A DNA stretch of 64,000 nt from Aliarcobacter cibarius (GTDB lineage Bacteria; Campylobacterota; Campylobacteria; Campylobacterales; Arcobacteraceae): contig NZ_CP054051.1 of assembly GCF_013372265.1 (NCBI RefSeq), forward strand, positions 1,822,596 through 1,886,595, in the 5' to 3' direction. The notes beneath the pieces were generated by a model. It was not told the DNA's origin and did no database searches. It was given only the letters and a program-made list of their open reading frames with translations. Position numbers and translations under genes: made by a program. This document shows, one piece after another, positions 1 through 64,000 of the stretch. Numbering within the stretch: position 1 is the stretch's first letter; each line of letters starts with the position of its first letter.

Positions 1-1140
1 ATTCAATTTTAATTCTATTTTTGATTTTTTACTTCCTAGATTAGTTAGTAGACTGAAGTCTGCAAAAATATTTAAATTTTTATCTTTTATTTTTGCTAAA
101 CCATCAACTATTGAACTCTCTATTTTTAAAATATTTTTATCTATGTTTAGTTCATTCGATTCAAGATTTGATGTAAACTTTATCTCTTTTAAATTCCCAT
201 TTAAATTTGATGTTATTTTCAAATCATTTTTTAAAGATTTATAAATCTCTTTTTTAATAGAAGTTTGTAAATCTATATTGAAATTCAAAGTTTCAATATC
301 ATGATTTTGCATATAAGCGGTTGCTTTAATATTTGAAAGAATTTGATCATAATTTAAAATGGCATTTAAATCTGTGATATTTAAATCTGAACTTTTTATA
401 TCATAACTGCCAAAAAGTTTAAAATCTTTTATATCAAAAATTTGTTTCTCTCTTTCTATTTTTAAATTATCATTTTTTAATACAAAATCTACTTTTTCCA
501 AATTTCCATTTGCTTCAAGATTAAAAGTTGTTTTAATATACTCATTTAAATCTATTTTTGAATTCATCTTATATATATTTTTATCAATATTTATATTTGC
601 TTCTAAATTAGCTATATTTGATTTAATATTTGTAAAAATCTCTGCACTTATAAAATCTTTTAGATTTGAAGCTATATTTTTTGATTTTATTATTACCTCA
701 TCAATCTTTTGCTCATCATAAGTAAAATCATACAAACTAGCTTCAAAATTTTTCACAAAAAGAGTAAAAGGAATACCAAAATCATCTTCTTCTTTTTCTT
801 GATTTTTATCTACTTCCTCTTGCTTTATAAACTCAAAAAATTTATTTTCGAAACTTACTTTTTCTATTTTTAAATCATATACATAAATCTCTTTTACTAA
901 TAAAGATAATAAACTTGGTTTTACATATAAGTTTTCAACTTTTATCATATCATCATAGTTTAAATCTTCTATTTTTATACCTGTATATAGTGAACCTTCT
1001 ACTTTAGTATATTTTATTGGTAATTCATAGCTTAGATATTCAAATATTTTTGATGTTAATAAAGTTGAATTTATTAAAGTAAGAAAAGTTACTAAAAATA
1101 GAAAAATTAGTGTAAAAAATATAATTTTCAAGCTTTTCAA
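1..1140 (-). CDS. tamB: TamB-like translocation/assembly module protein, N-terminal part (cut by window edge)
   Basis: I translated the minus strand from a TTG at 1140-1138. The frame stays open for 380 codons to base 1, so the C-terminus lies outside the window. The protein begins with a single hydrophobic segment (about residues 5-25) and continues as a long, low-complexity, beta-rich periplasmic sequence, as in TamB/AsmA-type proteins that bridge inner and outer membrane. The start overlaps the tamA stop as TTGA, which suggests translational coupling; a second in-frame TTG lies three codons on. The assignment rests on the anchor-plus-beta architecture and the position directly after tamA, not on a recognised domain, because the diagnostic C-terminal DUF490 region is missing here. 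Confidence 0.75.
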   Translation of the reverse strand, partial: MKSLKIIFFTLIFLFLVTFLTLINSTLLTSKIFEYLSYELPIKYTKVEGSLYTGIKIEDLNYDDMIKVENLYVKPSLLSLLVKEIYVYDLKIEKVSFENKFFEFIKQEEVDKNQEKEEDDFGIPFTLFVKNFEASLYDFTYDEQKIDEVIIKSKNIASNLKDFISAEIFTNIKSNIANLEANINIDKNIYKMNSKIDLNEYIKTTFNLEANGNLEKVDFVLKNDNLKIEREKQIFDIKDFKLFGSYDIKSSDLNITDLNAILNYDQILSNIKATAYMQNHDIETLNFNIDLQTSIKKEIYKSLKNDLKITSNLNGNLKEIKFTSNLESNELNIDKNILKIESSIVDGLAKIKDKNLNIFADFSLLTNLGSKKSKIELKLN

Positions 1141-2828
1141 AATACTTGCCCTATTCCTATATGAAATACAAATCCACCTTCATCTAAAGGAAATCCAAAG
1201 TCAACTCTAAGAGGTCCAATTGGAGTGTAATATCTAGCTCCAAATCCATAAGAGTTGTAGAATTTTTCGTCAAATTTATTTGGTTCAAGACTTAACATCG
1301 TAGAGTCAAAAAAAGTTACAACTCCAAAATCTTTTCTAATAGCATATTCAAACTCTACACTATTATCAATCATTGATAAACCACCATAAGGATTATCATC
1401 TGAATCTTTTAATCCAACTTTTTGATAAGCGTAACCTCGATTACTATAATCTCCTCCTGCAAAGAAATGTTTAAATATTGGTAAATCTTTATCTAAAGTT
1501 CCAACTGATGTTTTTATAGAACTAGTTAATTTATCAAAAGTTTTTAGGTACCTTATTTGAGTCAAAGTTTTAATATAATCAATCTCACTTCCCAAAGCTT
1601 TTGTTCCATTTTCTATATAAAAAGATAAGTAATAACCATTTTTTGGATTTAAAATATCATCCCTTTCATCCAAAATAGTTTCATAAAAAACCGAATTTAA
1701 AAGATAACTTCCACTTTTATACTCTTCCAATTCTGATTCAATTGTAGAGTGTTGAGCCAAGAATCCTGCAGTATGAGATAAACCAAAGAAATCTTTAGAA
1801 AAGGATATTTTCTCTTCTATTTTCTTTTGAGAGTAGCTTGAATAATCTTTATCTTCATAAGAGATATCATTATTCAAAGAGATAGTATCGTTTATAAAAT
1901 ATGGATTATATATATTGTTATAAACTTCAAATCCATTTGAATTTATTTTTGTTCCAATTGTAAGACTTTTTAAATCACCTAAAAAATTCTCATTTTTATA
2001 CTGTGCTTTAACTTTTACCTTAGTATCCGTATCATAACCTATACCATAAGTTATCTCTCTATAATCACCTTGAACTAATCTTACATTTACAGGAATAATA
2101 TCTTCTTTAGTATCTATATTTGGTTCTATTGCAATATATTTATAAATACCAAAATTATATAAATTTTCATAAGTCTTATCTATAAGATTTGAATTATATT
2201 TTTCACCTTTTTTAAATTCAATATTTTTTTCTAAAAATTTACTATCAACATTTGCATTATTCTGAATATTTACATCACCAAAATATTGAATATTATTTTT
2301 TGTGACTTTATATTCAATATCTACTTTGTATTCATCAATATCAACATAAGCTTTTGCATCAACTTCAGCTTTTGGATATCCATTTTCATTAAGATATTTA
2401 TATATATGTTTTTTAGAATTTGTAAATTCTGAAGCTTTAAAACCATTGCCTTTTTTTAGTTCAATAATATCTTTATACTCATCTTCAATTAAAATAGAAG
2501 ATATTTTTATCTGTTCATTTCTTTTGATATTAAAATTTGCTTTATCTTCTTTTATTTCATAAGTAACTATTGCTTTATAAAAACCTAAACTATGAAAATA
2601 CTCTTCTACTAAATCTTTACAAATTGCTATATCACTTTCATTAAATATAGGTTTTTCTTTCCAAAATTTATAAACCGCTGGATATGAGATATCACAAACT
2701 TTTTCTAGATTTAATTTAGAAAAATCTCCTAAAACTAAATCTATATCTCCAGAAAAGTCCACAGTTTTTATCTCTTTTGAAAAAGAACTCAAAGATAAAA
2801 TTGAAATAATTAAAAATAATTTAAACAA
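1137..2828 (-). CDS. tamA: TamA-like outer-membrane assembly factor (Omp85 family)
   Basis: 563 residues. Residues 1-17 form a signal peptide. A POTRA-repeat region follows to about residue 255, and then a C-terminal beta-barrel ends in an aromatic residue (HIGIGQVF), as the outer-membrane beta-signal requires. The strand containing GGLSMIDNSVEFEYAIR and the upstream GGDYSNRGY loop match the barrel of BamA/TamA proteins. TamA works with TamB in outer-membrane protein or phospholipid transport. The start codon is TTG. It lies 9 bases after the upstream GNAT gene, whose end carries a usable AAGG ribosome-binding site. BamA itself is the main alternative, but the shorter length and the tamB neighbour favour TamA. 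Confidence 0.85.
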   Translation of the reverse strand: MFKLFLIISILSLSSFSKEIKTVDFSGDIDLVLGDFSKLNLEKVCDISYPAVYKFWKEKPIFNESDIAICKDLVEEYFHSLGFYKAIVTYEIKEDKANFNIKRNEQIKISSILIEDEYKDIIELKKGNGFKASEFTNSKKHIYKYLNENGYPKAEVDAKAYVDIDEYKVDIEYKVTKNNIQYFGDVNIQNNANVDSKFLEKNIEFKKGEKYNSNLIDKTYENLYNFGIYKYIAIEPNIDTKEDIIPVNVRLVQGDYREITYGIGYDTDTKVKVKAQYKNENFLGDLKSLTIGTKINSNGFEVYNNIYNPYFINDTISLNNDISYEDKDYSSYSQKKIEEKISFSKDFFGLSHTAGFLAQHSTIESELEEYKSGSYLLNSVFYETILDERDDILNPKNGYYLSFYIENGTKALGSEIDYIKTLTQIRYLKTFDKLTSSIKTSVGTLDKDLPIFKHFFAGGDYSNRGYAYQKVGLKDSDDNPYGGLSMIDNSVEFEYAIRKDFGVVTFFDSTMLSLEPNKFDEKFYNSYGFGARYYTPIGPLRVDFGFPLDEGGFVFHIGIGQVF

Positions 2829-2837
2829 ATTTACTCT

Positions 2838-3365
2838 TTACCTTAATATATCTTTTTCTAAAATCACAAACTTTAACTCTTCTTTTGTTTTAACATTCCA
2901 AATTTCAGATTTTGGGAATTCTAAAAAAGAGTCAGTAACTTTATAACCTCTTCTTTTGTAAAAATCTATTAAATCATTTCTTATAGTAATTACTTGCATT
3001 ATAAATTTATCTGCACTATATAATTTCATAGAAGATTTTTCTGCAAATTCTAAAAGTCTTTTTCCAACTCCGCTTGATTGAAAATCTGGATGAACTGCAA
3101 ATAAACCAATGTATATAGAACCATTCTCTAATTTTGCTTGAATATTTCCTACAATTTTATCTTCAAATTTTGCAAGATAGATTTTAGAATCTTTTTCTTC
3201 TAAAATCTCTTCTAGCATATCATCTTCTATTCTTTTTCCACCTAACAAATGAGCTTCAGTTGTCCAAGACTTTGAAGTTTTTTCTCCTCTATATGCTAGA
3301 TTTATAATGTCTACTACCTCTTTTATATTCTCTTTTTGGCACTCAATAAATTTTAAATCTAGCAT
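2838..3365 (-). CDS. GNAT-family N-acetyltransferase
   Basis: 175 residues with the GNAT fold. The acetyl-CoA pyrophosphate-binding loop reads VHPDFQSSGVGKRLLEFAEK (motif A, Q-x-x-G-x-G), preceded by the beta-4 strand GSIYIGLFAV and followed by FYKRRGYKVTDSF (motif B). The protein should transfer an acetyl group from acetyl-CoA to an amine; the substrate cannot be read from sequence. It sits between mfd (6 bases upstream) and tamA (9 bases downstream), so it is probably co-transcribed with both. No signal peptide or membrane segment is visible, so it is probably cytoplasmic. Confidence 0.85.
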   Translation of the reverse strand: MLDLKFIECQKENIKEVVDIINLAYRGEKTSKSWTTEAHLLGGKRIEDDMLEEILEEKDSKIYLAKFEDKIVGNIQAKLENGSIYIGLFAVHPDFQSSGVGKRLLEFAEKSSMKLYSADKFIMQVITIRNDLIDFYKRRGYKVTDSFLEFPKSEIWNVKTKEELKFVILEKDILR

Positions 3366-3371
3366 ATCTTT

Positions 3372-6359
3372 TTACTTTCTTAAATACTCTAAAGTAGTAT
3401 TTATAATATCATCATCATCTCTACTTCTAGATTTTATGCTCTCTTTTAAACCTTGTGAATTTACAAAAGTAATATTTGTTTCATAAGAACTTATTTGATT
3501 TATCTCTTTTTGTATTGCTAAAATTTTTATTAAAATTAAATCCAAGAACTGTTTTGTTGGAATATCTAATTTCCCAAATCTATCTTCCATCTCTTCTTCA
3601 ATATTATAAAGTTCTTCTTTATTTATTGCTCGACTCAATCTTCTATAAAGCTCTAATCTAATTCTATCTTCACTAATATAATCCTCACTAATATAGGCAC
3701 TAATAGCTAGTTTTATATCTATATTTTGCTCTTTTGTTTTTGTTTCACCACTTAATGTTGCTAAAGTCTCTTCAAGCATTTTTAAATACAATCCATAACC
3801 AATCTGCTTTATATGTCCACTTTGTTCTGCTCCAATAATATTTCCACCACCTCTTATTTCTAAATCTTGGTGAGCTAGTGCTGTTCCACTTCCTAAATAA
3901 GAGTTTGATTCTAAAGCAACTAATCTTTTTATAGCTTCTGGTGTAATCTTACTTTTGTCTTCAACTACATAATAACAAAATCCCTCTTTATTACTTCGTC
4001 CAACTCTTCCTCTTAACTGGTGTAAATCAGCAATTCCAAATCTATCTGCTCCATCAATTATTATAGAATTTGCATTTGGCAGGTGAATTCCTGATTCTAC
4101 AATTGAAGTTGCAAGTAATATATCAAACTCTTTATTTTCAAAGTTTTCTATTATCTTTTCAGCATCTGCTGGTTTTATTTGAGAGTGAATAACATCTACT
4201 TTTATATTTGGAACAATTTGTAGTAAATCTTTTTTCTTAGCTTCAATAGAAGCAATATTATTATGAACATAGAAGAGTTGTCCACCTCTTCTTTTCTCTC
4301 TTAAAATTATCTCTTTTATTAATGCTTCACTATACTCTTTTACATAAGTTCTTACTCCTAATCTTTCACTTGGAGGTGTAAGAAGAGAACTCATACCTTT
4401 TAGTTTTGATAGTGCAAGATTTAAAGTTCTTGGAATTGGAGTTGCACTCATAGAGAAAATATGTACATCTTCTCTTAGACCTTTTAATTTCTCTTTTTGT
4501 TTTACTCCAAATTTATGCTCTTCATCTATTATTACAAGAGCAAGATTATTTGTTTTTATATCTAAAAGTGAATGTGTTCCAATAACTAATTTTATATCAC
4601 CACTTTCCAAACCTTTTTTTATACTAGTTTTTTCTTTTGGACTAGTTTTTCCATCTAGTTTAAAAACCTCAATCCCAAATTCACTAAATCTTTTACTTAT
4701 TGAGTGATAGTGTTGCGTTGCTAAAAGTGTTGTTGGACATACAAAAATAGCTTGATATCCACTATTTACAACAGCTAAAAGTGCATTCATAGCAACTTCA
4801 GTTTTTCCAAAACCAACATCACCACTTAGAAGTCTATCCATAACTTTTCCACTACTTAAATCTGAAAAAATCTCATTTATACTTCTAGTTTGATCTTTTG
4901 TATAAGCAAATCCTGAACTTTTCTGGAATTTTTTTATTAAATTATCATCAATAAATATTTTTATACCATTTACAAGTTCTCTTGCTGCTGCTAGTTTTAT
5001 AATATCATTTGCAATTTCAAATAATCTATCTTTTACTTTCTCTTTAAGTTTTGCAAAACTTCCTCTACCAAGTTTATCTACTATTGCGTAACTTTCACCA
5101 TCTGCTACATATCTGTCAATAGTATCAATATTTTCAACAGGTATTAAAAGTCTATCTTCACCTTGATAATGAATTACAACAAAATCTCTTTTAGCTCCCA
5201 TTATTGAAACTGGTTCTATTCCTTTGTATATACCAATTCCATGTTTTTCATGAACTACAAAATCATTCAACACTAACTCATCAACAACTAGTTTTACTCT
5301 TTTTTTCTTTCTTTTTTTAACCTCTTTATTTAAAGAGATAATTACTTCATTTGTTCCTAAAAGATTAATTATCTCATCACTAAAATGATATTTAATTGCT
5401 TTATCATCTAAAGGTATATCAAGAGCTTTTATTCTAGCTTCACTAGTTGTTATTAAAGTAATCTTTTTTTCTTTATGAAAACTAATAAACTCTTTTACAT
5501 TTGAAGGACTTATCTCTTTATACTCTTTACTTGAATATATTTGAGGAATTGTTAAAAACTTATCTTTATTTAATCTTTTTTCTTCAAAAATATATGCTTC
5601 ATCAAGTTCTCCTAGTGCTTCTTGAGTAATAAATGAATTCATATTTTGAGGTAAATAGTGAGCAAGATTATCTAAATACCAGAAACCTAAAGAGTGTATG
5701 TCTTTTACAAATGCATCACTTGAAGATAGCTCTATTTTTTCACTTAATTCTTCAAAACTATCTTCACTTAAAGCTAAAAAAGCAGGAATTATTGTAAAAC
5801 TATCAAGCTCTTCTTTTTGAGATTTTTGATCTTCAATATCAAATTTTCTAATACTTTCAACTTCATCATCAAACAAGCTTACACGATATCCAAAATCACT
5901 TCCTAAAGGAGCAATATCAAAAATATCTCCTCTTATAGAAACTTCTCCAGCACTTGTTACAATATCTACAAAGTAATAACCCCAGCTATAAAGTTTTTGT
6001 TTAAAAGAGTTTAAATCAAGCTTATCAGCAAAATTTATTGTAAAACTATCAAAACAATCTTTTTTAGGAAGAGGAAAAGATACTGTTCTAATAGGAGAAA
6101 TAAGAATTTTATCCTCTTTTTTATAACCATAAAAATCTTGTAGAGATTTCGTAATATCTTGTATTTCATCACTAAAAGACAATAAATCATCTTTAAAATT
6201 TGCTCTAAAATCTGCTAATACAAATGGTTTAAAACCTAAAAAAGAGACAATATGAGAAGCAACTTGAGCTTGGGCATCATCATTTACTATCAAAAGTTCA
6301 CACTTTTTTAAACTCTTTTCATCTTTTAACTTTTTTAAAAATTCATATATATTTTTCAC
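3372..6359 (-). CDS. mfd: Transcription-repair coupling factor Mfd
   Basis: 995 residues, somewhat shorter than the roughly 1150 of E. coli Mfd. In order it shows an N-terminal UvrB-homology region, a CarD-like RNA-polymerase-interacting domain near residue 370 (VVHEKHGIGIYKG), and a superfamily 2 translocase with Walker A GDVGFGKTEVAMNA near 515, box II DEEHKFG near 613, SATPIPRTL and the C-terminal motif QLRGRVGRS. A C-terminal TRCF domain follows. Mfd removes RNA polymerase stalled at template-strand lesions and recruits UvrA. It starts 2 bases after the small gene upstream, so the two are almost certainly co-transcribed. Confidence 0.97.
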   Translation of the reverse strand: MKNIYEFLKKLKDEKSLKKCELLIVNDDAQAQVASHIVSFLGFKPFVLADFRANFKDDLLSFSDEIQDITKSLQDFYGYKKEDKILISPIRTVSFPLPKKDCFDSFTINFADKLDLNSFKQKLYSWGYYFVDIVTSAGEVSIRGDIFDIAPLGSDFGYRVSLFDDEVESIRKFDIEDQKSQKEELDSFTIIPAFLALSEDSFEELSEKIELSSSDAFVKDIHSLGFWYLDNLAHYLPQNMNSFITQEALGELDEAYIFEEKRLNKDKFLTIPQIYSSKEYKEISPSNVKEFISFHKEKKITLITTSEARIKALDIPLDDKAIKYHFSDEIINLLGTNEVIISLNKEVKKRKKKRVKLVVDELVLNDFVVHEKHGIGIYKGIEPVSIMGAKRDFVVIHYQGEDRLLIPVENIDTIDRYVADGESYAIVDKLGRGSFAKLKEKVKDRLFEIANDIIKLAAARELVNGIKIFIDDNLIKKFQKSSGFAYTKDQTRSINEIFSDLSSGKVMDRLLSGDVGFGKTEVAMNALLAVVNSGYQAIFVCPTTLLATQHYHSISKRFSEFGIEVFKLDGKTSPKEKTSIKKGLESGDIKLVIGTHSLLDIKTNNLALVIIDEEHKFGVKQKEKLKGLREDVHIFSMSATPIPRTLNLALSKLKGMSSLLTPPSERLGVRTYVKEYSEALIKEIILREKRRGGQLFYVHNNIASIEAKKKDLLQIVPNIKVDVIHSQIKPADAEKIIENFENKEFDILLATSIVESGIHLPNANSIIIDGADRFGIADLHQLRGRVGRSNKEGFCYYVVEDKSKITPEAIKRLVALESNSYLGSGTALAHQDLEIRGGGNIIGAEQSGHIKQIGYGLYLKMLEETLATLSGETKTKEQNIDIKLAISAYISEDYISEDRIRLELYRRLSRAINKEELYNIEEEMEDRFGKLDIPTKQFLDLILIKILAIQKEINQISSYETNITFVNSQGLKESIKSRSRDDDDIINTTLEYLRK

Positions 6360-6361
6360 TA

Positions 6362-6664
6362 TTACTTATCTTCACTTAACTCAAAATCTTTTGTTGTTTT
6401 ATCATAAATATATGGAGTATACGGTGTTTCATTTAGTAAAAAAACTAGTTTTGCACTTTCAAACCCTGCTTTTTCTAAAGCTTCTTTAAAAATTTGTAAG
6501 ATAAAAGTTTTTGTAGTAATAAGCGTAGTTGTTGATGTTGAAGTATATACATGTTTTTCACCTTCAACTGCTTTAAAACTTTTTCTTTTTACAAGTTTCT
6601 CAAATCCTTCAACATCTTGTAAACCTTCAACCTCAAGTAAAACTAAAACATCTATTGCATCCAT
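6362..6664 (-). CDS. Small conserved protein of unknown function upstream of mfd
   Basis: 100 residues, soluble, with no signal peptide or membrane span. An alpha/beta mix is likely; residues 40-50 are unusually rich in Thr and Ser (YTSTSTTTLITTKT). I do not recognise a domain. It is the first gene of the minus-strand run into mfd, with only 2 bases between them. I recall a small gene next to mfd in Campylobacter too, which would fit a conserved lineage-specific protein. Its function cannot be given from sequence. Confidence 0.75.
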   Translation of the reverse strand: MDAIDVLVLLEVEGLQDVEGFEKLVKRKSFKAVEGEKHVYTSTSTTTLITTKTFILQIFKEALEKAGFESAKLVFLLNETPYTPYIYDKTTKDFELSEDK

Positions 6665-6747
6665 TAAAAACCTTATAAAATAAATTGCTAAATTTTATCA
6701 TATAAAAGTTTTATGCCTTATTACTAGTAAAAATGTCCTATTTATTG

Positions 6748-6753
6748 TATAAT
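6748..6753 (+). promoter_or_regulatory. Likely -10 element (TATAAT) for the coiled-coil microprotein gene
   Basis: A perfect TATAAT lies 29 bases before the ATG at 6783. An AAGGAA ribosome-binding site at 6770-6775 has 7-base spacing. No clear -35 box is seen, which is normal for sigma-70 promoters in this phylum. Confidence 0.55.
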
Positions 6754-6782
6754 CAGTTATTTTATTTATAAGGAATTTCAAA

Positions 6783-7022
6783 ATGAATTATGAGTTATTA
6801 AGTCGTCTTGCTATGGAAGATGCTGAGAAGTCAAAGAATGAATCCTTTATTTTAAAAAAAAGAAATGAAATTTTACATAATGAAATAGAGACTCTTAAAG
6901 CAGTTATTAGAAAACTAGAAGAAGAAAAAGAAAAACTTTCAAAAGAATTAGAAGAGTTAAAAGAGTCTGTAAATAAAGAGGAAGAGGTAGTAAAAGAACA
7001 AGTCTTTACTTACTACACATAA
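6783..7022 (+). CDS. 79-residue coiled-coil microprotein
   Basis: Residues 18-70 are a nearly continuous heptad-type helix very rich in Lys, Glu and Leu (for example KLEEEKEKLSKELEELKESV), so a dimeric or higher coiled coil is expected. The tail ends in aromatic residues (FTYYT). No membrane span or signal is seen. The gene has its own perfect -10 box and a good Shine-Dalgarno sequence, and its stop lies inside a hairpin shared with the convergent DUF445 gene. ZapB-like or other scaffold roles are possible by shape only; no homology is claimed. Confidence 0.8.
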   Translation: MNYELLSRLAMEDAEKSKNESFILKKRNEILHNEIETLKAVIRKLEEEKEKLSKELEELKESVNKEEEVVKEQVFTYYT

Positions 7023-7042
7023 AATAATCCTCTTATTTTATG
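7018..7042. terminator. Bidirectional terminator hairpin between convergent genes
   Basis: A 10-bp perfect stem pairs 7018-7027 with 7033-7042 around a 5-base loop. It overlaps the 3' ends of both the microprotein gene and the DUF445 gene. The stem is A/T rich, so it is of modest stability. Confidence 0.55.
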
Positions 7043-7745
7043 AAACTAATGCTCCAACAAGACCTATTAATCCTCCAAAAATAGCTCCCCAAACAACTAA
7101 CCAAAACATATGTTCTTTTATCATATTTTGAACAATCTCTTTAACCATTTTTGGAGTTAACTCTTCTAATCTTGAATCAACAATTAAACTTAATTTATCA
7201 TAAACATCGTTTGTAAACTCTTCATTTTTAAGGGCATCATTTATTGTTTGTTGAAAAGTTTCAGTTTTTGAAATAGTAATAATTGAAGTTTGAAGTTTGT
7301 TAACAAATGAATCTTTTAATCCATCTATTGCGCTCTCTCCTCCAAACATTGTAATCATTCCTCCAAAAGGTGATTGCATTATTGACTCTTTTAAAGAGGT
7401 AAAGGCTAAAGTAAAATCTGTATTTTTTAATATTTTTTCAAAATCAATATTTGTTTTTGCACTACTTAATTCATCTTGAAAAAAGCTATTTAACCTCTCT
7501 TTTGTAAAGAATTGCTCCATTAAAAGATTTTTTATAGATAATTTAAACTCTTTAAATTTACTCTCAATTACTCCACTTCCATAAAGAAATGGCACTTTTT
7601 CAAAAAGCATATAAATAGCTATTGTATTTGTAACAGCTCCACTCAATGCAAAAAGACCAACCATAAAAACAATATTGTTATCATTTGAATAACCATAAGC
7701 CATAATCAATACTGTAATTATATTTGTAATATCTGATTTATTCAT
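7038..7745 (-). CDS. DUF445-family membrane protein
   Basis: 235 residues from the chosen ATG at 7745, which has a perfect AGGAGG upstream; a longer frame from 7781 lacks such a site. The N-terminal hydrophobic stretch contains a Gly-rich AVTNTIAIYMLFEK motif. A long amphipathic helical middle follows, and the protein ends in a C-terminal membrane helix (WLVVWGAIFGGLIGLVGALVS). This hairpin-plus-helical layout is that of DUF445 (YheB/YjiN-type) membrane proteins, whose biochemical role is unknown. It is transcribed alone, convergent with the coiled-coil gene. Confidence 0.75.
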   Translation of the reverse strand: MNKSDITNIITVLIMAYGYSNDNNIVFMVGLFALSGAVTNTIAIYMLFEKVPFLYGSGVIESKFKEFKLSIKNLLMEQFFTKERLNSFFQDELSSAKTNIDFEKILKNTDFTLAFTSLKESIMQSPFGGMITMFGGESAIDGLKDSFVNKLQTSIITISKTETFQQTINDALKNEEFTNDVYDKLSLIVDSRLEELTPKMVKEIVQNMIKEHMFWLVVWGAIFGGLIGLVGALVS

Positions 7746-7870
7746 GAAAAAACCTCCTAAAAAATAAATGGATTTTATCACATCTTCTTTAAAAAATTTT
7801 TACCTTTATTTATGTAATTAATTTGAAACTTTGATTATCTAAAATTTTGTTAATAGTATAGGAGTAGTAA

Positions 7871-9577
7871 ATGATTGACATAGAAAAAGAGATAGAAAAG
7901 AAATTTCCAAAAATAAAAGAAAAAACGAATTTTTTGAAAAAATCTTTATTTAAAATAGCAAAAAAGATTGTTCATGAAGATTCTATAAATAAATTTCTAT
8001 CACAAAATTCTCATTTAAAAGGTTTTGATTTTGTAGATGCGGTTTTGGACTATTTTGATTTTGATTATACAGTTTCAAGTAATGATTTACAAAATATCCC
8101 AACTACTGGAAAAGTAGTAATAATTGCAAATCATCCTTTAGGTGGACTCGATGCATTATGTTTACTGAAATTAGTTGGGAGTGTAAGAAAAGATGTAAAA
8201 ATACTAGCAAATGATTTTTTGGTTGGATTTGAATCTTTAAACTCTCTTGTAATTTCAATAGATAACTTCAAAGAAAGACAAACTAAAGAGAGTATAAAAA
8301 AAGTATATGAAGCTTTAAACAACGAAGAAGCAGTTATTATTTTTCCAGCTGGAGAAGTAAGCCGAGCTACACCAAAAGGTATAAAAGATAAATCTTGGAA
8401 TAAAGGATTTCTAAATTTTGCAAAAAATAGTAATTCTTCGATTTTACCAATATTTTTAGATGCAAAAAACTCTAAAACTTTTTATACAATTTCTTTATTA
8501 AATAAAACTTTTTCAACACTTTTATTATCAAATGAAATGTTTAACAAAAAATCAAAAAATATAAATATAAAAATTGGACAAATAATTCCAAATGAAAATC
8601 TTACTCCTAAAGGTTTAGATAGAGATTTCCTAGTAAATCTTTACAAAAAACATCTTTATGCTCTAAAAAAAGGGAAAAAATCATTTTTCCAAACACAAAA
8701 TGCAATTGCACATCCAGTAAGCCGTATTGAATTACTAAATGAACTAAAAAAATCTCAACTTTTAGGTCAAACAAATGATGGAAAAAGAATTTATTTGTAT
8801 GATTATATGGAAGACTCTATTGTTTTAAAAGAACTTGGACGATTAAGAGAGTTATCTTTTAGAAAAGTTGGTGAAGGTGTAAATAAAAAAAGAGATACAG
8901 ACAAATATGATATTTATTACCAACACATAATTCTATATGATAAAAGTGAATTAGAAATTGTTGGTTCATACAGAATTGCTAATTCGGATTTAGTATATAA
9001 TAGATTTGGAATAAAAGGTTTTTATTCAAATTCTTTATTTAAATTCAATGATGACTTTCTACCATATTTACAAAATTCAATTGAATTAGGTCGAAGTTTT
9101 GTTCAACCAAAATATTGGGGAACTAGAGCATTAGATTATCTTTGGTTTGGAATTGGAGCTTATTTAAAAGCTAATCCAAATATAAAATATATGTTTGGAC
9201 CTGTTTCAATTCCAGGAACATTTCCTTCTATTGCAAAGGATTTAATGGTATTTTATTACAATTACTATTTTAACGAACCTCAAAGACTCATAGAAGCAAA
9301 AGATCCATATTATTACACAAATAATCTTTACGATATAAGAGACTTTTTTGAGTTAAATGATAAAAAACAAGATTTTAGAGCTTTAAAATCTTCATTAGCA
9401 AATATTGGAGTTTCAATTCCTCCTTTATATAAACAATATAGTGAGCTAACAAATGATGATGGTGTTAAATTTTTAGATTTTAGTGTAGATAAAGATTTTA
9501 ATGAGTGTGTTGATGGATTTATACTAGTTGAAATAGAAAAAATAAAAGAGCATATAAAACAAAGATATATAATATAA
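7871..9577 (+). CDS. OlsF-like bifunctional acyltransferase (PlsC-type plus GNAT/hemolysin-type domain)
   Basis: 568 residues with two domains. Residues about 60-260 form a lysophospholipid-acyltransferase fold with the catalytic His in NHPLGGLD near residue 87 and the second block FPAGEVSR near residue 158. Residues about 300-490 form a GNAT-like domain of the hemolysin/OlsB kind (LGRLRELSFRKVGEG, then FGPVSIPGTFP). This fusion matches OlsF, which makes ornithine lipid: the C-terminal half N-acylates ornithine and the N-terminal half adds the second acyl chain. The His-Asp spacing is HX5D rather than the classic HX4D, a variant I associate with this subfamily. An AGGAG site precedes the ATG. 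The gene ends in a hairpin terminator. Confidence 0.75.
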   Translation: MIDIEKEIEKKFPKIKEKTNFLKKSLFKIAKKIVHEDSINKFLSQNSHLKGFDFVDAVLDYFDFDYTVSSNDLQNIPTTGKVVIIANHPLGGLDALCLLKLVGSVRKDVKILANDFLVGFESLNSLVISIDNFKERQTKESIKKVYEALNNEEAVIIFPAGEVSRATPKGIKDKSWNKGFLNFAKNSNSSILPIFLDAKNSKTFYTISLLNKTFSTLLLSNEMFNKKSKNINIKIGQIIPNENLTPKGLDRDFLVNLYKKHLYALKKGKKSFFQTQNAIAHPVSRIELLNELKKSQLLGQTNDGKRIYLYDYMEDSIVLKELGRLRELSFRKVGEGVNKKRDTDKYDIYYQHIILYDKSELEIVGSYRIANSDLVYNRFGIKGFYSNSLFKFNDDFLPYLQNSIELGRSFVQPKYWGTRALDYLWFGIGAYLKANPNIKYMFGPVSIPGTFPSIAKDLMVFYYNYYFNEPQRLIEAKDPYYYTNNLYDIRDFFELNDKKQDFRALKSSLANIGVSIPPLYKQYSELTNDDGVKFLDFSVDKDFNECVDGFILVEIEKIKEHIKQRYII

Positions 9578-9601
9578 AAGTAGAAATTAATCTACTTTTA
9601 T
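9574..9601. terminator. Bidirectional terminator between OlsF-like and rhodanese genes
   Basis: An 11-bp perfect stem (9574-9584 with 9591-9601) has a 6-base loop, with A/T runs on both sides. It lies exactly between two convergent genes. Confidence 0.7.
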
Positions 9602-9602
9602 A

Positions 9603-10118
9603 CTACTTTTTACAGTGTTCAGCGTAGTAATTACCAAATTTAGTTTTTGTTCCTTCTTTATGTTCACCTGCTGTATATTTCGTAACAACTGGATTACATT
9701 CATCAATCCATTTATTTATTTCATAGATTTTTACTGTTTTAAATCCCATTTGTTTAAAAGCTTGTGTTTCAATAGCAGCTCTTGAAGCAGTATTACAAAC
9801 TACAACTAACTTATCTTTTACAAACTTTTCATCATCATCTAAAACAATATTTTCTAAAGCTTTTTCAGGAGCTTCTCTTCCTACTCTAAAACTTCCTTTT
9901 ATAGAAGCTCCAGCCCACTCTTCCATAGTTCGTACATCAACGACTGCCCAATCTTTAGCATTTAAAGCATCTTTTACTTCTTGAGTTGTTGCCATCATTC
10001 CTGATTGTTTTGCTTCTTCTTTTAATTTCTTACTCAAATCATCATAAGATATAAACTCTGAAGCGAATAATGAACTAAATAGCAATGAACTTGCTATAAA
10101 AATTTTTCCTAATTTCAT
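9603..10118 (-). CDS. Periplasmic rhodanese-like protein
   Basis: 171 residues. Residues 1-19 form a Sec signal peptide (MKLGKIFIASSLLFSSLFA). A single rhodanese domain follows, with DVRTMEEW (Asp61, Arg63) and the active-site loop VVCNTASRAA holding the nucleophile Cys108. The loop is the usual six residues (CNTASR), as in sulfurtransferases. It probably moves sulfane sulfur or handles thiols in the periplasm; the donor and acceptor are unknown. It is a single gene with a roughly 90-base upstream region before the primase/helicase gene. Confidence 0.85.
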   Translation of the reverse strand: MKLGKIFIASSLLFSSLFASEFISYDDLSKKLKEEAKQSGMMATTQEVKDALNAKDWAVVDVRTMEEWAGASIKGSFRVGREAPEKALENIVLDDDEKFVKDKLVVVCNTASRAAIETQAFKQMGFKTVKIYEINKWIDECNPVVTKYTAGEHKEGTKTKFGNYYAEHCKK

Positions 10119-10211
10119 AAAAAACTCCTACAAAAAAATTATTTTAAGTTTATAGGAAAAAGTATTAAATTATAATAAATAATTATATAAAAAAATTTAT
10201 TTTTATTATAA

Positions 10212-12329
10212 TTATTTATAATGCATATTTTTATAACCTTCTAATCTTTTTTTATATGTAGAATTTAACATAGGATTTTTATAGTCAAGAAAATCAATAG
10301 CCAAACACTCTTGATTTCCTCTTCCTATTCTTCCTAAATATTGAATCAATCTTCCATAAAAAGATATTGGTGTTGCAAAAATAATAGTATTTAGATGAGG
10401 GAAATCTATACCTTCACCAAAAAAAGAGCTAGTTGCAAGTATAAGAGAACTAGATTTAACTTTTTCCATATTTTCAACTTGCTCTTTTTTATTTTGACTT
10501 CCATGAACAGAGACAAATGAAATACTTTCCTTCTTGAGCAGACTTTCTAATATATTTAAATGTTCAATCCTATCACTTAAAAGTAAGATTTTTCTATCAC
10601 TATTTTGTTTTATTGTTTCAATAATTTGTTTATTTCTATCTTCATTTACTACAAGTTCATTTATTATTGCTGAATAGTTATCATTACTACTTGTAAACTC
10701 TGTTTTTATAACTTTTAATTTATTGGTATGTGTCTTTGGTTTTTTATACTCATAAGATATAGAACCTAATTGTTGATAAAGAATAGCTTCTAGCTCATCT
10801 TTTCTATTTGGAGTTGCACTAAGCCCTAAAATATATCTTCCCTTAAAGTTTTTTACTATTTGCTCAAAAGTTAGTGCTGGTATATGATGGCATTCATCTA
10901 CAATAACTTGAGAATAATTCTTTATTAACTCAGGAGTATTATTTAAACTTTGCATTGTTGCAACATCAATATTTCCATTTAATAAATTCTTACCTTTACC
11001 TAAAAAACCTATATCATTCTTTTTATATCCAAAATAGTCAACAAATCTACTTATCCACTGATCAAGAAGCATATTTTTATTTACAATAATTAAAGTTTTT
11101 ACAGCTCTTATTTCAAATATTTTTGCACCAATTAAAGTTTTTCCAAAGCCTGGAGGTGCAACACAAATTGAACTATCAAATTTTAAAATCTCTTTTATAG
11201 CATCTTCTTGCTCTGGTCTTAGAGTAAATTGAACTTTTTTTATTTCAATTTGTTCATAAATTCTATTGTCTTTTATGCTAAAATCTAAAAGATTTTCTTT
11301 AAAGTATGCAAATAAATTCTCTTTTAAACCTCTAGGAAGAGTTAAATAATTTGAATCTTCTTCATAACCTTTTAAATATTTAGGAATATTGTAAAGTGAT
11401 TTTCTAAGTGCCAATAAAAGTTTTATTTGAGGATTTTCAAAAGTTGCAAATGATTTTAATTTACTTATAAAACTTTTTGAAAAATTTGAAGTAGTAAATC
11501 TTATTCCATTATCTAAAACTAGTTCAAAACTATTTAGAGGAAAATCTATGTTTTTTAAATCTTTTTGAACATTTTGTGGAGTTATAATTTTTGCAAAATT
11601 ATATATTTGTTCTTTACTTGCTTTTTTAAGATTTGCTAAATAATTCCATTGATCTGCATAAATTTTTTTTGTATTTACATCTAAAAAAACTGTTCTATTT
11701 TTATTTCTATGTTGAAGTTGCAAAGGAAGTTCTATATAACTTCCTAATTTTTCTCTTGTCGCGAATTCGCTACTTGGATATAGCTTTGCACTTATATTTG
11801 CTTTTTTTTGTAAAAAATATAAAAAACTGTATGAAATTTTAGAACTTATTTTTTCTTCAAAGAATATCCAAGCTAAAACTGAATTATAAGAACTTAAAGA
11901 GTAAGAAGCTGGAATATTTAGCTCAAGTAAACTTTTTTGTAGTTTAAAAACATCTTCACTATTTAACTCGAGCACAACATAATTACACTCTTGATTTTTA
12001 TTTATCAAATAAGATGCTAAAAAAATATTTCCTCTTAAATGCTCTTCTATCTCTTTGTTTGTAAGTGGTAAAAAGTCTTCACCCATAAAAGTAGAAGTTA
12101 CAGGACTAAATCCTTCTTTTGCTCCATCTTTACTTTTCCATTTTTTTGCATAAATGTCTGCTCTTGAAATAAAAAGTTTTCTAAAAAGTTCTATCTTTTC
12201 AAATTTTGAAAACTCTTTTTTTTCTTCTTTACTTTGATTTCTTAAAAAGCTTTCTAACTCTTTTATTCTCTCTTGAATCTCTTGTTTTTGTAAATATAAT
12301 TCTTGTAATTGCTGTTCAAGAGTTTTCAT
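10212..12329 (-). CDS. TOTE-type primase/helicase protein with degenerate primase domain
   Basis: 705 residues. Residues 1-38 are a coiled coil. Residues about 44-235 align with the archaeo-eukaryotic primase (AEP) domain of TOTE conflict proteins, as I recall that consensus: KIELFRKLFISRADIYAKKW, LPLT, AWIFF, IELPLQ, VFLD and DQW. The residues that should bind metal and substrate are changed: the D-x-D position reads E-L-N (121-123), the G-x-H-V-W position reads VLAW (151-154), and the Cys cluster expected between about 76 and 87 is absent. The C-terminal superfamily 2 helicase is intact: Walker A APPGFGKT (391-398), DECH (478-481), SATPN and QYLGRIGRG. Role inferred as DNA or RNA unwinding in repair or defence. 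The start overlaps folC by 14 bases. Confidence 0.75.
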   Translation of the reverse strand: MKTLEQQLQELYLQKQEIQERIKELESFLRNQSKEEKKEFSKFEKIELFRKLFISRADIYAKKWKSKDGAKEGFSPVTSTFMGEDFLPLTNKEIEEHLRGNIFLASYLINKNQECNYVVLELNSEDVFKLQKSLLELNIPASYSLSSYNSVLAWIFFEEKISSKISYSFLYFLQKKANISAKLYPSSEFATREKLGSYIELPLQLQHRNKNRTVFLDVNTKKIYADQWNYLANLKKASKEQIYNFAKIITPQNVQKDLKNIDFPLNSFELVLDNGIRFTTSNFSKSFISKLKSFATFENPQIKLLLALRKSLYNIPKYLKGYEEDSNYLTLPRGLKENLFAYFKENLLDFSIKDNRIYEQIEIKKVQFTLRPEQEDAIKEILKFDSSICVAPPGFGKTLIGAKIFEIRAVKTLIIVNKNMLLDQWISRFVDYFGYKKNDIGFLGKGKNLLNGNIDVATMQSLNNTPELIKNYSQVIVDECHHIPALTFEQIVKNFKGRYILGLSATPNRKDELEAILYQQLGSISYEYKKPKTHTNKLKVIKTEFTSSNDNYSAIINELVVNEDRNKQIIETIKQNSDRKILLLSDRIEHLNILESLLKKESISFVSVHGSQNKKEQVENMEKVKSSSLILATSSFFGEGIDFPHLNTIIFATPISFYGRLIQYLGRIGRGNQECLAIDFLDYKNPMLNSTYKKRLEGYKNMHYK

Positions 12330-13476
12330 AGCCTACAATTTCCAAAATCTTTTCAACAACTAAAAAAGAACCAAAAGCAAGATATTCTTCATCTTTTTTA
12401 ATTTCAAAATTTTGTTTTAAGTCTATTTCTAAATCTTTTATAACTTCAATTAATTTTGATTTTTCAACAACTCTTTTATCCTCTAAATCTATTATATATA
12501 TAGATTTGATTATTGGTTTTAAAATTGTAAGAACTTCTTTATAATCTTTGTCTGCATATGAATTATAAATTAGATTTATTTTTTTATTTTCAAACTCTTT
12601 TAATAAAACTTTAGCAGCTAAAGGATTGTGCCCAACATCAATAAAAAGATTATTATTAATTTTCTGACATCTTCCAAAAAGTGGTGTCGAATTAAAAATT
12701 TCAAGATTAATTGGTAGATTTAACTCTTCAAGTGCTTTTAAAACTAAACTTAAGTTCCTTTTTAAATAAGAAGCAAATGTAAAATTATAATCTATGTTAA
12801 AATTTTCAACTTTTAAAATCTCTATATCTTTATTAAATTCTGTTTTTAACTCTTTTTTTACTTTTAATGCTGTTTGATAAACTTCATTAAACTCTTGATA
12901 ACCTATAATCATTTTTTTATCAACTGAACGCATTTTTGTTCTAGCAATTTTTTCTATTGTGTCACCCAAAAAAGATATATGGTCTAGTCCAATGGTTGTA
13001 ATTAAACTTAAATCATTTTTTACAACATTTGTTGCATCAAACTCTCCACCAAGACCAGCTTCAATAACTAAATAGTCACAATCTTTGCTTATAAAAAAAG
13101 ACAAAAGTGTTGTATATTCAAAATATGTTAATTTTTCTAAAAGTTCTTCATCATAAATATTTTGTAAAAATTTATGAGCTTTTTGTAGTGTTTCATCATC
13201 TACATCAAAACCATTTAACCAAATTCGTTCATTAAATTTTTTTATATGAGGAGAACTATAATGTAAAACTTTATAATCATTTTTAAATAGATAATGAGCT
13301 AAAAATCGCCCAGTACTTCCTTTACCATTTGTTCCGACAATATGAATAATAAAAGGAAGCTTTACATGATTATATAAAATATCAGATGCTTTTTTTATGT
13401 AGCTATAATCTATTTTATCGTAGTAAAGAGTTTTATGTTTTAAAAACTCTTCTAAAGTTATATTTTTTAAATTCAT
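12316..13476 (-). CDS. folC: Folylpolyglutamate synthase / dihydrofolate synthase
   Basis: 386 residues of the Mur-ligase type. The P-loop IVGTNGKGSTGRFLAHYL lies near residue 50. Further family motifs are VIEAGLGGEFDATNV and TTIGLDHISFLGDT. The C-terminal domain contains FIDVGHNPLAA. The enzyme adds glutamate to dihydropteroate and to folates, making dihydrofolate and its polyglutamates. It lies 1 base after the lptE-like gene, and its end overlaps the primase/helicase start. The length is slightly under the roughly 420 of E. coli FolC. Confidence 0.95.
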   Translation of the reverse strand: MNLKNITLEEFLKHKTLYYDKIDYSYIKKASDILYNHVKLPFIIHIVGTNGKGSTGRFLAHYLFKNDYKVLHYSSPHIKKFNERIWLNGFDVDDETLQKAHKFLQNIYDEELLEKLTYFEYTTLLSFFISKDCDYLVIEAGLGGEFDATNVVKNDLSLITTIGLDHISFLGDTIEKIARTKMRSVDKKMIIGYQEFNEVYQTALKVKKELKTEFNKDIEILKVENFNIDYNFTFASYLKRNLSLVLKALEELNLPINLEIFNSTPLFGRCQKINNNLFIDVGHNPLAAKVLLKEFENKKINLIYNSYADKDYKEVLTILKPIIKSIYIIDLEDKRVVEKSKLIEVIKDLEIDLKQNFEIKKDEEYLAFGSFLVVEKILEIVGYENS

Positions 13477-13477
13477 T

Positions 13478-14002
13478 TTATTTAAAAGAAGCTACTGCCA
13501 TTTTTGATAATATTTCAGTTACAGCTCTATCACTTGCTTTTGTAATTGCTTCAAATCTATGAGAATCATTTATACTTGAACCTTTATCTACAACAAAGTC
13601 ATTTTCTCCATCAACTGTAAAGCTCTTTACAACATTAGTATCTTTTCTAAAATATTTAACACCAATAACTACAGTTCCTCTATATAATTTATTATAACCA
13701 TCTTTATCATAAGCTAAAGATGAAATTGTTACCCTATTTATTCCTAAATCCATGATAACATCTGCTTCTTTTTCATTATCAACCATGTTAGAGCCTAATT
13801 TTTGAATCAAAATTTTTGTAACTGCATCTTTTACCAAAACAGTGTTTCTAGGGTCTTCTAAACTAACATTTAATCTTACAAAAACACTTCCTCTCATTTC
13901 TTGCTTTGCATAAGTTGCACTTGGTCTATATCCACAAGCTGTAAAAGTAATACCTAAAATTATTGTAAAAACTAAAACTAAAAAACCTCTAGAAACTATC
14001 AT
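13478..14002 (-). CDS. lptE: LptE-like LPS-assembly lipoprotein
   Basis: 174 residues. An N-terminal hydrophobic signal ends in a lipobox (TFTAC, Cys at about residue 22), so it should be an outer-membrane lipoprotein. The sequence after the Cys (GYRPS) is the usual start of LptE/RlpB proteins, and the rest is a small alpha/beta domain. LptE plugs and supports the LptD barrel that inserts lipopolysaccharide. The position between leuS and folC matches the Campylobacter gene order I recall (an lptE candidate next to leuS). Sequence similarity among LptE proteins is low, so the symbol rests on lipobox, size and context. Confidence 0.7.
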   Translation of the reverse strand: MIVSRGFLVLVFTIILGITFTACGYRPSATYAKQEMRGSVFVRLNVSLEDPRNTVLVKDAVTKILIQKLGSNMVDNEKEADVIMDLGINRVTISSLAYDKDGYNKLYRGTVVIGVKYFRKDTNVVKSFTVDGENDFVVDKGSSINDSHRFEAITKASDRAVTEILSKMAVASFK

Positions 14003-14006
14003 TCTT

Positions 14007-16475
14007 TCATCCTTTGATTACAAAATTTACAAGCTTATTTGGAACAACAATCTCTTTTATTATCGTTGCATTTTCAAGCCATTTTTTTGATTTTTCTTTA
14101 GCAACTGCCAGAACTTCTTCATTTGAAGCACCTGGAGTTACTTCTATTTCAGTTCTTTTTTTACCATTTATAGTAATAGCTAAAACTATACTATCTTTAG
14201 TAAATACTTCTTGTTTTACTTCTAAACTATTCTCAAAATTCTTAAGCTCAAATAATCTATTTGCTAATTCCCAACTAGCATGAGGAATAATTGGCTCTAA
14301 AATATTTGTTAAAATATAGTAAGCTTCAGCCCAAATTGCTTCATTTTGCTGAGTAGAAAGAGCATTTAATGCTTCCATACATGAAGCGATTAATGTATTA
14401 AATGCATAAGTTTTATTGAAAACTTCATTTGATTTTACAAGTGCATCATATACTTTTTTTCTAGCTTCTTTTTCTTCTTTACTTAACGAATCATGATTAA
14501 TATTTTTAAAACTATCAATTCCAGCTTTTGTTACATTATTAGCACGCTCAAAAAATCTTTTTATGAATTTGTATGCACCCTCAACAGCACTATCATTCCA
14601 CTCTAACTCTTTTGTAGGAGGAGCTGCAAAAAGGATAAATAGCCTAGCAGTATCCGCACCATATTTATCAACAATCATATCAGGATCTACAACATTTCCT
14701 TTAGACTTACTCATTTTCGCACCATCTTTTAAAACCATACCTTGAGTTAAAAGTCTTTTAAATGGTTCATTTGATTCTGTATATCCTAAATCTCTTAATG
14801 CTTTTGTAAAGAATCTTGCATATAAAAGGTGTAAAATAGCATGTTCTATTCCACCAATATATTGATCAACATCCATCCAATATGAGCTATCAAATGGTGA
14901 AATTCCTTCTTTTTTCCATTTTTTATGATTTGTTGCATATCTTAAGAAATACCACGATGATTGAACGAAAGTATCTAAAGTATCAGTTTCTCTAACTGCT
15001 TCTTTCCCACAATTTGGACAATGACATTTTTTCCAAGTAGGATGCAAGTCTAATGGATTTCCTTCTCCAGTTATTTCAACATCTTCAGGAAGTGCAACAG
15101 GAAGATTTTCTAATTTCTCAGGTACTAATCCACAATCTTCACAATGAACAAAAGGAATAGGAGCACCCCAATATCTTTGTCTTGAAACACCCCAATCTCT
15201 TAGCTTAAAGTTTACTTTTTTTATACCAAAAGAGTTTTGTTCAAAATGATAAATAATAGCTTGTTTAGCATCACTATTTTTAAGTCCTGAGAAGCTTTCA
15301 CTATCAATTAAAACTCCATCTTCTACAAATGCTTCAGTTTGCTTTTCTATAACTCCATTTGCACCAACAATTACTTGTTTTATTGGTAAATTATATTTCT
15401 TTGCAAACTCAAAATCTCTTTGATCATGAGCAGGAACTGCCATAACAGCACCTTCTCCATAAGAGCTCAATACAAAATTTGCAACCCAAACTGGAATTGT
15501 TTGTCCCGTTAATGGATGAACGGCTTCAATTTCAAGGTCAATTCCTTCTTTTTCTTGTGTTCCTCTATCTCTTTCTGGAACCTTTTGCATATTTTTTATA
15601 GCATTAATTTTATTTTTTGGTAAAAGTTCATTTTCTACAATATATTTAACTATTGGATGCTCTGGAGATAATGCTGAATATGTAACACCGTAAATAGTAT
15701 CAGGTCTAGTCGTAAACACAAAATACTTAGTAAATACTCTATCTAATTTTCCTCTTGATTCAACAGATAAATCAAATTTAAATTCTAAACCTTCACTTCT
15801 TCCAATCCAATTTTCTTGCATTGTTAAAACTTGAGATGGCCAAGAGTTTTCCAAAAGTTTTAGATCATCAAGTAATGCTTGTGCATATTTTGTAATTGCA
15901 ATATAGTATCCTGGCATCTCTTTTTGAACGATTTCATTGTCACATCTCCAACAACAACCATCCTCAACTTGCTCATTTGCTAAAACAGTTTGACAATCAT
16001 TACACCAATTTACTGTTGCACTTTTTCTATAAACAATTCCAGCTTCATACATTTTAATAATAAATTCTTGTTCCCATTTTGTATAAAGCTCATCACTTGT
16101 TGCAAACTCTTGAGTTTTACTAAAAGATAATCCTAATGCCTTTAACTCATCTCTCATATAATCAATATTTTCATAAGTCCATTTTTTTGGATGAAGTTTG
16201 TTTTTTATAGCTGCATTTTCAGCTGGCATTCCAAAACTATCCCAACCTATTGGATGAAGAACATTAAAATTATTCTTTCTAAAATGTCTAGCAAAAGCAT
16301 CACCTAAACAATAATTTCTAACATGTCCCATATGAATTCTTCCACTTGGATATGGGAACATACTTAAAATATATTTTTTCTCTTTTTTATAATCTTCGCT
16401 TGGTTCAAAAGAGCCATTCTCTTCCCAAAACTTTTGCCATTTATTTTCAATATTTTTTGAATTATACTCTATCAA
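14007..16475 (-). CDS. leuS: Leucyl-tRNA synthetase
   Basis: 822 residues, class I. The HIGH motif appears as [15 protein letters not shown] near residue 41. The editing (CP1) domain carries [13 protein letters not shown] and the [13 protein letters not shown] block. The tRNA-activating KMSKS loop is [13 protein letters not shown]. Zinc-type Cys pairs sit in [22 protein letters not shown] and CPNCG. It charges tRNA-Leu in the cytoplasm. Its start overlaps the DUF6394 gene by 4 bases (ATGA), and it is followed 4 bases later by the lptE-like gene. Confidence 0.98.
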
Positions 16476-16816
16476 AACTCATCCTTTTCATTACTTTTAG
16501 CACTTTCTATTAAAGTTAGGGCAACTGAGAAAAGATTTGCAATTATTGCACCTATTGCTAAAGCTATTACTAATTTTAAATTTCCAGAAAAAACAAATAC
16601 CAAAAATGCAGGAATTAAATGTAAATCTGCAACCAATGAGCTTGCTAATAATTCAGCTGATAAAAGATTTTTAACACCAATTTTCAATATTGTAGAAATT
16701 AAGTTAACTCCAGCAGCAACAAATAAAGCAATTACATTTTGCTCATATAAAAACCCAGCTGTTGTTGTAAGCGACATTAAAGTGAAGAAAATAAAGGTAA
16801 CCTTTCCCCAATCCAT
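16472..16816 (-). CDS. DUF6394-type small membrane protein
   Basis: 114 residues with three or four hydrophobic helices: 5-22, 27-45, about 67-85 and 83-102. A conserved-looking middle reads [19 protein letters not shown]. The tail is charged and probably cytoplasmic. The sequence resembles the DUF6394 family of Campylobacterota membrane proteins, which has no known function. It is the first gene of the leuS run, overlaps leuS by 4 bases, and is divergent from motA. The family name is from memory. Confidence 0.7.
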
Positions 16817-16937
16817 TTTGAATCCTTTTTGATATTTGTTATTCTAAATTAAGGTAGACATATTAACCAAAAAATGATAAAAAACCACTTTTTTATAGTT
16901 TAAGGCTTTTAAATAGGAATTTTTCAAATAATTAAGA

Positions 16938-16943
16938 TATAAT
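16938..16943 (+). promoter_or_regulatory. Likely -10 element (TATAAT) of the motAB promoter
   Basis: A perfect TATAAT lies 27 bases before the motA ATG, in the 153-base divergent region with DUF6394. A sigma-70 type promoter is implied; no flagellar sigma-28 or sigma-54 motif was seen. Confidence 0.55.
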
Positions 16944-16969
16944 ATATCAAAATTTTTACAGGATAATAA

Positions 16970-17728
16970 ATGGATTTATCAGTAATCTTAGGAATGTTAG
17001 GTGCAATAGCCTCTATTTCTATAGGTGATGTTATGGAGGGTGGAAATCCTCTACATGTTCTTCACTTAAGTTCATTTCTAATAGTTATACCAACTGCTAT
17101 GCTTTCTGCTGTAACTGCAACTGAATCACATCTAGTAAAAGCTGCTTTCAAAGAATTTAAGCTAGTTTTTAAAAAGCTACCAATAAATTTTGAAACTAGA
17201 ATTGATGAACTAATTGAATATGCTATTGTTGTTAAAAAACAAGGTGTTTTAGCATTAGAAAAAGATATTCAAAATATTGATCATGAATTTTTAAAAGAAG
17301 CTTTAAGTATGGTTGTTGATGGTTCAAAAGAAGAGCAAATAGAAGAAAATCTTGAACCGATAATCGAAGAAACTGAGCACTATTACCATGGAGCTTCACA
17401 CTACTGGTTGCTAGCTGGAGAAACTTGTCCTACAATGGGACTAGTTGGTGCTGTACTTGGTCTAATTCTGGCTTTACAAAAACTTGATGATCCACCAGCG
17501 ATGGCTGCAGGTATTGCAGGAGCATTTACAGCTACTGTTACAGGAATCGCGGGTAGTTATATGTTTTTAGGTCCTTGGGGATTAAAACTTAAAGCTAAGG
17601 GACACATAATTATTAAAGAGCAACAATTAATTATGGCTGCTTGCAAAGGAATGGCTAGAGGAGATGCTCCTGGTGAACTTAAACTTAAACTTACAAAAAT
17701 GGTAACTGCAATGCCATTAAAAGTGTAA
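16970..17728 (+). CDS. motA: Flagellar motor stator protein MotA
   Basis: 252 residues with four membrane helices: two near the N-terminus (about 3-20 and 30-50) and two near 150-170 and 180-200. The large cytoplasmic loop between them carries FETRIDELIEYA, where charged residues are expected to contact FliG. The pore-side segment CPTMGLVGAVLGLILALQKL and the following AAGIAGAFTATVTGIAGSYM are typical of MotA/TolQ/ExbB channels. With MotB it forms the proton-driven stator. motB starts 4 bases after its stop. The N-terminal length is normal for the family. Confidence 0.95.
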   Translation: MDLSVILGMLGAIASISIGDVMEGGNPLHVLHLSSFLIVIPTAMLSAVTATESHLVKAAFKEFKLVFKKLPINFETRIDELIEYAIVVKKQGVLALEKDIQNIDHEFLKEALSMVVDGSKEEQIEENLEPIIEETEHYYHGASHYWLLAGETCPTMGLVGAVLGLILALQKLDDPPAMAAGIAGAFTATVTGIAGSYMFLGPWGLKLKAKGHIIIKEQQLIMAACKGMARGDAPGELKLKLTKMVTAMPLKV

Positions 17729-17732
17729 TAAT

Positions 17733-18485
17733 ATGGCTAAAAAAAAAGCTAAATGTGAATGTCCTGCTGGTGAGAAGTGGGCCGTTCCTTATGCTGACTT
17801 TTTAAGTCTACTACTAGCATTATTTATTGCTTTATATGCATTAGCATCTGCGAATATAGAAAAGCAAAAAGCTCTTAAAGAAGAATTCATAAAAATCTAT
17901 AATTTTAATGCTGCAGCAGATACTATAAAAGAACAAGAACATACTGATAAATCTATGACTGATGATCCTACGGATGAAGCTGAAGAAGGTAAAAAAATGT
18001 TACTTGAAGCTTCTAAATTGGATGAATTAGAAAATAAAAAGATTAAAGGTGGAAATATTATTGAATCTACACAAGGTACTTTCATGACAATACCTGCTCA
18101 TCTTGTTTTTGAGCCAGGGAAAGCAGATTTAACAAATGATTATGCTCCAGGATTTATTAAAAGACTAGCTAAACTTTTTGAAACACTTCCAAGCGATACA
18201 GAAATCAATGTTAAAGGTTATGCAGAAGAAAGCGAAGTTAGAAAATCTAAATATCAAGACGCTTTAGATTTATCAACTGCAAGAGCCAATAATGTTATTA
18301 GAGAACTTGTTAAACTAAATATTCCTAGAGAAAGATTATTTTCATCTGGATATGGTTCTAGCCCTTCTAATAATATTAAAGAAAAAAGAGTAGTTGTATT
18401 TGAACTTCACACTATGAAAAATATTGATGAAAATGGTGAAACTGATATTGAATCTATTTTTGATAAGATAAGAGATGAAAACTAA
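17733..18485 (+). CDS. motB: Flagellar motor stator protein MotB
   Basis: 250 residues. The N-terminal tail is basic, and one membrane helix carries the proton-binding aspartate Asp22 (VPYADFLSLLLALFIALYA). A linker and then an OmpA-like peptidoglycan-binding domain follow, with FEPGKADLTNDY, INVKGYAEES and LSTARANNVIRELV. MotB anchors the stator to peptidoglycan and conducts protons with MotA. Cys8 and Cys10 in the short cytoplasmic tail (KCECPAGEKW) are also seen in related stators. Its end overlaps the next gene by 11 bases. Confidence 0.96.
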   Translation: MAKKKAKCECPAGEKWAVPYADFLSLLLALFIALYALASANIEKQKALKEEFIKIYNFNAAADTIKEQEHTDKSMTDDPTDEAEEGKKMLLEASKLDELENKKIKGGNIIESTQGTFMTIPAHLVFEPGKADLTNDYAPGFIKRLAKLFETLPSDTEINVKGYAEESEVRKSKYQDALDLSTARANNVIRELVKLNIPRERLFSSGYGSSPSNNIKEKRVVVFELHTMKNIDENGETDIESIFDKIRDEN

Positions 18486-18885
18486 AAAGTTTAGGTTACT
18501 TTGGCCCACTTCAAAATGCTGTTTAAAGAAGTTCTTAGACCTTCAATTTCTTGCAAAATACGGCTCAATTATAGTGGTTTTAATGTTCATTTCTATACAA
18601 GTAGTGAACATTATTAACCTAAAAAATTATGAGGCTTCATTTTTTTCTTTGCTCGTTAATCTATTCTTTTTAATTGTAGTCCTAACAAAGCTTGAATATT
18701 TAAAAATTGATGTATTAAATAAATACATTGATACGACATTAAAAATTATGATATTTATATTCTTTCTGAATTTTATTGCATATTTAGGAGTTGAAGAAGG
18801 ATTTATATATAGATATGTAATAGCACCTATGAGTTTTCTAGGTTCTTATTTTATATTTTTACTTTTGAAAAAAGAGTCTATTTAA
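18475..18885 (+). CDS. Unrecognised integral membrane protein downstream of motB
   Basis: 136 residues with four predicted membrane helices (about 27-45, 53-70, 88-105 and 113-130) after a basic N-terminus (MKTKKFRLLW). I do not recognise a family. The ATG lies inside motB, overlapping by 11 bases, so it depends on motB translation. That suggests it is made with the stator, but no motor role can be shown. Its last 8 bases overlap the 3' end of a convergent 56-codon gene. Confidence 0.65.
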   Translation: MKTKKFRLLWPTSKCCLKKFLDLQFLAKYGSIIVVLMFISIQVVNIINLKNYEASFFSLLVNLFFLIVVLTKLEYLKIDVLNKYIDTTLKIMIFIFFLNFIAYLGVEEGFIYRYVIAPMSFLGSYFIFLLLKKESI

Positions 18886-19048
18886 AGACTTCTTTTAAAG
18901 CATTTCTTCTATCTTGGATGGAACTTGGATTTTTATTTATCTCTTCTTTACTATCTTTATTGTCTGAAGAAAATATTGTGACAAATACTACACACAAAGT
19001 AACAACTAATAAAATAATTATACATATTAATACTTTTGTAGAATTCAT
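18878..19048 (-). CDS. 56-residue single-span membrane microprotein
   Basis: I found this gene by translating the gap between the motB cluster and secF. ATG at 19048-19046 is followed by 56 codons and TAG. It opens with a hydrophobic helix (residues 5-26, STKVLICIIILLVVTLCVV) and ends in a charged, soluble tail with RRNALKEVFK. A GAGG ribosome-binding site lies about 8 bases before the ATG. It is 35 bases downstream of secF in the same direction, so it may be the last gene of the yajC-secD-secF run. Function unknown. Confidence 0.6.
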   Translation of the reverse strand: MNSTKVLICIIILLVVTLCVVFVTIFSSDNKDSKEEINKNPSSIQDRRNALKEVFK

Positions 19049-19083
19049 AACTTTAACCTCTTTTTAAAACAAAGAAAGAGTAA

Positions 19084-20052
19084 TTAAACTCTTCCTTGCT
19101 CATACATAGCTCTTAATTTTTCTTTTTCTTTTCTATTTGCTTCTTTTTGACTCTCTTTAACTCTATAAGAATCTGTACTAAATCCTAAGAATTTAATAAA
19201 AGGAGAAACAACAAAAATAGAAGAATAAGTTCCTATAATTATACCTGCAAACATAGTGAATGAGAACGCATAAATAATTTCTCCACCAAAAATAAGCATT
19301 GTAGTTACAACAAATAGTGTAGCAACTGACGTTAAAATTGTTCTAGAAAGAGTTCTACTAACTGAGTCATTTATTAATCTATCTAAATCTCTCTCTTTAG
19401 TAATTTGTAAACTCTCTCTAATTCTATCGTTTACAATAATTGTATCATTTACTGTATAACCAACTAAAGTCAAAATTGCAGCAATCATGTCTAAATTTAC
19501 ATCAACTTTAAATAAACTAATAAGTCCTAAAGTAATAATAACATCATGAATAAGCCCAATTATTGAAGCGACAGCAAATCTCCATTCAAATCTAACTGCA
19601 ATATAAATTAGCATTGCTAATAGTGCCATTGCTAAAGCCATAATACCTTTTGTTCTAAGTTCTTCACCAACTTTAGCACCAACCATATCAATTTTTCTAA
19701 TTTCAAATTTTCCAGTTGGAACTAAAATTTTATTCATTTCATCACTAATATCATTTGTAACATCACTTGAACTTCCAGTAAATCTAATAGTCACTTCATC
19801 TGGTCCTCCAAATTCACTAACATTAGATCCAGCATATTTTGTACCTTCTAAAACTTCTCTTATTTTATCTATTGGTGCTGCATTTTCATATTTTACCTGA
19901 ACAATAGTTCCACCAACAAAATCAATTCCGTAATTTAAACCTCTAGTTAATAATAAAAAAATTGAAGCAATAATTAAAATTCCTGAAATACTCAAAAAGG
20001 CTGTTTTTTTACCCATAAAATCATAGGTTTTACTATTATTAAAAATTTCCAT
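19084..20052 (-). CDS. secF: Protein translocase subunit SecF
   Basis: 322 residues with six membrane helices. The N-terminal SecF signature reads LLTRGLNYGIDFVGGTIVQV. A periplasmic P1 region and the RND-type block follow (TLVGYTVNDTIIVNDRIRE and a later GEIIYAFSFTMFAGIIIGTYS). SecF works with SecD to pull exported proteins out of the SecYEG channel using the proton gradient. Its start overlaps the secD stop at a single base. A weak 6-bp hairpin (19076-19093) around its stop could end transcription before the microprotein. Confidence 0.97.
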   Translation of the reverse strand: MEIFNNSKTYDFMGKKTAFLSISGILIIASIFLLLTRGLNYGIDFVGGTIVQVKYENAAPIDKIREVLEGTKYAGSNVSEFGGPDEVTIRFTGSSSDVTNDISDEMNKILVPTGKFEIRKIDMVGAKVGEELRTKGIMALAMALLAMLIYIAVRFEWRFAVASIIGLIHDVIITLGLISLFKVDVNLDMIAAILTLVGYTVNDTIIVNDRIRESLQITKERDLDRLINDSVSRTLSRTILTSVATLFVVTTMLIFGGEIIYAFSFTMFAGIIIGTYSSIFVVSPFIKFLGFSTDSYRVKESQKEANRKEKEKLRAMYEQGRV

Positions 20053-21617
20053 TATTTAACTCCAAACCATTTTTTATTATCTTTATCTTTTGCAATCTTT
20101 GGTAAAATCGCTTGATAAATACCATGAGTTCCAACAATTGATGTAAGCATTGAAGTTAAAACTCCAATTGAAATTGTAACAGCAAATCCTTTGATTGGTC
20201 CACTTCCATATGCATATAAAACAATAGCAACAAGTAGTGTTGTAATGTTAGCATCCACAATAGCTCTAAGCGCATTTGAATATCCATCTTCAATAGCTTT
20301 ATGAACACTAGCCCCATTTCTTAAAACTTCTCTGATTCTTTCATTTATAATAACATTTGAGTCAATTGCCATACCAATTGTTAGAATAATTCCAGCCATT
20401 CCAGGAAGAGTAAGAGTCGCTCCAAAAAGAGCAATAACTGCTAAAAGAATAAAAACATTAGCAACAAGAGCTATATTAGCAATAACCCCAGCTCTTCTAT
20501 AATAGGCTATCATAAATAAAAATATTAATACTGTTCCAGAAACTAAAGCTATCATTGAAGCTTTAATACTATCAGCTCCTAAAGATGGTCCAACGCTTCT
20601 TTTTTCAAGTAAATTTACACTAGCAAGTAATGCTCCACTTCTAAGTGCAATTGCAACATTACCAGCTTCTGCTACAGTAAAACCTCCGCTAATTTGTCCA
20701 CTTCCTCCACCAATTCTTTCATTAATATTTGGGGCAGAATAAACTTTACCATCAAGAACAATTGCTAATCTTTTACCTACACTTTTACCTGTAAAATCAC
20801 CAAAAATTCTAGCTCCTGCAGAATTCAATGTAAAATTAATAATAGGTTGATTTGATTGACTATATGCAACTTGGGCATCAACGATTTGGCTACCATCAAG
20901 AATAGGAATCTCTTTAACAAGATATTTTTTATTTGGATTATTTATATCTTCTAAAATCAAATCTCCATATGAAGCAGCTTGTGAACTTGTCATCTGATAA
21001 ACTTGTTCTATTCTATCTTCATCAACTGCCATAAGTTCAAGATTTGCAGGTTTTGATATTAAATCTCTAGCAGCTTTTTCTTCCTCTGCTGTTTTAATTC
21101 CAGGTAATTGGACAACAATATCACTCTCACCTTGTCTCAAAACAGTTGGCTCAGAAAGTCCAAATTGATCAAGTCTGTTTCTAATAGTCTCAACAGCCTG
21201 CGCAACAGAGAAATCTTTTGTTTTTATAGTCTCTTCTTCTGTAAGTTTTAATCTATACTCAAGATTATCTTTAGAGATATCTAAACCACTAATTTCACTC
21301 AACATTTTATCTATTTTAGGCATTTCATCTTTGTCTAAAACAGAGAAAATAACACTATCATTTTCAACAGTTAAACCATCAATTAAAAGTTCTTCGTCAT
21401 CACTAAAATATTTAACTGCTGTCGCTATTGATTTCATTTTAGAAGTAACTGCTTCATGTGTATTTACACCTAAAAGCATGTGAAGTCCACCTTGAAGATC
21501 AAGTCCTAAGTTTATCTTTTTTCCATAATCTGTCTGGAGAAGAGAAGGAATAGCAAAAACTACACCAAAAATTATACTAATTATAAAAATAACAAGTTTG
21601 AAATTAAAAATTTTCAA
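20052..21617 (-). CDS. secD: Protein translocase subunit SecD
   Basis: 521 residues. An N-terminal membrane helix leads into the SecD signature GLDLQGGLHMLLGV. The large periplasmic P1 domain includes the NRLDQFGLSEP and VQLPG blocks. Five further helices carry the conserved TLPGMAGIILTIGMAIDSNV segment. Partner of SecF in export. Gene order yajC-secD-secF is the usual one. yajC ends 63 bases upstream, with a poorly conserved gap. Confidence 0.97.
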   Translation of the reverse strand: MKIFNFKLVIFIISIIFGVVFAIPSLLQTDYGKKINLGLDLQGGLHMLLGVNTHEAVTSKMKSIATAVKYFSDDEELLIDGLTVENDSVIFSVLDKDEMPKIDKMLSEISGLDISKDNLEYRLKLTEEETIKTKDFSVAQAVETIRNRLDQFGLSEPTVLRQGESDIVVQLPGIKTAEEEKAARDLISKPANLELMAVDEDRIEQVYQMTSSQAASYGDLILEDINNPNKKYLVKEIPILDGSQIVDAQVAYSQSNQPIINFTLNSAGARIFGDFTGKSVGKRLAIVLDGKVYSAPNINERIGGGSGQISGGFTVAEAGNVAIALRSGALLASVNLLEKRSVGPSLGADSIKASMIALVSGTVLIFLFMIAYYRRAGVIANIALVANVFILLAVIALFGATLTLPGMAGIILTIGMAIDSNVIINERIREVLRNGASVHKAIEDGYSNALRAIVDANITTLLVAIVLYAYGSGPIKGFAVTISIGVLTSMLTSIVGTHGIYQAILPKIAKDKDNKKWFGVK

Positions 21618-21680
21618 TTCTAATCCTTAAAATAAGAGATTTGTGAGAATAAGATATGAAGAATCATATCTTATTATAAT

Positions 21681-21956
21681 TTATTCAGCTAGAGCTTTAG
21701 CAACAAACTCTTTAGCTAGTTTCATCTCTGAATTATCACTATTTTTGATTAAAAAGTATGTCTCTTCAACCTTAACAACTTCAACGATTAAGCCACCATT
21801 TGTTACAATCTTATCACCTTTTTTAAGACCAGCAATCATATCCTTATGAGCTTTCGCTTGTTTTTGTTGTGGTCTAATGATTAAAAAGTAAAATATTGCA
21901 AATAATGCAACAAGAGGTAATAATGAGCTTAAAATATCTGCACTTTGACCTTCCAT
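21681..21956 (-). CDS. yajC: Preprotein translocase subunit YajC
   Basis: 91 residues. One membrane helix (about 8-27, SSLLPLVALFAIFYFLIIRP) is followed by the family signature RPQQKQAKAHKDMIAGLKKGD and the GDKIVTNGGLIVEV turn. YajC associates with SecDF. It is divergent from lnt across only 28 bases. Confidence 0.95.
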   Translation of the reverse strand: MEGQSADILSSLLPLVALFAIFYFLIIRPQQKQAKAHKDMIAGLKKGDKIVTNGGLIVEVVKVEETYFLIKNSDNSEMKLAKEFVAKALAE

Positions 21957-21984
21957 TAAATTTCCCTTTAAAAAGTAGTTTATA

Positions 21985-23217
21985 ATGTTTTTGTTAAAAA
22001 CTAATTATTTTAACAAAATTAATATAATAAAAGGCTTCATAACATCAATTTGGCTTAGTGCTTTTATCTACTTAAGTTTTTTTGGTTTTGAAATAAAAAT
22101 TATTAATTCTATTTTTGGACTTTTAGGAATATATTTTCTTCTTACAATACCTAAAAATTCTCTATTTTTTGCTGGTTTTTTTACAGGAATATTTTGGTGT
22201 AATTGGATGGCTGTTAGCCTTCAATATTATGACTTGACTTTTATTTTTCCATTAGTTCTTTTAGGAATAGGAATAGTATTTGGAATAATATTTTACCTAT
22301 TTGCAATAATAGATAATGTTATATTTAGAAGTTTTGCTATTTTTATTTTTACATTTACTTCTCCATTTGGATTTAACTGGATGAAGTTTGAACTTCTTTT
22401 TATAGATTCATATTTTAGTACATCAAAAATAGCTTTTGCTTTGATTTTAATATCTTTAACTCTTTATATTTACATAAAAAAATTTAAATATGCTCCTTTA
22501 TATTTACTTATTTTAGCAATAAATTTTTCAAATAATCTGAATTTAGAAGAACCAAAGATAAATATTTCTATGCCACAAATGATGATAAATCAAGATTTAA
22601 AATGGCAAAAAGAGTATATAAATGATTTAATCAAAAATAATTTTATTAAAATTGAAGATGCTATAAAAGAGAATAAAGATTTAATTATTTTACCTGAAAC
22701 TGCTTTTTCTTTTGTTTTAAATAGAAAACCTGAAATTTTAAATAAACTTATAGAACTTTCTTATAATATTGATATTATTGTAGGAGCATTATATGTTGAA
22801 AATAGAGAAGTTTTCAATGCTTCATACCACTTTTTTAATGGAAACTATGAAATAGCAAAAAAAGTTGTACTTGTTCCATTTGGAGAAGAAATTCCACTTC
22901 CTAAATTTTTTGTTGATTTAATAAATGATATATTTTACAACGGTGCTAGCGATTATTCAAAAGCAAGTGCACCAACTGATTTTTTAATTAAAGGTGAAAA
23001 ATTCAGAAATGCAATTTGCTATGAGGCAACAACTGATAAAATATTTGAAGATCTTGGTGATACAAAATATATGGTTGTAATTTCAAACAATGCATGGTTT
23101 ATTCCATCAATTGAACCTACTTTACAAGATTTACTTTTAAAATATTACTCTAAAAAATATGGTGTTATGATTTTTCATACGGTAAATGGAAGTCCAAATA
23201 AAATTTATAGACCCTAA
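21985..23217 (+). CDS. lnt: Apolipoprotein N-acyltransferase
   Basis: 410 residues, short against roughly 510 in E. coli. The first about 190 residues hold five or six membrane helices. Residues about 200-400 form a carbon-nitrogen hydrolase domain: the catalytic Glu is in ILPETAFSF, a Lys falls in the VVLVPFGEEIP region, and the catalytic Cys is in FRNAICYEAT. It adds the third acyl chain to outer-membrane lipoproteins in the inner membrane. The C-terminus ends soon after the SNNAWFIPSIEP block, so the last membrane helix of longer homologues is missing or very short. The stop overlaps that of the convergent DUF4105 gene. lnt next to yajC is the order I recall from Campylobacter. Confidence 0.93.
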   Translation: MFLLKTNYFNKINIIKGFITSIWLSAFIYLSFFGFEIKIINSIFGLLGIYFLLTIPKNSLFFAGFFTGIFWCNWMAVSLQYYDLTFIFPLVLLGIGIVFGIIFYLFAIIDNVIFRSFAIFIFTFTSPFGFNWMKFELLFIDSYFSTSKIAFALILISLTLYIYIKKFKYAPLYLLILAINFSNNLNLEEPKINISMPQMMINQDLKWQKEYINDLIKNNFIKIEDAIKENKDLIILPETAFSFVLNRKPEILNKLIELSYNIDIIVGALYVENREVFNASYHFFNGNYEIAKKVVLVPFGEEIPLPKFFVDLINDIFYNGASDYSKASAPTDFLIKGEKFRNAICYEATTDKIFEDLGDTKYMVVISNNAWFIPSIEPTLQDLLLKYYSKKYGVMIFHTVNGSPNKIYRP

Positions 23218-24980
23218 AAATAGTAATAAATACCAAATTTCAAATTATCCTGCTTTTTTTCTAAATTATTATTTTTATAATTTAGATTTAAAGCCAAATT
23301 TCTATCAATTTTGTAAGTTGTAAATATTTCAAAAACTCTATTTTCAAAATTTTTATTATATTTATCATAAGCAAATGAACTACCAAACTTAATGTTTTCA
23401 AAGCTATTTATTATAAATCCAAAATTTGTTCCTAAAGATGCATATTGTTCATTTGCTTTATATAATAAATTTGAAGCCAAATTTGAATAAAAAATTGTAC
23501 TAAGAAAATTATATGAAATACCAACTTCTGGTTTAACTTTAAAAAATAGTTCTTCATTAAAATGCTCAATACTTGCATCAATTCCCCAGGAAATAGGTTT
23601 AAAAATTATATCTTGAGGAGCTAAAGATTTAATTTTTAAGAAAGTAAATCTATCAACTTTTATATCTTTATTTTTCTCTTTTTTAAAATTTATATCAAAA
23701 AAATCTATATATGCACCTTCTAAATATCCATTTTCAATGTCATAAATATCATTATAGGCCGGTTTTATTCCAAATAAAAAACTATCATTTGAAGTATAAA
23801 ATAAATTGATTCTTGCCGAATCATGAGAATTAATAGGATTTATAGGCTCTTTTATATCAAAAGATGAAGCTTCTTTAAAAGTACTTCTTTGTTTTAGAAT
23901 ATTTAAATATTTTTTTGTATATTCATCTTTTTTTAGCCTATTTTCTGCTCTTTCATACTGTAAATAACTGCTTTTAAGATCTAAATAAGATATTTTATCG
24001 CTTTTACTTAAACTACCTTCTAAATCTTTGTTTTCATTTAAAAATTCATTTATAAAAGATTTATTCTCTATCTTCTCATCTACAATATATCTTATTTTTT
24101 TCATGTTTGAATATCTATAGTTAGATTTTTCTATTAGATTATTTTTTGAAATTAATTTGATAGTATCAAGAGGTATTGTTTTAAATAAAAAATTATTTAC
24201 TAATTCTAACTCTGGTCTTGCAACTTCTAAAAGCCATAAAATAGCATATGAACAATTTTCTTTAAAGAAAAAATAATCTGCATAAGAGTCTTTTAATTCC
24301 CAAGAATGTAAAACTAGTTTTCTAATTTCTTGCTCATTCAAGTTTAAATCATATTCCCAAACATCTCTTTGTTCTAAATTATTGTACTCTTTTATTTTTT
24401 CATAATATGGCAAAATAGAATATCTTCCTTCATATCCACCAAAAAGTCCTTGATATGCAAAAATAAGTCCATTTTTTTCATCTGTTTTTGCTGCATAATT
24501 TATTGCATTTGAAATTAAAGGAGTATCTTTGTTACTTGAAATCTTTAAAAATGTGTGACCATACATTGATGCAGGTGAATTTATATGAGAAGTTGGAAAT
24601 ACTAACGTTACAAATTTAGCATCTGTGGCTTCTAAATATTTTTCTAAATCTGAGCAACTATAATTTTGAATATTTTCTTTTAAAGAAGGAATTTGTTCTT
24701 TTAACCATTCAACTCTTAGAGGAAATCTACATAAAACATCTTTTTTAGCACTTTGCAAAGCATTTATAGTTTCAAATAACTCTTCTTTTAAATTATTCTT
24801 TCCATTTTCTGATACAAAAAAGTTATTTGAATCTATTTCACTTTCATCATTTCTATAATGTAAAAGCTTTGCCCAATAAGGATTCTCATATATTTTACTA
24901 TTTTCAACAAAAGATTCAATACTACTTGAAAAAAGTGAAGTAAAAAAAAGGAGTTTAAATATAAAAAATTTAAACCCCAA
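23214..24980 (-). CDS. DUF4105 (Lnb N-terminal periplasmic-type) protein
   Basis: 588 residues from a TTG at 24980. The longer frame to 25103 runs through the upstream DUF3015 gene, and only the TTG start gives a plausible signal peptide (MGFKFFIFKLLFFTSLFSS). A conserved papain-like block is visible: TLVFPTSHINSPASMYGHTF, then FFKENCSYAILWLLEVARPE with a candidate Cys. The last about 200 residues are beta-rich and end in an aromatic-rich strand (KFGIYYYF), as in an outer-membrane barrel. DUF4105 proteins are periplasmic or outer-membrane proteins of poorly known function. The gene begins 10 bases after DUF3015. Confidence 0.75.
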   Translation of the reverse strand: MGFKFFIFKLLFFTSLFSSSIESFVENSKIYENPYWAKLLHYRNDESEIDSNNFFVSENGKNNLKEELFETINALQSAKKDVLCRFPLRVEWLKEQIPSLKENIQNYSCSDLEKYLEATDAKFVTLVFPTSHINSPASMYGHTFLKISSNKDTPLISNAINYAAKTDEKNGLIFAYQGLFGGYEGRYSILPYYEKIKEYNNLEQRDVWEYDLNLNEQEIRKLVLHSWELKDSYADYFFFKENCSYAILWLLEVARPELELVNNFLFKTIPLDTIKLISKNNLIEKSNYRYSNMKKIRYIVDEKIENKSFINEFLNENKDLEGSLSKSDKISYLDLKSSYLQYERAENRLKKDEYTKKYLNILKQRSTFKEASSFDIKEPINPINSHDSARINLFYTSNDSFLFGIKPAYNDIYDIENGYLEGAYIDFFDINFKKEKNKDIKVDRFTFLKIKSLAPQDIIFKPISWGIDASIEHFNEELFFKVKPEVGISYNFLSTIFYSNLASNLLYKANEQYASLGTNFGFIINSFENIKFGSSFAYDKYNKNFENRVFEIFTTYKIDRNLALNLNYKNNNLEKKQDNLKFGIYYYF

Positions 24981-24990
24981 TTTAAAAAGA

Positions 24991-25428
24991 TTAGATATGT
25001 TTTGCAATGTTATCAATAACTTCTGCTGAAGTAACTTTTTCACTTGTGTAAATATCAGAAAAATTTGCTTGTAATTTTGAAGCAAAATCTTCTTTGTTTT
25101 CAATATTCATTAAAGCTGCAACTGTATTTAAAGTTTCACCTTTTCCTGCTGAAATATCCATAGCTAACTCATCCATATTTTCATTAACAAATTGGTTTAA
25201 CTTATCATTTGAAACAAAATTTGAAGGCTTATTACAATTTGATGTACCACTTGTAATACCAAAAGTTTGATTCCCTGATGTTGCATTTGTTGTTGCAGCA
25301 AGTGCTTGAAGAACTGTTGAGTTTTGGTTTTTAATAACAATAGAACCTAATCCACAACCCGTATTTGAATTTGCATATAAAGAACTTACTAATCCTAAAA
25401 TAGCAACAGCTGAAAGAATTTTTTTCAT
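24991..25428 (-). CDS. DUF3015 periplasmic protein
   Basis: 145 residues with a clear signal peptide (MKKILSAVAILGLVSSLYA). The mature part begins NTGCGLGSIV, and a second Cys follows in TSNCNKPSNF; the pair may form a disulfide. This matches DUF3015, a family usually found beside a DUF4105 gene, as here. An AAAGGAGAT Shine-Dalgarno sequence precedes the ATG. Function unknown; the constant pairing suggests the two act together in the envelope. Confidence 0.8.
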   Translation of the reverse strand: MKKILSAVAILGLVSSLYANSNTGCGLGSIVIKNQNSTVLQALAATTNATSGNQTFGITSGTSNCNKPSNFVSNDKLNQFVNENMDELAMDISAGKGETLNTVAALMNIENKEDFASKLQANFSDIYTSEKVTSAEVIDNIAKHI

Positions 25429-25475
25429 TTTTTTATCTCCTTTTTTTAAATAAACGATTTTATAGGGTTTTTACT

Positions 25476-26702
25476 TTAAATACTTTTAATTTTATATCTT
25501 TCTATAATATTTTCTATTATTTGTTCTTTATTTAAACCTTTTTCAATTTGTAAAATTAAAGATTCATCCAATATTTTCTTAAATTCAATAGATTCTTTAA
25601 ATCCTAGATTTATCAAATCCTTTCCTTTTACAAATATCTTTAAAGGTTTATCAAATACATCCAATTTCTTAGCTAATTTTTCAACTTCTAAAATATCAGA
25701 TTTTTCTAAAGCTTTCTCAATCAAAATAAGTTCTTCTAAAGATAGGATCAAAGAAAGATTTTTTAAGAATATTTCATTTAAATTTGTAGAATTTCCACTT
25801 AAAAGTAGAATAGTTGATATAAATTTTTTATCATTTGTAATACCATTTAAAAAATCTAAAATTCTATTTTCATCAATACCTTTTAAAAGAGTTGCAAAAA
25901 ATAGATACAACTTTTTAAAATCTGGAAAATCAGTATCTCTTAAAAAATTTGCTAAATTATCAATACTTTTATATTTATTTCGAAAATTTATTGAAAAAAG
26001 TTCGAAATCATCAATAAGTTTTAATCCTATAGATGGATTTAAAGATTTAAGAAATATCTTTTTTAACTCTTCAAAGATTCTCTCTTTTGGCAAAAACTCT
26101 AACTCTTTATTTTTGATAATTTGAATACATAATTCTTTTGTTTTAGAATCAATCTCAAAATCAAATCTTGAAGAAAAACCAATTGCCCTATAAACTCTTA
26201 AACTATCTTCAACAAATGTTTTGTCATCAATATGTTTAATTTTTTTGTTTTTTAAATCATTAATTCCATTAAAAGGATCTATAAAACTATTTGTGAAATA
26301 ATCATAAGATATAGCATTTATTGTAAAATCTCTTCTTCTAGCAGCATCTTCAAACGATAATTTAGAATAAGTTTTTACTATAAAGTCTTTGTGAGTTTTA
26401 CCAATTTTTTGTTCAGTTCTTGGTAGGCTAAAATCAAATTCGAAATTTTTTGTAGAGAGTTTTAAAACCCCAAAAGATTTTCCAACACAGTTTACATTTC
26501 CAAATTTTTCTAAAAGAGGAATTATATTTTCCAAAAATTCCAAATTAAAAACTTCAATATCAAAATCTTTAATTTGTTTATTTAAAAAAAAATCTCTTAC
26601 ACAACCGCCTACAAGATATGGTCTATAACCATTTTCTTGCAGTTTAATCAATATATCAATTAAAAGATTTGGTATATCAATTTTTGTTGTAGTGGTAAAC
26701 AT
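25476..26702 (-). CDS. tRNA nucleotidyltransferase / poly(A) polymerase family protein
   Basis: 408 residues from the ATG at 26702. Further starts at 26741 and 26738 would add residues not expected in the family and lie deep inside mscS. The nucleotidyltransferase core is YLVGGCVRDFFLNKQIKDFD with catalytic D-x-D (DFDIEVF), followed by RRRDFTINAISYD (RRD motif) and an ERIFEELKKI block. The family includes CCA-adding enzymes that finish tRNA 3' ends and poly(A) polymerases. The length and absence of an HD domain fit a CCA-adding enzyme best, but motifs alone do not settle this. It overlaps mscS by 26 bases. Confidence 0.85.
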   Translation of the reverse strand: MFTTTTKIDIPNLLIDILIKLQENGYRPYLVGGCVRDFFLNKQIKDFDIEVFNLEFLENIIPLLEKFGNVNCVGKSFGVLKLSTKNFEFDFSLPRTEQKIGKTHKDFIVKTYSKLSFEDAARRRDFTINAISYDYFTNSFIDPFNGINDLKNKKIKHIDDKTFVEDSLRVYRAIGFSSRFDFEIDSKTKELCIQIIKNKELEFLPKERIFEELKKIFLKSLNPSIGLKLIDDFELFSINFRNKYKSIDNLANFLRDTDFPDFKKLYLFFATLLKGIDENRILDFLNGITNDKKFISTILLLSGNSTNLNEIFLKNLSLILSLEELILIEKALEKSDILEVEKLAKKLDVFDKPLKIFVKGKDLINLGFKESIEFKKILDESLILQIEKGLNKEQIIENIIERYKIKSI

Positions 26703-27555
26703 CTTGTTTTGGATATGGTATAGAGATTCCAAACTCATCAAATGTCACTTTAATGCTCTCTAAAAGTTCAGCTTTTGCACTCGCATAATCAGAAGATTTA
26801 ACCCAAACATTTACCGTAAGATTTACAGAACTATCTGCAAGTGCAGAAACTCCTATTCCAATAGTTTTATCTTTTAATACTTTTTCATTTTCTTTGATGA
26901 CTTTTTCTAGTACTTCTTTTGCTTGTTTTATACTATCTTCATACGAAATACCAACAACAATATCAATTCTTCTTGTATCATTTGCATTTACATTTGTTAT
27001 TGAAGCACTTGTAATTGAACTATTAGGAACAATAATTTTTTGATTATCGGCAGTTAAAAAAACCGTATTAAATATAGTAACTTCAGTAACTGTTCCAGTA
27101 ACTCCACCAGCAATTACAGAATCACCCACTTTAAAAGGTTTAAAAATAACTATCATAACTCCTGAAGCAAAATTTCCTAAAGAATCTTTTAGTGCCAAAC
27201 CAATAGCTAAACCAGCAGCTCCAAGTATTGCTAAAAATGAAGTTGTAGCAATTCCTAATTTGTTTAACGCTGCTATTATTACAACAGTTATTAATGCATA
27301 ATAAACAATATTTTCTAAAAACTTAACTAAAGTTTCATCAATTCCATTTACTTTTCTTAAAACTTTTCCTAAAATTTTAACTATCTTATTTACTATCCAT
27401 TTTCCAATAAAAAATATTAGAAGAGCCATTATAAAAGAAATTGTGTAGCTTATAGCTATCTCTAAAATATTATCAGGCATAAAAGTTTTAAAATCTCTTG
27501 TTATTTGATCAACATTCTTTTCAACTGTTTTTTCTATTTGTTTTTCTATATCCAT
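26677..27555 (-). CDS. mscS: Small-conductance mechanosensitive channel, MscS type
   Basis: 292 residues. Three N-terminal helices (about 30-50, 68-86 and 88-125) are followed by the pore-lining Gly/Ala helix GLAIGLALKDSLGNFASG and the beta-domain start VIFKPFKVGDSV. A C-terminal alpha/beta vestibule domain follows. It opens under membrane tension and releases solutes during osmotic downshock. It starts 10 bases... before proS in genome coordinates, that is, directly downstream of proS in transcription. Its 3' end overlaps the CCA-enzyme gene. Confidence 0.93.
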   Translation of the reverse strand: MDIEKQIEKTVEKNVDQITRDFKTFMPDNILEIAISYTISFIMALLIFFIGKWIVNKIVKILGKVLRKVNGIDETLVKFLENIVYYALITVVIIAALNKLGIATTSFLAILGAAGLAIGLALKDSLGNFASGVMIVIFKPFKVGDSVIAGGVTGTVTEVTIFNTVFLTADNQKIIVPNSSITSASITNVNANDTRRIDIVVGISYEDSIKQAKEVLEKVIKENEKVLKDKTIGIGVSALADSSVNLTVNVWVKSSDYASAKAELLESIKVTFDEFGISIPYPKQDVYHYNKN

Positions 27556-27564
27556 AAATTCCCC

Positions 27565-29268
27565 CTATTTAATTAAATCAGATATTTTAGAAACTACTTC
27601 ATCTATTTTTACTTCAACTTTTTCTAAAGTTTTTCTATCAACTAGTTCAACAATTCCTTCAGACAATTTTTTACCAATAATAATTGCATATGGAAAACCT
27701 AAAAGTTCGAAATCTCCGATTTTAAATCCAAATCTAGCATTTATTCTATCATCTAGTATTGTTTCTATTCCTAATTTTCTTAAACTCTGATAAATATCTT
27801 CTCCGGCTTTTGCTTCATCTTCATTTTTTGAATTTGAAACAATAACATCTACCATAAATGGCGCAGTTTGTTTAGTCCAGATACAACCTTTGTCATCGTG
27901 ATTTTGTTCAATAACTGCAGCTACAAGTCTTGAAACTCCAATTCCATAACATCCCATAACAAAAGGTTTAGCTTTTCCATTTTCATCTAAAAAATTTGCA
28001 TTCATAGCTTTTGAATATTTTGTTCCTAATTGGAAAATATGCCCTGCTTCAATTCCTTTTGTATATGAAAGCTTTCCACCACAACAGTTACAAATATCAC
28101 CCTCTTTTACTGCAACTAAATCTTTAAAAACTATATTTTCAATTTTAGTTATATCTACATTAATAAGATGATAATTTTCTTCATTAGCTCCACAAACAAT
28201 AGAATTTGATCCTTCTAATTCACTATCAACTACAACTAACACATTTTTTGGAAGATTTTTAATACCACAGTATCCTGCAACTATTCCAGCTTCACTTATC
28301 TCTTCATTTGTAGCATCTATAATTTCTAAAGCATTTATACTATTTACAGCTTTTGTCTCTTCAAGTTCATCACTTCCTCTAACAAAGAAAATTGCAATTT
28401 TTAAACCCTCTTTAAATATTGCTTTTTTTATAACTGCTTTTAAAGTTTGTTCAGTAGGTACATTTAAAAGTTTACTAACATCTTCAATCGTTGTTGTATT
28501 TAGAGTTTCAACTTTTGTCTCAACACCAATCTCAAAATTGTATTCAATTTTTTTTCTTTTAGCAGCTTCAATATTTGCAGCATAATCACAAGAATCACAA
28601 ACAACTATAGTATCTTCTCCGCTACTAGCTATTACGTGAAATTCTTTTGAACCACTTCCACCAATTGCTCCACTGTCAGCTTCAACAACTCTAAAATCTA
28701 GTCCTAATTTTGTATATATTTTTTTATAAGTAGCTTCCATAAGATTAAATTCTCTTACTAAATCTTCTTCACTTGAATGAAAAGAGTATCCATCTTTCAT
28801 TAAAAACTCTCTTCCTCTCATTAAACCGAATCTTGGTCTTGCTTCATCTCTAAATTTTGTATTTATTTGATATAAATGTACAGGTAAATCTTTATATGAA
28901 GTAATTCTGTTTTTTACCATATTTACAACTGACTCTTCATTTGTTGGACTTAAAACAAAAGATGTACCTTTTCTATCTTTAAATCTTAACATCTCATTAC
29001 CCATAGTTAAATCTCTACCAGATTCTTCCCATAATGATAGTGGAGTTACAAATCCAAATTGAACTTCTAGTGCTCCTGCTTCATCCATCTCTTCTTTTAC
29101 AATTTTTCTAATTTTCTCTAAAACAATTTTTCCTAAAGGCATGAAATCATAAATACCAGAACCATTTTGACTTATAAAACCACCTCTTACTAAATATTGA
29201 TGAGAAGGTAAAGTTGCATCAGATGGCATCTCTTTTGTAGTTGGAATAAAAAGTTTACTAAATTTCAT
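27565..29268 (-). CDS. proS: Prolyl-tRNA synthetase (bacterial type)
   Basis: 567 residues, class II. Motif 2 reads FRDEARPRFGLMRGREFLMKD, and motif 3 includes GCYGIGVSRLVAA. An INS editing domain that clears Ala-tRNA-Pro lies between them (about residues 225-405; KLLNVPTEQTLKAVI). The anticodon-binding C-terminal domain has GFKIGDFELLGFPYAIIIG. The order proS-hemA-ispB-DUF2018 (here read in reverse) is the same as the H. pylori HP0238-HP0242 block as I recall it. Confidence 0.98.
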   Translation of the reverse strand: MKFSKLFIPTTKEMPSDATLPSHQYLVRGGFISQNGSGIYDFMPLGKIVLEKIRKIVKEEMDEAGALEVQFGFVTPLSLWEESGRDLTMGNEMLRFKDRKGTSFVLSPTNEESVVNMVKNRITSYKDLPVHLYQINTKFRDEARPRFGLMRGREFLMKDGYSFHSSEEDLVREFNLMEATYKKIYTKLGLDFRVVEADSGAIGGSGSKEFHVIASSGEDTIVVCDSCDYAANIEAAKRKKIEYNFEIGVETKVETLNTTTIEDVSKLLNVPTEQTLKAVIKKAIFKEGLKIAIFFVRGSDELEETKAVNSINALEIIDATNEEISEAGIVAGYCGIKNLPKNVLVVVDSELEGSNSIVCGANEENYHLINVDITKIENIVFKDLVAVKEGDICNCCGGKLSYTKGIEAGHIFQLGTKYSKAMNANFLDENGKAKPFVMGCYGIGVSRLVAAVIEQNHDDKGCIWTKQTAPFMVDVIVSNSKNEDEAKAGEDIYQSLRKLGIETILDDRINARFGFKIGDFELLGFPYAIIIGKKLSEGIVELVDRKTLEKVEVKIDEVVSKISDLIK

Positions 29269-29287
29269 ATGTTTTCCTAAATTAATT

Positions 29288-30580
29288 TTAAATTTTTGTT
29301 AAATGTTCACATTTTAAAACATCATTGTTAGTTGCTTCTTGTGTAAACATATTTTGTATAGTTGCTGTAATCAAGTCACATTCCATATTTTTTGAAATAT
29401 TTTTTAATTGTTTTGATGGAACATGTAAATATTCAGTTATTATTGTCTGACAAAGTTTTCTAATATTCTCTTCATTTTCTTTAGGAATATATCCCTTTTT
29501 TATGGCATTTTTTATTTTCTTATCAATAATTAAATCACCTTTTACATATAGATTTTTAATTATTGGTTCAACATCTAAATTCTTTAACCAATCATAAAAT
29601 TCTAAAGTTGCTCGTCCAACAATTGTATAAGCTTCTTTTGCTTGAGCTGATCTTTGTGTCATATTTGAGTTTACAATTTCTTGTAAATCATCAACTGCAT
29701 ATATCTCTAAATCAAACATAGATATATCTTCATCAATATCTCTAGGAACAGCAATATCAAACCAATATCTTTTTATACTTGAGCTAGGAGCATTATCATT
29801 AGTAATTATTGGATAAGGAGCACTTGTAGCTGTTATCATAACTGGTATTGTCTCAAGTAAAAATTCTAAATTTGAATAAGGTTCAACCTCAACTCTTGTT
29901 TCAAAACTATCTGCTAATATTTGAGCTTTTTTGATATCTCTACTAGTAATTGTTACATTAAATCCAGCAGTAATTAGGTGCTTTATCGCTAATTCACTCA
30001 TAGCACCAGCTCCAATAACTAAAGCTTTTACTCCTTTTGTATCACCTACTAACTCTTTTGCTTTTGAAACTGCCGTTGAAGCAACAGAAACAGAACCTGT
30101 TCCTAAACTAGTGGCAGTTCTTACTTGTGCCGCACATTTAAAAGCATAATGCATAACTCTTGAGATACCTTGATCACAATAATTTCTAACTTGTGAAAAT
30201 CTAAAAGCATCTTTTAATTGTCCTACAATTTGAGTCTCTCCAATTACTAAAGAATCTAATGCTGATGCTACTGCAAATAGATGATGAACTGCTGTATCTC
30301 CATCATATATATCTGCTCTATCATATAAAAATTCAAAATTTAATCCAGAATATGATGCAAGTTTTTCTACAATATTTCTACTACTTTGTTTTACATTTGA
30401 GCTTTTTGCAATAATCTCTACACGATTACAAGTAGAAAGTAAAACCAACTCTTTTGTAGAAGAAGTATCTAAAAGTTGCTTGATAAATCTATCTTTATCT
30501 TCTTCTGCATTAAATGCTAGTTTTTCTCTTTGTTTTATATCTAAGTTTTTATGTGAAAAACTAATTACTAAATAACTCAT
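29288..30580 (-). CDS. hemA: Glutamyl-tRNA reductase
   Basis: 430 residues. The catalytic Cys lies in LLSTCNRVEI near residue 50. The substrate region is HHLFAVASALDSLVIGETQI, and the NADPH-binding Rossmann motif is ALVIGAGAMSELAIKHL. A C-terminal dimerisation helix completes the protein. It reduces Glu-tRNA to glutamate-1-semialdehyde, the first step of C5 haem synthesis. It starts 1 base after ispB ends and lies 19 bases before proS. Confidence 0.97.
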   Translation of the reverse strand: MSYLVISFSHKNLDIKQREKLAFNAEEDKDRFIKQLLDTSSTKELVLLSTCNRVEIIAKSSNVKQSSRNIVEKLASYSGLNFEFLYDRADIYDGDTAVHHLFAVASALDSLVIGETQIVGQLKDAFRFSQVRNYCDQGISRVMHYAFKCAAQVRTATSLGTGSVSVASTAVSKAKELVGDTKGVKALVIGAGAMSELAIKHLITAGFNVTITSRDIKKAQILADSFETRVEVEPYSNLEFLLETIPVMITATSAPYPIITNDNAPSSSIKRYWFDIAVPRDIDEDISMFDLEIYAVDDLQEIVNSNMTQRSAQAKEAYTIVGRATLEFYDWLKNLDVEPIIKNLYVKGDLIIDKKIKNAIKKGYIPKENEENIRKLCQTIITEYLHVPSKQLKNISKNMECDLITATIQNMFTQEATNNDVLKCEHLTKI

Positions 30581-30581
30581 A

Positions 30582-31481
30582 TTAAAAATCTCTTTCTATC
30601 ATAGCCTTCATAATGTTTATAAGCTCGATACTATTTTTTTCATCTTTTATAGAATTTATTGCTTCAAGTCCAACTTTTTTTGCTTCTTCAATTGCATCAC
30701 TTAAAGCACCTGTACTTTTAAAAGACTCTTTTATCCAATTTGATTCTACTTCATTCAACTTTTTTTTGTACAAAGATTTTAAATAATCTTTATCATCGAC
30801 TCTATCATAAAGATATAAATAAGGAATAGTCACTTTCCCTTCAACAAAATCTAACATAGCTGGTTTACCAAGAGTTTGACTATCTTGAGTAATATCCAAT
30901 ATATCATCTATCATTTGAAATGCCAAACCTAAATTTTTTCCATAATTAGCATATTTTTCATCATCTAATCCAACTAAAATTGCAGCACTTCTTGCACTAG
31001 CTTCTATTAAAGAAGCTGTTTTTTTGTAAATCATAGTAAAATATTTGTCATAAGAGCTATTAAATGATTCTGTTAAATCAACATCCATCATCTCACCTAT
31101 ACTTAACTCTGTTACAGCATTTGATACATGGTATGCTACTTTTTTATCCATTTGCGAAAGTTCTGTAAATGCTCTTGAATATAAAATATCTCCAAACATG
31201 ATTGAAGTTTTATTATCATATAAAGCATTAATAGATGGTTTTCCTCTTCTTGTATCTGCTTCATCTATTACATCATCATGTAAAAGAGATGCTGCATGAA
31301 TCATCTCAACAACTGCACAAAGTTTTATAGAATCTTCACTTTCTCCTGCAATTTTGAGTATTAACTTACTTCTTAACATTTTACCAGTTGCAAGTTGTTC
31401 TAAAAGATGTAATGTTTTCTCATAGCTACAAACTTCAAGAAAATCTCTTATTTGATTTTTAACTCTTTGTAATACTTCCAC
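30582..31481 (-). CDS. ispB: Trans-polyprenyl diphosphate synthase (octaprenyl type)
   Basis: 299 residues. It has the two aspartate-rich motifs of the family: LLHDDVIDEADTRRG (first) and FQMIDDILDIT (second), plus KTASLIEASA. It condenses isopentenyl diphosphate into the long side chain of the respiratory quinone (menaquinone or methylmenaquinone in this group). The chain length cannot be read safely from sequence; the symbol follows its place next to hemA. It abuts the DUF2018 gene with no gap. Confidence 0.9.
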   Translation of the reverse strand: MEVLQRVKNQIRDFLEVCSYEKTLHLLEQLATGKMLRSKLILKIAGESEDSIKLCAVVEMIHAASLLHDDVIDEADTRRGKPSINALYDNKTSIMFGDILYSRAFTELSQMDKKVAYHVSNAVTELSIGEMMDVDLTESFNSSYDKYFTMIYKKTASLIEASARSAAILVGLDDEKYANYGKNLGLAFQMIDDILDITQDSQTLGKPAMLDFVEGKVTIPYLYLYDRVDDKDYLKSLYKKKLNEVESNWIKESFKSTGALSDAIEEAKKVGLEAINSIKDEKNSIELINIMKAMIERDF

Positions 31482-31784
31482 TTAACTATCCAACCTACTA
31501 ATAATCTCTCCAGAAACTTCCATATAAAGACCTTTTTTCATAGAGTTTACTTCTTCTTGATTTTTTTCTTTAAAATCTTCTAAATAAGAATTTACATCGA
31601 AATCTTCATCTCTATCTTTACTAACAATAAGTTCTAAAATAGCAAGTTTTTCAAAAATCTTATCTATTTCATCTTCTATTAAATCTCTATGAGTTTGTTC
31701 TAAAATATCAAAAAACTTTGATTTTGGACTTCCAAAGAATATATCATCTTCGTCTTCAGTAAACCAATCTTTAAATTTTGACAT
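31482..31784 (-). CDS. DUF2018 (HP0242-like) protein
   Basis: 100 residues, highly charged and nearly all helical, starting MSKFKDWFTEDEDDIFFGSP. This is the DUF2018 family, found mainly in Campylobacterota. The H. pylori member HP0242 is known to fold as an intertwined (knotted) helical dimer. Function unknown. It overlaps the hisD stop by one base and abuts ispB, so it is translated within that operon. Confidence 0.85.
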   Translation of the reverse strand: MSKFKDWFTEDEDDIFFGSPKSKFFDILEQTHRDLIEDEIDKIFEKLAILELIVSKDRDEDFDVNSYLEDFKEKNQEEVNSMKKGLYMEVSGEIISRLDS

Positions 31785-33079
31785 TACTTATTTTCCAATC
31801 TAACTCTTACACTTTTTGCATGTGCTTCGAGTCCTTCTGTATCAGCAAGTAATGCACAAGCTTCACCTAATTCATTTATAGCATTTTTTGAAAAACTAAT
31901 AATTGAACTTTTTTTCAAAAAATTTTCAACATTTAATGGACTATAAAATTTAGCAGTACTTCCAGTCGGTAAAGTGTGATTTGGACCAGCTATATAATCT
32001 CCAATAGGCTCCGGAGTATTTTCACCTAAAAATATTGCCCCTGCATGTTTTATATAAGGTAAAAGTTCAAAAGGATTTTTTGTCATAACTTCTAAGTGTT
32101 CAGGAGCTATCTCATTCATTAAAGAAATAGCTTCTGTAATATTTGAAGCAACTATTATAGCTCCTCTTTCATCAATTGATTTTTGAGCAATATCTTTTCT
32201 ACTTAAATCTTTTAAAATATTTGAAACTTCTACACTTACACTTTTAGCTAAATTATCGTCTGTTGTAATTAAAATTGAACTTGCCATTTCATCATGCTCT
32301 GCTTGAGATAATAAATCAAAAGCAACGTATCTTGGGTTTGCAGTTTCATCTGCAAGAACTCCAATTTCACTTGGCCCTGCTATCATATCAATATTAACTT
32401 CACCAAAAACCATTTTTTTAGCGGTTGCAACAAAAATATTTCCAGGACCAGTTATTACATCAACTTTTGGAATAGTTTTTGTTCCATATGCCATGGCTGC
32501 AATGGCACTTGCTCCACCAACTTTATAAACTTTCGAAACTTTACATAAATAACAAGCTGCAAGTAGTAACTCATTTACTTCATTATTTGGAGTTGGAGTA
32601 CATACAATTATCTCTTTAACTTTTGCAACTAATGCAGGAATCGCATTCATTAAAAGACTACTTGGATATGCGGCTTTCCCTCCTGGGATATAAAGTCCTG
32701 CTCTATCAACAGGAGTTACTTTTTGTCCTAAAATTGTTCCATTATCTTCAAAATCAATCCATGATTTAGGAAGTTGTTTTTCATGATAATTTTTTATTCT
32801 ATCAAAAGCCGTATGTAAAGATTTTTTTAAATTTAAATCTAAATTATCATAAGCTTTTTTCATATCTTCTTGAGGTATTAATAAATCATCATCATTTTTT
32901 ACTTGCCATTTATCAAATTTCTCAATATGTCTTTTTAAAGCTTCATTTCCATCTTGAACAATTTCATCTATAATGTTTTCAACTATTTTTGAAACACCTT
33001 TAATATCACTTTTTGCTCTTTGTAAAATAGTTTCGAAATCATTTTTAAAGCTATTTTGATTTGTATTAATTATTTTCAT
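31784..33079 (-). CDS. hisD: Histidinol dehydrogenase
   Basis: 431 residues with the family signature VDVITGPGNIFVATAKKMVFG, the DRAGLYIPGGKAAYPSS block and AGPSEIGVLAD, plus the zinc-site region AEHDE and PNHTLPTG. It catalyses the last two steps of histidine synthesis (histidinol to histidine with NAD). The start overlaps aroK by 14 bases. It is the only his gene here apart from hisG at 61 kb, so the pathway is scattered. Confidence 0.97.
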   Translation of the reverse strand: MKIINTNQNSFKNDFETILQRAKSDIKGVSKIVENIIDEIVQDGNEALKRHIEKFDKWQVKNDDDLLIPQEDMKKAYDNLDLNLKKSLHTAFDRIKNYHEKQLPKSWIDFEDNGTILGQKVTPVDRAGLYIPGGKAAYPSSLLMNAIPALVAKVKEIIVCTPTPNNEVNELLLAACYLCKVSKVYKVGGASAIAAMAYGTKTIPKVDVITGPGNIFVATAKKMVFGEVNIDMIAGPSEIGVLADETANPRYVAFDLLSQAEHDEMASSILITTDDNLAKSVSVEVSNILKDLSRKDIAQKSIDERGAIIVASNITEAISLMNEIAPEHLEVMTKNPFELLPYIKHAGAIFLGENTPEPIGDYIAGPNHTLPTGSTAKFYSPLNVENFLKKSSIISFSKNAINELGEACALLADTEGLEAHAKSVRVRLENK

Positions 33080-33587
33080 TTATTATTCCTAATATCTCTT
33101 TTACAATAAGATCTATATCTTTATTTTCAACATCTACAACAACATTTGCAACTTTTTCATATTGGCTATTTCTATCATTGAACAATTTTAATGCATCTTT
33201 TTTATTTTTTAATAATGGTCTCTTATTTAATTTATTTTTTGCATTAGGAGATTTTTTGATTCTTTTTAAGATACCTTCAAAAGATGATTTTAAATAAACT
33301 ATTGTTCCAATATTTTGGATATTTTCTTGTTTAAAAAAACCACCACCTGTTGAAATTATTGTATTTTTAACATTTCCTTCAAGCCACAAAGCTGTCTTTT
33401 TTTCCAAATTTCTAAAATATGGTTCACCATCAGAAGCAAAAATCTTTTTAATTTTTCTGTTTTCCATACTTTCAATTAAATCATCAGTATCAATTGCAAA
33501 CATTGATGATTCTTTTACTAAAGCTCTCGCTATTGTACCTTTTCCAACACCCATAAAACCGATTAGTATAATATTATTTTTCTTCAT
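33066..33587 (-). CDS. aroK: Shikimate kinase
   Basis: 173 residues. The P-loop reads GFMGVGKGTIARAL (a Gly replaces the more usual Lys-Thr/Ser neighbour, so GKGT). The substrate-binding DTDDLIE and ISTGGGFF blocks and the lid Arg in NKRPLL are present. It phosphorylates shikimate in aromatic amino-acid synthesis. It overlaps hisD by 14 bases and lies 15 bases after the PLP enzyme gene. Confidence 0.93.
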   Translation of the reverse strand: MKKNNIILIGFMGVGKGTIARALVKESSMFAIDTDDLIESMENRKIKKIFASDGEPYFRNLEKKTALWLEGNVKNTIISTGGGFFKQENIQNIGTIVYLKSSFEGILKRIKKSPNAKNKLNKRPLLKNKKDALKLFNDRNSQYEKVANVVVDVENKDIDLIVKEILGIINENN

Positions 33588-33602
33588 AGTTACGGATTAT
33601 AC

Positions 33603-34472
33603 CTAAATAATTGTAAATTTATATCTATATCTTTCTAGCATAGTTTTGTTACCCAAAAGTCCACCTTGATGAATATACAAGAAAGTATACTCCTTTTTAT
33701 GTTCAAAATTATTTACATAATCTTCAAAAACAATCCAACCCAAACTATCATATAATAAATCAAACTCTATATTTGTTTGTTCAAATAATTCTAAATGCTT
33801 AAAATAAAACTCTCTATACAATTTCCCAAAATGATATTTTTTTGTTTTTTTTAATATTGTCGGATGATTTTTAATTTCAAGCATATCAAACTGTTTTTTT
33901 AAATAATCATCATCACCAACACACGAACATGTTAATACTTCAAACGGCAAATATTGTTGTAAATATAAGGCTGTTGTTCCTGTACCACTTGGTAAAAATA
34001 TTTTTAATTTATCTATTTTATTTTCTTTTGCCCAAGTTTTTATTTCATTTGCTAAAATTTCCAATCCATATTTAGCTTCTTTAACAGCCCCACCCTCAAT
34101 AATAAATAATTCATCTTTTTCAAAATTATCTTTTAGCTCATCAACTATTAATTTCATATCATTATTTAAAGCTTCTTTGTAGTTACCACTTGGATTTTCT
34201 AATAAATATGATGGAATATTTTTAACATAATATTCAAATTCTAAATTTTTCAATTTTGCTAAAACGCTAAGAGAATACATGGCATTTGATTGTATGCTAC
34301 CATGAGAGATAATTTTTTTATATTCAGTTAAATCTTCATTTAAAAAATAATGAAATTTTCTTGCTTTATTTCCACTAAAATCACTATTTAGCAAATCATC
34401 TCTTTTAACAAAATATTTTTGATTATTAACTTCTACTTCATCTATTTTTGAGTTAAAAAACTGCATAAACAC
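33603..34472 (-). CDS. PLP-dependent ACC deaminase / D-cysteine desulfhydrase family protein
   Basis: 289 residues, fold-type II. The PLP-lysine region is NSDFSGNKARKFHYFL (Lys in SGNKARK). The phosphate-binding Gly loop is FLPSGTGTTALYL, with SHGSIQSNAMYSL binding the substrate. The protein could be a D-cysteine desulfhydrase, an ACC deaminase or an amino-acid lyase; sequence alone does not decide. It is short against roughly 330 residues in typical members. It is the first gene of the minus run, divergent from exbB across 54 bases. Confidence 0.8.
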   Translation of the reverse strand: MFMQFFNSKIDEVEVNNQKYFVKRDDLLNSDFSGNKARKFHYFLNEDLTEYKKIISHGSIQSNAMYSLSVLAKLKNLEFEYYVKNIPSYLLENPSGNYKEALNNDMKLIVDELKDNFEKDELFIIEGGAVKEAKYGLEILANEIKTWAKENKIDKLKIFLPSGTGTTALYLQQYLPFEVLTCSCVGDDDYLKKQFDMLEIKNHPTILKKTKKYHFGKLYREFYFKHLELFEQTNIEFDLLYDSLGWIVFEDYVNNFEHKKEYTFLYIHQGGLLGNKTMLERYRYKFTII

Positions 34473-34494
34473 CTATTCGTAAATATTTTTTGAA

Positions 34495-34500
34495 TATAAT
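34495..34500 (+). promoter_or_regulatory. Likely -10 element (TATAAT) for exbBD
   Basis: A perfect TATAAT lies 27 bases before the exbB ATG. An AGG-rich site follows before the start. No Fur box was convincingly seen in the 54-base divergent region. Confidence 0.5.
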
Positions 34501-34526
34501 ACTACAAAAATTAAAAAGGCTAGGTT

Positions 34527-35003
34527 ATGAATATTTTAGAGTTTATTGATAAAGGTGGAATTATTGTTTATATTTTAATATTTCTAAATATTATAGGATT
34601 TTCAATAATTATATATAAATTTCTTACTCTTCCCCAAGTAAAAAAAATTTTACAAAATATAACAATGAATTTAGATGTTAATAAAGATTTAGAATCTCAA
34701 ATAGAATATGAAATTAAAAAACTTGAATCAGGACTTGTTATTATAAAAAATATTGCAATAATTTCTCCTCTTTTAGGTCTTCTAGGAACTGTTGTTGGAA
34801 TTTATTCATCTTTTGAAGCAATTAGCCAAAAAGGTTTAGGTGATCCTACCATTTTTTCTGGGGGAATCGCTGTAGCATTAATTACTACTATTGCTGGAAT
34901 TATTGTATCAATACCTCATCAAATAGCATATAATCACTTTATATCATTTATTGACAAAATTGAATTAAGAGCAAAAAAAGAGATTATTGGAAATATTAAA
35001 TGA
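34527..35003 (+). CDS. exbB: ExbB/TolQ-type proton channel
   Basis: 158 residues with three membrane helices (about 10-30, 75-95 and 110-135). The pore block IAIISPLLGLLGTVVGIYSSF is the family signature; FSGGIAVALITTIAGIIVSIP follows. It energises an outer-membrane partner using the proton gradient. The protein is short (E. coli ExbB is 244 residues), and TolQ is the alternative. It overlaps exbD by 4 bases (ATGA). Confidence 0.85.
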   Translation: MNILEFIDKGGIIVYILIFLNIIGFSIIIYKFLTLPQVKKILQNITMNLDVNKDLESQIEYEIKKLESGLVIIKNIAIISPLLGLLGTVVGIYSSFEAISQKGLGDPTIFSGGIAVALITTIAGIIVSIPHQIAYNHFISFIDKIELRAKKEIIGNIK

Positions 35004-35392
35004 AAAGAAGAGAACATTTAGGGCTTGATTTAACTCCTATTATTGATGTTGTATTCATTCTACTTATTTTCTTTTTGGTTACAAGTGTTTTTAAAAAAGA
35101 AGAACTTGCTCTAATGTTAGATTTACCAAGTTCAAATGCAAAAGAGATGCAAATAAAACAAGAACAAATTTTTATAGAGTTAAGTGTAAATAAACTTGCT
35201 ATTAAAGGAATTGAAGTCTCTTTTGAATCGTTGGAAGATAATTTAAAAGCTATAAAAAATAAAGACGATTCAGTAATTGTAAGAATTGATAAAAAAGTTC
35301 CTTATGAAAGAGTTGTAAAAGTTCTAGATTTATTACAAAAATACAATTTAAATAATCTTGCACTAGTTACAAATGAAGAAAAGAAAAACTAA
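35000..35392 (+). CDS. exbD: ExbD/TolR-type channel partner
   Basis: 130 residues with one N-terminal helix. The conserved proton-carrying Asp lies in LDLTPIIDVVFILLIFFLV. The periplasmic domain contains VIVRIDKKVPYERVVKVLDLL. It pairs with the preceding exbB. No tonB gene follows in the window; the next gene on this strand is a response regulator 2.3 kb on. Confidence 0.88.
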   Translation: MKRREHLGLDLTPIIDVVFILLIFFLVTSVFKKEELALMLDLPSSNAKEMQIKQEQIFIELSVNKLAIKGIEVSFESLEDNLKAIKNKDDSVIVRIDKKVPYERVVKVLDLLQKYNLNNLALVTNEEKKN

Positions 35393-35441
35393 ATCTTCTT
35401 AATTATTGTTATGTAACTAGAATTGAATTTTTGTAGTTTTG

Positions 35442-35509
35442 ATTATTGGATTTATGTTTTCGTAAATAATAAATATTTAATTAGTAGCTTTTAACTCAAA
35501 TCCAATAAT
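35442..35509. repeat. 12-bp inverted repeat with 44-base loop in the exbD-fba gap
   Basis: ATTATTGGATTT (35442-35453) is repeated exactly in inverse at 35498-35509 (AAATCCAATAAT). It lies in a 214-base gap between two convergent genes. It could end exbD transcription through a long stem, or belong to a small RNA. A second weak hairpin (7 bp, AAAAGGA with TCCTTTT, about 35575-35593) precedes the fba end. Confidence 0.45.
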
Positions 35510-35606
35510 ATATTAATGTGTCAGATTTATCAGTTAAAAATAAAAAAAGAGAAAGTTTATAATCATATAGCCTAAAAGGAATATATCCTTTTAAAGCTGT
35601 AAGATA

Positions 35607-36674
35607 TTAATTTTTATTCAATGCACATAGGTCACTAAAAGCAGTCTCTAATCTAGCTATCATAGTCTCTTGACCAGCTCTTAACCATTTTCTTGGATCA
35701 TAATAGTTCTTATTCGGCTTATCTTCACCCTCTGGGTTTCCAATTTGCCCTTGTAAATATCCATGATATTTAGCTTCATAAGCTCTAACACCATCCCAAG
35801 TTGCCCATTGTGTATCTGTATCAATATTCATTTTAATAACACCATAAGAGATAGCTTCTCTTATTTCACTTAATAATGAACCTGAACCACCGTGAAATAC
35901 AAAATCAACTGGATTTGTAGAAGTATTATGTTTTTCTTGAATAAATTTTTGTGAATTATCTAAAATTTTTGGACTTAATACAACATTACCTGGTTTATAA
36001 ACTCCATGAACATTTCCAAAAGATGCAGCAATTGTAAAATTTTCTCCAACTTGACTTAATTTTTCATAAGCATATGAAACTTCACTTGGTTGAGTATATA
36101 ATAAAGAGTTGTCAACACCTGTGTTATCAACACCATCTTCTTCTCCACCCGTAATCCCAAGTTCAATTTCAATCATCATGTCAATAGCATTCATTCTTTT
36201 AAAATACTCAACACAAATTTCAAGATTCTCTTCTAAACTCTCTTCACTTAAATCAAGCATATGAGATGTAAATAATGGTCTTCCTGTTTTAGAAAAATGC
36301 TCTTTTCCTGCATCAAGTAAACCATCAATCCAAGGAAGAAGTTTTTTCGCAGCATGATCAGTATGTAAAATTACAGGTATTCCATAAGCTTTTGCCATAG
36401 TGTGAACATGATTTGCTCCACTAATTGCCCCTAATAGAGCAGCGTCACTAGTTTTTAAACCTTTTCCTGCATAAAATCCAGCTCCACCATTCGAAAATTG
36501 TACTATAACTGGAGATTTAACTTTACTTGCAGCTTCTAAAACAGCATTTACAGAATCTGTTCCTACAACATTTACAGCAGGAATTGCAAAACCTTCTTTT
36601 TTTGCATAAGCAAAAAGTTTTTTAGCCTCACTTCCAGTTAATACTCCAGCATTTACAACATTTAAAACACCCAT
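35607..36674 (-). CDS. fba: Class II fructose-bisphosphate aldolase
   Basis: 355 residues. Zinc-binding His are in VILHTDHAAKKLLPW, with AASFGNVHGVYKPGNV and FVFHGGSGSLLSEI for the active-site Asn and Gly loops. It cleaves or forms fructose-1,6-bisphosphate in glycolysis/gluconeogenesis. Class II metal-dependent type, E. coli FbaA-like length. It starts 9 bases after the PPIase gene and is probably co-transcribed with it. Confidence 0.96.
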   Translation of the reverse strand: MGVLNVVNAGVLTGSEAKKLFAYAKKEGFAIPAVNVVGTDSVNAVLEAASKVKSPVIVQFSNGGAGFYAGKGLKTSDAALLGAISGANHVHTMAKAYGIPVILHTDHAAKKLLPWIDGLLDAGKEHFSKTGRPLFTSHMLDLSEESLEENLEICVEYFKRMNAIDMMIEIELGITGGEEDGVDNTGVDNSLLYTQPSEVSYAYEKLSQVGENFTIAASFGNVHGVYKPGNVVLSPKILDNSQKFIQEKHNTSTNPVDFVFHGGSGSLLSEIREAISYGVIKMNIDTDTQWATWDGVRAYEAKYHGYLQGQIGNPEGEDKPNKNYYDPRKWLRAGQETMIARLETAFSDLCALNKN

Positions 36675-36683
36675 CTAATCTCC

Positions 36684-37490
36684 TTATTTAATTACGATTT
36701 TTGCGTCTTTTCTTAAATCTTGAATAAGCTCTTTAACTTTTTTTCCAAAACTATTACCTATTAAAACTTGATTAATTTCACCTTCAACTTCATTATATGA
36801 TAAAGCTTTTCCTGGGAATTTATCTTTTAATAAAATTACATGATAACCAAATTGTGATTTAACTGGAGATTTTGAATATCCACCTTTTTGTAATAATTTA
36901 ACTGCATTTCCAAATTCTGGAACCATTTGCTCAGCTGCAAATTTCCCTAAGAAACCACCATTTGCTTTTGAAGGATCTTTTGATTTAGCTTTTGCTAATT
37001 CTTTAAATTTTGCTTCTTTATTTTGTGCTTTGTTTAAATCATTAATTATTGATTGAGCTTCAGCTTCAGTATCTACTAAAATATGACTTGCTTCAAATGT
37101 TTCTGGAATATTAAATTTATCTTTATTTTTTTCATAGAAATCTTTTTTCTCTGTATCACTAAATTTTAATTTATCAACTTCGTTTTTTTGCCAAACTTGG
37201 AAAGCTAAATCTTCTTTTATTTTGCTCATAGCTTCAGCATATTGTGGATCTTTTTCAATTCCATCTTTAAGTGCTTTTTTTGCTAATAATTTTTTGTTTA
37301 TAGCTTGATCAATAACTTGTGTTCTAGCCTCTGCTGGTATTTTATTAAGATCTACTCTAGGGTCTTGAACAATCATTTCAATATCTTGTTTTGTAATATT
37401 TTCCCCATCAACAGTTGCGTAAATTTCTGCAGCACTTAATGCTGATGCCAAAACCAACGATGCTACAAAGCTTGTAACTATTTTTTTCAT
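36684..37490 (-). CDS. Periplasmic peptidyl-prolyl isomerase (SurA/PEB4-like)
   Basis: 268 residues. A signal peptide (MKKIVTSFVASLVLASALSA) is followed by a SurA-type chaperone helix region (about 20-125) and a parvulin/rotamase domain (ETFEASHILVDTEAEA ... GGFLGKFAAEQMVPEFGNAV). A C-terminal helix closes it. It assists folding of outer-membrane proteins. This matches Campylobacter PEB4/Cbf2, which as I recall also precedes an fba gene. It is divergent from a two-component system across 195 bases. Confidence 0.9.
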   Translation of the reverse strand: MKKIVTSFVASLVLASALSAAEIYATVDGENITKQDIEMIVQDPRVDLNKIPAEARTQVIDQAINKKLLAKKALKDGIEKDPQYAEAMSKIKEDLAFQVWQKNEVDKLKFSDTEKKDFYEKNKDKFNIPETFEASHILVDTEAEAQSIINDLNKAQNKEAKFKELAKAKSKDPSKANGGFLGKFAAEQMVPEFGNAVKLLQKGGYSKSPVKSQFGYHVILLKDKFPGKALSYNEVEGEINQVLIGNSFGKKVKELIQDLRKDAKIVIK

Positions 37491-37640
37491 TTTTTTCCTT
37501 AGAATTTTAATTTGCAGTATTTTATCTATTTTGTGTTAATAAATAGTTTATTTTTTGCTATATAAAAACTTTATTTTCTTAAACATTTACATTTTTTAAC
37601 ATTTAGCTTAAAAAAGCTTTAAATTTTGTTTTTTTTATGA

Positions 37641-37646
37641 TATACT
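37641..37646 (+). promoter_or_regulatory. Likely -10 element (TATACT) for the two-component system
   Basis: TATACT lies 40 bases before the response regulator ATG, with T-rich runs upstream. An AAGGA Shine-Dalgarno site precedes the ATG by 6 bases. Confidence 0.45.
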
Positions 37647-37685
37647 TCCGAAAATTTTAAGATTAAATTTAACTTAAGGACTTTT

Positions 37686-38366
37686 ATGAGAATTTTAATT
37701 ATTGAAGATGAGATTACATTAAACAGAACTTTACAAGAAGGATTAACTGATTTTGGATATCAAGTTGATACTGCAGAAAATTATAAAGATGCTGAATATT
37801 TTATAGACATAAGAAATTATGATTTAGTTTTAACAGATTGGATGCTTCCTGACGGAGACGGGATAGAGTTATGTAAAATTGTTAAAAATAGAAGTTCTAG
37901 AACAGCTGTTGTAATCATTTCAGCAAGAGATGACAAGGAGAGTGAAATTGAAGCACTAAAATCAGGTGCTGATGATTTTATTAAAAAACCATTTGATTTT
38001 GATATTTTACTTGCAAGAATTGAAGCTAGATTAAGATTTGGTGGAACAAATATCATAGAAATCGATGATTTAGTTATAAATCCAGATGAAGAAAAAATTG
38101 AATATGCTGGTGAAGAAATTGAATTAAAAGGTAAACCTTTTGAAGTTTTAACACACTTAGCAAGACATAGAGATCAAATTGTTTCAAAAGAGCAATTACT
38201 TGATGCAATTTGGGAAGAGCCTGAACTTGTAACTCCGAATGTTATTGAAGTTGCAATTAATCAGATTAGACAAAAAATGGACAAACCTCTAAATATCTCT
38301 ACAATTGAGACAATTAGAAGAAGAGGTTATAGATTCTGTTATCCAAACCAAGCAGAAGAAAAATAA
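37686..38366 (+). CDS. OmpR-family response regulator
   Basis: 226 residues. The receiver domain (1-118) has acidic pocket EDE, phospho-acceptor Asp51 (LVLTDWMLPDGDG) and the conserved Lys in IKKPFDFD. The winged-helix domain (about 130-222) carries LKGKPFEVLTHLARHRDQIV and ETIRRRGYRFCYP. It regulates transcription when phosphorylated by the kinase encoded 15 bases downstream. The signal and targets are unknown. The Campylobacter CprRS pair is one possible relative; I did not confirm this. Confidence 0.93.
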   Translation: MRILIIEDEITLNRTLQEGLTDFGYQVDTAENYKDAEYFIDIRNYDLVLTDWMLPDGDGIELCKIVKNRSSRTAVVIISARDDKESEIEALKSGADDFIKKPFDFDILLARIEARLRFGGTNIIEIDDLVINPDEEKIEYAGEEIELKGKPFEVLTHLARHRDQIVSKEQLLDAIWEEPELVTPNVIEVAINQIRQKMDKPLNISTIETIRRRGYRFCYPNQAEEK

Positions 38367-38381
38367 TTTCAACTTTAAACA

Positions 38382-39656
38382 ATGAAAAGTAGAAGCATTT
38401 ATAAAGAATTTTATAAAAAACTTATAATTGCTTCTTCTTTATTTATAATAATTCTTTCATTTATCTTTTACGAATACACAAAAAACTCATTTTATAACAG
38501 CATTCAAGATAATTTACTTTATCAAGCAAAGAAAATAGAAAAAAGCTATGTAAAAGAAGATTTTAAAGCTGTAAGAACACAATCTCAATCTATTGAAATA
38601 ATTCCAAGTTCGGAAAAAGAAAAAATAGAATTTTCAGATTTCAAGAAAAATAATGAATACTATTTAAGACTAATTTATGCGCTAAACGATGGCACATCTT
38701 TACAAATTACAAAAGATATTACTCTTGAAAGAGATCTTTTATATTCAATTATTTTTAGGAATCTTTTTGGATTAGCAATTCCTGGCTTTGTTTTAATGCT
38801 TTTATATTCTCTTATAGTTTCAAAATCTCTTTTAAAACCTATTATGCAGATAAATAAAAAATTATCAAATATGGATGAAAATACTTTAGCTCAAATTGAT
38901 ACAAAAGATTTACCAGACGAATTTTTAACTCTTGCAAATTCTATCAACTCTTTAACAAATAGAATAGCAACTTATGTGAAATTCAAAAAAGAACTTTTCG
39001 TTGGAATTGCACATGAGCTTAAAACTCCTTTGGCAGTTATGAAGTTAAAAAATGAGTTAATGTTAAAAAAAACTAGAGAAAAAAATGAATATGAAGATGC
39101 TCTAAAACTCACTATAAAACAAATAGATGACATGAATATAATGATTAGTTCTATTTTAGATATAGGAAGAACTGAAGGAGCCCAGTTTGAAATTCCAACA
39201 GATATTGATTTAGTTGATTATATAAAAAGAAAAACAAATGATTATAAAATGCTATCTAATCAAAGGGGAATTGATACTATATTTACATCAAATGTTTCAA
39301 GCTTAAATATTTCAATTAGGGTGACTCTATTTAATCAAATTTTACAAAACTTTGTACAAAATGCAATAAAGTTTACTCCTGATAATCATAAAATTTTAAT
39401 AAAATTAAAAAAGATAAATGAAAAAATTGTAATACGTGTAATTGATGAAGGTAGTGGAATTGATGAAAATATAGATGTTTTTGCTCCATTTAAAAAAATA
39501 GGTTCTAAAAATGGTGTTGGTCTTGGGCTTTACTTAGCAAAAATAGCAAGTGATGCCTTAAATGCAAAAATATCAATAAAGAATAGAAGAGATAATGTAA
39601 AAGGATGTGTTGCTAAGCTAGTACTCATCAACACATCTAAAATAACAGAAAATTAA
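38382..39656 (+). CDS. Membrane sensor histidine kinase
   Basis: 424 residues. Helices at about 14-32 and 122-145 enclose a small periplasmic sensor domain. The H-box LFVGIAHELKTPLAVMK has its His near residue 211, and the N-box reads QNFVQNAIKFTPD. The G-box region includes DEGSGIDENI and GVGLGLYLAK. It should phosphorylate the preceding OmpR-type regulator. The stop overlaps the stop of the convergent CoA-binding gene, so neither gene has its own terminator space. Confidence 0.93.
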   Translation: MKSRSIYKEFYKKLIIASSLFIIILSFIFYEYTKNSFYNSIQDNLLYQAKKIEKSYVKEDFKAVRTQSQSIEIIPSSEKEKIEFSDFKKNNEYYLRLIYALNDGTSLQITKDITLERDLLYSIIFRNLFGLAIPGFVLMLLYSLIVSKSLLKPIMQINKKLSNMDENTLAQIDTKDLPDEFLTLANSINSLTNRIATYVKFKKELFVGIAHELKTPLAVMKLKNELMLKKTREKNEYEDALKLTIKQIDDMNIMISSILDIGRTEGAQFEIPTDIDLVDYIKRKTNDYKMLSNQRGIDTIFTSNVSSLNISIRVTLFNQILQNFVQNAIKFTPDNHKILIKLKKINEKIVIRVIDEGSGIDENIDVFAPFKKIGSKNGVGLGLYLAKIASDALNAKISIKNRRDNVKGCVAKLVLINTSKITEN

Positions 39657-40093
39657 ACAAATAAAGCTTTGTGCTCTATCTTCGTACATTTGTTCTGAAC
39701 AACATTAAATCCAGCTTCTTTTGCTTTTTGTGCAGCTTCATTATTTGTAAGGCCTAATTGAAACCAAACCGTTTTAATATTTTTCTGATTTTTTAAAGCT
39801 ATTGATTCATCAACAATTTTTGCAATAGCATCAGGTTTTCTAAAAATATCTACCATATCTATATCAAAAGGTATTTCAGACAAACTTCTATAAACTTTTT
39901 CGCCTAAGATCTCTTCTTCTTTTGGATAAATAGGAACTATTTTGTATCCAACACTTTGTAGATACGCAGCAACTCTATTTGATGCTTTATCACTATCAGG
40001 TGATAAACCAACTATCGCTATAGTTTTTGTATTCAAAAAAATCTCTTTTATTTCTTCACTTTTTGAATTAATTGTTGGAAATTCACACTCCAT
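39653..40093 (-). CDS. CoA-binding (YccU-type) protein
   Basis: 146 residues forming one Rossmann-like CoA-binding domain: TKTIAIVGLSPDSDKASNRV, IVPIYPKEEEILGEKVYRSL, DMVDIFRKPDAIAKIVDES and KTVWFQLGLTNNEAAQKAKE, ending in VVQNKCTKIEH. The family resembles the CoA-binding part of succinyl-CoA synthetase but lacks its other domains. Function is unknown; it may sense or store acyl-CoA. It is downstream of the DHH phosphoesterase, 22 bases away. Confidence 0.9.
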   Translation of the reverse strand: MECEFPTINSKSEEIKEIFLNTKTIAIVGLSPDSDKASNRVAAYLQSVGYKIVPIYPKEEEILGEKVYRSLSEIPFDIDMVDIFRKPDAIAKIVDESIALKNQKNIKTVWFQLGLTNNEAAQKAKEAGFNVVQNKCTKIEHKALFV

Positions 40094-40114
40094 AATATTA
40101 AGCCTCCTTAAGTT

Positions 40115-41146
40115 TTAATTATCAAGTTTTCCTTGAATGTACATTTTAACTGATAAATAATCAATACACTCTTTAAAATCTTCAAATTTTCCGCCACTAG
40201 CATTTACATGACCACCACCATTTGCAATTTTTTGTGCAAGCATAGATACATCAAGTTTTCCATCTGCTCTAAATGAAGCATTACCTTTTTTATTTATATC
40301 AATGAAAAAATCATAATCTTTATTTGCTTTTAAAAATGTATTTGCAGGAATTGATATAGAACCTAAACAGTATGTTAAAAGACCCTTTTGCCCTTTATAA
40401 GTTACAGTTAACTCATCTTTTACATTTTCTAAAGTTTTTACAAGATACTTTGCACCTAAATTATCTAAAGTATCATCAAAATCATCTAATTTTAAAAACT
40501 CTTTTTTCAAAAAATGTATATCATTGTCTAGTTTTATATTTGCACTATCTTGTCCTAGAAATTCTTTTGCCTTTTCAAGTAAATAAAATTTATATTCTCT
40601 ATCAAGATTTGGAAATAATATAGAATTTATCTCTCTTGCTTTTACAAGCATTGACATCAAAACTTTTCCAAATTCGAAATTATCTTTCTCTTTTTCAAGC
40701 CAAATATCAACTGCATTTACACAATTTACTAAAAATTCATAATCTTTAATAGAAGCATTGAATTTTTCTAGTAGATAATCATAAACTATTTTTGTAGCAC
40801 ATCTTTTATCATCTAAAAAATACCAACTAAATTTTTCAGCACTCTTTTTACCTGTTATATGATGATCTAAAAGTTGTAAAGTTATATTGTAACCTTCATC
40901 ATTTAATCTTTTTATTTCAGAATCTAAATCTATACTTTCTTGTAAAGTTAAATTTAAATCACTAATAATTACTAATATATCTTCATCTTTATAGTTTGTA
41001 ATATTTTCTAAAACTTTTAAAATAGTTAATTTTACTTCCATCCCATAATTTGCATTAAAATATTCCGTTTTTTCAAAAACTTTTGATGTTAAAAATTGGC
41101 AAGAGTAACCATCTAAATCTGTGTGAGAAATGTGAAATAATCTCAT
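40115..41146 (-). CDS. DHH-family phosphoesterase
   Basis: 343 residues. Metal-binding motifs are FHISHTDLDGYSCQF near the N-terminus, VIISDLNLT, and the namesake DHHITG near residue 95. The C-terminal DHHA1 part ends with the ISFRADGKLDVSMLAQKIANGGGHVNASGG-type block (GGGHVNASGG). Members hydrolyse short oligonucleotides or cyclic dinucleotides; the substrate is not visible from sequence. It overlaps the Rrf2 regulator gene by 4 bases. Confidence 0.85.
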   Translation of the reverse strand: MRLFHISHTDLDGYSCQFLTSKVFEKTEYFNANYGMEVKLTILKVLENITNYKDEDILVIISDLNLTLQESIDLDSEIKRLNDEGYNITLQLLDHHITGKKSAEKFSWYFLDDKRCATKIVYDYLLEKFNASIKDYEFLVNCVNAVDIWLEKEKDNFEFGKVLMSMLVKAREINSILFPNLDREYKFYLLEKAKEFLGQDSANIKLDNDIHFLKKEFLKLDDFDDTLDNLGAKYLVKTLENVKDELTVTYKGQKGLLTYCLGSISIPANTFLKANKDYDFFIDINKKGNASFRADGKLDVSMLAQKIANGGGHVNASGGKFEDFKECIDYLSVKMYIQGKLDN

Positions 41147-41544
41147 TGTGAAATATCTTTAAGCGTTAATTGAGCTAAAAAGTCATTTACTTTAAACTGT
41201 AAATTATTTAAAAGGGGCCAAATATTACAAAGTTTTGCTTTGTTATTTGGACAAGAATGAATTGAGTCAGAACACTCAAAAACCATAGGATTTCTCTCTT
41301 CAGCAGCTACAACAATTTCTAAAATTGTTAGTTCATCTATTGGTTTATTTAAAACAAATCCACCATTTACACCTCTATGAGATGTTACTAGATTTTCTTT
41401 TGCTAAATTTTGCATTATTTTTGCTAAAAATGATTTCGAAATTTCAAGTTCTTTTGATAAAACATCAACATTTATTGGATCTTGATGCTTTGCAATAGAT
41501 ATCAAAGATAGAAGTGCATATTCACTTTTTTTTGTCAATAACAT
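41143..41544 (-). CDS. Rrf2-family transcriptional regulator, probable Fe-S sensor
   Basis: 133 residues. The N-terminal winged helix-turn-helix reads SEYALLSLISIAKH and SFLAKIMQNLAKENLV, with the HRGVNGGFVL wing. Three cysteines follow in C-x6-C-x7-C spacing (ECSDSIHSC, KAKLC), the layout of cluster-binding IscR/NsrR proteins. It may sense iron, oxidative or nitrosative stress. Translationally coupled to the DHH gene downstream. Confidence 0.88.
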   Translation of the reverse strand: MLLTKKSEYALLSLISIAKHQDPINVDVLSKELEISKSFLAKIMQNLAKENLVTSHRGVNGGFVLNKPIDELTILEIVVAAEERNPMVFECSDSIHSCPNNKAKLCNIWPLLNNLQFKVNDFLAQLTLKDISQ

Positions 41545-41615
41545 ATTATAATCTTTCCATTAATTTATAATTTTTGTTTATTCTACAAAAAACATTATTA
41601 ATCTTTGCGTATAAA

Positions 41616-41647
41616 AAAAGGGACTGTGAAAATTCACAGTCCCTTTT
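41616..41647 (-). terminator. Rho-independent terminator of rpsO
   Basis: A 15-bp perfect stem (41616-41630 with 41633-41647) is centred on GGGACTGTGAA, followed on the minus strand by a run of seven T residues. It lies 23 bases after the rpsO stop codon. It is the strongest terminator in the window. Confidence 0.9.
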
Positions 41648-41669
41648 AGCAATTTCTCTATAAAAAAAA

Positions 41670-41942
41670 TTATTTTGCTCTAATTCCTAAACTAGCAACT
41701 AATTCAGTAAATCTTGCATACTCTGTTCTTCTTAAATATGATAAAAGTTTTTTTCTTTTTCCAACCATTTTTAATAGACCTAGTCTTGAAGAGTGATCTT
41801 TTTTAAATACTTTTAAATGCTCAGTTAAAACTTTAATTTGCTCTGTTAATAGTGCGATTTGAACCTCAGCTGAACCTGTGTCACCATCTTTTTTTCCATA
41901 TTTTGCGATAATACTTGCTTTTACTTCCTGATCTAAAGCCAT
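41670..41942 (-). CDS. rpsO: Ribosomal protein S15
   Basis: 90 residues, normal length. The family signature is [21 protein letters not shown], with the [23 protein letters not shown] block. It binds 16S rRNA and organises the central domain of the 30S subunit. It is monocistronic: own promoter region, GGAGG site and strong terminator. Confidence 0.98.
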
Positions 41943-41999
41943 TTTGACCTCCTAATAGGTATAATATAAATTTATTTCCAAATGAAAATAGTCGCGAAT

Positions 42000-42005
42000 T
42001 TTATA
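42000..42005 (-). promoter_or_regulatory. Likely -10 element (TATAAA) of rpsO
   Basis: On the minus strand TTGTATAAAAT lies about 58 bases before the rpsO ATG; a GGAGG site precedes the start. The roughly 50-base leader could host the S15 autoregulation known in other bacteria, but I see no clear fold. Confidence 0.4.
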
Positions 42006-42046
42006 CAAAGTTTGCTTTATATTTACTTTATTATTAAAAGTTTTTA

Positions 42047-43018
42047 TCATCCACCTGTTTGATAAAAAGCTCTTTGAGAAACTTTATTATCCTTTTCATT
42101 TGACCACTTATTTTTTTCTGGTTTATTTTTCAGAACTAACCTTAAAATTTCTGTTGCTTTATCAATATCATTTGCTCTTATTGCATCTTTTATACTCATA
42201 GCATCTTCAAAATATAAACAAGGGATTAAAAACCCTTCGGCTGTAAGTCTAATTCTATTACATGAAGCACAAAAATCATCTTTGTGTGGTTCAATTATTC
42301 CAAACTCATATCCATCTTCTAGTTTATAATATTGTGCTGGAGAACTAGAGTCTCTTGGAACTTTAACAATATTTTTATATTTTTTAGAAATTATCTCTAA
42401 AATCTCATCTGAATTTAGACCTTTTGAACTACTTTTTGCAAAAGAATTTTCCATAAACTCTATGTATCTTACTACAAATCCCTCTTTTTTACAAAATTCT
42501 AAAACTTCTAGAACATCAATATCGTTTATACCTTTAAGAGGAACGCAATTTATTTTTATTTTAAGTCCAACTTCTTTAGCTTTTTTTATACCTTCTAACA
42601 CTGTGCTTAAAACATCTTTTTGTGCTATTTGCTTAGCTCTACTTGTATCTAAAGTATCAAGAGAAATATTTATTCTTTTTAAACCAGCATCTCTTAATTT
42701 TTGGGCCATTTGAGGCAATAAAAAACCATTTGTTGTAAGTGCTAAGTCGATATCGTTTTTATAATCATTCACTAACTTTATAAAATAATCTAAATCATCT
42801 CTTAAAAGTGGTTCTCCACCAGTTACTCTTACTTTTTTTATACCTTCGTCTATACCAACTTTAATAAATTTAAACAAATCTTCATAAGATAAAAGATTTT
42901 CTCTTGGAACCCAAGAAAAAGGTTTTTCTGGCATACAATATTGACATCTAAAATTACATCTTTCAGTTACAGACACTCTTAAATAATCAACCTTTCTTCC
43001 AAATCCATCAATTAACAT
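42047..43018 (-). CDS. moaA: GTP 3',8-cyclase (molybdenum cofactor synthesis)
   Basis: 323 residues, radical SAM. The N-terminal cluster motif is [14 protein letters not shown] (C-x3-C-x2-C), with [13 protein letters not shown] following. The second cluster is at the C-terminus ([21 protein letters not shown]), and the protein ends in the activating Gly-Gly (FYQTGG). It starts molybdenum cofactor synthesis from GTP. The cofactor is needed by NapA encoded 4.4 kb away. It starts 12 bases after the TrpD2-like gene. Confidence 0.96.
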
Positions 43019-43030
43019 AAAAATCCTTTT

Positions 43031-43948
43031 CTAATTCAATCTTTGCCAAGCTTCGTCTAATGAACTAACTCGTTTTGCAAATAATAGATATAAAGCTACA
43101 TTAAATTTTGCTAACTTTAATATATCATCATCATAATTTCTTAAAATATTTAAATTCTCTTCTAAAGTTAAATTCTCAAAAGTTCTATCATAATTTATTC
43201 CATAATCTTTTAAGAAAAATTCAACTTCAACGATATCATTCTCTTTTTTTTGCCAAAATTTAGAGTCTTTAAATACTTCAATATCTCCCTCATTTCCTCT
43301 AATTATAGTTATATCTTTAAAATATTCTTCAAACATATCAATATATTTAAAAACATAAGGTTTATGGAACACCCCACAAACTCCATAATCACTTAAACCT
43401 GGATTTAAAAGCTTTTCTACTGTATTAAAAGCTGTTCTTAATCCAAATTCATGCCTAAGAGTTGTTAGAGAACTTAACTCTTGAAGGTATTCTACTCTAT
43501 CAAAATAGCGTACATATTGACCCTCGTCAAAGTTTGTAAATATATCTTTTGTTGAAATTCCTTTTTTTGTTGGTTGTAATAAATCCCCACTTACAACAAA
43601 ATTCAATCTTTGTACATCATTATTTTTTTTAAAGAATTCATTTAAAATATTTTCATATAAGGGGAACAAATAAGGATTTTTTGTTCTTCCATCAAAATTG
43701 TACCCAAGCTCTATAGAGTCATTTACTTTTTTAAATTTCATAAATTTTTTAAGAGCTTTTATCGCCCCTTTTAATTCATCCTGACTCTCTAACTTAGTTC
43801 TCCAAGCTATTAGAAATGCCCCTATTTGAGCCTGAGTCGGTCTATTTTCTAATATTTGAGTAATAGCCTCACAACTCTCGTCTAAACTTAAATCTCTATT
43901 TCCTTTTGGTCCTGTACCAACTGCTTTTATAAAAGTTTTAAAATCCAT
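43031..43948 (-). CDS. TrpD2-like glycosyltransferase-family protein
   Basis: 305 residues. The N-terminal helical domain has the anthranilate phosphoribosyltransferase look: LSLDESCEAITQILENRPT and QIGAFLIAWRTK. The second domain contains GYNFDGRTKNPYLFPL and the conserved HEFGLRTAFNTVEKLLNP. The usual PRPP-binding GTGGD loop is not obvious, so it is not a TrpD for tryptophan synthesis but a TrpD2/YbiB-type protein, a family linked to nucleic-acid binding and stress. It lies next to moaA in the same direction. Confidence 0.75.
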   Translation of the reverse strand: MDFKTFIKAVGTGPKGNRDLSLDESCEAITQILENRPTQAQIGAFLIAWRTKLESQDELKGAIKALKKFMKFKKVNDSIELGYNFDGRTKNPYLFPLYENILNEFFKKNNDVQRLNFVVSGDLLQPTKKGISTKDIFTNFDEGQYVRYFDRVEYLQELSSLTTLRHEFGLRTAFNTVEKLLNPGLSDYGVCGVFHKPYVFKYIDMFEEYFKDITIIRGNEGDIEVFKDSKFWQKKENDIVEVEFFLKDYGINYDRTFENLTLEENLNILRNYDDDILKLAKFNVALYLLFAKRVSSLDEAWQRLN

Positions 43949-44036
43949 TTTTATTCCATTTTCTATAATTTTTTAATTATCTTTTGTACAAGCTTAATAT
44001 ATACTTGCTTAAATAAAAAATTATTTAGGGCTTGTT

Positions 44037-44090
44037 ATGACACTTCAAGAGAGTATTAATAGTTTGGATTTTTTTAAAAATCTAACTTAA
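44037..44090 (+). pseudogene. 5' fragment of an IS-interrupted Crp/Fnr-family regulator gene
   Basis: An ATG with an AGGG site encodes MTLQESINSLDFFKNL before reading into the insertion sequence, where a stop follows after 17 codons. The first 16 residues match the usual N-terminus of Crp/Fnr-type regulators (leader, then D-F-F-x-x-L). Joining this fragment to the right-hand part after removal of the IS and one target duplication gives a continuous 221-residue frame. Confidence 0.85.
44078..44085. repeat. Left copy of the 8-bp target-site duplication
   Basis: AAATCTAA directly before the IS end; the identical octamer lies at 45650-45657. Confidence 0.9.
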
Positions 44091-44099
44091 CTTTCGCAC
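44086..44099. repeat. Left terminal inverted repeat of the IS
   Basis: 14 bases, CTTAACTTTCGCAC; the transposase stop codon (44087-44089) lies inside it. Confidence 0.92.
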
Positions 44100-45451
44100 C
44101 TAAAACCAAGTAGTTTTCCAGTCACATCTCTTAATAGATCGATTATTGCTGTAAAATCCTCATTTCTATTGACAACTTCTTCAATTTTTGCAATCTCATC
44201 TAAAATAGCTAAAAATGCTTGCATAGCAATTGCCAAGGTGTGAAGTTCACATTCTAGATCTTTAAACAATCCACCAATAGTTTTTGGTTCATTACTGATA
44301 CGATTTATATAGCTAACAACATTGTATGTAAAAAATGAGAGTGTTATGCGAGCAATAAGTGCTTCATAAATTCGATTTTCTTCTTTACCAAACCCAAAGT
44401 GTTCACGAAGTTCTTTATACCCTTGTTCTATATCCCATCGTCGTTTGTAAATATCGATAATTTCTTCATCACTCAAGTCTAAGTTTGTAGATACAATAGG
44501 GATGAGATTCTCTTTGGTTTTTATAAAAACAATTTTTAATTTTCCTGCTTTTTTATGTTCAACTATGACCCCGAAGTATTCAAACTTTATCTTTTTGCCA
44601 TATTGACCCATCTTAATAGTTTTAAGCTTTTTAAACTTGTTATAGATACCATCAAGAGTTTTTTTCTCCCCTGTGAAGTTCCAGATTCTATCATTGTTTA
44701 CCATTCTTGAAATAACTTGCAATCCTAGCTCATTCATTGTTTCTATAAACACAGGTTTAGAATACCAACTATCCACAAGCAGATAATCTGCATATATACC
44801 ACTAGCTACTGCTCTTTTAATCATCTCTATAGCAATTTGTGATTTCCCTTTTAAGCTTTCCAATCTTCGCTTATGTGCATTGGTTCGATGATCAATAATA
44901 TTTGTAAACTCTTCTATCTTTACCCTTGCATAATTATTCATAGCAATTGCAAAGTCCAACATAAAATTTGAATAACCATCACTATAGTTTAGTGATACAA
45001 CATTTACACCTCTGATTTTTCTCTTTGCTTTATTGCTCCAAAGGTTGTCACAACTTCCCTCTATATTTTTACCAACTTTATCTTCAACAGTATCATCAAG
45101 TATAAGAACTCTTACTAGCTTTGCATCTTGTACTTTATGAAGCAGTGATAAAATCTTTAAAGAACTAAGTGATAATAGTTTTCTCCAGTTGTAGTGAGCA
45201 TTAGCAAGTAGTCTGTAATAGACATCTTTTTTAAAGCTATCATTACTCTGATCCATAAAAGTTGATATTTTTTTATTCATAACTAGCATATATACAAAGT
45301 GTAATACAACCATATGAACAGCAACTCCCTCTTTTTTAGAAAAATTGCTCTTTGTTAAAATCGTTTTCATATTTAATAGTCGCAATGTTTCATAAATTGG
45401 ATTCTTTAGTTTGTCGTTTATGATGCTTATTATCTTAGATTCTATCTGCAT
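44087..45451 (-). CDS. IS4-like DDE transposase
   Basis: 454 residues. The catalytic triad can be read as Asp in VLILDDTVEDK, Asp in DYLLVDSWYSKP and Glu in YKRRWDIEQGYKELR, the last matching the Y-x2-R-x3-E signature of the IS4 family. An N-terminal helical DNA-binding region precedes it. The frame is complete with no frameshift, an AAGGGTAAG site lies upstream, and an A/T-rich promoter region with TATAAT-like boxes follows on the right side. The protein should be active. Confidence 0.92.
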   Translation of the reverse strand: MQIESKIISIINDKLKNPIYETLRLLNMKTILTKSNFSKKEGVAVHMVVLHFVYMLVMNKKISTFMDQSNDSFKKDVYYRLLANAHYNWRKLLSLSSLKILSLLHKVQDAKLVRVLILDDTVEDKVGKNIEGSCDNLWSNKAKRKIRGVNVVSLNYSDGYSNFMLDFAIAMNNYARVKIEEFTNIIDHRTNAHKRRLESLKGKSQIAIEMIKRAVASGIYADYLLVDSWYSKPVFIETMNELGLQVISRMVNNDRIWNFTGEKKTLDGIYNKFKKLKTIKMGQYGKKIKFEYFGVIVEHKKAGKLKIVFIKTKENLIPIVSTNLDLSDEEIIDIYKRRWDIEQGYKELREHFGFGKEENRIYEALIARITLSFFTYNVVSYINRISNEPKTIGGLFKDLECELHTLAIAMQAFLAILDEIAKIEEVVNRNEDFTAIIDLLRDVTGKLLGFRCES

Positions 45452-45635
45452 TCTTACCCTTTAATATAATAGATATTATATCTAAAAGTTCCTATTTAAG
45501 GGCTTTATTGAGAGTTCAAAATAGAAAAATATCATAGAAAAACAACTAAATTATTTTTATGTCAACAAGGATAATATTATTACCTATAGCAGTAATATTT
45601 TAGGGAGATTTAGCTACAATTTTAATCAACTTAAC

Positions 45636-45649
45636 GTGCGAAAGTTAAG
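45636..45649. repeat. Right terminal inverted repeat of the IS
   Basis: GTGCGAAAGTTAAG, exact complement of the left end. Its first three bases form a GTG in frame with the downstream regulator sequence. Confidence 0.92.
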
Positions 45650-46274
45650 AAATCTAAATCATAATGAAATAGAACAATTAATAAATTTTTCATATATTTC
45701 AAAATATGATAAGGATTCTATCTTATTTTATGAAACTGATAAAAGGAATCATCTACTTTTTTTAGTTAGCGGATTAATGAAAATCTATAAATATGATAAA
45801 TTCGATAATGAAATATTTTTATACCATATCTATCCAAACTCATTGATTAGTGAATTAAGTTCTACTATTGATAATGAAATCTACTGTTTTTCAAATGCCT
45901 CTTTTATGGAGAATTCACTTATATTAAGTGTCGATTTTGAAAAATTAAAAGAACACTTTTTAAATAATAATATACTTATAAAAGAGCTAATGAACGCTTT
46001 ATTAAAAAAGACTCATCAGCTCCAATGTTTAGTAAATAGAGAACTTGTTTTTGATGCAACGGCTAAAGTTGCTTATATGTTGGTTCAAGATTTAAAAATG
46101 TTTAATAGTTTAAAAAGACAAGAAGTAAGTTTTATGCTTCACATTCAACCAGAAACTCTATCGAGAGTTTTAAAAAAACTATCAAGGGATGAAATTATTG
46201 GTATAGAAAATCAGGAAATCATAATTAAGGACAAACTTGCACTAAATTCAATTTTCACAGGAGTCGCAATATGA
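45636..46274 (+). CDS. Crp/Fnr-family regulator, 5'-truncated by IS insertion
   Basis: 212 residues if read from the GTG in the IS end, which replaces the first 14 native residues by five from the IS (MRKLR). The cyclic-nucleotide-binding-type barrel runs to about residue 115 (DSILFYETDKRNHLLFLVSG), and the Crp-type helix-turn-helix is HIQPETLSRVLKKLSRDEI near 165-185. Four cysteines for an Fnr iron-sulfur cluster are not present at the N-terminus. The reconstructed gene most resembles the Nss-type nitrate/nitric-oxide regulators known from Wolinella and Campylobacter, by context. There is no Shine-Dalgarno at the GTG. It overlaps the sensor gene by 4 bases (ATGA). Confidence 0.75.
   Translation: MRKLRNLNHNEIEQLINFSYISKYDKDSILFYETDKRNHLLFLVSGLMKIYKYDKFDNEIFLYHIYPNSLISELSSTIDNEIYCFSNASFMENSLILSVDFEKLKEHFLNNNILIKELMNALLKKTHQLQCLVNRELVFDATAKVAYMLVQDLKMFNSLKRQEVSFMLHIQPETLSRVLKKLSRDEIIGIENQEIIIKDKLALNSIFTGVAI
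45650..45657. repeat. Right copy of the 8-bp target-site duplication
   Basis: AAATCTAA immediately after the IS right end, identical to 44078-44085. Confidence 0.9.
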
Positions 46275-47263
46275 AAAAAGGTAATATTAGTACAAAAATA
46301 AAAATATTAGGGATTTTATTTACTCTTTTAATGAGTAGCATAGTTGCAACGACTATCTATTTAAATAGTAAAAATCAAAAAGATGCAATGATAATAAATA
46401 TTGCAGGTAAACAAAGAATGCTTACGCAAAATATCTCTAAAAATATTTTCTATTTATACTCTAATAAAGATGCTAGTCAAAAAGAGTTAAATGAAAGTAT
46501 AGATGAATTTATCTATAACCTTTCTAGCTTAAAAGGTGGAAATAATTTAGATAAATTAAAAGATTCTCCAAATATTAAAATTGATAAACAAATGTTAAAA
46601 GTTGAACTTCTTTGGGTAAATTTTCTTAAAAATATAAATCTTTTCAAAGAAATACTTTTCGATGAATCAAAAAAAGATGAACTTAAAAAAGTTGTAAATG
46701 AAATTTATGAAACGAACTCTACACTTTTAAATGAAGTTGATGCTCTTGTAGGTCTTCATACTATAAATAGTGAACAAAAAATAAATTTTTTAAAGAATAG
46801 TCAATATTTCTTTGCTCTTTTAATAGTATTACTTATTTTATATAGTTTTTTAGAATTAAAAACTATGGAAAAAAATGCTTTAAAATTTCTAGAAGAATCT
46901 AAGAAAATCATGGAGCAAGATTTTGTAAGACCTTTAGAACCTATGAAAATTGAAGCAGAAGGTGAATTAGTAGAAGCATCAAATATCTTCAATAACTTCT
47001 TAAATAAAATAAATAGTGCAATTATTGACTCAAATAGTGCGCTAGAACAATCAAAAAATGCTTCACTAAAATTAGAGGAAATTACAACTGAATTTGATGA
47101 AATAATAAATGAATTACAAAATTCAAAAGAACTTTCAAAACAATTAAATAGAAGTGAAGATATAGCTATACAAACTCAAGAACAACTTCTTCATTCAAAT
47201 AAAAGATTAGCAGAGCTTAAAAGCGAACTTGAAAAAATTATGCTCTCTTGTAAAAGTAAATAA
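46271..47263 (+). CDS. PilJ/NarX-type membrane sensor without output domain
   Basis: 330 residues. A helix at about 10-28, a periplasmic domain (30-175) and a second helix (about 178-196) make a typical sensor topology. The periplasmic part opens with IINIAGKQRMLTQNISKN, the ligand motif of PilJ/type-IV-pilus MCP and NarX-like nitrate sensors. The cytoplasmic part (200-330) is HAMP-like and then coiled coil (LKLEEITTEFDEIINELQ), ending in MLSCKSK. No kinase, MCP signalling or GGDEF domain is present. Its ATG overlaps the regulator stop, so the two are translated together, which suggests they act as a pair for nitrate. Confidence 0.8.
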   Translation: MKKGNISTKIKILGILFTLLMSSIVATTIYLNSKNQKDAMIINIAGKQRMLTQNISKNIFYLYSNKDASQKELNESIDEFIYNLSSLKGGNNLDKLKDSPNIKIDKQMLKVELLWVNFLKNINLFKEILFDESKKDELKKVVNEIYETNSTLLNEVDALVGLHTINSEQKINFLKNSQYFFALLIVLLILYSFLELKTMEKNALKFLEESKKIMEQDFVRPLEPMKIEAEGELVEASNIFNNFLNKINSAIIDSNSALEQSKNASLKLEEITTEFDEIINELQNSKELSKQLNRSEDIAIQTQEQLLHSNKRLAELKSELEKIMLSCKSK

Positions 47264-47309
47264 TTAATTTACTTTTACAACTTATATACCCCTTAATTAA
47301 TTCAATAGT

Positions 47310-47323
47310 TTGACTAGTGTCAA
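47310..47323 (+). promoter_or_regulatory. Fnr-type operator upstream of napA
   Basis: TTGACTAGTGTCAA is a perfect palindrome with the TTG-N8-CAA form bound by Crp/Fnr-superfamily regulators (Fnr consensus TTGAT-N4-ATCAA). Its centre (47316.5) is 41.5 bases before a start point at about 47358, and a TACCAT box at 47346-47351 sits at -12 to -7, so the geometry fits a class II activated promoter. The regulator interrupted by the IS is a natural candidate ligand. Confidence 0.7.
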
Positions 47324-47387
47324 GGTTTTTAATTTTTCCATTCGTTACCATTACTTGTTTAAAAATTTATTTCAAAAGGAGAGGAAA

Positions 47388-50198
47388 ATGTCACTTTCAA
47401 GAAGAGATTTTCTAAAAAGTTCAGCAGCAGCAAGTGCAGCAGCAGCGATTGGTATGAGTGTACCAACACAGCTAAAAGCACAAGCAAACGCAGCTGAAAG
47501 CGGTTGGCGTTGGGATAAAGCAGCTTGTAGATTTTGTGGAACAGGTTGTGGAATTATGCTTGCAACAAAAGAGGGAAAAATTGTTGCTGTAAAAGGTGAT
47601 CCTGCAGCCCCAGTAAATAGAGGGCTTAACTGTATAAAAGGTTATTTTAATGCAAAAATCATGTATGGTGCAGACAGACTAAAAACTCCTCTTTTAAGAG
47701 TAAATTCAAAAGGTGAATTCGATAAAAAAGGTGACTTTGCTCCAGTTTCATGGCAAAGAGCTTTTGATGAAATGGAAAAACATATCAGAGTTGCTTTAAA
47801 AGAAAAAGGACCTGAAGGTATTGGAATATTTGCAAGTGGACAACACACAATTATGGAAGGTTATGCAGCTTTAAAAATGATGAAAGCTGGATTTAGATCA
47901 AATGCTATTGATCCAAATGCAAGACACTGTATGGCAAGTGCGGTTGTTGGTTTTTATCAAACATTTGGAATAGATGAACCAAGTGGTTGCTATGATGATA
48001 TTGAATTAACTGATACTATTGTTGCTTGGGGTTCAAATATGGCAGAAATGCACCCTATTTTATGGTCAAGGGTAACAGATAGAAAATTAAGTAATCCAGA
48101 TAGAGTTAAAGTTATTAATATTTCTACTTACAGACACAGAACTTCTGATATTGCTGATTTAGAAATTATCTTTACTCCAAATACTGACTTAGCATTATGG
48201 AATTATATTGCAAGAGAAATTGTTTATAATAGACCTGAGGCTATTGATTGGGATTTCGTTAAAGAGCACATAGTATTTGCAGCAAGCCCTGTAAATATTG
48301 GTTATGGTATGAGAAAATCTGATGAAAAATCAATTAAAGATGGAAAGTATTCAAAAGAAGAAATGGAAATAATCTCTAAAGAGATGGAAAAAGTTGTTTC
48401 TGAAACTGAAGCTCCTGCACTTGCTCCTTATGGATATAAAGCTGGTGATAAAATGGTAAATAAAAATGCTGGTCTTGCTCACTGGGAGATTAGCTTTGAA
48501 GAGTATAAAAAATTCTTAGAACCTTATACGCTTGATTATGTTGCAAAAATTTCAAAAGGTAACCCTGATGAAGATATTGAAGAATTTAAGAAAAAACTTC
48601 AACAATTAGCAGATTGGTATATTGAAAAAGATAGAAAAGTTGTAAGTTTCTGGACAATGGGAATGAACCAACATACAAGAGGAACTTGGGTAAATACACT
48701 TTCATACAACGTTCACTTCTTACTAAATAAACAAGCAAAACCAGGAAGTGGAGCGTTTTCACTTACAGGACAACCTAGTGCTTGTGGAACAGCGAGAGAA
48801 GTAGGTACATTTACACACAGACTTCCAGCAGATATGATGGTTGAGAATCCAAAACATAGAGAAATTACAGAAAAAGCATGGAATATTCCTAACAATACTT
48901 TAAATCCAAAAGGTACTCAACATATTATGAAAATTCATAGAGATATTGAGGATGGAAATATTAAATTTGCTTGGGTAAATGTTTGTAATCCATACCAAGA
49001 TACAGCAAGTGCTACTCACTGGATAAAAGCTGCTAGAGAAATGGATAACTTTATTGTTACATCTGACGGATATCCAGGAATTAGTGCAAAAGTATCTGAC
49101 CTTATCTTACCTTCTGCTATGATTTATGAAAAATGGGGTGGATATGGAAATGCTGAAAGAAGAACTCAACTTTGGAGACAACAAGTAGTTCCAGTTGGAG
49201 ATGCAATGTCTGATACTTGGCAATGGGTTGAATTATCAAAAAGATTTACTGTAAAAGATTTATGGGGAGAGCAAACTTTAATTAGCACAAAAGGTGAAGT
49301 AAAACTTCCAAGCGTTATTGAAGCAGCTAAAGCAATGGGATATGATGAGAATACAACTATGTATGAAATTCTATTTGCAAATGAAAAAGCTAAATCTTAT
49401 AAAGCAGATTCAAAAGATCCAATTCAAGCTGGATTTGATAACACTGAAGCATTTGGAGATTCTAGAAATGTAAAAGGTAGTGATGGAAAACCTTGGAAAG
49501 GATATGGATTCTTTATCCAAAAATATCTATTTGAAGAGTATGCAAGTTTCGGAAGAGGACATGCTCACGATTTAGCAGACTTTGATACTTACCATAAAGT
49601 AAGAGGTCTAAAATGGCCAGTTGTTGATGGGAAAGAGACTTCTTGGAGATTTAATACAAAATATGATCCATATGCGAAAAAAGCAAACCCAGATAGTGAC
49701 TTTGCATTCTATGGAACATTAGCAAAAGAGTTAGCTCAAGGTGATTTACTAGGAGTTAAAGATGAAGCTAAAAAATCTTTAAAAAATAAAGCTAAAATAT
49801 TTGCAAGACCTTACATGGATCCACCTGAAATGCCAGATGAACAATATCCAGTTTGGTTAAGCACAGGAAGAGTATTAGAACACTGGCATAGTGGTACAAT
49901 GACTATGAGAGTTCCTGAACTATATAGAGCTGTTCCTGAAGCACTTTGTTATATGCACCCTGAAGATGCAAATAAATATGGTGTAAAACAAGGTGAACTT
50001 TGTTGGGTAGAATCTAGAAGAGGAAAAGTAAAAGCTAGAGTTGAAACAAGAGGTAGAAATAGACCTTCAAGAGGTTTAGTATTTGTTCCTTGGTTTGATG
50101 AAAAAGTATTTATAAATAAAGTTTGTTTAGATGCGACTTGTCCACAATCAGGACAAACAGACTTTAAAAAATGTGCGGTAAAAATTTACAAAGCATAA
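47388..50198 (+). CDS. napA: Periplasmic nitrate reductase catalytic subunit
   Basis: 936 residues from the ATG at 47388, which has AGGAGAGG before it; a longer frame from 47310 covers the operator and is rejected. A Tat signal ([11 protein letters not shown]) leads. The 4Fe-4S cluster cysteines are Cys47, Cys50, Cys54 and Cys82 ([14 protein letters not shown]). Cys181 in ARHCMAS is the expected molybdenum ligand. Two bis-MGD binding regions follow. It reduces nitrate to nitrite in the periplasm, receiving electrons from NapB. It leads the napAGHBFLD operon. Confidence 0.98.
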
Positions 50199-50208
50199 GG
50201 AATAAGTT

Positions 50209-51012
50209 ATGAATATTTTAAAAAAACCTCAAGAAGATAGAAGAAGATTTCTTCTATCAGGTGCTAGAGCAATAGGTCTAGCAATTCTTGGAGGTTTGAC
50301 ATGGAGTGCTTATTTAAGTGAAGTAAAAGCGAGTTCTTTAATTTTAAGACCACCAGCAGCATTAGATGAAGATGATTTTTTATCTACTTGTATAAAATGT
50401 GGTCTTTGTGTTGAAGCTTGTCCTTTTGATACATTAAAATTGGCAAAACCAGGGGATAATTTACCTTTGGGAACTCCATATTTTGTTCCTAGAAACATTC
50501 CTTGTTATATGTGTGTGGATATTCCGTGTGTTCCTATTTGTCCGACAGATGCACTAGATGAAAAAAAAGTTAAAAATAAGGATGGTGCTTTTGAAATAAG
50601 ACAGATGCAAATGGGTGTTGCTGTTGTAGATATAAAATCTTGTATTGCTTTTTGGGGAATACAGTGTGATGCTTGTTATAGAGCTTGTCCTTTATTAGGT
50701 GAAGCTATAGAAATAGTTTATGAAAAAAATGAACGAACAGGAAAACACGCATTCTTAAAACCAATTGTAAATACAGATATTTGTACAGGTTGTGGGCTTT
50801 GTGAAAAAGCTTGTGTTACTGAAAAACCAGCAATTTTTGTACTTCCACGAGAAGTTGCCCTTGGAAAAGCAGGAGACCACTACATTAAAGGTTGGGATGA
50901 AACTGATGAACAAAGAGTAAAAAATGCAAATATTGAGAAAACAAAAACAAATATCAATAAAGATAGTGCAATAGACTCTTTAAACAGTGATATGAAGGAT
51001 TTATTAGAATGA
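50209..51012 (+). CDS. napG: Ferredoxin-type protein NapG
   Basis: 267 residues. A Tat-like leader (DRRRFLLSGARAIG) precedes four 4Fe-4S cysteine clusters: CIKCGLCVEACPF, CYMCVDIPCVPICP, CIAFWGIQCDACYRACP and CTGCGLCEKACVT. NapG sits on the periplasmic side of the membrane and, with NapH, passes electrons from menaquinol to NapAB, replacing NapC in this group. It lies 10 bases after napA and overlaps napH by 4. Confidence 0.95.
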   Translation: MNILKKPQEDRRRFLLSGARAIGLAILGGLTWSAYLSEVKASSLILRPPAALDEDDFLSTCIKCGLCVEACPFDTLKLAKPGDNLPLGTPYFVPRNIPCYMCVDIPCVPICPTDALDEKKVKNKDGAFEIRQMQMGVAVVDIKSCIAFWGIQCDACYRACPLLGEAIEIVYEKNERTGKHAFLKPIVNTDICTGCGLCEKACVTEKPAIFVLPREVALGKAGDHYIKGWDETDEQRVKNANIEKTKTNINKDSAIDSLNSDMKDLLE

Positions 51013-51812
51013 AAAAGTATAGATTTTTAATAGCTAGAAGATTTACACAAATCTCTATTTTAGTTCTATATAGTCTTGCAAATATCTATGGAATAAATAT
51101 TTTAATGGGAAATTTAAGTTCTTCATTAATATTTGAAAAGATTCCTTTAAGTGATCCTTTTGCAGTTTTACAAATGCTTTTTGCAGGTGCTGTATTATCT
51201 TTTGATATTTTAATTGGAGCTTTTTTAATTGCTATATTTTATTTCACACTTGGTGGTAGAGCATTTTGTTCTTGGGTGTGTCCTGTAAATATAATAACAG
51301 ATAGTGCAAACTATCTAAGAAGAAAGTTTAATTTTCAACAAATACAAAAAAATCAGCCAGCATCAAGAAATATAAGATACTGGGCAATAGGTATAACTTT
51401 AATACTTTCAACTTTGATGGGTGTTACAGCTTTTGAGCTTGTATCTCCGGTATCAATGGTTCATAGAGGTATTGTATTTGGTCTTGGCTTTGGCTGGGCT
51501 ACTATTTTGGTGATATTTTTGTTTGATTTATTTGTTTTAAAAAATGGTTGGTGTGGGCACATATGTCCGCTTGGTGGATTTTATTCACTAATTGGAAGAT
51601 TTAGCCTAATAAGAATTCATCATGACCACGAAAAGTGTACTGCTTGTATGAAATGTAAGGTTGTTTGTCCTGAAGTTCAAGTACTTCATATGATTACAAA
51701 ATCAAGTGAACCTGTATTACAAGAGTGTACAAATTGTGCTAGATGTGTTGAAGTGTGCGATGATGATGCACTTAATTTTTCAATAAGAAATTACATAAAG
51801 GATAAAAAATGA
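51009..51812 (+). CDS. napH: Quinol dehydrogenase membrane subunit NapH
   Basis: 267 residues with four membrane helices. Two cysteine motifs, CSWVCPVNI and CGHICPLGG, lie at membrane loops and are essential in NapH-type quinol dehydrogenases. A C-terminal cytoplasmic 2x4Fe-4S ferredoxin domain holds CTACMKCKVVCPE and CTNCARCVEVCDD. It oxidises menaquinol and hands electrons to NapG. Overlaps napG and napB by 4 bases each. Confidence 0.95.
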   Translation: MKKYRFLIARRFTQISILVLYSLANIYGINILMGNLSSSLIFEKIPLSDPFAVLQMLFAGAVLSFDILIGAFLIAIFYFTLGGRAFCSWVCPVNIITDSANYLRRKFNFQQIQKNQPASRNIRYWAIGITLILSTLMGVTAFELVSPVSMVHRGIVFGLGFGWATILVIFLFDLFVLKNGWCGHICPLGGFYSLIGRFSLIRIHHDHEKCTACMKCKVVCPEVQVLHMITKSSEPVLQECTNCARCVEVCDDDALNFSIRNYIKDKK

Positions 51813-52411
51813 AGTTAGGTAAATTAACTCTAAGTCTATTTACAGCTGCTTTAATTGCAACTATTAGTTTTGCTGAAACAAAAATTATAAAAGATGAATC
51901 AATTGGTCTTAGAAAAGATAACTTATATACTGAAGATAAAGTTGTAAGTGATGAGACAAAGTATAAAACAGATCCAGCTGGAGCTAGTACAAAAATTGAA
52001 AGAGCTTTTGAAAATGCTCCTCCGATGATTCCTCATGATGTAGAAGGTATGTTTATTATTACGTCTGACAACAATCAATGTACAGCTTGTCATGATCCAG
52101 CAATTGCTGCATCTATGGGAGCAACTCCAATTCCTAAATCTCACTATACAAGTTTTAGAGAAGCTGTTGAACTTTCAAAGGATGGAAATTTACAAAGAGA
52201 TGGAAAAGCTGTAGCAAATAGTAGTGATTTAAAATCTGTTGTTAAACCTTTAGAAACATTATCAAATGCAAGATTTAACTGTTCAGCTTGTCATGCACCA
52301 CAATCTGATAGCGCAAATGTTCCAAAAAACAACTTTACTCCTGAATTCAGAAGTACAGAATTAAATGGTAAATCTAATCTAATTGATGTTATTGGTGAAG
52401 GTGTTAAATAA
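51809..52411 (+). CDS. napB: Periplasmic nitrate reductase dihaem cytochrome NapB
   Basis: 200 residues. Signal peptide 1-22. Two c-type haem motifs: CTACH (91-95) and CSACH (158-162). It shuttles electrons to NapA in the periplasm. Its last base is the first base of the napF start (TAATG type overlap). Confidence 0.96.
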   Translation: MKLGKLTLSLFTAALIATISFAETKIIKDESIGLRKDNLYTEDKVVSDETKYKTDPAGASTKIERAFENAPPMIPHDVEGMFIITSDNNQCTACHDPAIAASMGATPIPKSHYTSFREAVELSKDGNLQRDGKAVANSSDLKSVVKPLETLSNARFNCSACHAPQSDSANVPKNNFTPEFRSTELNGKSNLIDVIGEGVK

Positions 52412-52896
52412 TGCAAAGAAGAGAGCTTTTTAGCTCTCTTGCAAAACCTTTTAAACAAAAAGATTTGCAAGAAAGTATTATAAGACCGCCTTACTATGAT
52501 GATATTAATCTTTTTTTGACAAACTGTGTGAAATGTGAAACAAAGGATTGTGCAACAGTATGTGAAGAGAATATTATAAAGATATTAGATGACGGTACAC
52601 CAAAACTTGATTTTTCAAACTCAGGTTGTACATATTGTAATTTATGTGCAACATCTTGTAAAAATGAAGTCCTAAATATAGAAAATAAAAAGCAAATAGA
52701 AGCTAAAATTGAAATAGATGTATTGTCTTGTTTATCATGGCAAAATACTATGTGTTTTTCTTGCAAGGATCCTTGTATAGTAAATGCAATAGAATTTGTA
52801 GGTCTTTTTAGACCTACTATTAGTAATGTTTGCACAAGCTGTGGATTATGTGTAAAAGTTTGTCCAACAAATGCAATAAAGGTAAGTGGTCTATGA
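52411..52896 (+). CDS. napF: Cytoplasmic ferredoxin NapF
   Basis: 161 residues. Cysteine clusters for three or four 4Fe-4S centres: CVKCETKDCATVCEE, CTYCNLCATSCKN, CLSWQNTMCFSCKDPC and CTSCGLCVKVCPT. No signal peptide. NapF is thought to help maturation or redox handling of NapA in the cytoplasm. It overlaps napB by one base and napL by 4. Confidence 0.92.
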   Translation: MQRRELFSSLAKPFKQKDLQESIIRPPYYDDINLFLTNCVKCETKDCATVCEENIIKILDDGTPKLDFSNSGCTYCNLCATSCKNEVLNIENKKQIEAKIEIDVLSCLSWQNTMCFSCKDPCIVNAIEFVGLFRPTISNVCTSCGLCVKVCPTNAIKVSGL

Positions 52897-53864
52897 AATT
52901 TTTGAAATATATTTTAGCAATTTTTCTCACATTAAACTTGTATGCACAAGAAATAAAAGAGTTAAAACCTAATTATATTTTTGAAGCTACTGGTGGAGTC
53001 ACTAACTTGGTAATTCAAAATAATCTTTTACTTGCATCAACTACTGCTAGTAGTGTAGATATTTTTGATATTGAAAAAAAAGAGTTATTAAATTCAATAA
53101 AAATTGATAAGATTAAAGATTTTACAAATCAAATAATTGATAGTAAAGTATATAGTGTAGATAAAATAAATAATAAAATTTTAATCTTATCTCAAGGTCA
53201 AAGTGGTGGAAGAAATATATTTATTTACGAAAATGATAAACTTGAAAACATTATTAGTGATGAAAAAAGACTTTTTATTGCATATGCAAAATTTTTAGAT
53301 GAAGAAAATATAATTTATGCTCTTTTATCTAATCAAATTTATATCTATAATCTAAAAGAAAAAAAAGTTTTAAAAGAATTACAAATATCACAATCATCTT
53401 TTTCAAATTTTGTTTTAGATGAGAAAAAAGAGACAATATTTATAGCAGATGAAAGTGGTATAATTTCACAAGTAGATATAAAAAATTTTAAAAAAATAAA
53501 AAGTTTTAAAAGTGAAAATGTAGATAGAGTATTTCAAGTTGACACTAAAAAAAATAGATTAATTACAGCAGGACAGGATAGAAGAGCAGCTGTTTACTCT
53601 CTTGGTTTTGAAAAACCATATTTTATAAGTGTTGATTTTTTAATATATAGTGCAGCTTTGAGTCCTAGTTCTAATAAAGGAGCTTTTTGTTTTGATGAAG
53701 ATAACAATGTTGCAGTATTTGATACAAATTCAAAAGAAATTTTATTTAAATTAATGGGTAACAACTCTATTATAACAAATATTGTTTTTCAAAATGAAAA
53801 TGAAATATTTGTATCAAGCGATGATAAAAATATAAATTACTACAATTTAAAGGAGCCAAAATGA
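52893..53864 (+). CDS. napL: NapL, WD40-like periplasmic protein of the nap operon
   Basis: 323 residues from ATG 52893, which overlaps the napF stop (ATGA); a longer frame lies inside napF. A signal peptide (MKFLKYILAIFLTLNLYA) is followed by a repeat pattern of short beta blades such as NLLLASTTASSVDIFDI, TAGQDRRAAVYSL and EIFVSSDDKNINYYNL, that is, a beta-propeller. NapL is typical of Campylobacterota nap clusters and is needed for full activity in some species, but its biochemical role is unclear. Confidence 0.9.
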   Translation: MKFLKYILAIFLTLNLYAQEIKELKPNYIFEATGGVTNLVIQNNLLLASTTASSVDIFDIEKKELLNSIKIDKIKDFTNQIIDSKVYSVDKINNKILILSQGQSGGRNIFIYENDKLENIISDEKRLFIAYAKFLDEENIIYALLSNQIYIYNLKEKKVLKELQISQSSFSNFVLDEKKETIFIADESGIISQVDIKNFKKIKSFKSENVDRVFQVDTKKNRLITAGQDRRAAVYSLGFEKPYFISVDFLIYSAALSPSSNKGAFCFDEDNNVAVFDTNSKEILFKLMGNNSIITNIVFQNENEIFVSSDDKNINYYNLKEPK

Positions 53865-54247
53865 ATATTTCAAGTATAGTTGTACAAACATTACCTAAAT
53901 ATCTTGATAGTGTTATTGAAAATCTGAAAAAATCAGGTGTTTGTGATTATCATATGCATGATGAAAAAGGAAGAGTAATTGTTACTATCGAAGGTGAAAA
54001 TGTAGAAGAAGAGCTTAAAAAATTAAAAGTTATTGAAGCAATTCCTCATATTAGTAGTGCAGATATGCAAATGAGTTATAGCGAAGAAGAGCTAAGCCGT
54101 CATATGCAAGTTCTAGAAAACTCTGATGCGGTTCCAAAAATTTTAAATGATAAAGATGTAAAAGTTGAAGATATAGTTTATCATGGAGATTTAAGAAGAA
54201 AAGATTTAATTGGTTTTGCAAAACAGTTTGATAAGCAAGGAAACTAG
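53861..54247 (+). CDS. napD: NapA signal-peptide chaperone NapD, C-terminally extended
   Basis: 128 residues. The first about 85 form the NapD ferredoxin-like fold (MNISSIVVQTLPKYLDSV, then GRVIVTIEGENVEEEL). The last 40 residues (about 88-128) are an extra charged tail beyond the roughly 85-110 residues of most NapD proteins. NapD binds the NapA Tat signal and delays export until cofactor loading. It overlaps napL by 4 bases. Confidence 0.9.
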   Translation: MNISSIVVQTLPKYLDSVIENLKKSGVCDYHMHDEKGRVIVTIEGENVEEELKKLKVIEAIPHISSADMQMSYSEEELSRHMQVLENSDAVPKILNDKDVKVEDIVYHGDLRRKDLIGFAKQFDKQGN

Positions 54248-54248
54248 T

Positions 54249-54692
54249 ATGCAATTTAATAATGGTAATTTTTTAATAGAAACTATCGTTCCAAAAGATG
54301 AATTAATTATTTCAAGAACTGATTTAAAAGGTATCATAACATATGCAAATGATACTTTTGCAGAAATATCAGGATACAGTGCAGATGAATTAATAGGAAA
54401 ACCACACAATATTGTAAGACACCCTGACATGCCAAAATCAGTTTTTAAAGAGTTGTGGGAAGATTTACAAACAAAAGGAAGATGGAGCGGTTTTGTAAAA
54501 AATCTAAGAAAAGATAGTGGCTTTTATTGGGTTTATGCAGAGATATCTGGTGTTTTTAAAGATAATAAATTAGTAGAGTATAAATCTATTAGAACTCCTA
54601 TTTCTTTTGAAGATAAAAAGAAATATCAACTATTATATGATGAATTAAAAATTAAAAATAATGAGAAAATAAGAAAAATTTCATACGAATAA
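54249..54692 (+). CDS. Single-domain PAS protein
   Basis: 147 residues from ATG 54249, with an AAGGAAAC site; a longer frame lies inside napD. The PAS domain reads ISRTDLKGIITYANDTFAE and ISGYSADELIGKPHNIVRHP, with DMPKSVFKELWEDL. This form is typical of Aer-type redox sensors that bind FAD, and no output domain follows. It may signal redox state to a partner chemoreceptor or kinase. It starts 1 base after the napD stop, so it is probably co-expressed with nap. Confidence 0.85.
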   Translation: MQFNNGNFLIETIVPKDELIISRTDLKGIITYANDTFAEISGYSADELIGKPHNIVRHPDMPKSVFKELWEDLQTKGRWSGFVKNLRKDSGFYWVYAEISGVFKDNKLVEYKSIRTPISFEDKKKYQLLYDELKIKNNEKIRKISYE

Positions 54693-54713
54693 CATCGTAA
54701 AATAAGCTTTTGA

Positions 54714-54722
54714 TGATATAAT
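54714..54722 (+). promoter_or_regulatory. Extended -10 promoter for the GGDEF-EAL gene
   Basis: TGATATAAT (TG-N-TATAAT) lies 33 bases before the ATG at 54756. An AAGGAAAGG site precedes the start. Confidence 0.55.
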
Positions 54723-54755
54723 ATCCAACTTTTAAAAAATAAAATAAGGAAAGGT

Positions 54756-56384
54756 ATGTCAAATCACATAAAATCAGAAACTCTTCTCAAGCTGATTACA
54801 GAGAACCTTCCTGATTTACTATGGATTAAAGATTTAGAGGGAAATTATATCTATGCAAATGATTCTACTTGCAAAATATTCCTAAATACCCTACCAGAAG
54901 ATGCTATAGGAAAAAATGATTTATATTTTGCAAAAAAAGAGAGAAGTAAATTCCCAAATAGTCCAAATTGGCATACTTTTGGTGAAAACTGCGCGGAATC
55001 TGATCTTGAAGTTTTAGAAAAACTAGAACCAATTACAGTAAAAGAATGCGGAACAATAAGAGGTGCATTAAGACATTTTGAAATTAATAAAGCGCCTTTT
55101 TATAATGAAAATGGAAAAATAATTGGTATTATTGGAATAGCTAGAGATATAACTTCTCAAACAATATTAGAAGAAGAAAACTACAAATTAACATACTATG
55201 ATTTACTCACTAAACTTCCAAATAGACAAAAAATACTTTTAGATATTTTAAAAACAAATCCAAAAGCTTGTATGATTTTTAATATTGATGGATTTAGAGA
55301 AGTAAATGACTTTTTTGGAATTTACAATGCAGATAAAATTCTTCAAGAAGTTGCAAATAGGTTTTTTTCAAAAAGATTAAAAGCTTATAGAGTTGGAGGT
55401 GATGAGTTTGCAGTTACTTATCATGAAAATTTATCTTATGAAGAATTAAAAGAAAAAGCATTTGAAATATTATCTATGTTACAAGATGAAGAGTATTTAA
55501 TAGAAGATAAAACAATATCTTTAGGTTTTTCTGTAGGAATTGCAAAAGCATCAAATAGATTACTTTCAAAAACTGATATCGCTGTAAATAGAGCAAAAAA
55601 CTCTCACGAATCTATGTTTATTTATGATGAAGATGAAAAAATCGAAGAAAAATATAAAGATAATATAAATATGGCATATGAGATAAAAAAAGCTCTTGCT
55701 GAAGATAGGATAATCTGTTTTTATCAACCTATAGTAGATGTAAATAATGGTGAAATCTTGGCATATGAAACTCTAGTAAGATTAAAAGATTCTTATGGAA
55801 ATTTAATCTCTCCATTTAAATTCTTAAACTTTTCAAAAAAAATAAAACTTTATCATAAAATTTCGCAAAGAGTAATTTCAAATGCGTGCAATACTTTTAA
55901 GAAGAAGCGAGATTTTTTCTCTATAAATTTATCAATTGATGATATAAAGAATAGAGAAACTGTAGATTTTATAATTAAAACTTTAAAAAAGACAAGAACA
56001 GCTTCAAGAGTAACTTTTGAAATTTTAGAATCAGAAGGTATAGAAAACTACGATGAAGTTTTAGATTTTATCAATAAAATTAAAATTCTTGGTGCAAAAA
56101 TAGCAATAGATGATTTTGGAAGTGGTTATTCAAATTTTGAACATCTTTTAAAGTTAAATGTTGATTATATTAAAATTGATGGTTCTTTAATAAAAAACAT
56201 AACTTCAAATCCTAGACAAAAAATTATTGTAGAAACTATATCTAGCTTTGCAAAAAAAATTGGAATAAAAACAGTTGCTGAATTTGTTGAGACTCAAGAA
56301 ATTTTAGATAACTTAAAAGAGTTAGAGATAGATTTTGCACAAGGTTATTATACAGGGAAACCTATAGATTTATGTCAAGATTAA
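54756..56384 (+). CDS. PAS-GGDEF-EAL cyclic-di-GMP signalling protein
   Basis: 542 residues. A PAS domain (about 10-135; WIKDLEGNYIYANDSTCKIF) is followed by a GGDEF domain with an intact active site (YRVGGDEFAV, near residue 215) and an EAL domain in which the name motif reads ETL (ILAYETLVRL, near 333). Other EAL residues are kept: the Asn in SINLSIDD, FEILESEG, the metal pair IAIDDFGSGYS and YIKIDGSLI. Both diguanylate cyclase and phosphodiesterase activity are possible; ETL for EAL still leaves the catalytic Glu. Cytoplasmic. It overlaps the next gene by 13 bases. Confidence 0.92.
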   Translation: MSNHIKSETLLKLITENLPDLLWIKDLEGNYIYANDSTCKIFLNTLPEDAIGKNDLYFAKKERSKFPNSPNWHTFGENCAESDLEVLEKLEPITVKECGTIRGALRHFEINKAPFYNENGKIIGIIGIARDITSQTILEEENYKLTYYDLLTKLPNRQKILLDILKTNPKACMIFNIDGFREVNDFFGIYNADKILQEVANRFFSKRLKAYRVGGDEFAVTYHENLSYEELKEKAFEILSMLQDEEYLIEDKTISLGFSVGIAKASNRLLSKTDIAVNRAKNSHESMFIYDEDEKIEEKYKDNINMAYEIKKALAEDRIICFYQPIVDVNNGEILAYETLVRLKDSYGNLISPFKFLNFSKKIKLYHKISQRVISNACNTFKKKRDFFSINLSIDDIKNRETVDFIIKTLKKTRTASRVTFEILESEGIENYDEVLDFINKIKILGAKIAIDDFGSGYSNFEHLLKLNVDYIKIDGSLIKNITSNPRQKIIVETISSFAKKIGIKTVAEFVETQEILDNLKELEIDFAQGYYTGKPIDLCQD

Positions 56385-56749
56385 TACTGATCTTCTTTTT
56401 TTTATTTTCTTTTTCCTACTCAAATGATATTTATAAAGCTTTTGCAGTTGCTATATATGATGAAAATAACCATGGTGAAAATATTCAACATTCAAAAATT
56501 ACACAAAATGATTACAATGAAATTTGCTATACCAAAATTGCTATTTTTGGAAAAGTATCAAATAATTCAAAAATTGATATAAATATAGGAACTTCACTAG
56601 GAAATTTAGAAAATAAAATTCCTTTAACAAATAATAAAAATATTGTAATAGGCTATGAATATACCTTCAAGCATTACACAGTCGATAAAGGTTATATTGA
56701 AGTAAGAGTAGATAATAAACTTTATGACTCTAAAGTTTACGTAAAATAA
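56372..56749 (+). CDS. Small secreted protein of unknown function
   Basis: 125 residues. A signal peptide (MSRLILIFFFLFSFSYS) is followed by about 108 mature residues rich in beta strand (IDINIGTSLGNLENKIP, YIEVRVDNKLYDSKVYV). It overlaps the GGDEF-EAL gene by 13 bases, so the two are co-transcribed. I do not recognise a family; a periplasmic sensor or binding role is only a guess. Confidence 0.7.
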   Translation: MSRLILIFFFLFSFSYSNDIYKAFAVAIYDENNHGENIQHSKITQNDYNEICYTKIAIFGKVSNNSKIDINIGTSLGNLENKIPLTNNKNIVIGYEYTFKHYTVDKGYIEVRVDNKLYDSKVYVK

Positions 56750-56835
56750 TTTTTACCATTTTCTAAAATTTATTAGAAAAATAGCATTAAAATAGCATTA
56801 TTTAAGTTTAGAAGTTGTATTATTCCAAAGATCAA

Positions 56836-56900
56836 GAGGTTTTATTTTTATACTTATCTCTCCTTAGTTAAAAAATGTTTCATTTTTTGGATAAAACCTC
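56836..56900. repeat. Inverted repeat 1 in the serS 3' region
   Basis: GAGGTTTTAT (56836-56845) pairs exactly with ATAAAACCTC (56891-56900) across a 45-base loop; a GATCAA flanks both arms. Confidence 0.55.
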
Positions 56901-56924
56901 GATCAAAAAGGTCGTTCTCTCCGA

Positions 56925-56971
56925 TTGAGTTTTATTTTGTATTTTTTTCATATTTTTTTGATAAAACTCAA
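56925..56971. repeat. Inverted repeat 2 in the serS 3' region
   Basis: TTGAGTTTTAT (56925-56935) pairs exactly with ATAAAACTCAA (56961-56971) across a 25-base, very T-rich loop. The arm is close to that of the repeat before it, which suggests a diverged duplication. Confidence 0.55.
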
Positions 56972-56973
56972 CA

Positions 56974-57006
56974 AAAAAAGGGAAAGTTTAAAACTTTCCC
57001 TTTTTT
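56974..57006. terminator. Strong terminator hairpin, probably bidirectional, downstream of serS
   Basis: A 16-bp perfect stem pairs 56974-56989 with 56991-57006 (core GGGAAAG/CTTTCCC), with A runs on one side and T runs on the other, so it can act in both directions. Confidence 0.85.
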
Positions 57007-57056
57007 ATTTTCTATAGAAAAAAACGATTTCGTAAATTTTAATCGGGCTAAAACCT

Positions 57057-58298
57057 TTATCTTAAATAAGGTTTTAGTACTTCTGGAATAGTAACACTTC
57101 CATCTTCATTTTGATAATTTTCCATAATAGCTAAAAGAGTTCTTCCAACTGCTAAACTAGAACCATTTAAAGTATGTGCAAAAATATTTTTCTTATCATC
57201 TTTATATCTTATTTTTGCTCGTCTTGCTTGAAAATCTCTTGTATTAGAAATAGAAGAAATTTCTCTAAATTTATTTTGACCAGGGAGCCAAACTTCTAAA
57301 TCTATTGTAACGGCTGCACTAAACCCTAAATCTCCTGTACAAAGTTGAACTTTTTGGTGACAAAGCTCTAATGAACTTAATAAATCACTAGCACACTGAA
57401 CCATTTTCTCAAAAATCTCATCAGATTGCTCTTGTGAAGTAATAGCAACCATTTCAACTTTATCGAACTGATGTTGTCTTATAAGCCCTCTTGTATCACG
57501 CCCTGCACTACCAGCTTCTTTTCTAAAACAAGGAGTATAAGATGTAAGAAGTAAAGGCAATTCACTTTTAGATAGAATTTCATCATTATATAAATTTGTA
57601 AGACTTACTTCCGCAGTTGGAATTAAATATAAATCTTCACCCTCAATTTTAAATAAATCATCTGCAAATTTTGGAAGTTGTCCTGTTCCTAAAAGTGTAT
57701 TAGTATTTGCCATGAAAGGAACATACCATTCATTAAATCCTCTTTGTCTGTTAAAATCAAGCATATAATTTATTAAAGCTCTTTCAAGTCTTGCCCCATC
57801 ACCTTTAATTGCTGTAAATCTTGATTTTGCAAGCTTAACACCTCTTTCAAAATCTAACCAATCACACTCTAAATCCCAATGTTCTTTTGGCGTAAAACTA
57901 AAAGTTGGTTTTGTTCCAACAACTTCTAAAACTACATTCTCATTTTCATCTGCACCAACAGGAACAGATTCATCAGGCATATTTGGAAGACCTAAAACTA
58001 TAGAAGATAAATCTTCTTCTAAAGCTCTAACTTCTTCCTCTAACTCTTGTTTTTTATTTTTTAAACTATTTATTTTATCTTGTAGAGGTATTACATCAAG
58101 ATTTTCTTTTTTATATCTTCCAAACTCTTTTGATAAAAGATTTTGTTCTGCTGTTGTATCTTCCATCTCTTGTCTTTTATATTTTGTGTTTAAAGCTAAA
58201 GTTTTAAGATTTTCTAAAACTTCATTAGAAACACCTTTTTTTTCTAAAGAAAGACTAGTCTTTTCAAAATCATTTTGTAATAATTTTATATCTATCAT
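57057..58298 (-). CDS. serS: Seryl-tRNA synthetase
   Basis: 413 residues, class II. The N-terminal coiled-coil arm (about 25-105) binds tRNA-Ser. Motif 2 is [18 protein letters not shown] with [10 protein letters not shown], and motif 3 reads [20 protein letters not shown]. Normal length. It charges tRNA-Ser. Divergent from trpS across about 155 bases and ends before the strong hairpin. Confidence 0.98.
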
Positions 58299-58414
58299 AT
58301 TAACTCTTTATCTAAAATTTTTGCCGATTATATCTAAAAAACATACCATACAAACTGAAATTGTTTTTATTAAAAAGTATAAAACCCACTTTAACTAATG
58401 CTTTTAGCTAGTTT

Positions 58415-58423
58415 TGATATAAT
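58415..58423 (+). promoter_or_regulatory. Extended -10 promoter of trpS
   Basis: TGATATAAT (TG-N-TATAAT) lies 31 bases before the trpS start; an AGGAGA site (58440-58445) is 8 bases from the chosen TTG. Confidence 0.6.
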
Positions 58424-58453
58424 CCAAACAAAAAAAGATAGGAGATTTTGATT

Positions 58454-59419
58454 TTGAGAATTTTATCAGGAATTCAACCTTCAGGAACTATTCATATAGG
58501 AAACTATTTTGGAATGGTAAAAAAGATGATAGAGTCACAAAATGATGGTGAACTATTTGCTTTTATTGCTTCATACCATGCACTAACAAGTGTTAAAGAT
58601 AAAGAATTTTTAGAAAAAAACTCTTATGAGGCAGCAATTAACTTTTTAGCTCTTGGTATGGACCCAGAAAAATCAACTTTTTGGATCCAACATGATGTAA
58701 AAGAGGTTTTAGAATTGTACTGGATTTTATCAAATCATACTTCTATGGGATTACTTGAAAGAGCACACTCATATAAAGACAAAACTGCAAGAGGATTAGT
58801 TGCTAGCCATGGTCTTTTTTCTTATCCCGTTTTAATGGCCGCAGATATTTTACTATTTGATTCAAATATAGTTCCTGTTGGAAAAGATCAAATTCAACAT
58901 GTTGAAATGACAAGAGATATAGCAACTTCATTTAATCATGCATATAAAAAAGAGATACTTACTCTTCCTGTTGCAAAAGTAGATGAAGAAGTTGCAACAG
59001 TTCTTGGAACTGATGGTGCGAAAATGTCAAAATCATATAACAATACAATTGATATGTTTACAACTTCTAAACAAAGAAAAAAACAAGTTATGAGTATAGT
59101 AACTGATTCAAAAGAATTGGATGAGCCTAAAGAGTGGGAAAATTGTAATATCTATAATATTTCAAAACTATTTATGAATGAAGATGAATTAAAAGATTTA
59201 CAAAAAAGATATATAACTCCTGGTGAAGGGTATGGACATTTCAAACTTACACTTCTTGAAAAAATAGAACAATATTTCAAGCCTTATGAAGAAAAAAGAG
59301 AATATTTTGCTGCAAATCCTAAAAAAGTAAGAGAAATTTTAGAATTTGGTGCACAAAAAGCAAGAAAAATTGCAAGTGAAAAAATAAAAGAAATTAGAGA
59401 TATAGTAGGTTTAATTTAA
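58454..59419 (+). CDS. trpS: Tryptophanyl-tRNA synthetase
   Basis: 321 residues from the TTG at 58454. The TTG at 58448 lies only 2 bases after the AGGAGA site and would add MI to the family's usual MRILSGIQPSG start. The class I HIGH motif appears as GTIHIGNYFGMV. The KMSKS loop is [15 protein letters not shown]. It charges tRNA-Trp. The stop overlaps the convergent SdiA-regulated-type gene by 9 bases. Confidence 0.97.
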   Translation: MRILSGIQPSGTIHIGNYFGMVKKMIESQNDGELFAFIASYHALTSVKDKEFLEKNSYEAAINFLALGMDPEKSTFWIQHDVKEVLELYWILSNHTSMGLLERAHSYKDKTARGLVASHGLFSYPVLMAADILLFDSNIVPVGKDQIQHVEMTRDIATSFNHAYKKEILTLPVAKVDEEVATVLGTDGAKMSKSYNNTIDMFTTSKQRKKQVMSIVTDSKELDEPKEWENCNIYNISKLFMNEDELKDLQKRYITPGEGYGHFKLTLLEKIEQYFKPYEEKREYFAANPKKVREILEFGAQKARKIASEKIKEIRDIVGLI

Positions 59420-60283
59420 AACCTTATCTCTTTTTATACTCAAAAATAAATTAGGTTCACCTACTATATAAATATTTCCCTCTTTATCTTTAGTTATTCC
59501 TTCTGGATTTGTCATTTGTGAAGATATTTTGTTGTTGCTTAAATCTAAATATTTACTAAAATCTATTTGTTCATCAACTCTTCCAAGAATTTTACTTTCA
59601 TCACTTAAAATATAAAATCTTCTCATAACTTCATCATAATGTATTGCTGAAAAATCTGATAAATAAACATTATTAAACTCTAGTTCTTCTTTATCTTTTA
59701 TTTTTATATTTGAATCTGTCATAAAACCTTTTATGGAGATTATTTTTTTAGGACTTCTCTCATTTACAATATAAAATTCATCTTCAACTTTATCATAACT
59801 TATACCTTCCAAACCAAAGTTTTCAAAATATCTATAATCAAGATTAAATTCTTTTAATGAATTTTCTCTATGAACAACTTTTGTATCATTATCTATTTCT
59901 ACTATAAAAATAGAACTTAATTCTTCATCCAAAATAGCAAATATATTCTCTTTTATATATGTTATGTCTTCTGTATCTCTAAACCCTTTTAAATCTATTT
60001 TTCTTAAAACCTCTCCATTTTTATCTAATTCATAAATATCTCTTGGTGAATTAGTTATAACAAAAAGAGTATTGATATTCTCATTGAAGGTAATTCCTGA
60101 AAGATTATTTGGTATTTCTTCAATAACTTTAACCTTATAATTAAATTCTATATCATTAATTAAATTATCTTTCTGAGTATGAAAAATCCTAAATACCAAC
60201 TTATCATCAATATCTGTATAATGAATTATAGAAAAAAGAAAAGGACAAAAAATTATAAAAAATAGTAAAAATTTCTTGTACAT
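59411..60283 (-). CDS. SdiA-regulated-type six-bladed propeller protein
   Basis: 290 residues. An N-terminal hydrophobic anchor or signal (residues 4-20) is followed by propeller-like repeats: NLSGITFNENINTLFVITN, DTEDITYIKENIFAILDEE, FGLEGISYDKVEDEFYIVNE and NPEGITKDKEGNIYIV. This matches the SdiA-regulated domain (PF06977 type), a periplasmic or surface protein of unknown role. It starts at the last base of the methyltransferase gene. Confidence 0.8.
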   Translation of the reverse strand: MYKKFLLFFIIFCPFLFSIIHYTDIDDKLVFRIFHTQKDNLINDIEFNYKVKVIEEIPNNLSGITFNENINTLFVITNSPRDIYELDKNGEVLRKIDLKGFRDTEDITYIKENIFAILDEELSSIFIVEIDNDTKVVHRENSLKEFNLDYRYFENFGLEGISYDKVEDEFYIVNERSPKKIISIKGFMTDSNIKIKDKEELEFNNVYLSDFSAIHYDEVMRRFYILSDESKILGRVDEQIDFSKYLDLSNNKISSQMTNPEGITKDKEGNIYIVGEPNLFLSIKRDKVLN

Positions 60284-60981
60284 TAAATCTTTTTACAAAT
60301 AAACATTTTTTTATCAGCTTTATTATTTGTATATAAAAAAAGATCTCTTTTTTCAACAATCTCAAAACCAACATTTTTTAGTATTTTTTCTAAATAATTA
60401 GTTTTATAATATTCTTGTGAAATCAAGCCTTCATTCTTTACAAATTTATTATCTTCTTCTTTTTCAAATAAGAAAAAATTTGTAATAAGCTTAGAATCAA
60501 TGAAATCTGAATTTATAGCGATAAAACTATCTTCTAAATCAATATTTATACTTCCTTGAGCAATATTTTCAAAGGCAAAAAGTGTATTTATATCGAATAA
60601 AAAATATCCATTTTTATTTAAAAGAGAATAGATATTTTTAAAAAACTCTTCTATTTTTTGTTTTTCTACAAAATTCACAACATCAAAAATAGCAACAGTA
60701 CAATCAAAAATTTGATCAATTTTTTTTAATTCTAAATTTTCTGCATTTAGGCTTTTGTCTTTACAAACCTTTATTTGTTCTAAACTATTATCAATTCCTA
60801 AATAGTTCAGCCCATTTATTCGTAAATTTTCTAAGAAGTAACCTCTACCACAACCAATATCTAAAATATTGTCTAAAGAGTTTTCCATTATAAATCTCAT
60901 AAACTCTTTATGTAAAGTATATGTAGCCTCTTCTAAATCTAAATAAGGTTCTATTTTTGCATATAAATCTAAATTTTTCAT
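60283..60981 (-). CDS. Class I SAM-dependent methyltransferase
   Basis: 232 residues. The SAM-binding motif I is NILDIGCGRGYFLENL, followed by GIDNSLEQIKVCKDK and the acidic FDCTVAIFDVVNFVEK. The substrate is unknown. It overlaps hisG by one base and the propeller gene by one base, so all three are co-transcribed. Confidence 0.88.
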   Translation of the reverse strand: MKNLDLYAKIEPYLDLEEATYTLHKEFMRFIMENSLDNILDIGCGRGYFLENLRINGLNYLGIDNSLEQIKVCKDKSLNAENLELKKIDQIFDCTVAIFDVVNFVEKQKIEEFFKNIYSLLNKNGYFLFDINTLFAFENIAQGSINIDLEDSFIAINSDFIDSKLITNFFLFEKEEDNKFVKNEGLISQEYYKTNYLEKILKNVGFEIVEKRDLFLYTNNKADKKMFICKKI

Positions 60982-61589
60982 TATAAATATTTTTCTATTC
61001 TATCTTTTAAATCAAATATTGCATCTTTTTTTGCATAAAAAGAGTTTTTATTTGCTATTAAATGTGCGCTACTCTGCATAATAGTAGGTCCAACTTCTAG
61101 TCCGTTTTGTTTCATAGTTTCACCAGTTTCAACTATATCAACAATACAATCACAAAGACCAACCAGTGGTGCTAACTCGATTGATCCATAAAGTTTGATA
61201 ATCTCAACTGCCATTGCTTTTTCTTCAAAATATTTTTTTGTTATTTTTTCATGTTTTGTTGCAATTGTTATTTTACTTTTATCAAAATTCAAAGTTTCTC
61301 CAGCTCTGAGTCCAAAAGCAACTTTACATTTTCCTAATTTTAAATCCAAAAGTTTGATTAAATCGTACTCTTTTTCTTCTAATACATCAAGTCCAACAAC
61401 ACCCAAATCAGCGGCTCCATGCATTACATAAGTTGGTACATCTTGATTTCTTACATTTAAAAATTTAAAACCACTTTTTTGCAATATTAGTTTTCTATCT
61501 TCAAAAACAAACTTTTCACCAAAAGCTTTTTCAAATCTATCAAGAGTCTCATCAGCAATTCTTCCCTTAGGCAATGCAATCGTTAGCAT
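60981..61589 (-). CDS. hisG: ATP phosphoribosyltransferase, short form
   Basis: 202 residues. Signature parts are LTIALPKGRIADETL, PTYVMHGAADLGVVGLDVL, and LYGSIELAPLVGLCDCIVDI for the PRPP site. It lacks the C-terminal regulatory domain of the roughly 300-residue long form. Short-form HisG works only with the HisZ partner, which is not in this window. First step of histidine synthesis. It overlaps coaX by 23 bases. Confidence 0.95.
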   Translation of the reverse strand: MLTIALPKGRIADETLDRFEKAFGEKFVFEDRKLILQKSGFKFLNVRNQDVPTYVMHGAADLGVVGLDVLEEKEYDLIKLLDLKLGKCKVAFGLRAGETLNFDKSKITIATKHEKITKKYFEEKAMAVEIIKLYGSIELAPLVGLCDCIVDIVETGETMKQNGLEVGPTIMQSSAHLIANKNSFYAKKDAIFDLKDRIEKYL

Positions 61590-62211
61590 CTATTATCCTT
61601 TTCATATTTTCAAATATTAAATCTTTTTTATATTGGCTATTTTTGAAAAATGAAGATAAAAATTCTCCATCTCCGCCTGTAAATATTATATTTTTATCTT
61701 TACAAATCTCTTTTATTGGTAAAATGATAGATTTAATCAAAGCGTATAAAATAGCATCTTTTGTTTGAAGCGGTATTTTATCTAAATTAATATTTTTTTC
61801 AAAATCTACTTTTAATTTTTCTGAAATATTTTCATAACTTTTTACAAAACTATTTATACCAAGAAGTATAAAACCACCCTTATGAACAGAGTTTTCAATA
61901 ATATCAACCGTAATAGCACTTCCAGCATCAACTATAACTGCATTTTTTTGAAAACAACAAGCAACAGCTCTATCAATTCCCATGCCAATATAAGAAGTTT
62001 TAAAAGTTATAAAAGAACTTAAATCTTTTGCTTGAGGATTTTTTTCAAGTAGCTTAACTTTTGCTTTTTCATTTACACTTATATAAAAAATTTCTTCTTC
62101 AAAGCTTGGAATTTCATCATTTTTATAATAATTTTTTATTTCATCATTTATAAAAAATTTTGTACTTGTATTTCCAATATCACATAAAATCAACTCGGAC
62201 GCTCCAACCAT
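61567..62211 (-). CDS. coaX: Type III pantothenate kinase
   Basis: 214 residues. The ASKHA-type phosphate motif is LILCDIGNTSTKFF, with GMGIDRAVACCFQ and VDAGSAITVDI as the other family blocks, and the adenosine region IIFTGGDGEFLSSFF. It phosphorylates pantothenate in CoA synthesis. The start region overlaps the upstream hypothetical gene by 32 bases; another start within the first eight residues is possible. Confidence 0.93.
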   Translation of the reverse strand: MVGASELILCDIGNTSTKFFINDEIKNYYKNDEIPSFEEEIFYISVNEKAKVKLLEKNPQAKDLSSFITFKTSYIGMGIDRAVACCFQKNAVIVDAGSAITVDIIENSVHKGGFILLGINSFVKSYENISEKLKVDFEKNINLDKIPLQTKDAILYALIKSIILPIKEICKDKNIIFTGGDGEFLSSFFKNSQYKKDLIFENMKRIIDANDCIA

Positions 62212-62512
62212 TTTCTTTTAAAAATTCTTTTGCTTTTGAGCACATTGGGCTTTTTATTAAAAGCTCTTTTACTTTAAAATTATGTCCAACAAAACTTGAT
62301 AAATTATTTGATAAATCAATTAAATCTTCTGCACTTTTTCTTATAAATCTACTTTTTGAATCAAAAATAAAAATTGCATAATATTTTAAATCTATTGTTG
62401 TTCCAATAAAAATCTCTATTTTTTTTCTACTATTAATATCTTTTGGTAAAATCTCTTTAAAATCTTTAAATAGTATATTTTTTTTTGAAAAGTACTCTGT
62501 AATTTCTTTCAT
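62180..62512 (-). CDS. Conserved hypothetical protein upstream of coaX
   Basis: 110 residues, soluble, alpha/beta. It includes IEIFIGTTIDLKYYAIFIFD and the tail SPMCSKAKEFLKENGWSV. No signal or membrane segment. I do not recognise a domain. It overlaps coaX, so the two (and hisG) form one operon. It starts about 72 bases from the divergent exporter gene. Confidence 0.75.
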   Translation of the reverse strand: MKEITEYFSKKNILFKDFKEILPKDINSRKKIEIFIGTTIDLKYYAIFIFDSKSRFIRKSAEDLIDLSNNLSSFVGHNFKVKELLIKSPMCSKAKEFLKENGWSVRVDFM

Positions 62513-62548
62513 TTATATCCTTAAAAGCTTTATTATAACAAACTTTTG

Positions 62549-62554
62549 TATAAT
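62549..62554 (+). promoter_or_regulatory. Likely -10 element (TATAAT) of the ThrE-type exporter genes
   Basis: A perfect TATAAT lies 31 bases before the ATG at 62585. It also shows that an upstream TTG start at 62546 (which would lie in the promoter) is unlikely. Confidence 0.55.
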
Positions 62555-62584
62555 TACAAAAATATAACTCTATCAAGAAATGAA

Positions 62585-63349
62585 ATGAAAAATTTAAGCT
62601 ACGAAGAACAATCAATAATCACAAGAGGTATCATAAAAGCGGCTGTGTTAATGAGTGAATATGGTGCTGAAAGTATTTTAATAGAACAAACTGCACAAAG
62701 ATTAGGTAAAGCTTTGGGTGCTAATAGTGTAGAACTTTCACTCATTCCTTCAGCAATAGTTTTAACAACTCTGTACAACGATCAATCAGTTACTACAACA
62801 AGAAGAGTTCATCACAAACCTATTAATATGAGTATAGTTTGTGAAATTCAGAAAATAGTTTTAAAAATGGAAAAAAATGACCATGATATAAATTATTTAT
62901 ACACAATTTTAAAAAACATTGAACCAAACTACTATAATCGCTGGTTAGTTGTAATAATGGTAGGACTTGCTTGTAGTAGCTTTGCCTATTTACAAGGTGG
63001 TGATTTATTATCATTGGTAACTACATTTGCAGCTTCAAGTATTGCTATGTTTACTAGACAAGAACTCGCAAAGCGAAGATTTGTGATGATTATTACTTTT
63101 GGAATAACCGCATTTGTTGCAACTTTAATTGCTGGAATATCAAAAATGTACGGTTTTAGCTCTACTCCAAATATTGCACTTGCAGCCAGTATTTTATTAT
63201 TAGCACCTGGATTTGCGTTTGTAAACTCTTTTCTAGATTCTTTTAAAGGTTATATGATGATGGGTTGGGGACGTTGGATGGAAGGAAGTATTCTTACACT
63301 TGCAACGTCAGTTGGAGTTATTTTTGCTATTGCACTTTTAAAAATTTGA
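62585..63349 (+). CDS. ThrE-type threonine/serine exporter, N-terminal half (separate gene)
   Basis: 254 residues from ATG 62585. The N-terminal domain (ThrE_1-type) contains RGIIKAAVLMSEYGAESILIE and SVELSLIPSAIVLTTLY, the VTTTRRVHHKPINM region, and then five membrane helices (about 125-250). In many bacteria this half and the next form one protein; here they are split in two genes 7 bases apart. Export of threonine or serine is inferred from the family; direction and substrate are not shown. Confidence 0.88.
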   Translation: MKNLSYEEQSIITRGIIKAAVLMSEYGAESILIEQTAQRLGKALGANSVELSLIPSAIVLTTLYNDQSVTTTRRVHHKPINMSIVCEIQKIVLKMEKNDHDINYLYTILKNIEPNYYNRWLVVIMVGLACSSFAYLQGGDLLSLVTTFAASSIAMFTRQELAKRRFVMIITFGITAFVATLIAGISKMYGFSSTPNIALAASILLLAPGFAFVNSFLDSFKGYMMMGWGRWMEGSILTLATSVGVIFAIALLKI

Positions 63350-63356
63350 GGTTAAC

Positions 63357-63824
63357 ATGGAATTAATTTTAAAACTTGTTATTGAAGGTATTTTTGCTAG
63401 TTTTGCCTCTTTAGGATTTGGCATGGTTTTTAATGTCCCTAAATATACATTAAAATATTGTGCACTAGGTGGAGCAATAGTTTATGATTTAAGAACTATA
63501 TTTTTAAGTTTAGATTTTGGAATAGAAATATCAACATTTTTTGCATCAGCAATTATAGGAATAATTGCTCTTTATTGGTCAAGAAAATATAAAATTCCAA
63601 GACCTGTATATACAGTTGCTTCGATTATTCCTATTCTTCCAGGAACATATGCATTTAGTGCCATGATATCTTTAATAGATATAAATAGATACGGAATAAA
63701 TCCTGAATTAATTGAAATATTTATTCACAATGGTTTAAAATCTGTTTCCATTTTATTTGCTATTACTTTTGGGCTTGTTCTTCCATCTTTATACTTTTTA
63801 AGATTGAACAGACCAGTTATTTAA
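63357..63824 (+). CDS. ThrE-type exporter, C-terminal half (DUF3815 type)
   Basis: 155 residues with four or five membrane helices. A typical block is ILKLVIEGIFASFASLGFGM, then FNVPKYTLKYCALGGAI, and PVYTVASIIPILPGTYAFSA. It should form the transporter with the preceding gene, 7 bases upstream. The 3' end lies within a hairpin terminator and overlaps a convergent gene by 4 bases. Confidence 0.88.
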   Translation: MELILKLVIEGIFASFASLGFGMVFNVPKYTLKYCALGGAIVYDLRTIFLSLDFGIEISTFFASAIIGIIALYWSRKYKIPRPVYTVASIIPILPGTYAFSAMISLIDINRYGINPELIEIFIHNGLKSVSILFAITFGLVLPSLYFLRLNRPVI

Positions 63825-63834
63825 TATAACTGGT
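63812..63834 (+). terminator. Terminator hairpin after the exporter genes
   Basis: A 9-bp stem (63812-63820 with 63826-63834, ACCAGTTAT/ATAACTGGT) with 5-base loop is followed by a T-rich run (63836-63842). The stem includes the ends of both convergent genes. Confidence 0.65.
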
Positions 63835-64000
63835 GTGTTTTTATAAATTCATCATCAATATCTATAATTTTTCTACTTCTTAAAGAATCAATAACCTCTT
63901 TTGTGCAATTTACATCACCAGGCCATCTTCTACTAAAGTTATCAAAACTATTTTTATTTGTACCATCAAGACAAAGTGTATTACCTTCTATAAATAAATC
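63821..64000 (-). CDS. C-terminal 59 residues of an unrecognised gene (cut by window edge)
   Basis: The minus-strand frame is open from the window edge (64000) to TAA at 63823-63821. The visible tail includes IEGNTLCLDGTNKNSFDN and FSRRWPGDVNCTKEVIDSL, with two cysteines, and ends KTHQLY. I do not recognise the family. The 4-base overlap with the convergent exporter gene and the shared hairpin make it a real gene end. Confidence 0.6.
   Translation of the reverse strand, partial: DLFIEGNTLCLDGTNKNSFDNFSRRWPGDVNCTKEVIDSLRSRKIIDIDDEFIKTHQLY

Follow-up and report, generated by a model that had tools for sequence, protein, structure and literature searches.

The window, the 64,000-nucleotide stretch of Aliarcobacter cibarius DNA analysed here (contig NZ_CP054051.1), carries on its minus strand a gene (10212..12329, ATG start) for a 705-aa protein in which a pseudo-primase is joined to a helicase, with Pfam domains AEP-TOTE, ResIII and Helicase_C; all window features located below lie on this strand. 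Residues 1-40 (12210..12329) form a putative coiled coil, a label read from the sequence and a long helix (residues 2-33 in the AlphaFold model), and a similar segment also opens helicase-only relatives that have no AEP domain. This is followed by an AEP-TOTE/Prim-Pol domain that appears catalytically dead (residues 44-244; 11598..12200), recognized by PF22548 (166.4 bits; cut-off 27) and by a structural match to the CAPP Prim-Pol. The profile match bears out an initial annotation that had assigned the N-terminal half to the AEP family. A DRD-like domain (residues 266-365; 11235..11534), placed by a structural match to XPB chain 6p4f_C from residue 266 and presumably of the XPB N-terminal damage-recognition type, leads into RecA-like domain 1 (residues 366-545; 10695..11234), which holds APPGFGKT, DECH and SAT, and RecA-like domain 2 (residues 546-705; 10215..10694), which holds QYLGRIGRG; the boundaries of both are approximate and drawn from Pfam, alignment and structure. 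In the Pfam scan of the ORF, ResIII reached 88 bits and Helicase_C 60 bits. These helicase strings and the AEP blocks KIELFRKLF, AWIFF, IELPLQ, VFLD and DQW had been quoted in the initial annotation and were all found in the ORF. The gene is single-copy in its own genome, where five other weak matches all fall within the helicase part.

The catalytic columns of the AEP domain were examined in an alignment of 80 distinct rows including the window protein, after 15 pairs of identical proteins had been merged. Motif counts left out L097 (stop in frame), L002 (a different helicase), L027 (the same gene as L001) and L009 (a fragment of a broken intact copy). The core, to which the window protein belongs, has 60 distinct rows from Arcobacteraceae chromosomes; the intact set comprises 19 relatives found on plasmids, in chromosomes or islands, and in distant phyla. 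Against the intact relatives, E121 and N123 of motif I (residues 121-123, E-L-N instead of D-x-D; 11961..11969) align with the two catalytic Asp, and L152 of motif II (residues 152-154, L-A-W instead of H-x-W; 11868..11876) aligns with the catalytic His. W154 is retained, as in 60/60 core rows, and motif III (residues 214-217, VFLD; 11679..11690) keeps its Asp in the multiple alignment. The first catalytic Asp is lost in all 60 core rows (51 Glu, 4 Lys, 2 Ser, 2 Gln and 1 Cys) and the second in 59, its column holding N, L, A, I, S, T, P, E, V or, in one row, D; no core row has both (0/60). The catalytic His is gone from 57 of the 60 (survivors L076, L081 and L084), and the D217 column of motif III holds Asp in 55 and Glu in one. 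Asp, Asp and His are all present in 19/19 intact relatives. Intact rows show little or no variation in the blocks SxSGxGxH and SYDRxFPNQD (one has R for the first G of the SxSGxGxHxW block), and the core has lost or altered them. Eight helicase motif residues, by comparison, are conserved in every readable core row (58-60 of 60). Catalytic Asp or His at shifted positions were also considered and rejected, as none is conserved across core rows.

Both the E-L-N and L-A-W readings of the initial annotation and its proposal of an inactivated AEP half on an intact helicase hold against the intact relatives, and the survey of homologues that it had suggested finds the losses common to the core. A pairwise alignment to the solved CAPP Prim-Pol likewise sets L152 on the His of that enzyme; it is weak (E about 2e-6) and misaligns motif I, so that the claim of Asp loss rests on the multiple alignment. 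Prim-Pol motifs are defined in PMC10345425 as hhhDhD/E (I), sxH (II) and hD/E (III). By profile, fold and motif III (D217) the protein falls within the Prim-Pol/AEP superfamily, but E121-L122-N123 departs from motif I and L152 from motif II, and because of these two departures it is not classed as a primase. The view that the 705-aa protein is an inactivated derivative of an AEP-TOTE/helicase fusion is well supported by the sequence comparison. A primase kept active through another metal site, built from E121, the retained D217 and a nearby Asp, could draw on the 51 Glu of the first position and the 55 Asp of motif III; it is made highly improbable by the variety of residues at the second position, by the lost or altered SxSGxGxH and SYDRxFPNQD blocks and by the absence of the whole domain from one clade.

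The cysteine zinc ribbon, whose loss the initial annotation had also counted towards inactivation, is indeed absent, but the argument built on it fails. Ten catalytically intact Campylobacterota rows, L073 and the distant intact rows L056 and L102 have no ribbon either, and six distant intact rows have one. Because intact Campylobacterota copies are without it, its absence says nothing on inactivation and was rejected as a sign of it; the absence is a lineage trait.

Structure prediction, another step that the initial annotation had proposed, returned a CAPP Prim-Pol fold followed by an XPB fold. AlphaFold models of the window protein and of intact L067 (mean pLDDT 86.8 and 85.4; structure prediction drew on 55 and 24 of the rows) both show a long N-terminal helix and then Prim-Pol, DRD-like and RecA-like parts, the relative arrangement of which is unreliable at a pTM of 0.58. 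The L067 model matched the same two structural families as the window model; the match lists cover mainly the helicase and may leave other families unlisted. Residues 43-253 match CAPP chain 7nqd_B (Z 23.7, rmsd 2.5, 194 aligned; also 7nqe, 7nqf and 7p9j). CAPP is an active primase-polymerase, whereas its motif I Asp positions are E and N here; CAPP loses its activity when both of these Asp are changed to Ala (D177A/D179A; PMC8211822). Residues 266-697 resemble XPB/XPBII (6p4f, 5tnu and 2fwr), and the alignment to 6p4f_C (Z 28.6, rmsd 4.1, 376 aligned) shows a DRD and two RecA-like domains in XPB order. Unlike XPB, with which identity is 22%, the fusion protein has an extra coiled coil and a pseudo-primase, and it scores 63.2 bits against a cut-off of 610 for the NCBIfam XPB equivalog and 64.5 against 720 for the RadD equivalog. 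T4 UvsW (2oca) ranked sixth in Foldseek. PF05626/DUF790, which we take to be Bax1, the archaeal nuclease partner of XPB, had no match in the A. cibarius genome (0/1), with the control positive in 4/14. As the scores lie far below both equivalog cut-offs, an XPB/UvsW-like substrate is a guess from the modelled fold.

Across the family, a long AEP half is present in 75 of 104 Arcobacteraceae genomes. In four genomes of one genus (G031, G124, G125 and G126) the protein has shrunk to about 650 aa. The helicase part alone occurs in 13 (G036, G069-G075, G077, G078 and G096-G098), and no copy in 12 (G025, G033, G063-G068, G076, G095, G099 and G122), several of which are incomplete, with G122 having a weak match to another helicase. 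The counted genomes include G077, G085, G096, G101 and G119, in which the frame is cut, split or interrupted. The 12 genomes without a copy imply that the gene is not strictly essential to Arcobacteraceae. Among 397 genomes across the phylum, the long high-scoring matches outside the family number seven, all of the intact type (L067-L073). Of 11 helicase-only proteins, ten start with an N-terminal helix-like segment fused directly to the segment that follows the AEP domain; L114, the remaining one, is truncated by the start of its contig and has the same joint. Removal of the AEP domain in one clade thus leaves a coiled coil and a helicase. Separately, G014 holds an extra, divergent AEP-TOTE match in an 893-aa frame (L096:131-2779, 49.5 bits) that lies outside the family studied.

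In the tree of the helicase part, the core rows group as a single clade (100/99), with the intact Campylobacterota copies as sister (join 99/96), and the 11 helicase-only rows form one clade (100/99) nested in the core; a quick tree without the helicase-only rows gave the same split between core and intact copies. The helicase tree was thinned by 22 named rows, L097 and L059 and did not include L121-L123, and long branches among its distant outgroups mean that the inner splits alone were used. A LeuRS host tree of 28 genomes, in which 8/25 inner branches are starred, is compatible with the helicase tree and needs several separate losses. G063 retains the neighbouring genes and has no copy of the gene between its bactofilin and antiporter genes. 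These trees indicate that the gene is inherited vertically in Arcobacteraceae and that its closest relatives are mobile and intact. Plasmid AEP-TOTE/SF2 fusions, named 'DEAD/DEAH box helicase family protein', share the two domains, the N-terminal helix and the helicase motifs, but they keep D-x-D, SxSGxGxHxW and SYDRxFPNQD and sit off the leuS-folC locus, whereas core copies are chromosomal and syntenic and have lost these blocks. A phage origin was rejected, as the AEP half had no match among 50,697 phage records at E 1e-5.

Both halves of the protein are under purifying selection. In close core pairs (n=10), dN/dS was 0.017-0.148 for the AEP half and 0.012-0.116 for the helicase, and intact pairs (n=4) gave 0.065-0.075 for the AEP half; one pair of the shrunken genus reached 0.31 for this half, at high dS. 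At a helicase identity of 0.60-0.70, AEP identity was 0.44 in the core (n=199 pairs) and 0.66 in intact copies (n=9 pairs). The low dN/dS together with the lower matched identity implies that the dead domain is constrained yet freer than the live one. In the core AEP (1485 pairs) the N-terminal subdomain is better kept than the RRM (0.66 vs 0.55), and in the intact AEP (45 pairs) the two do not differ (0.85 vs 0.85). All these pairs share ancestry and are non-independent, the intact set is small, and the pairwise domain rates, those at matched helicase identity included, left out partial and genus g2 rows. DNA binding by human PrimPol is described as residing mainly in its N-terminal region, and CAPP as having analogous motifs (PMC10345425). 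The better-kept N-terminal subdomain of the core would favour a retained DNA-binding role. The suggestion in the initial annotation that an AEP remnant guides the helicase is accordingly plausible, in view of the purifying selection and the preservation of this subdomain, and is weakened by the clade without the domain.

The same data bear on whether the gene no longer has any function and is simply what remains of a decaying mobile element. Such a relic would match the faster evolution of the AEP half, the shrinkage, removal and outright losses, and the few interrupted frames (G085, G096 and G119). We regard it as very unlikely, given that the frame is open in most genomes, the helicase motifs are complete and dN/dS is far under 1 for either half.

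Contrary to the initial annotation, which had it standing alone, the gene closes a conserved same-strand run of leuS (14007..16475), lptE (13478..14002) and folC (12316..13476), the last of which overlaps the helicase start by 14 bases. Upstream sequence reaches 2.4 kb or more in 35 core loci, and every one of them has leuS and folC upstream in the same orientation as the helicase; in several core loci M23 peptidase and bactofilin genes stand between folC and the helicase. This shared housekeeping run and the host-compatible history support well the earlier proposal of recruitment to a cellular setting. The tested neighbours were found at none of 21 intact rows (11 of them with just 0.9-1.4 kb upstream) and at none of L124-L127, four intact loci of greater length. 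In 49/60 distinct loci the helicase gene begins 4-38 bases before the upstream ORF ends, whichever gene precedes it, and in the remaining 11/60 there is no such overlap; the overlap suggests translational coupling. Shrunken and helicase-only types were at the same place in 4/16 examined loci (L108, L120, L122 and L123), several others being on short contigs. In the two genus g7 loci read for this, the helicase-only gene directly follows der (EngA) on the same strand (L112:4491-7495 and L116:4336-7341; der identified by Pfam in L112 only), and der is a ribosome-assembly GTPase gene.

The company of leuS and the position behind der in these two loci raise the prospect of an RNA role, in which the helicase would serve ribosome assembly or RNA quality and be expressed together with translation genes. 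This role seems improbable to us, since the best structural matches are the DNA translocases XPB, UvsW and RadD, with RIG-I lower, and in the intact relatives the helicase is fused with a Prim-Pol of DNA type. At a distance of about 3.9 kb, downstream from the fusion gene, lies mfd (3372-6359), which encodes the transcription-repair coupling factor; mfd is also downstream in L037, L038 and L040 and in the helicase-only loci L114 and L121. Its position may be a weak hint of a link to repair.

Five neighbours were identified by Pfam (acyltransferase, rhodanese, FolC, LptE and DUF445), and ten further or repeated ones were scanned with NCBIfam (Mfd, BamA/TamA-like below the cut-off, MotA, MotB, SecF, SecD, LeuS, FolC and two unmatched). 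The TOTE conflict system is named for TPR, OB, TBP and Effector (PMC12458937). Among the scanned neighbours, the TPR, OB and TBP genes of this system were absent, and there were no Cas genes. Intact AEP-helicases at four Arcobacteraceae loci, L098 (the same place as L124), L099, L125 and L126, adjoin AbiEi-like and AbiEii genes, the AbiEii call being made by Pfam in L125 and by 88-97% identity in the other AbiE-linked loci. The AbiE-linked intact-type helicase copy of G006 (L126) is interrupted, and in G362 an intact AEP-helicase lies directly behind an AAA_14 ATPase gene (L127:6325-7515).

The AbiE neighbours of the intact relatives, together with the match of the fusion protein to PADLOC PrimPol and other defence helicase models, would fit a protein that is still anti-phage or anti-plasmid, a dead-primase helicase that acts on invading DNA as chromosomal, constitutive immunity. 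Defence genes generally turn over fast. The core gene has a fixed locus, one copy in most of Arcobacteraceae and a host-like history, and none of 10 nearby proteins matched a defence model at E 1e-10, bar a weak helicase match of Mfd. On this balance, continued service in defence is unlikely.

We give a probability of roughly 0.6 to the reading that the gene, now domesticated, encodes a housekeeping helicase that remodels DNA and has a pseudo-primase as its DNA-binding module, similar in principle to Twinkle. Catalytic loss and domestication are its well-supported parts; a role in DNA repair or at forks is what we infer from fold and conservation. A mobile, catalytically complete AEP-helicase gene would have entered the leuS-lptE-folC run of an Arcobacteraceae ancestor and then been retained as a chromosomal helicase with its primase switched off. 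As a DNA translocase of XPB/UvsW type, the protein would act on branched or damaged DNA. Oligomerization or docking to a partner would fall to the coiled coil, and the pseudo-Prim-Pol would serve to capture single strands or strand junctions without primer synthesis. Distorted DNA would be recognized by the DRD-like domain and remodelled at the expense of ATP by the two RecA-like domains. The lower conservation of the dead AEP domain, the AEP-free clade, the 12/104 genomes without the gene and the der neighbour count against this DNA-remodelling reading. So do the scores far below the XPB and RadD equivalog cut-offs, the missing Bax1 match and the 11/60 loci whose start does not overlap.

In Twinkle, an inactive N-terminal primase domain stabilizes the helicase hexamer and has been proposed as a means of DNA capture (PMC9723800). 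The likeness of the fusion protein to mitochondrial Twinkle is that of a helicase whose N-terminal primase has lost its active site. However, Twinkle combines SF4 with a TOPRIM primase and the present protein combines SF2 with AEP, so the parallel is convergent. AEP + SF2 fusions of other kinds are mentioned in PMC5862659. In the open-access literature, no paper on an Arcobacter AEP helicase was found among the matches listed, none was found for TOTE with archaeo-eukaryotic primase or for TOTE with primase and conflict systems, and TOTE with Aravind and helicase returned PMC12458937 alone.

A second group of proteins in the phylum also resembles AEP-TOTE. DUF1882 proteins of about 180 aa are encoded behind glyA (L157:3656-4195, L158:3769-4311 and L159:3551-4090; glyA identified by Pfam in L157 and by eye in L158 and L159). 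Two of the three were scanned against AEP-TOTE and scored 29.6 and 27.7 bits against a cut-off of 27. In 10/10 aligned sequences, motif I reads D-x-N and the motif II His is kept. A protein search found a DUF1882 match in 119 of 150 Campylobacterota genomes; among 20 listed of the 31 without one, eight were Arcobacteraceae and 12 lay outside the family. The DUF1882 Pfam model matched 0/104 Arcobacteraceae genomes, with 7/7 control genomes outside the family positive, and no paper on DUF1882 was found in the open-access literature. Judged by sequence, DUF1882 may be a minimal AEP relative. It is conceivable, if quite doubtful, that a pseudo-primase function was built twice in Campylobacterota from AEP-TOTE stock, as DUF1882 in most families and as the dead AEP half in Arcobacteraceae, one clade of which would no longer need it. 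Two observations speak against such a history: at least 12 of the genomes sampled outside Arcobacteraceae have no DUF1882, and the helicase-only clade has neither DUF1882 nor the AEP half. If true, it would amount to a bacterial version of Twinkle in which live, dead, shrunken and removed forms exist alongside one another.

For Arcobacteraceae, the domesticated helicase would represent a domain named after a conflict system that has settled in a housekeeping gene run, and a possible bacterial parallel to vertebrate Twinkle. The family and its relatives would offer a natural deletion series, from the intact mobile primase-helicase through a dead but selected and a shrunken domain to its removal with coiled coil and motor kept. 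This series would make the role of a non-priming primase domain for its helicase directly testable with evolved proteins.
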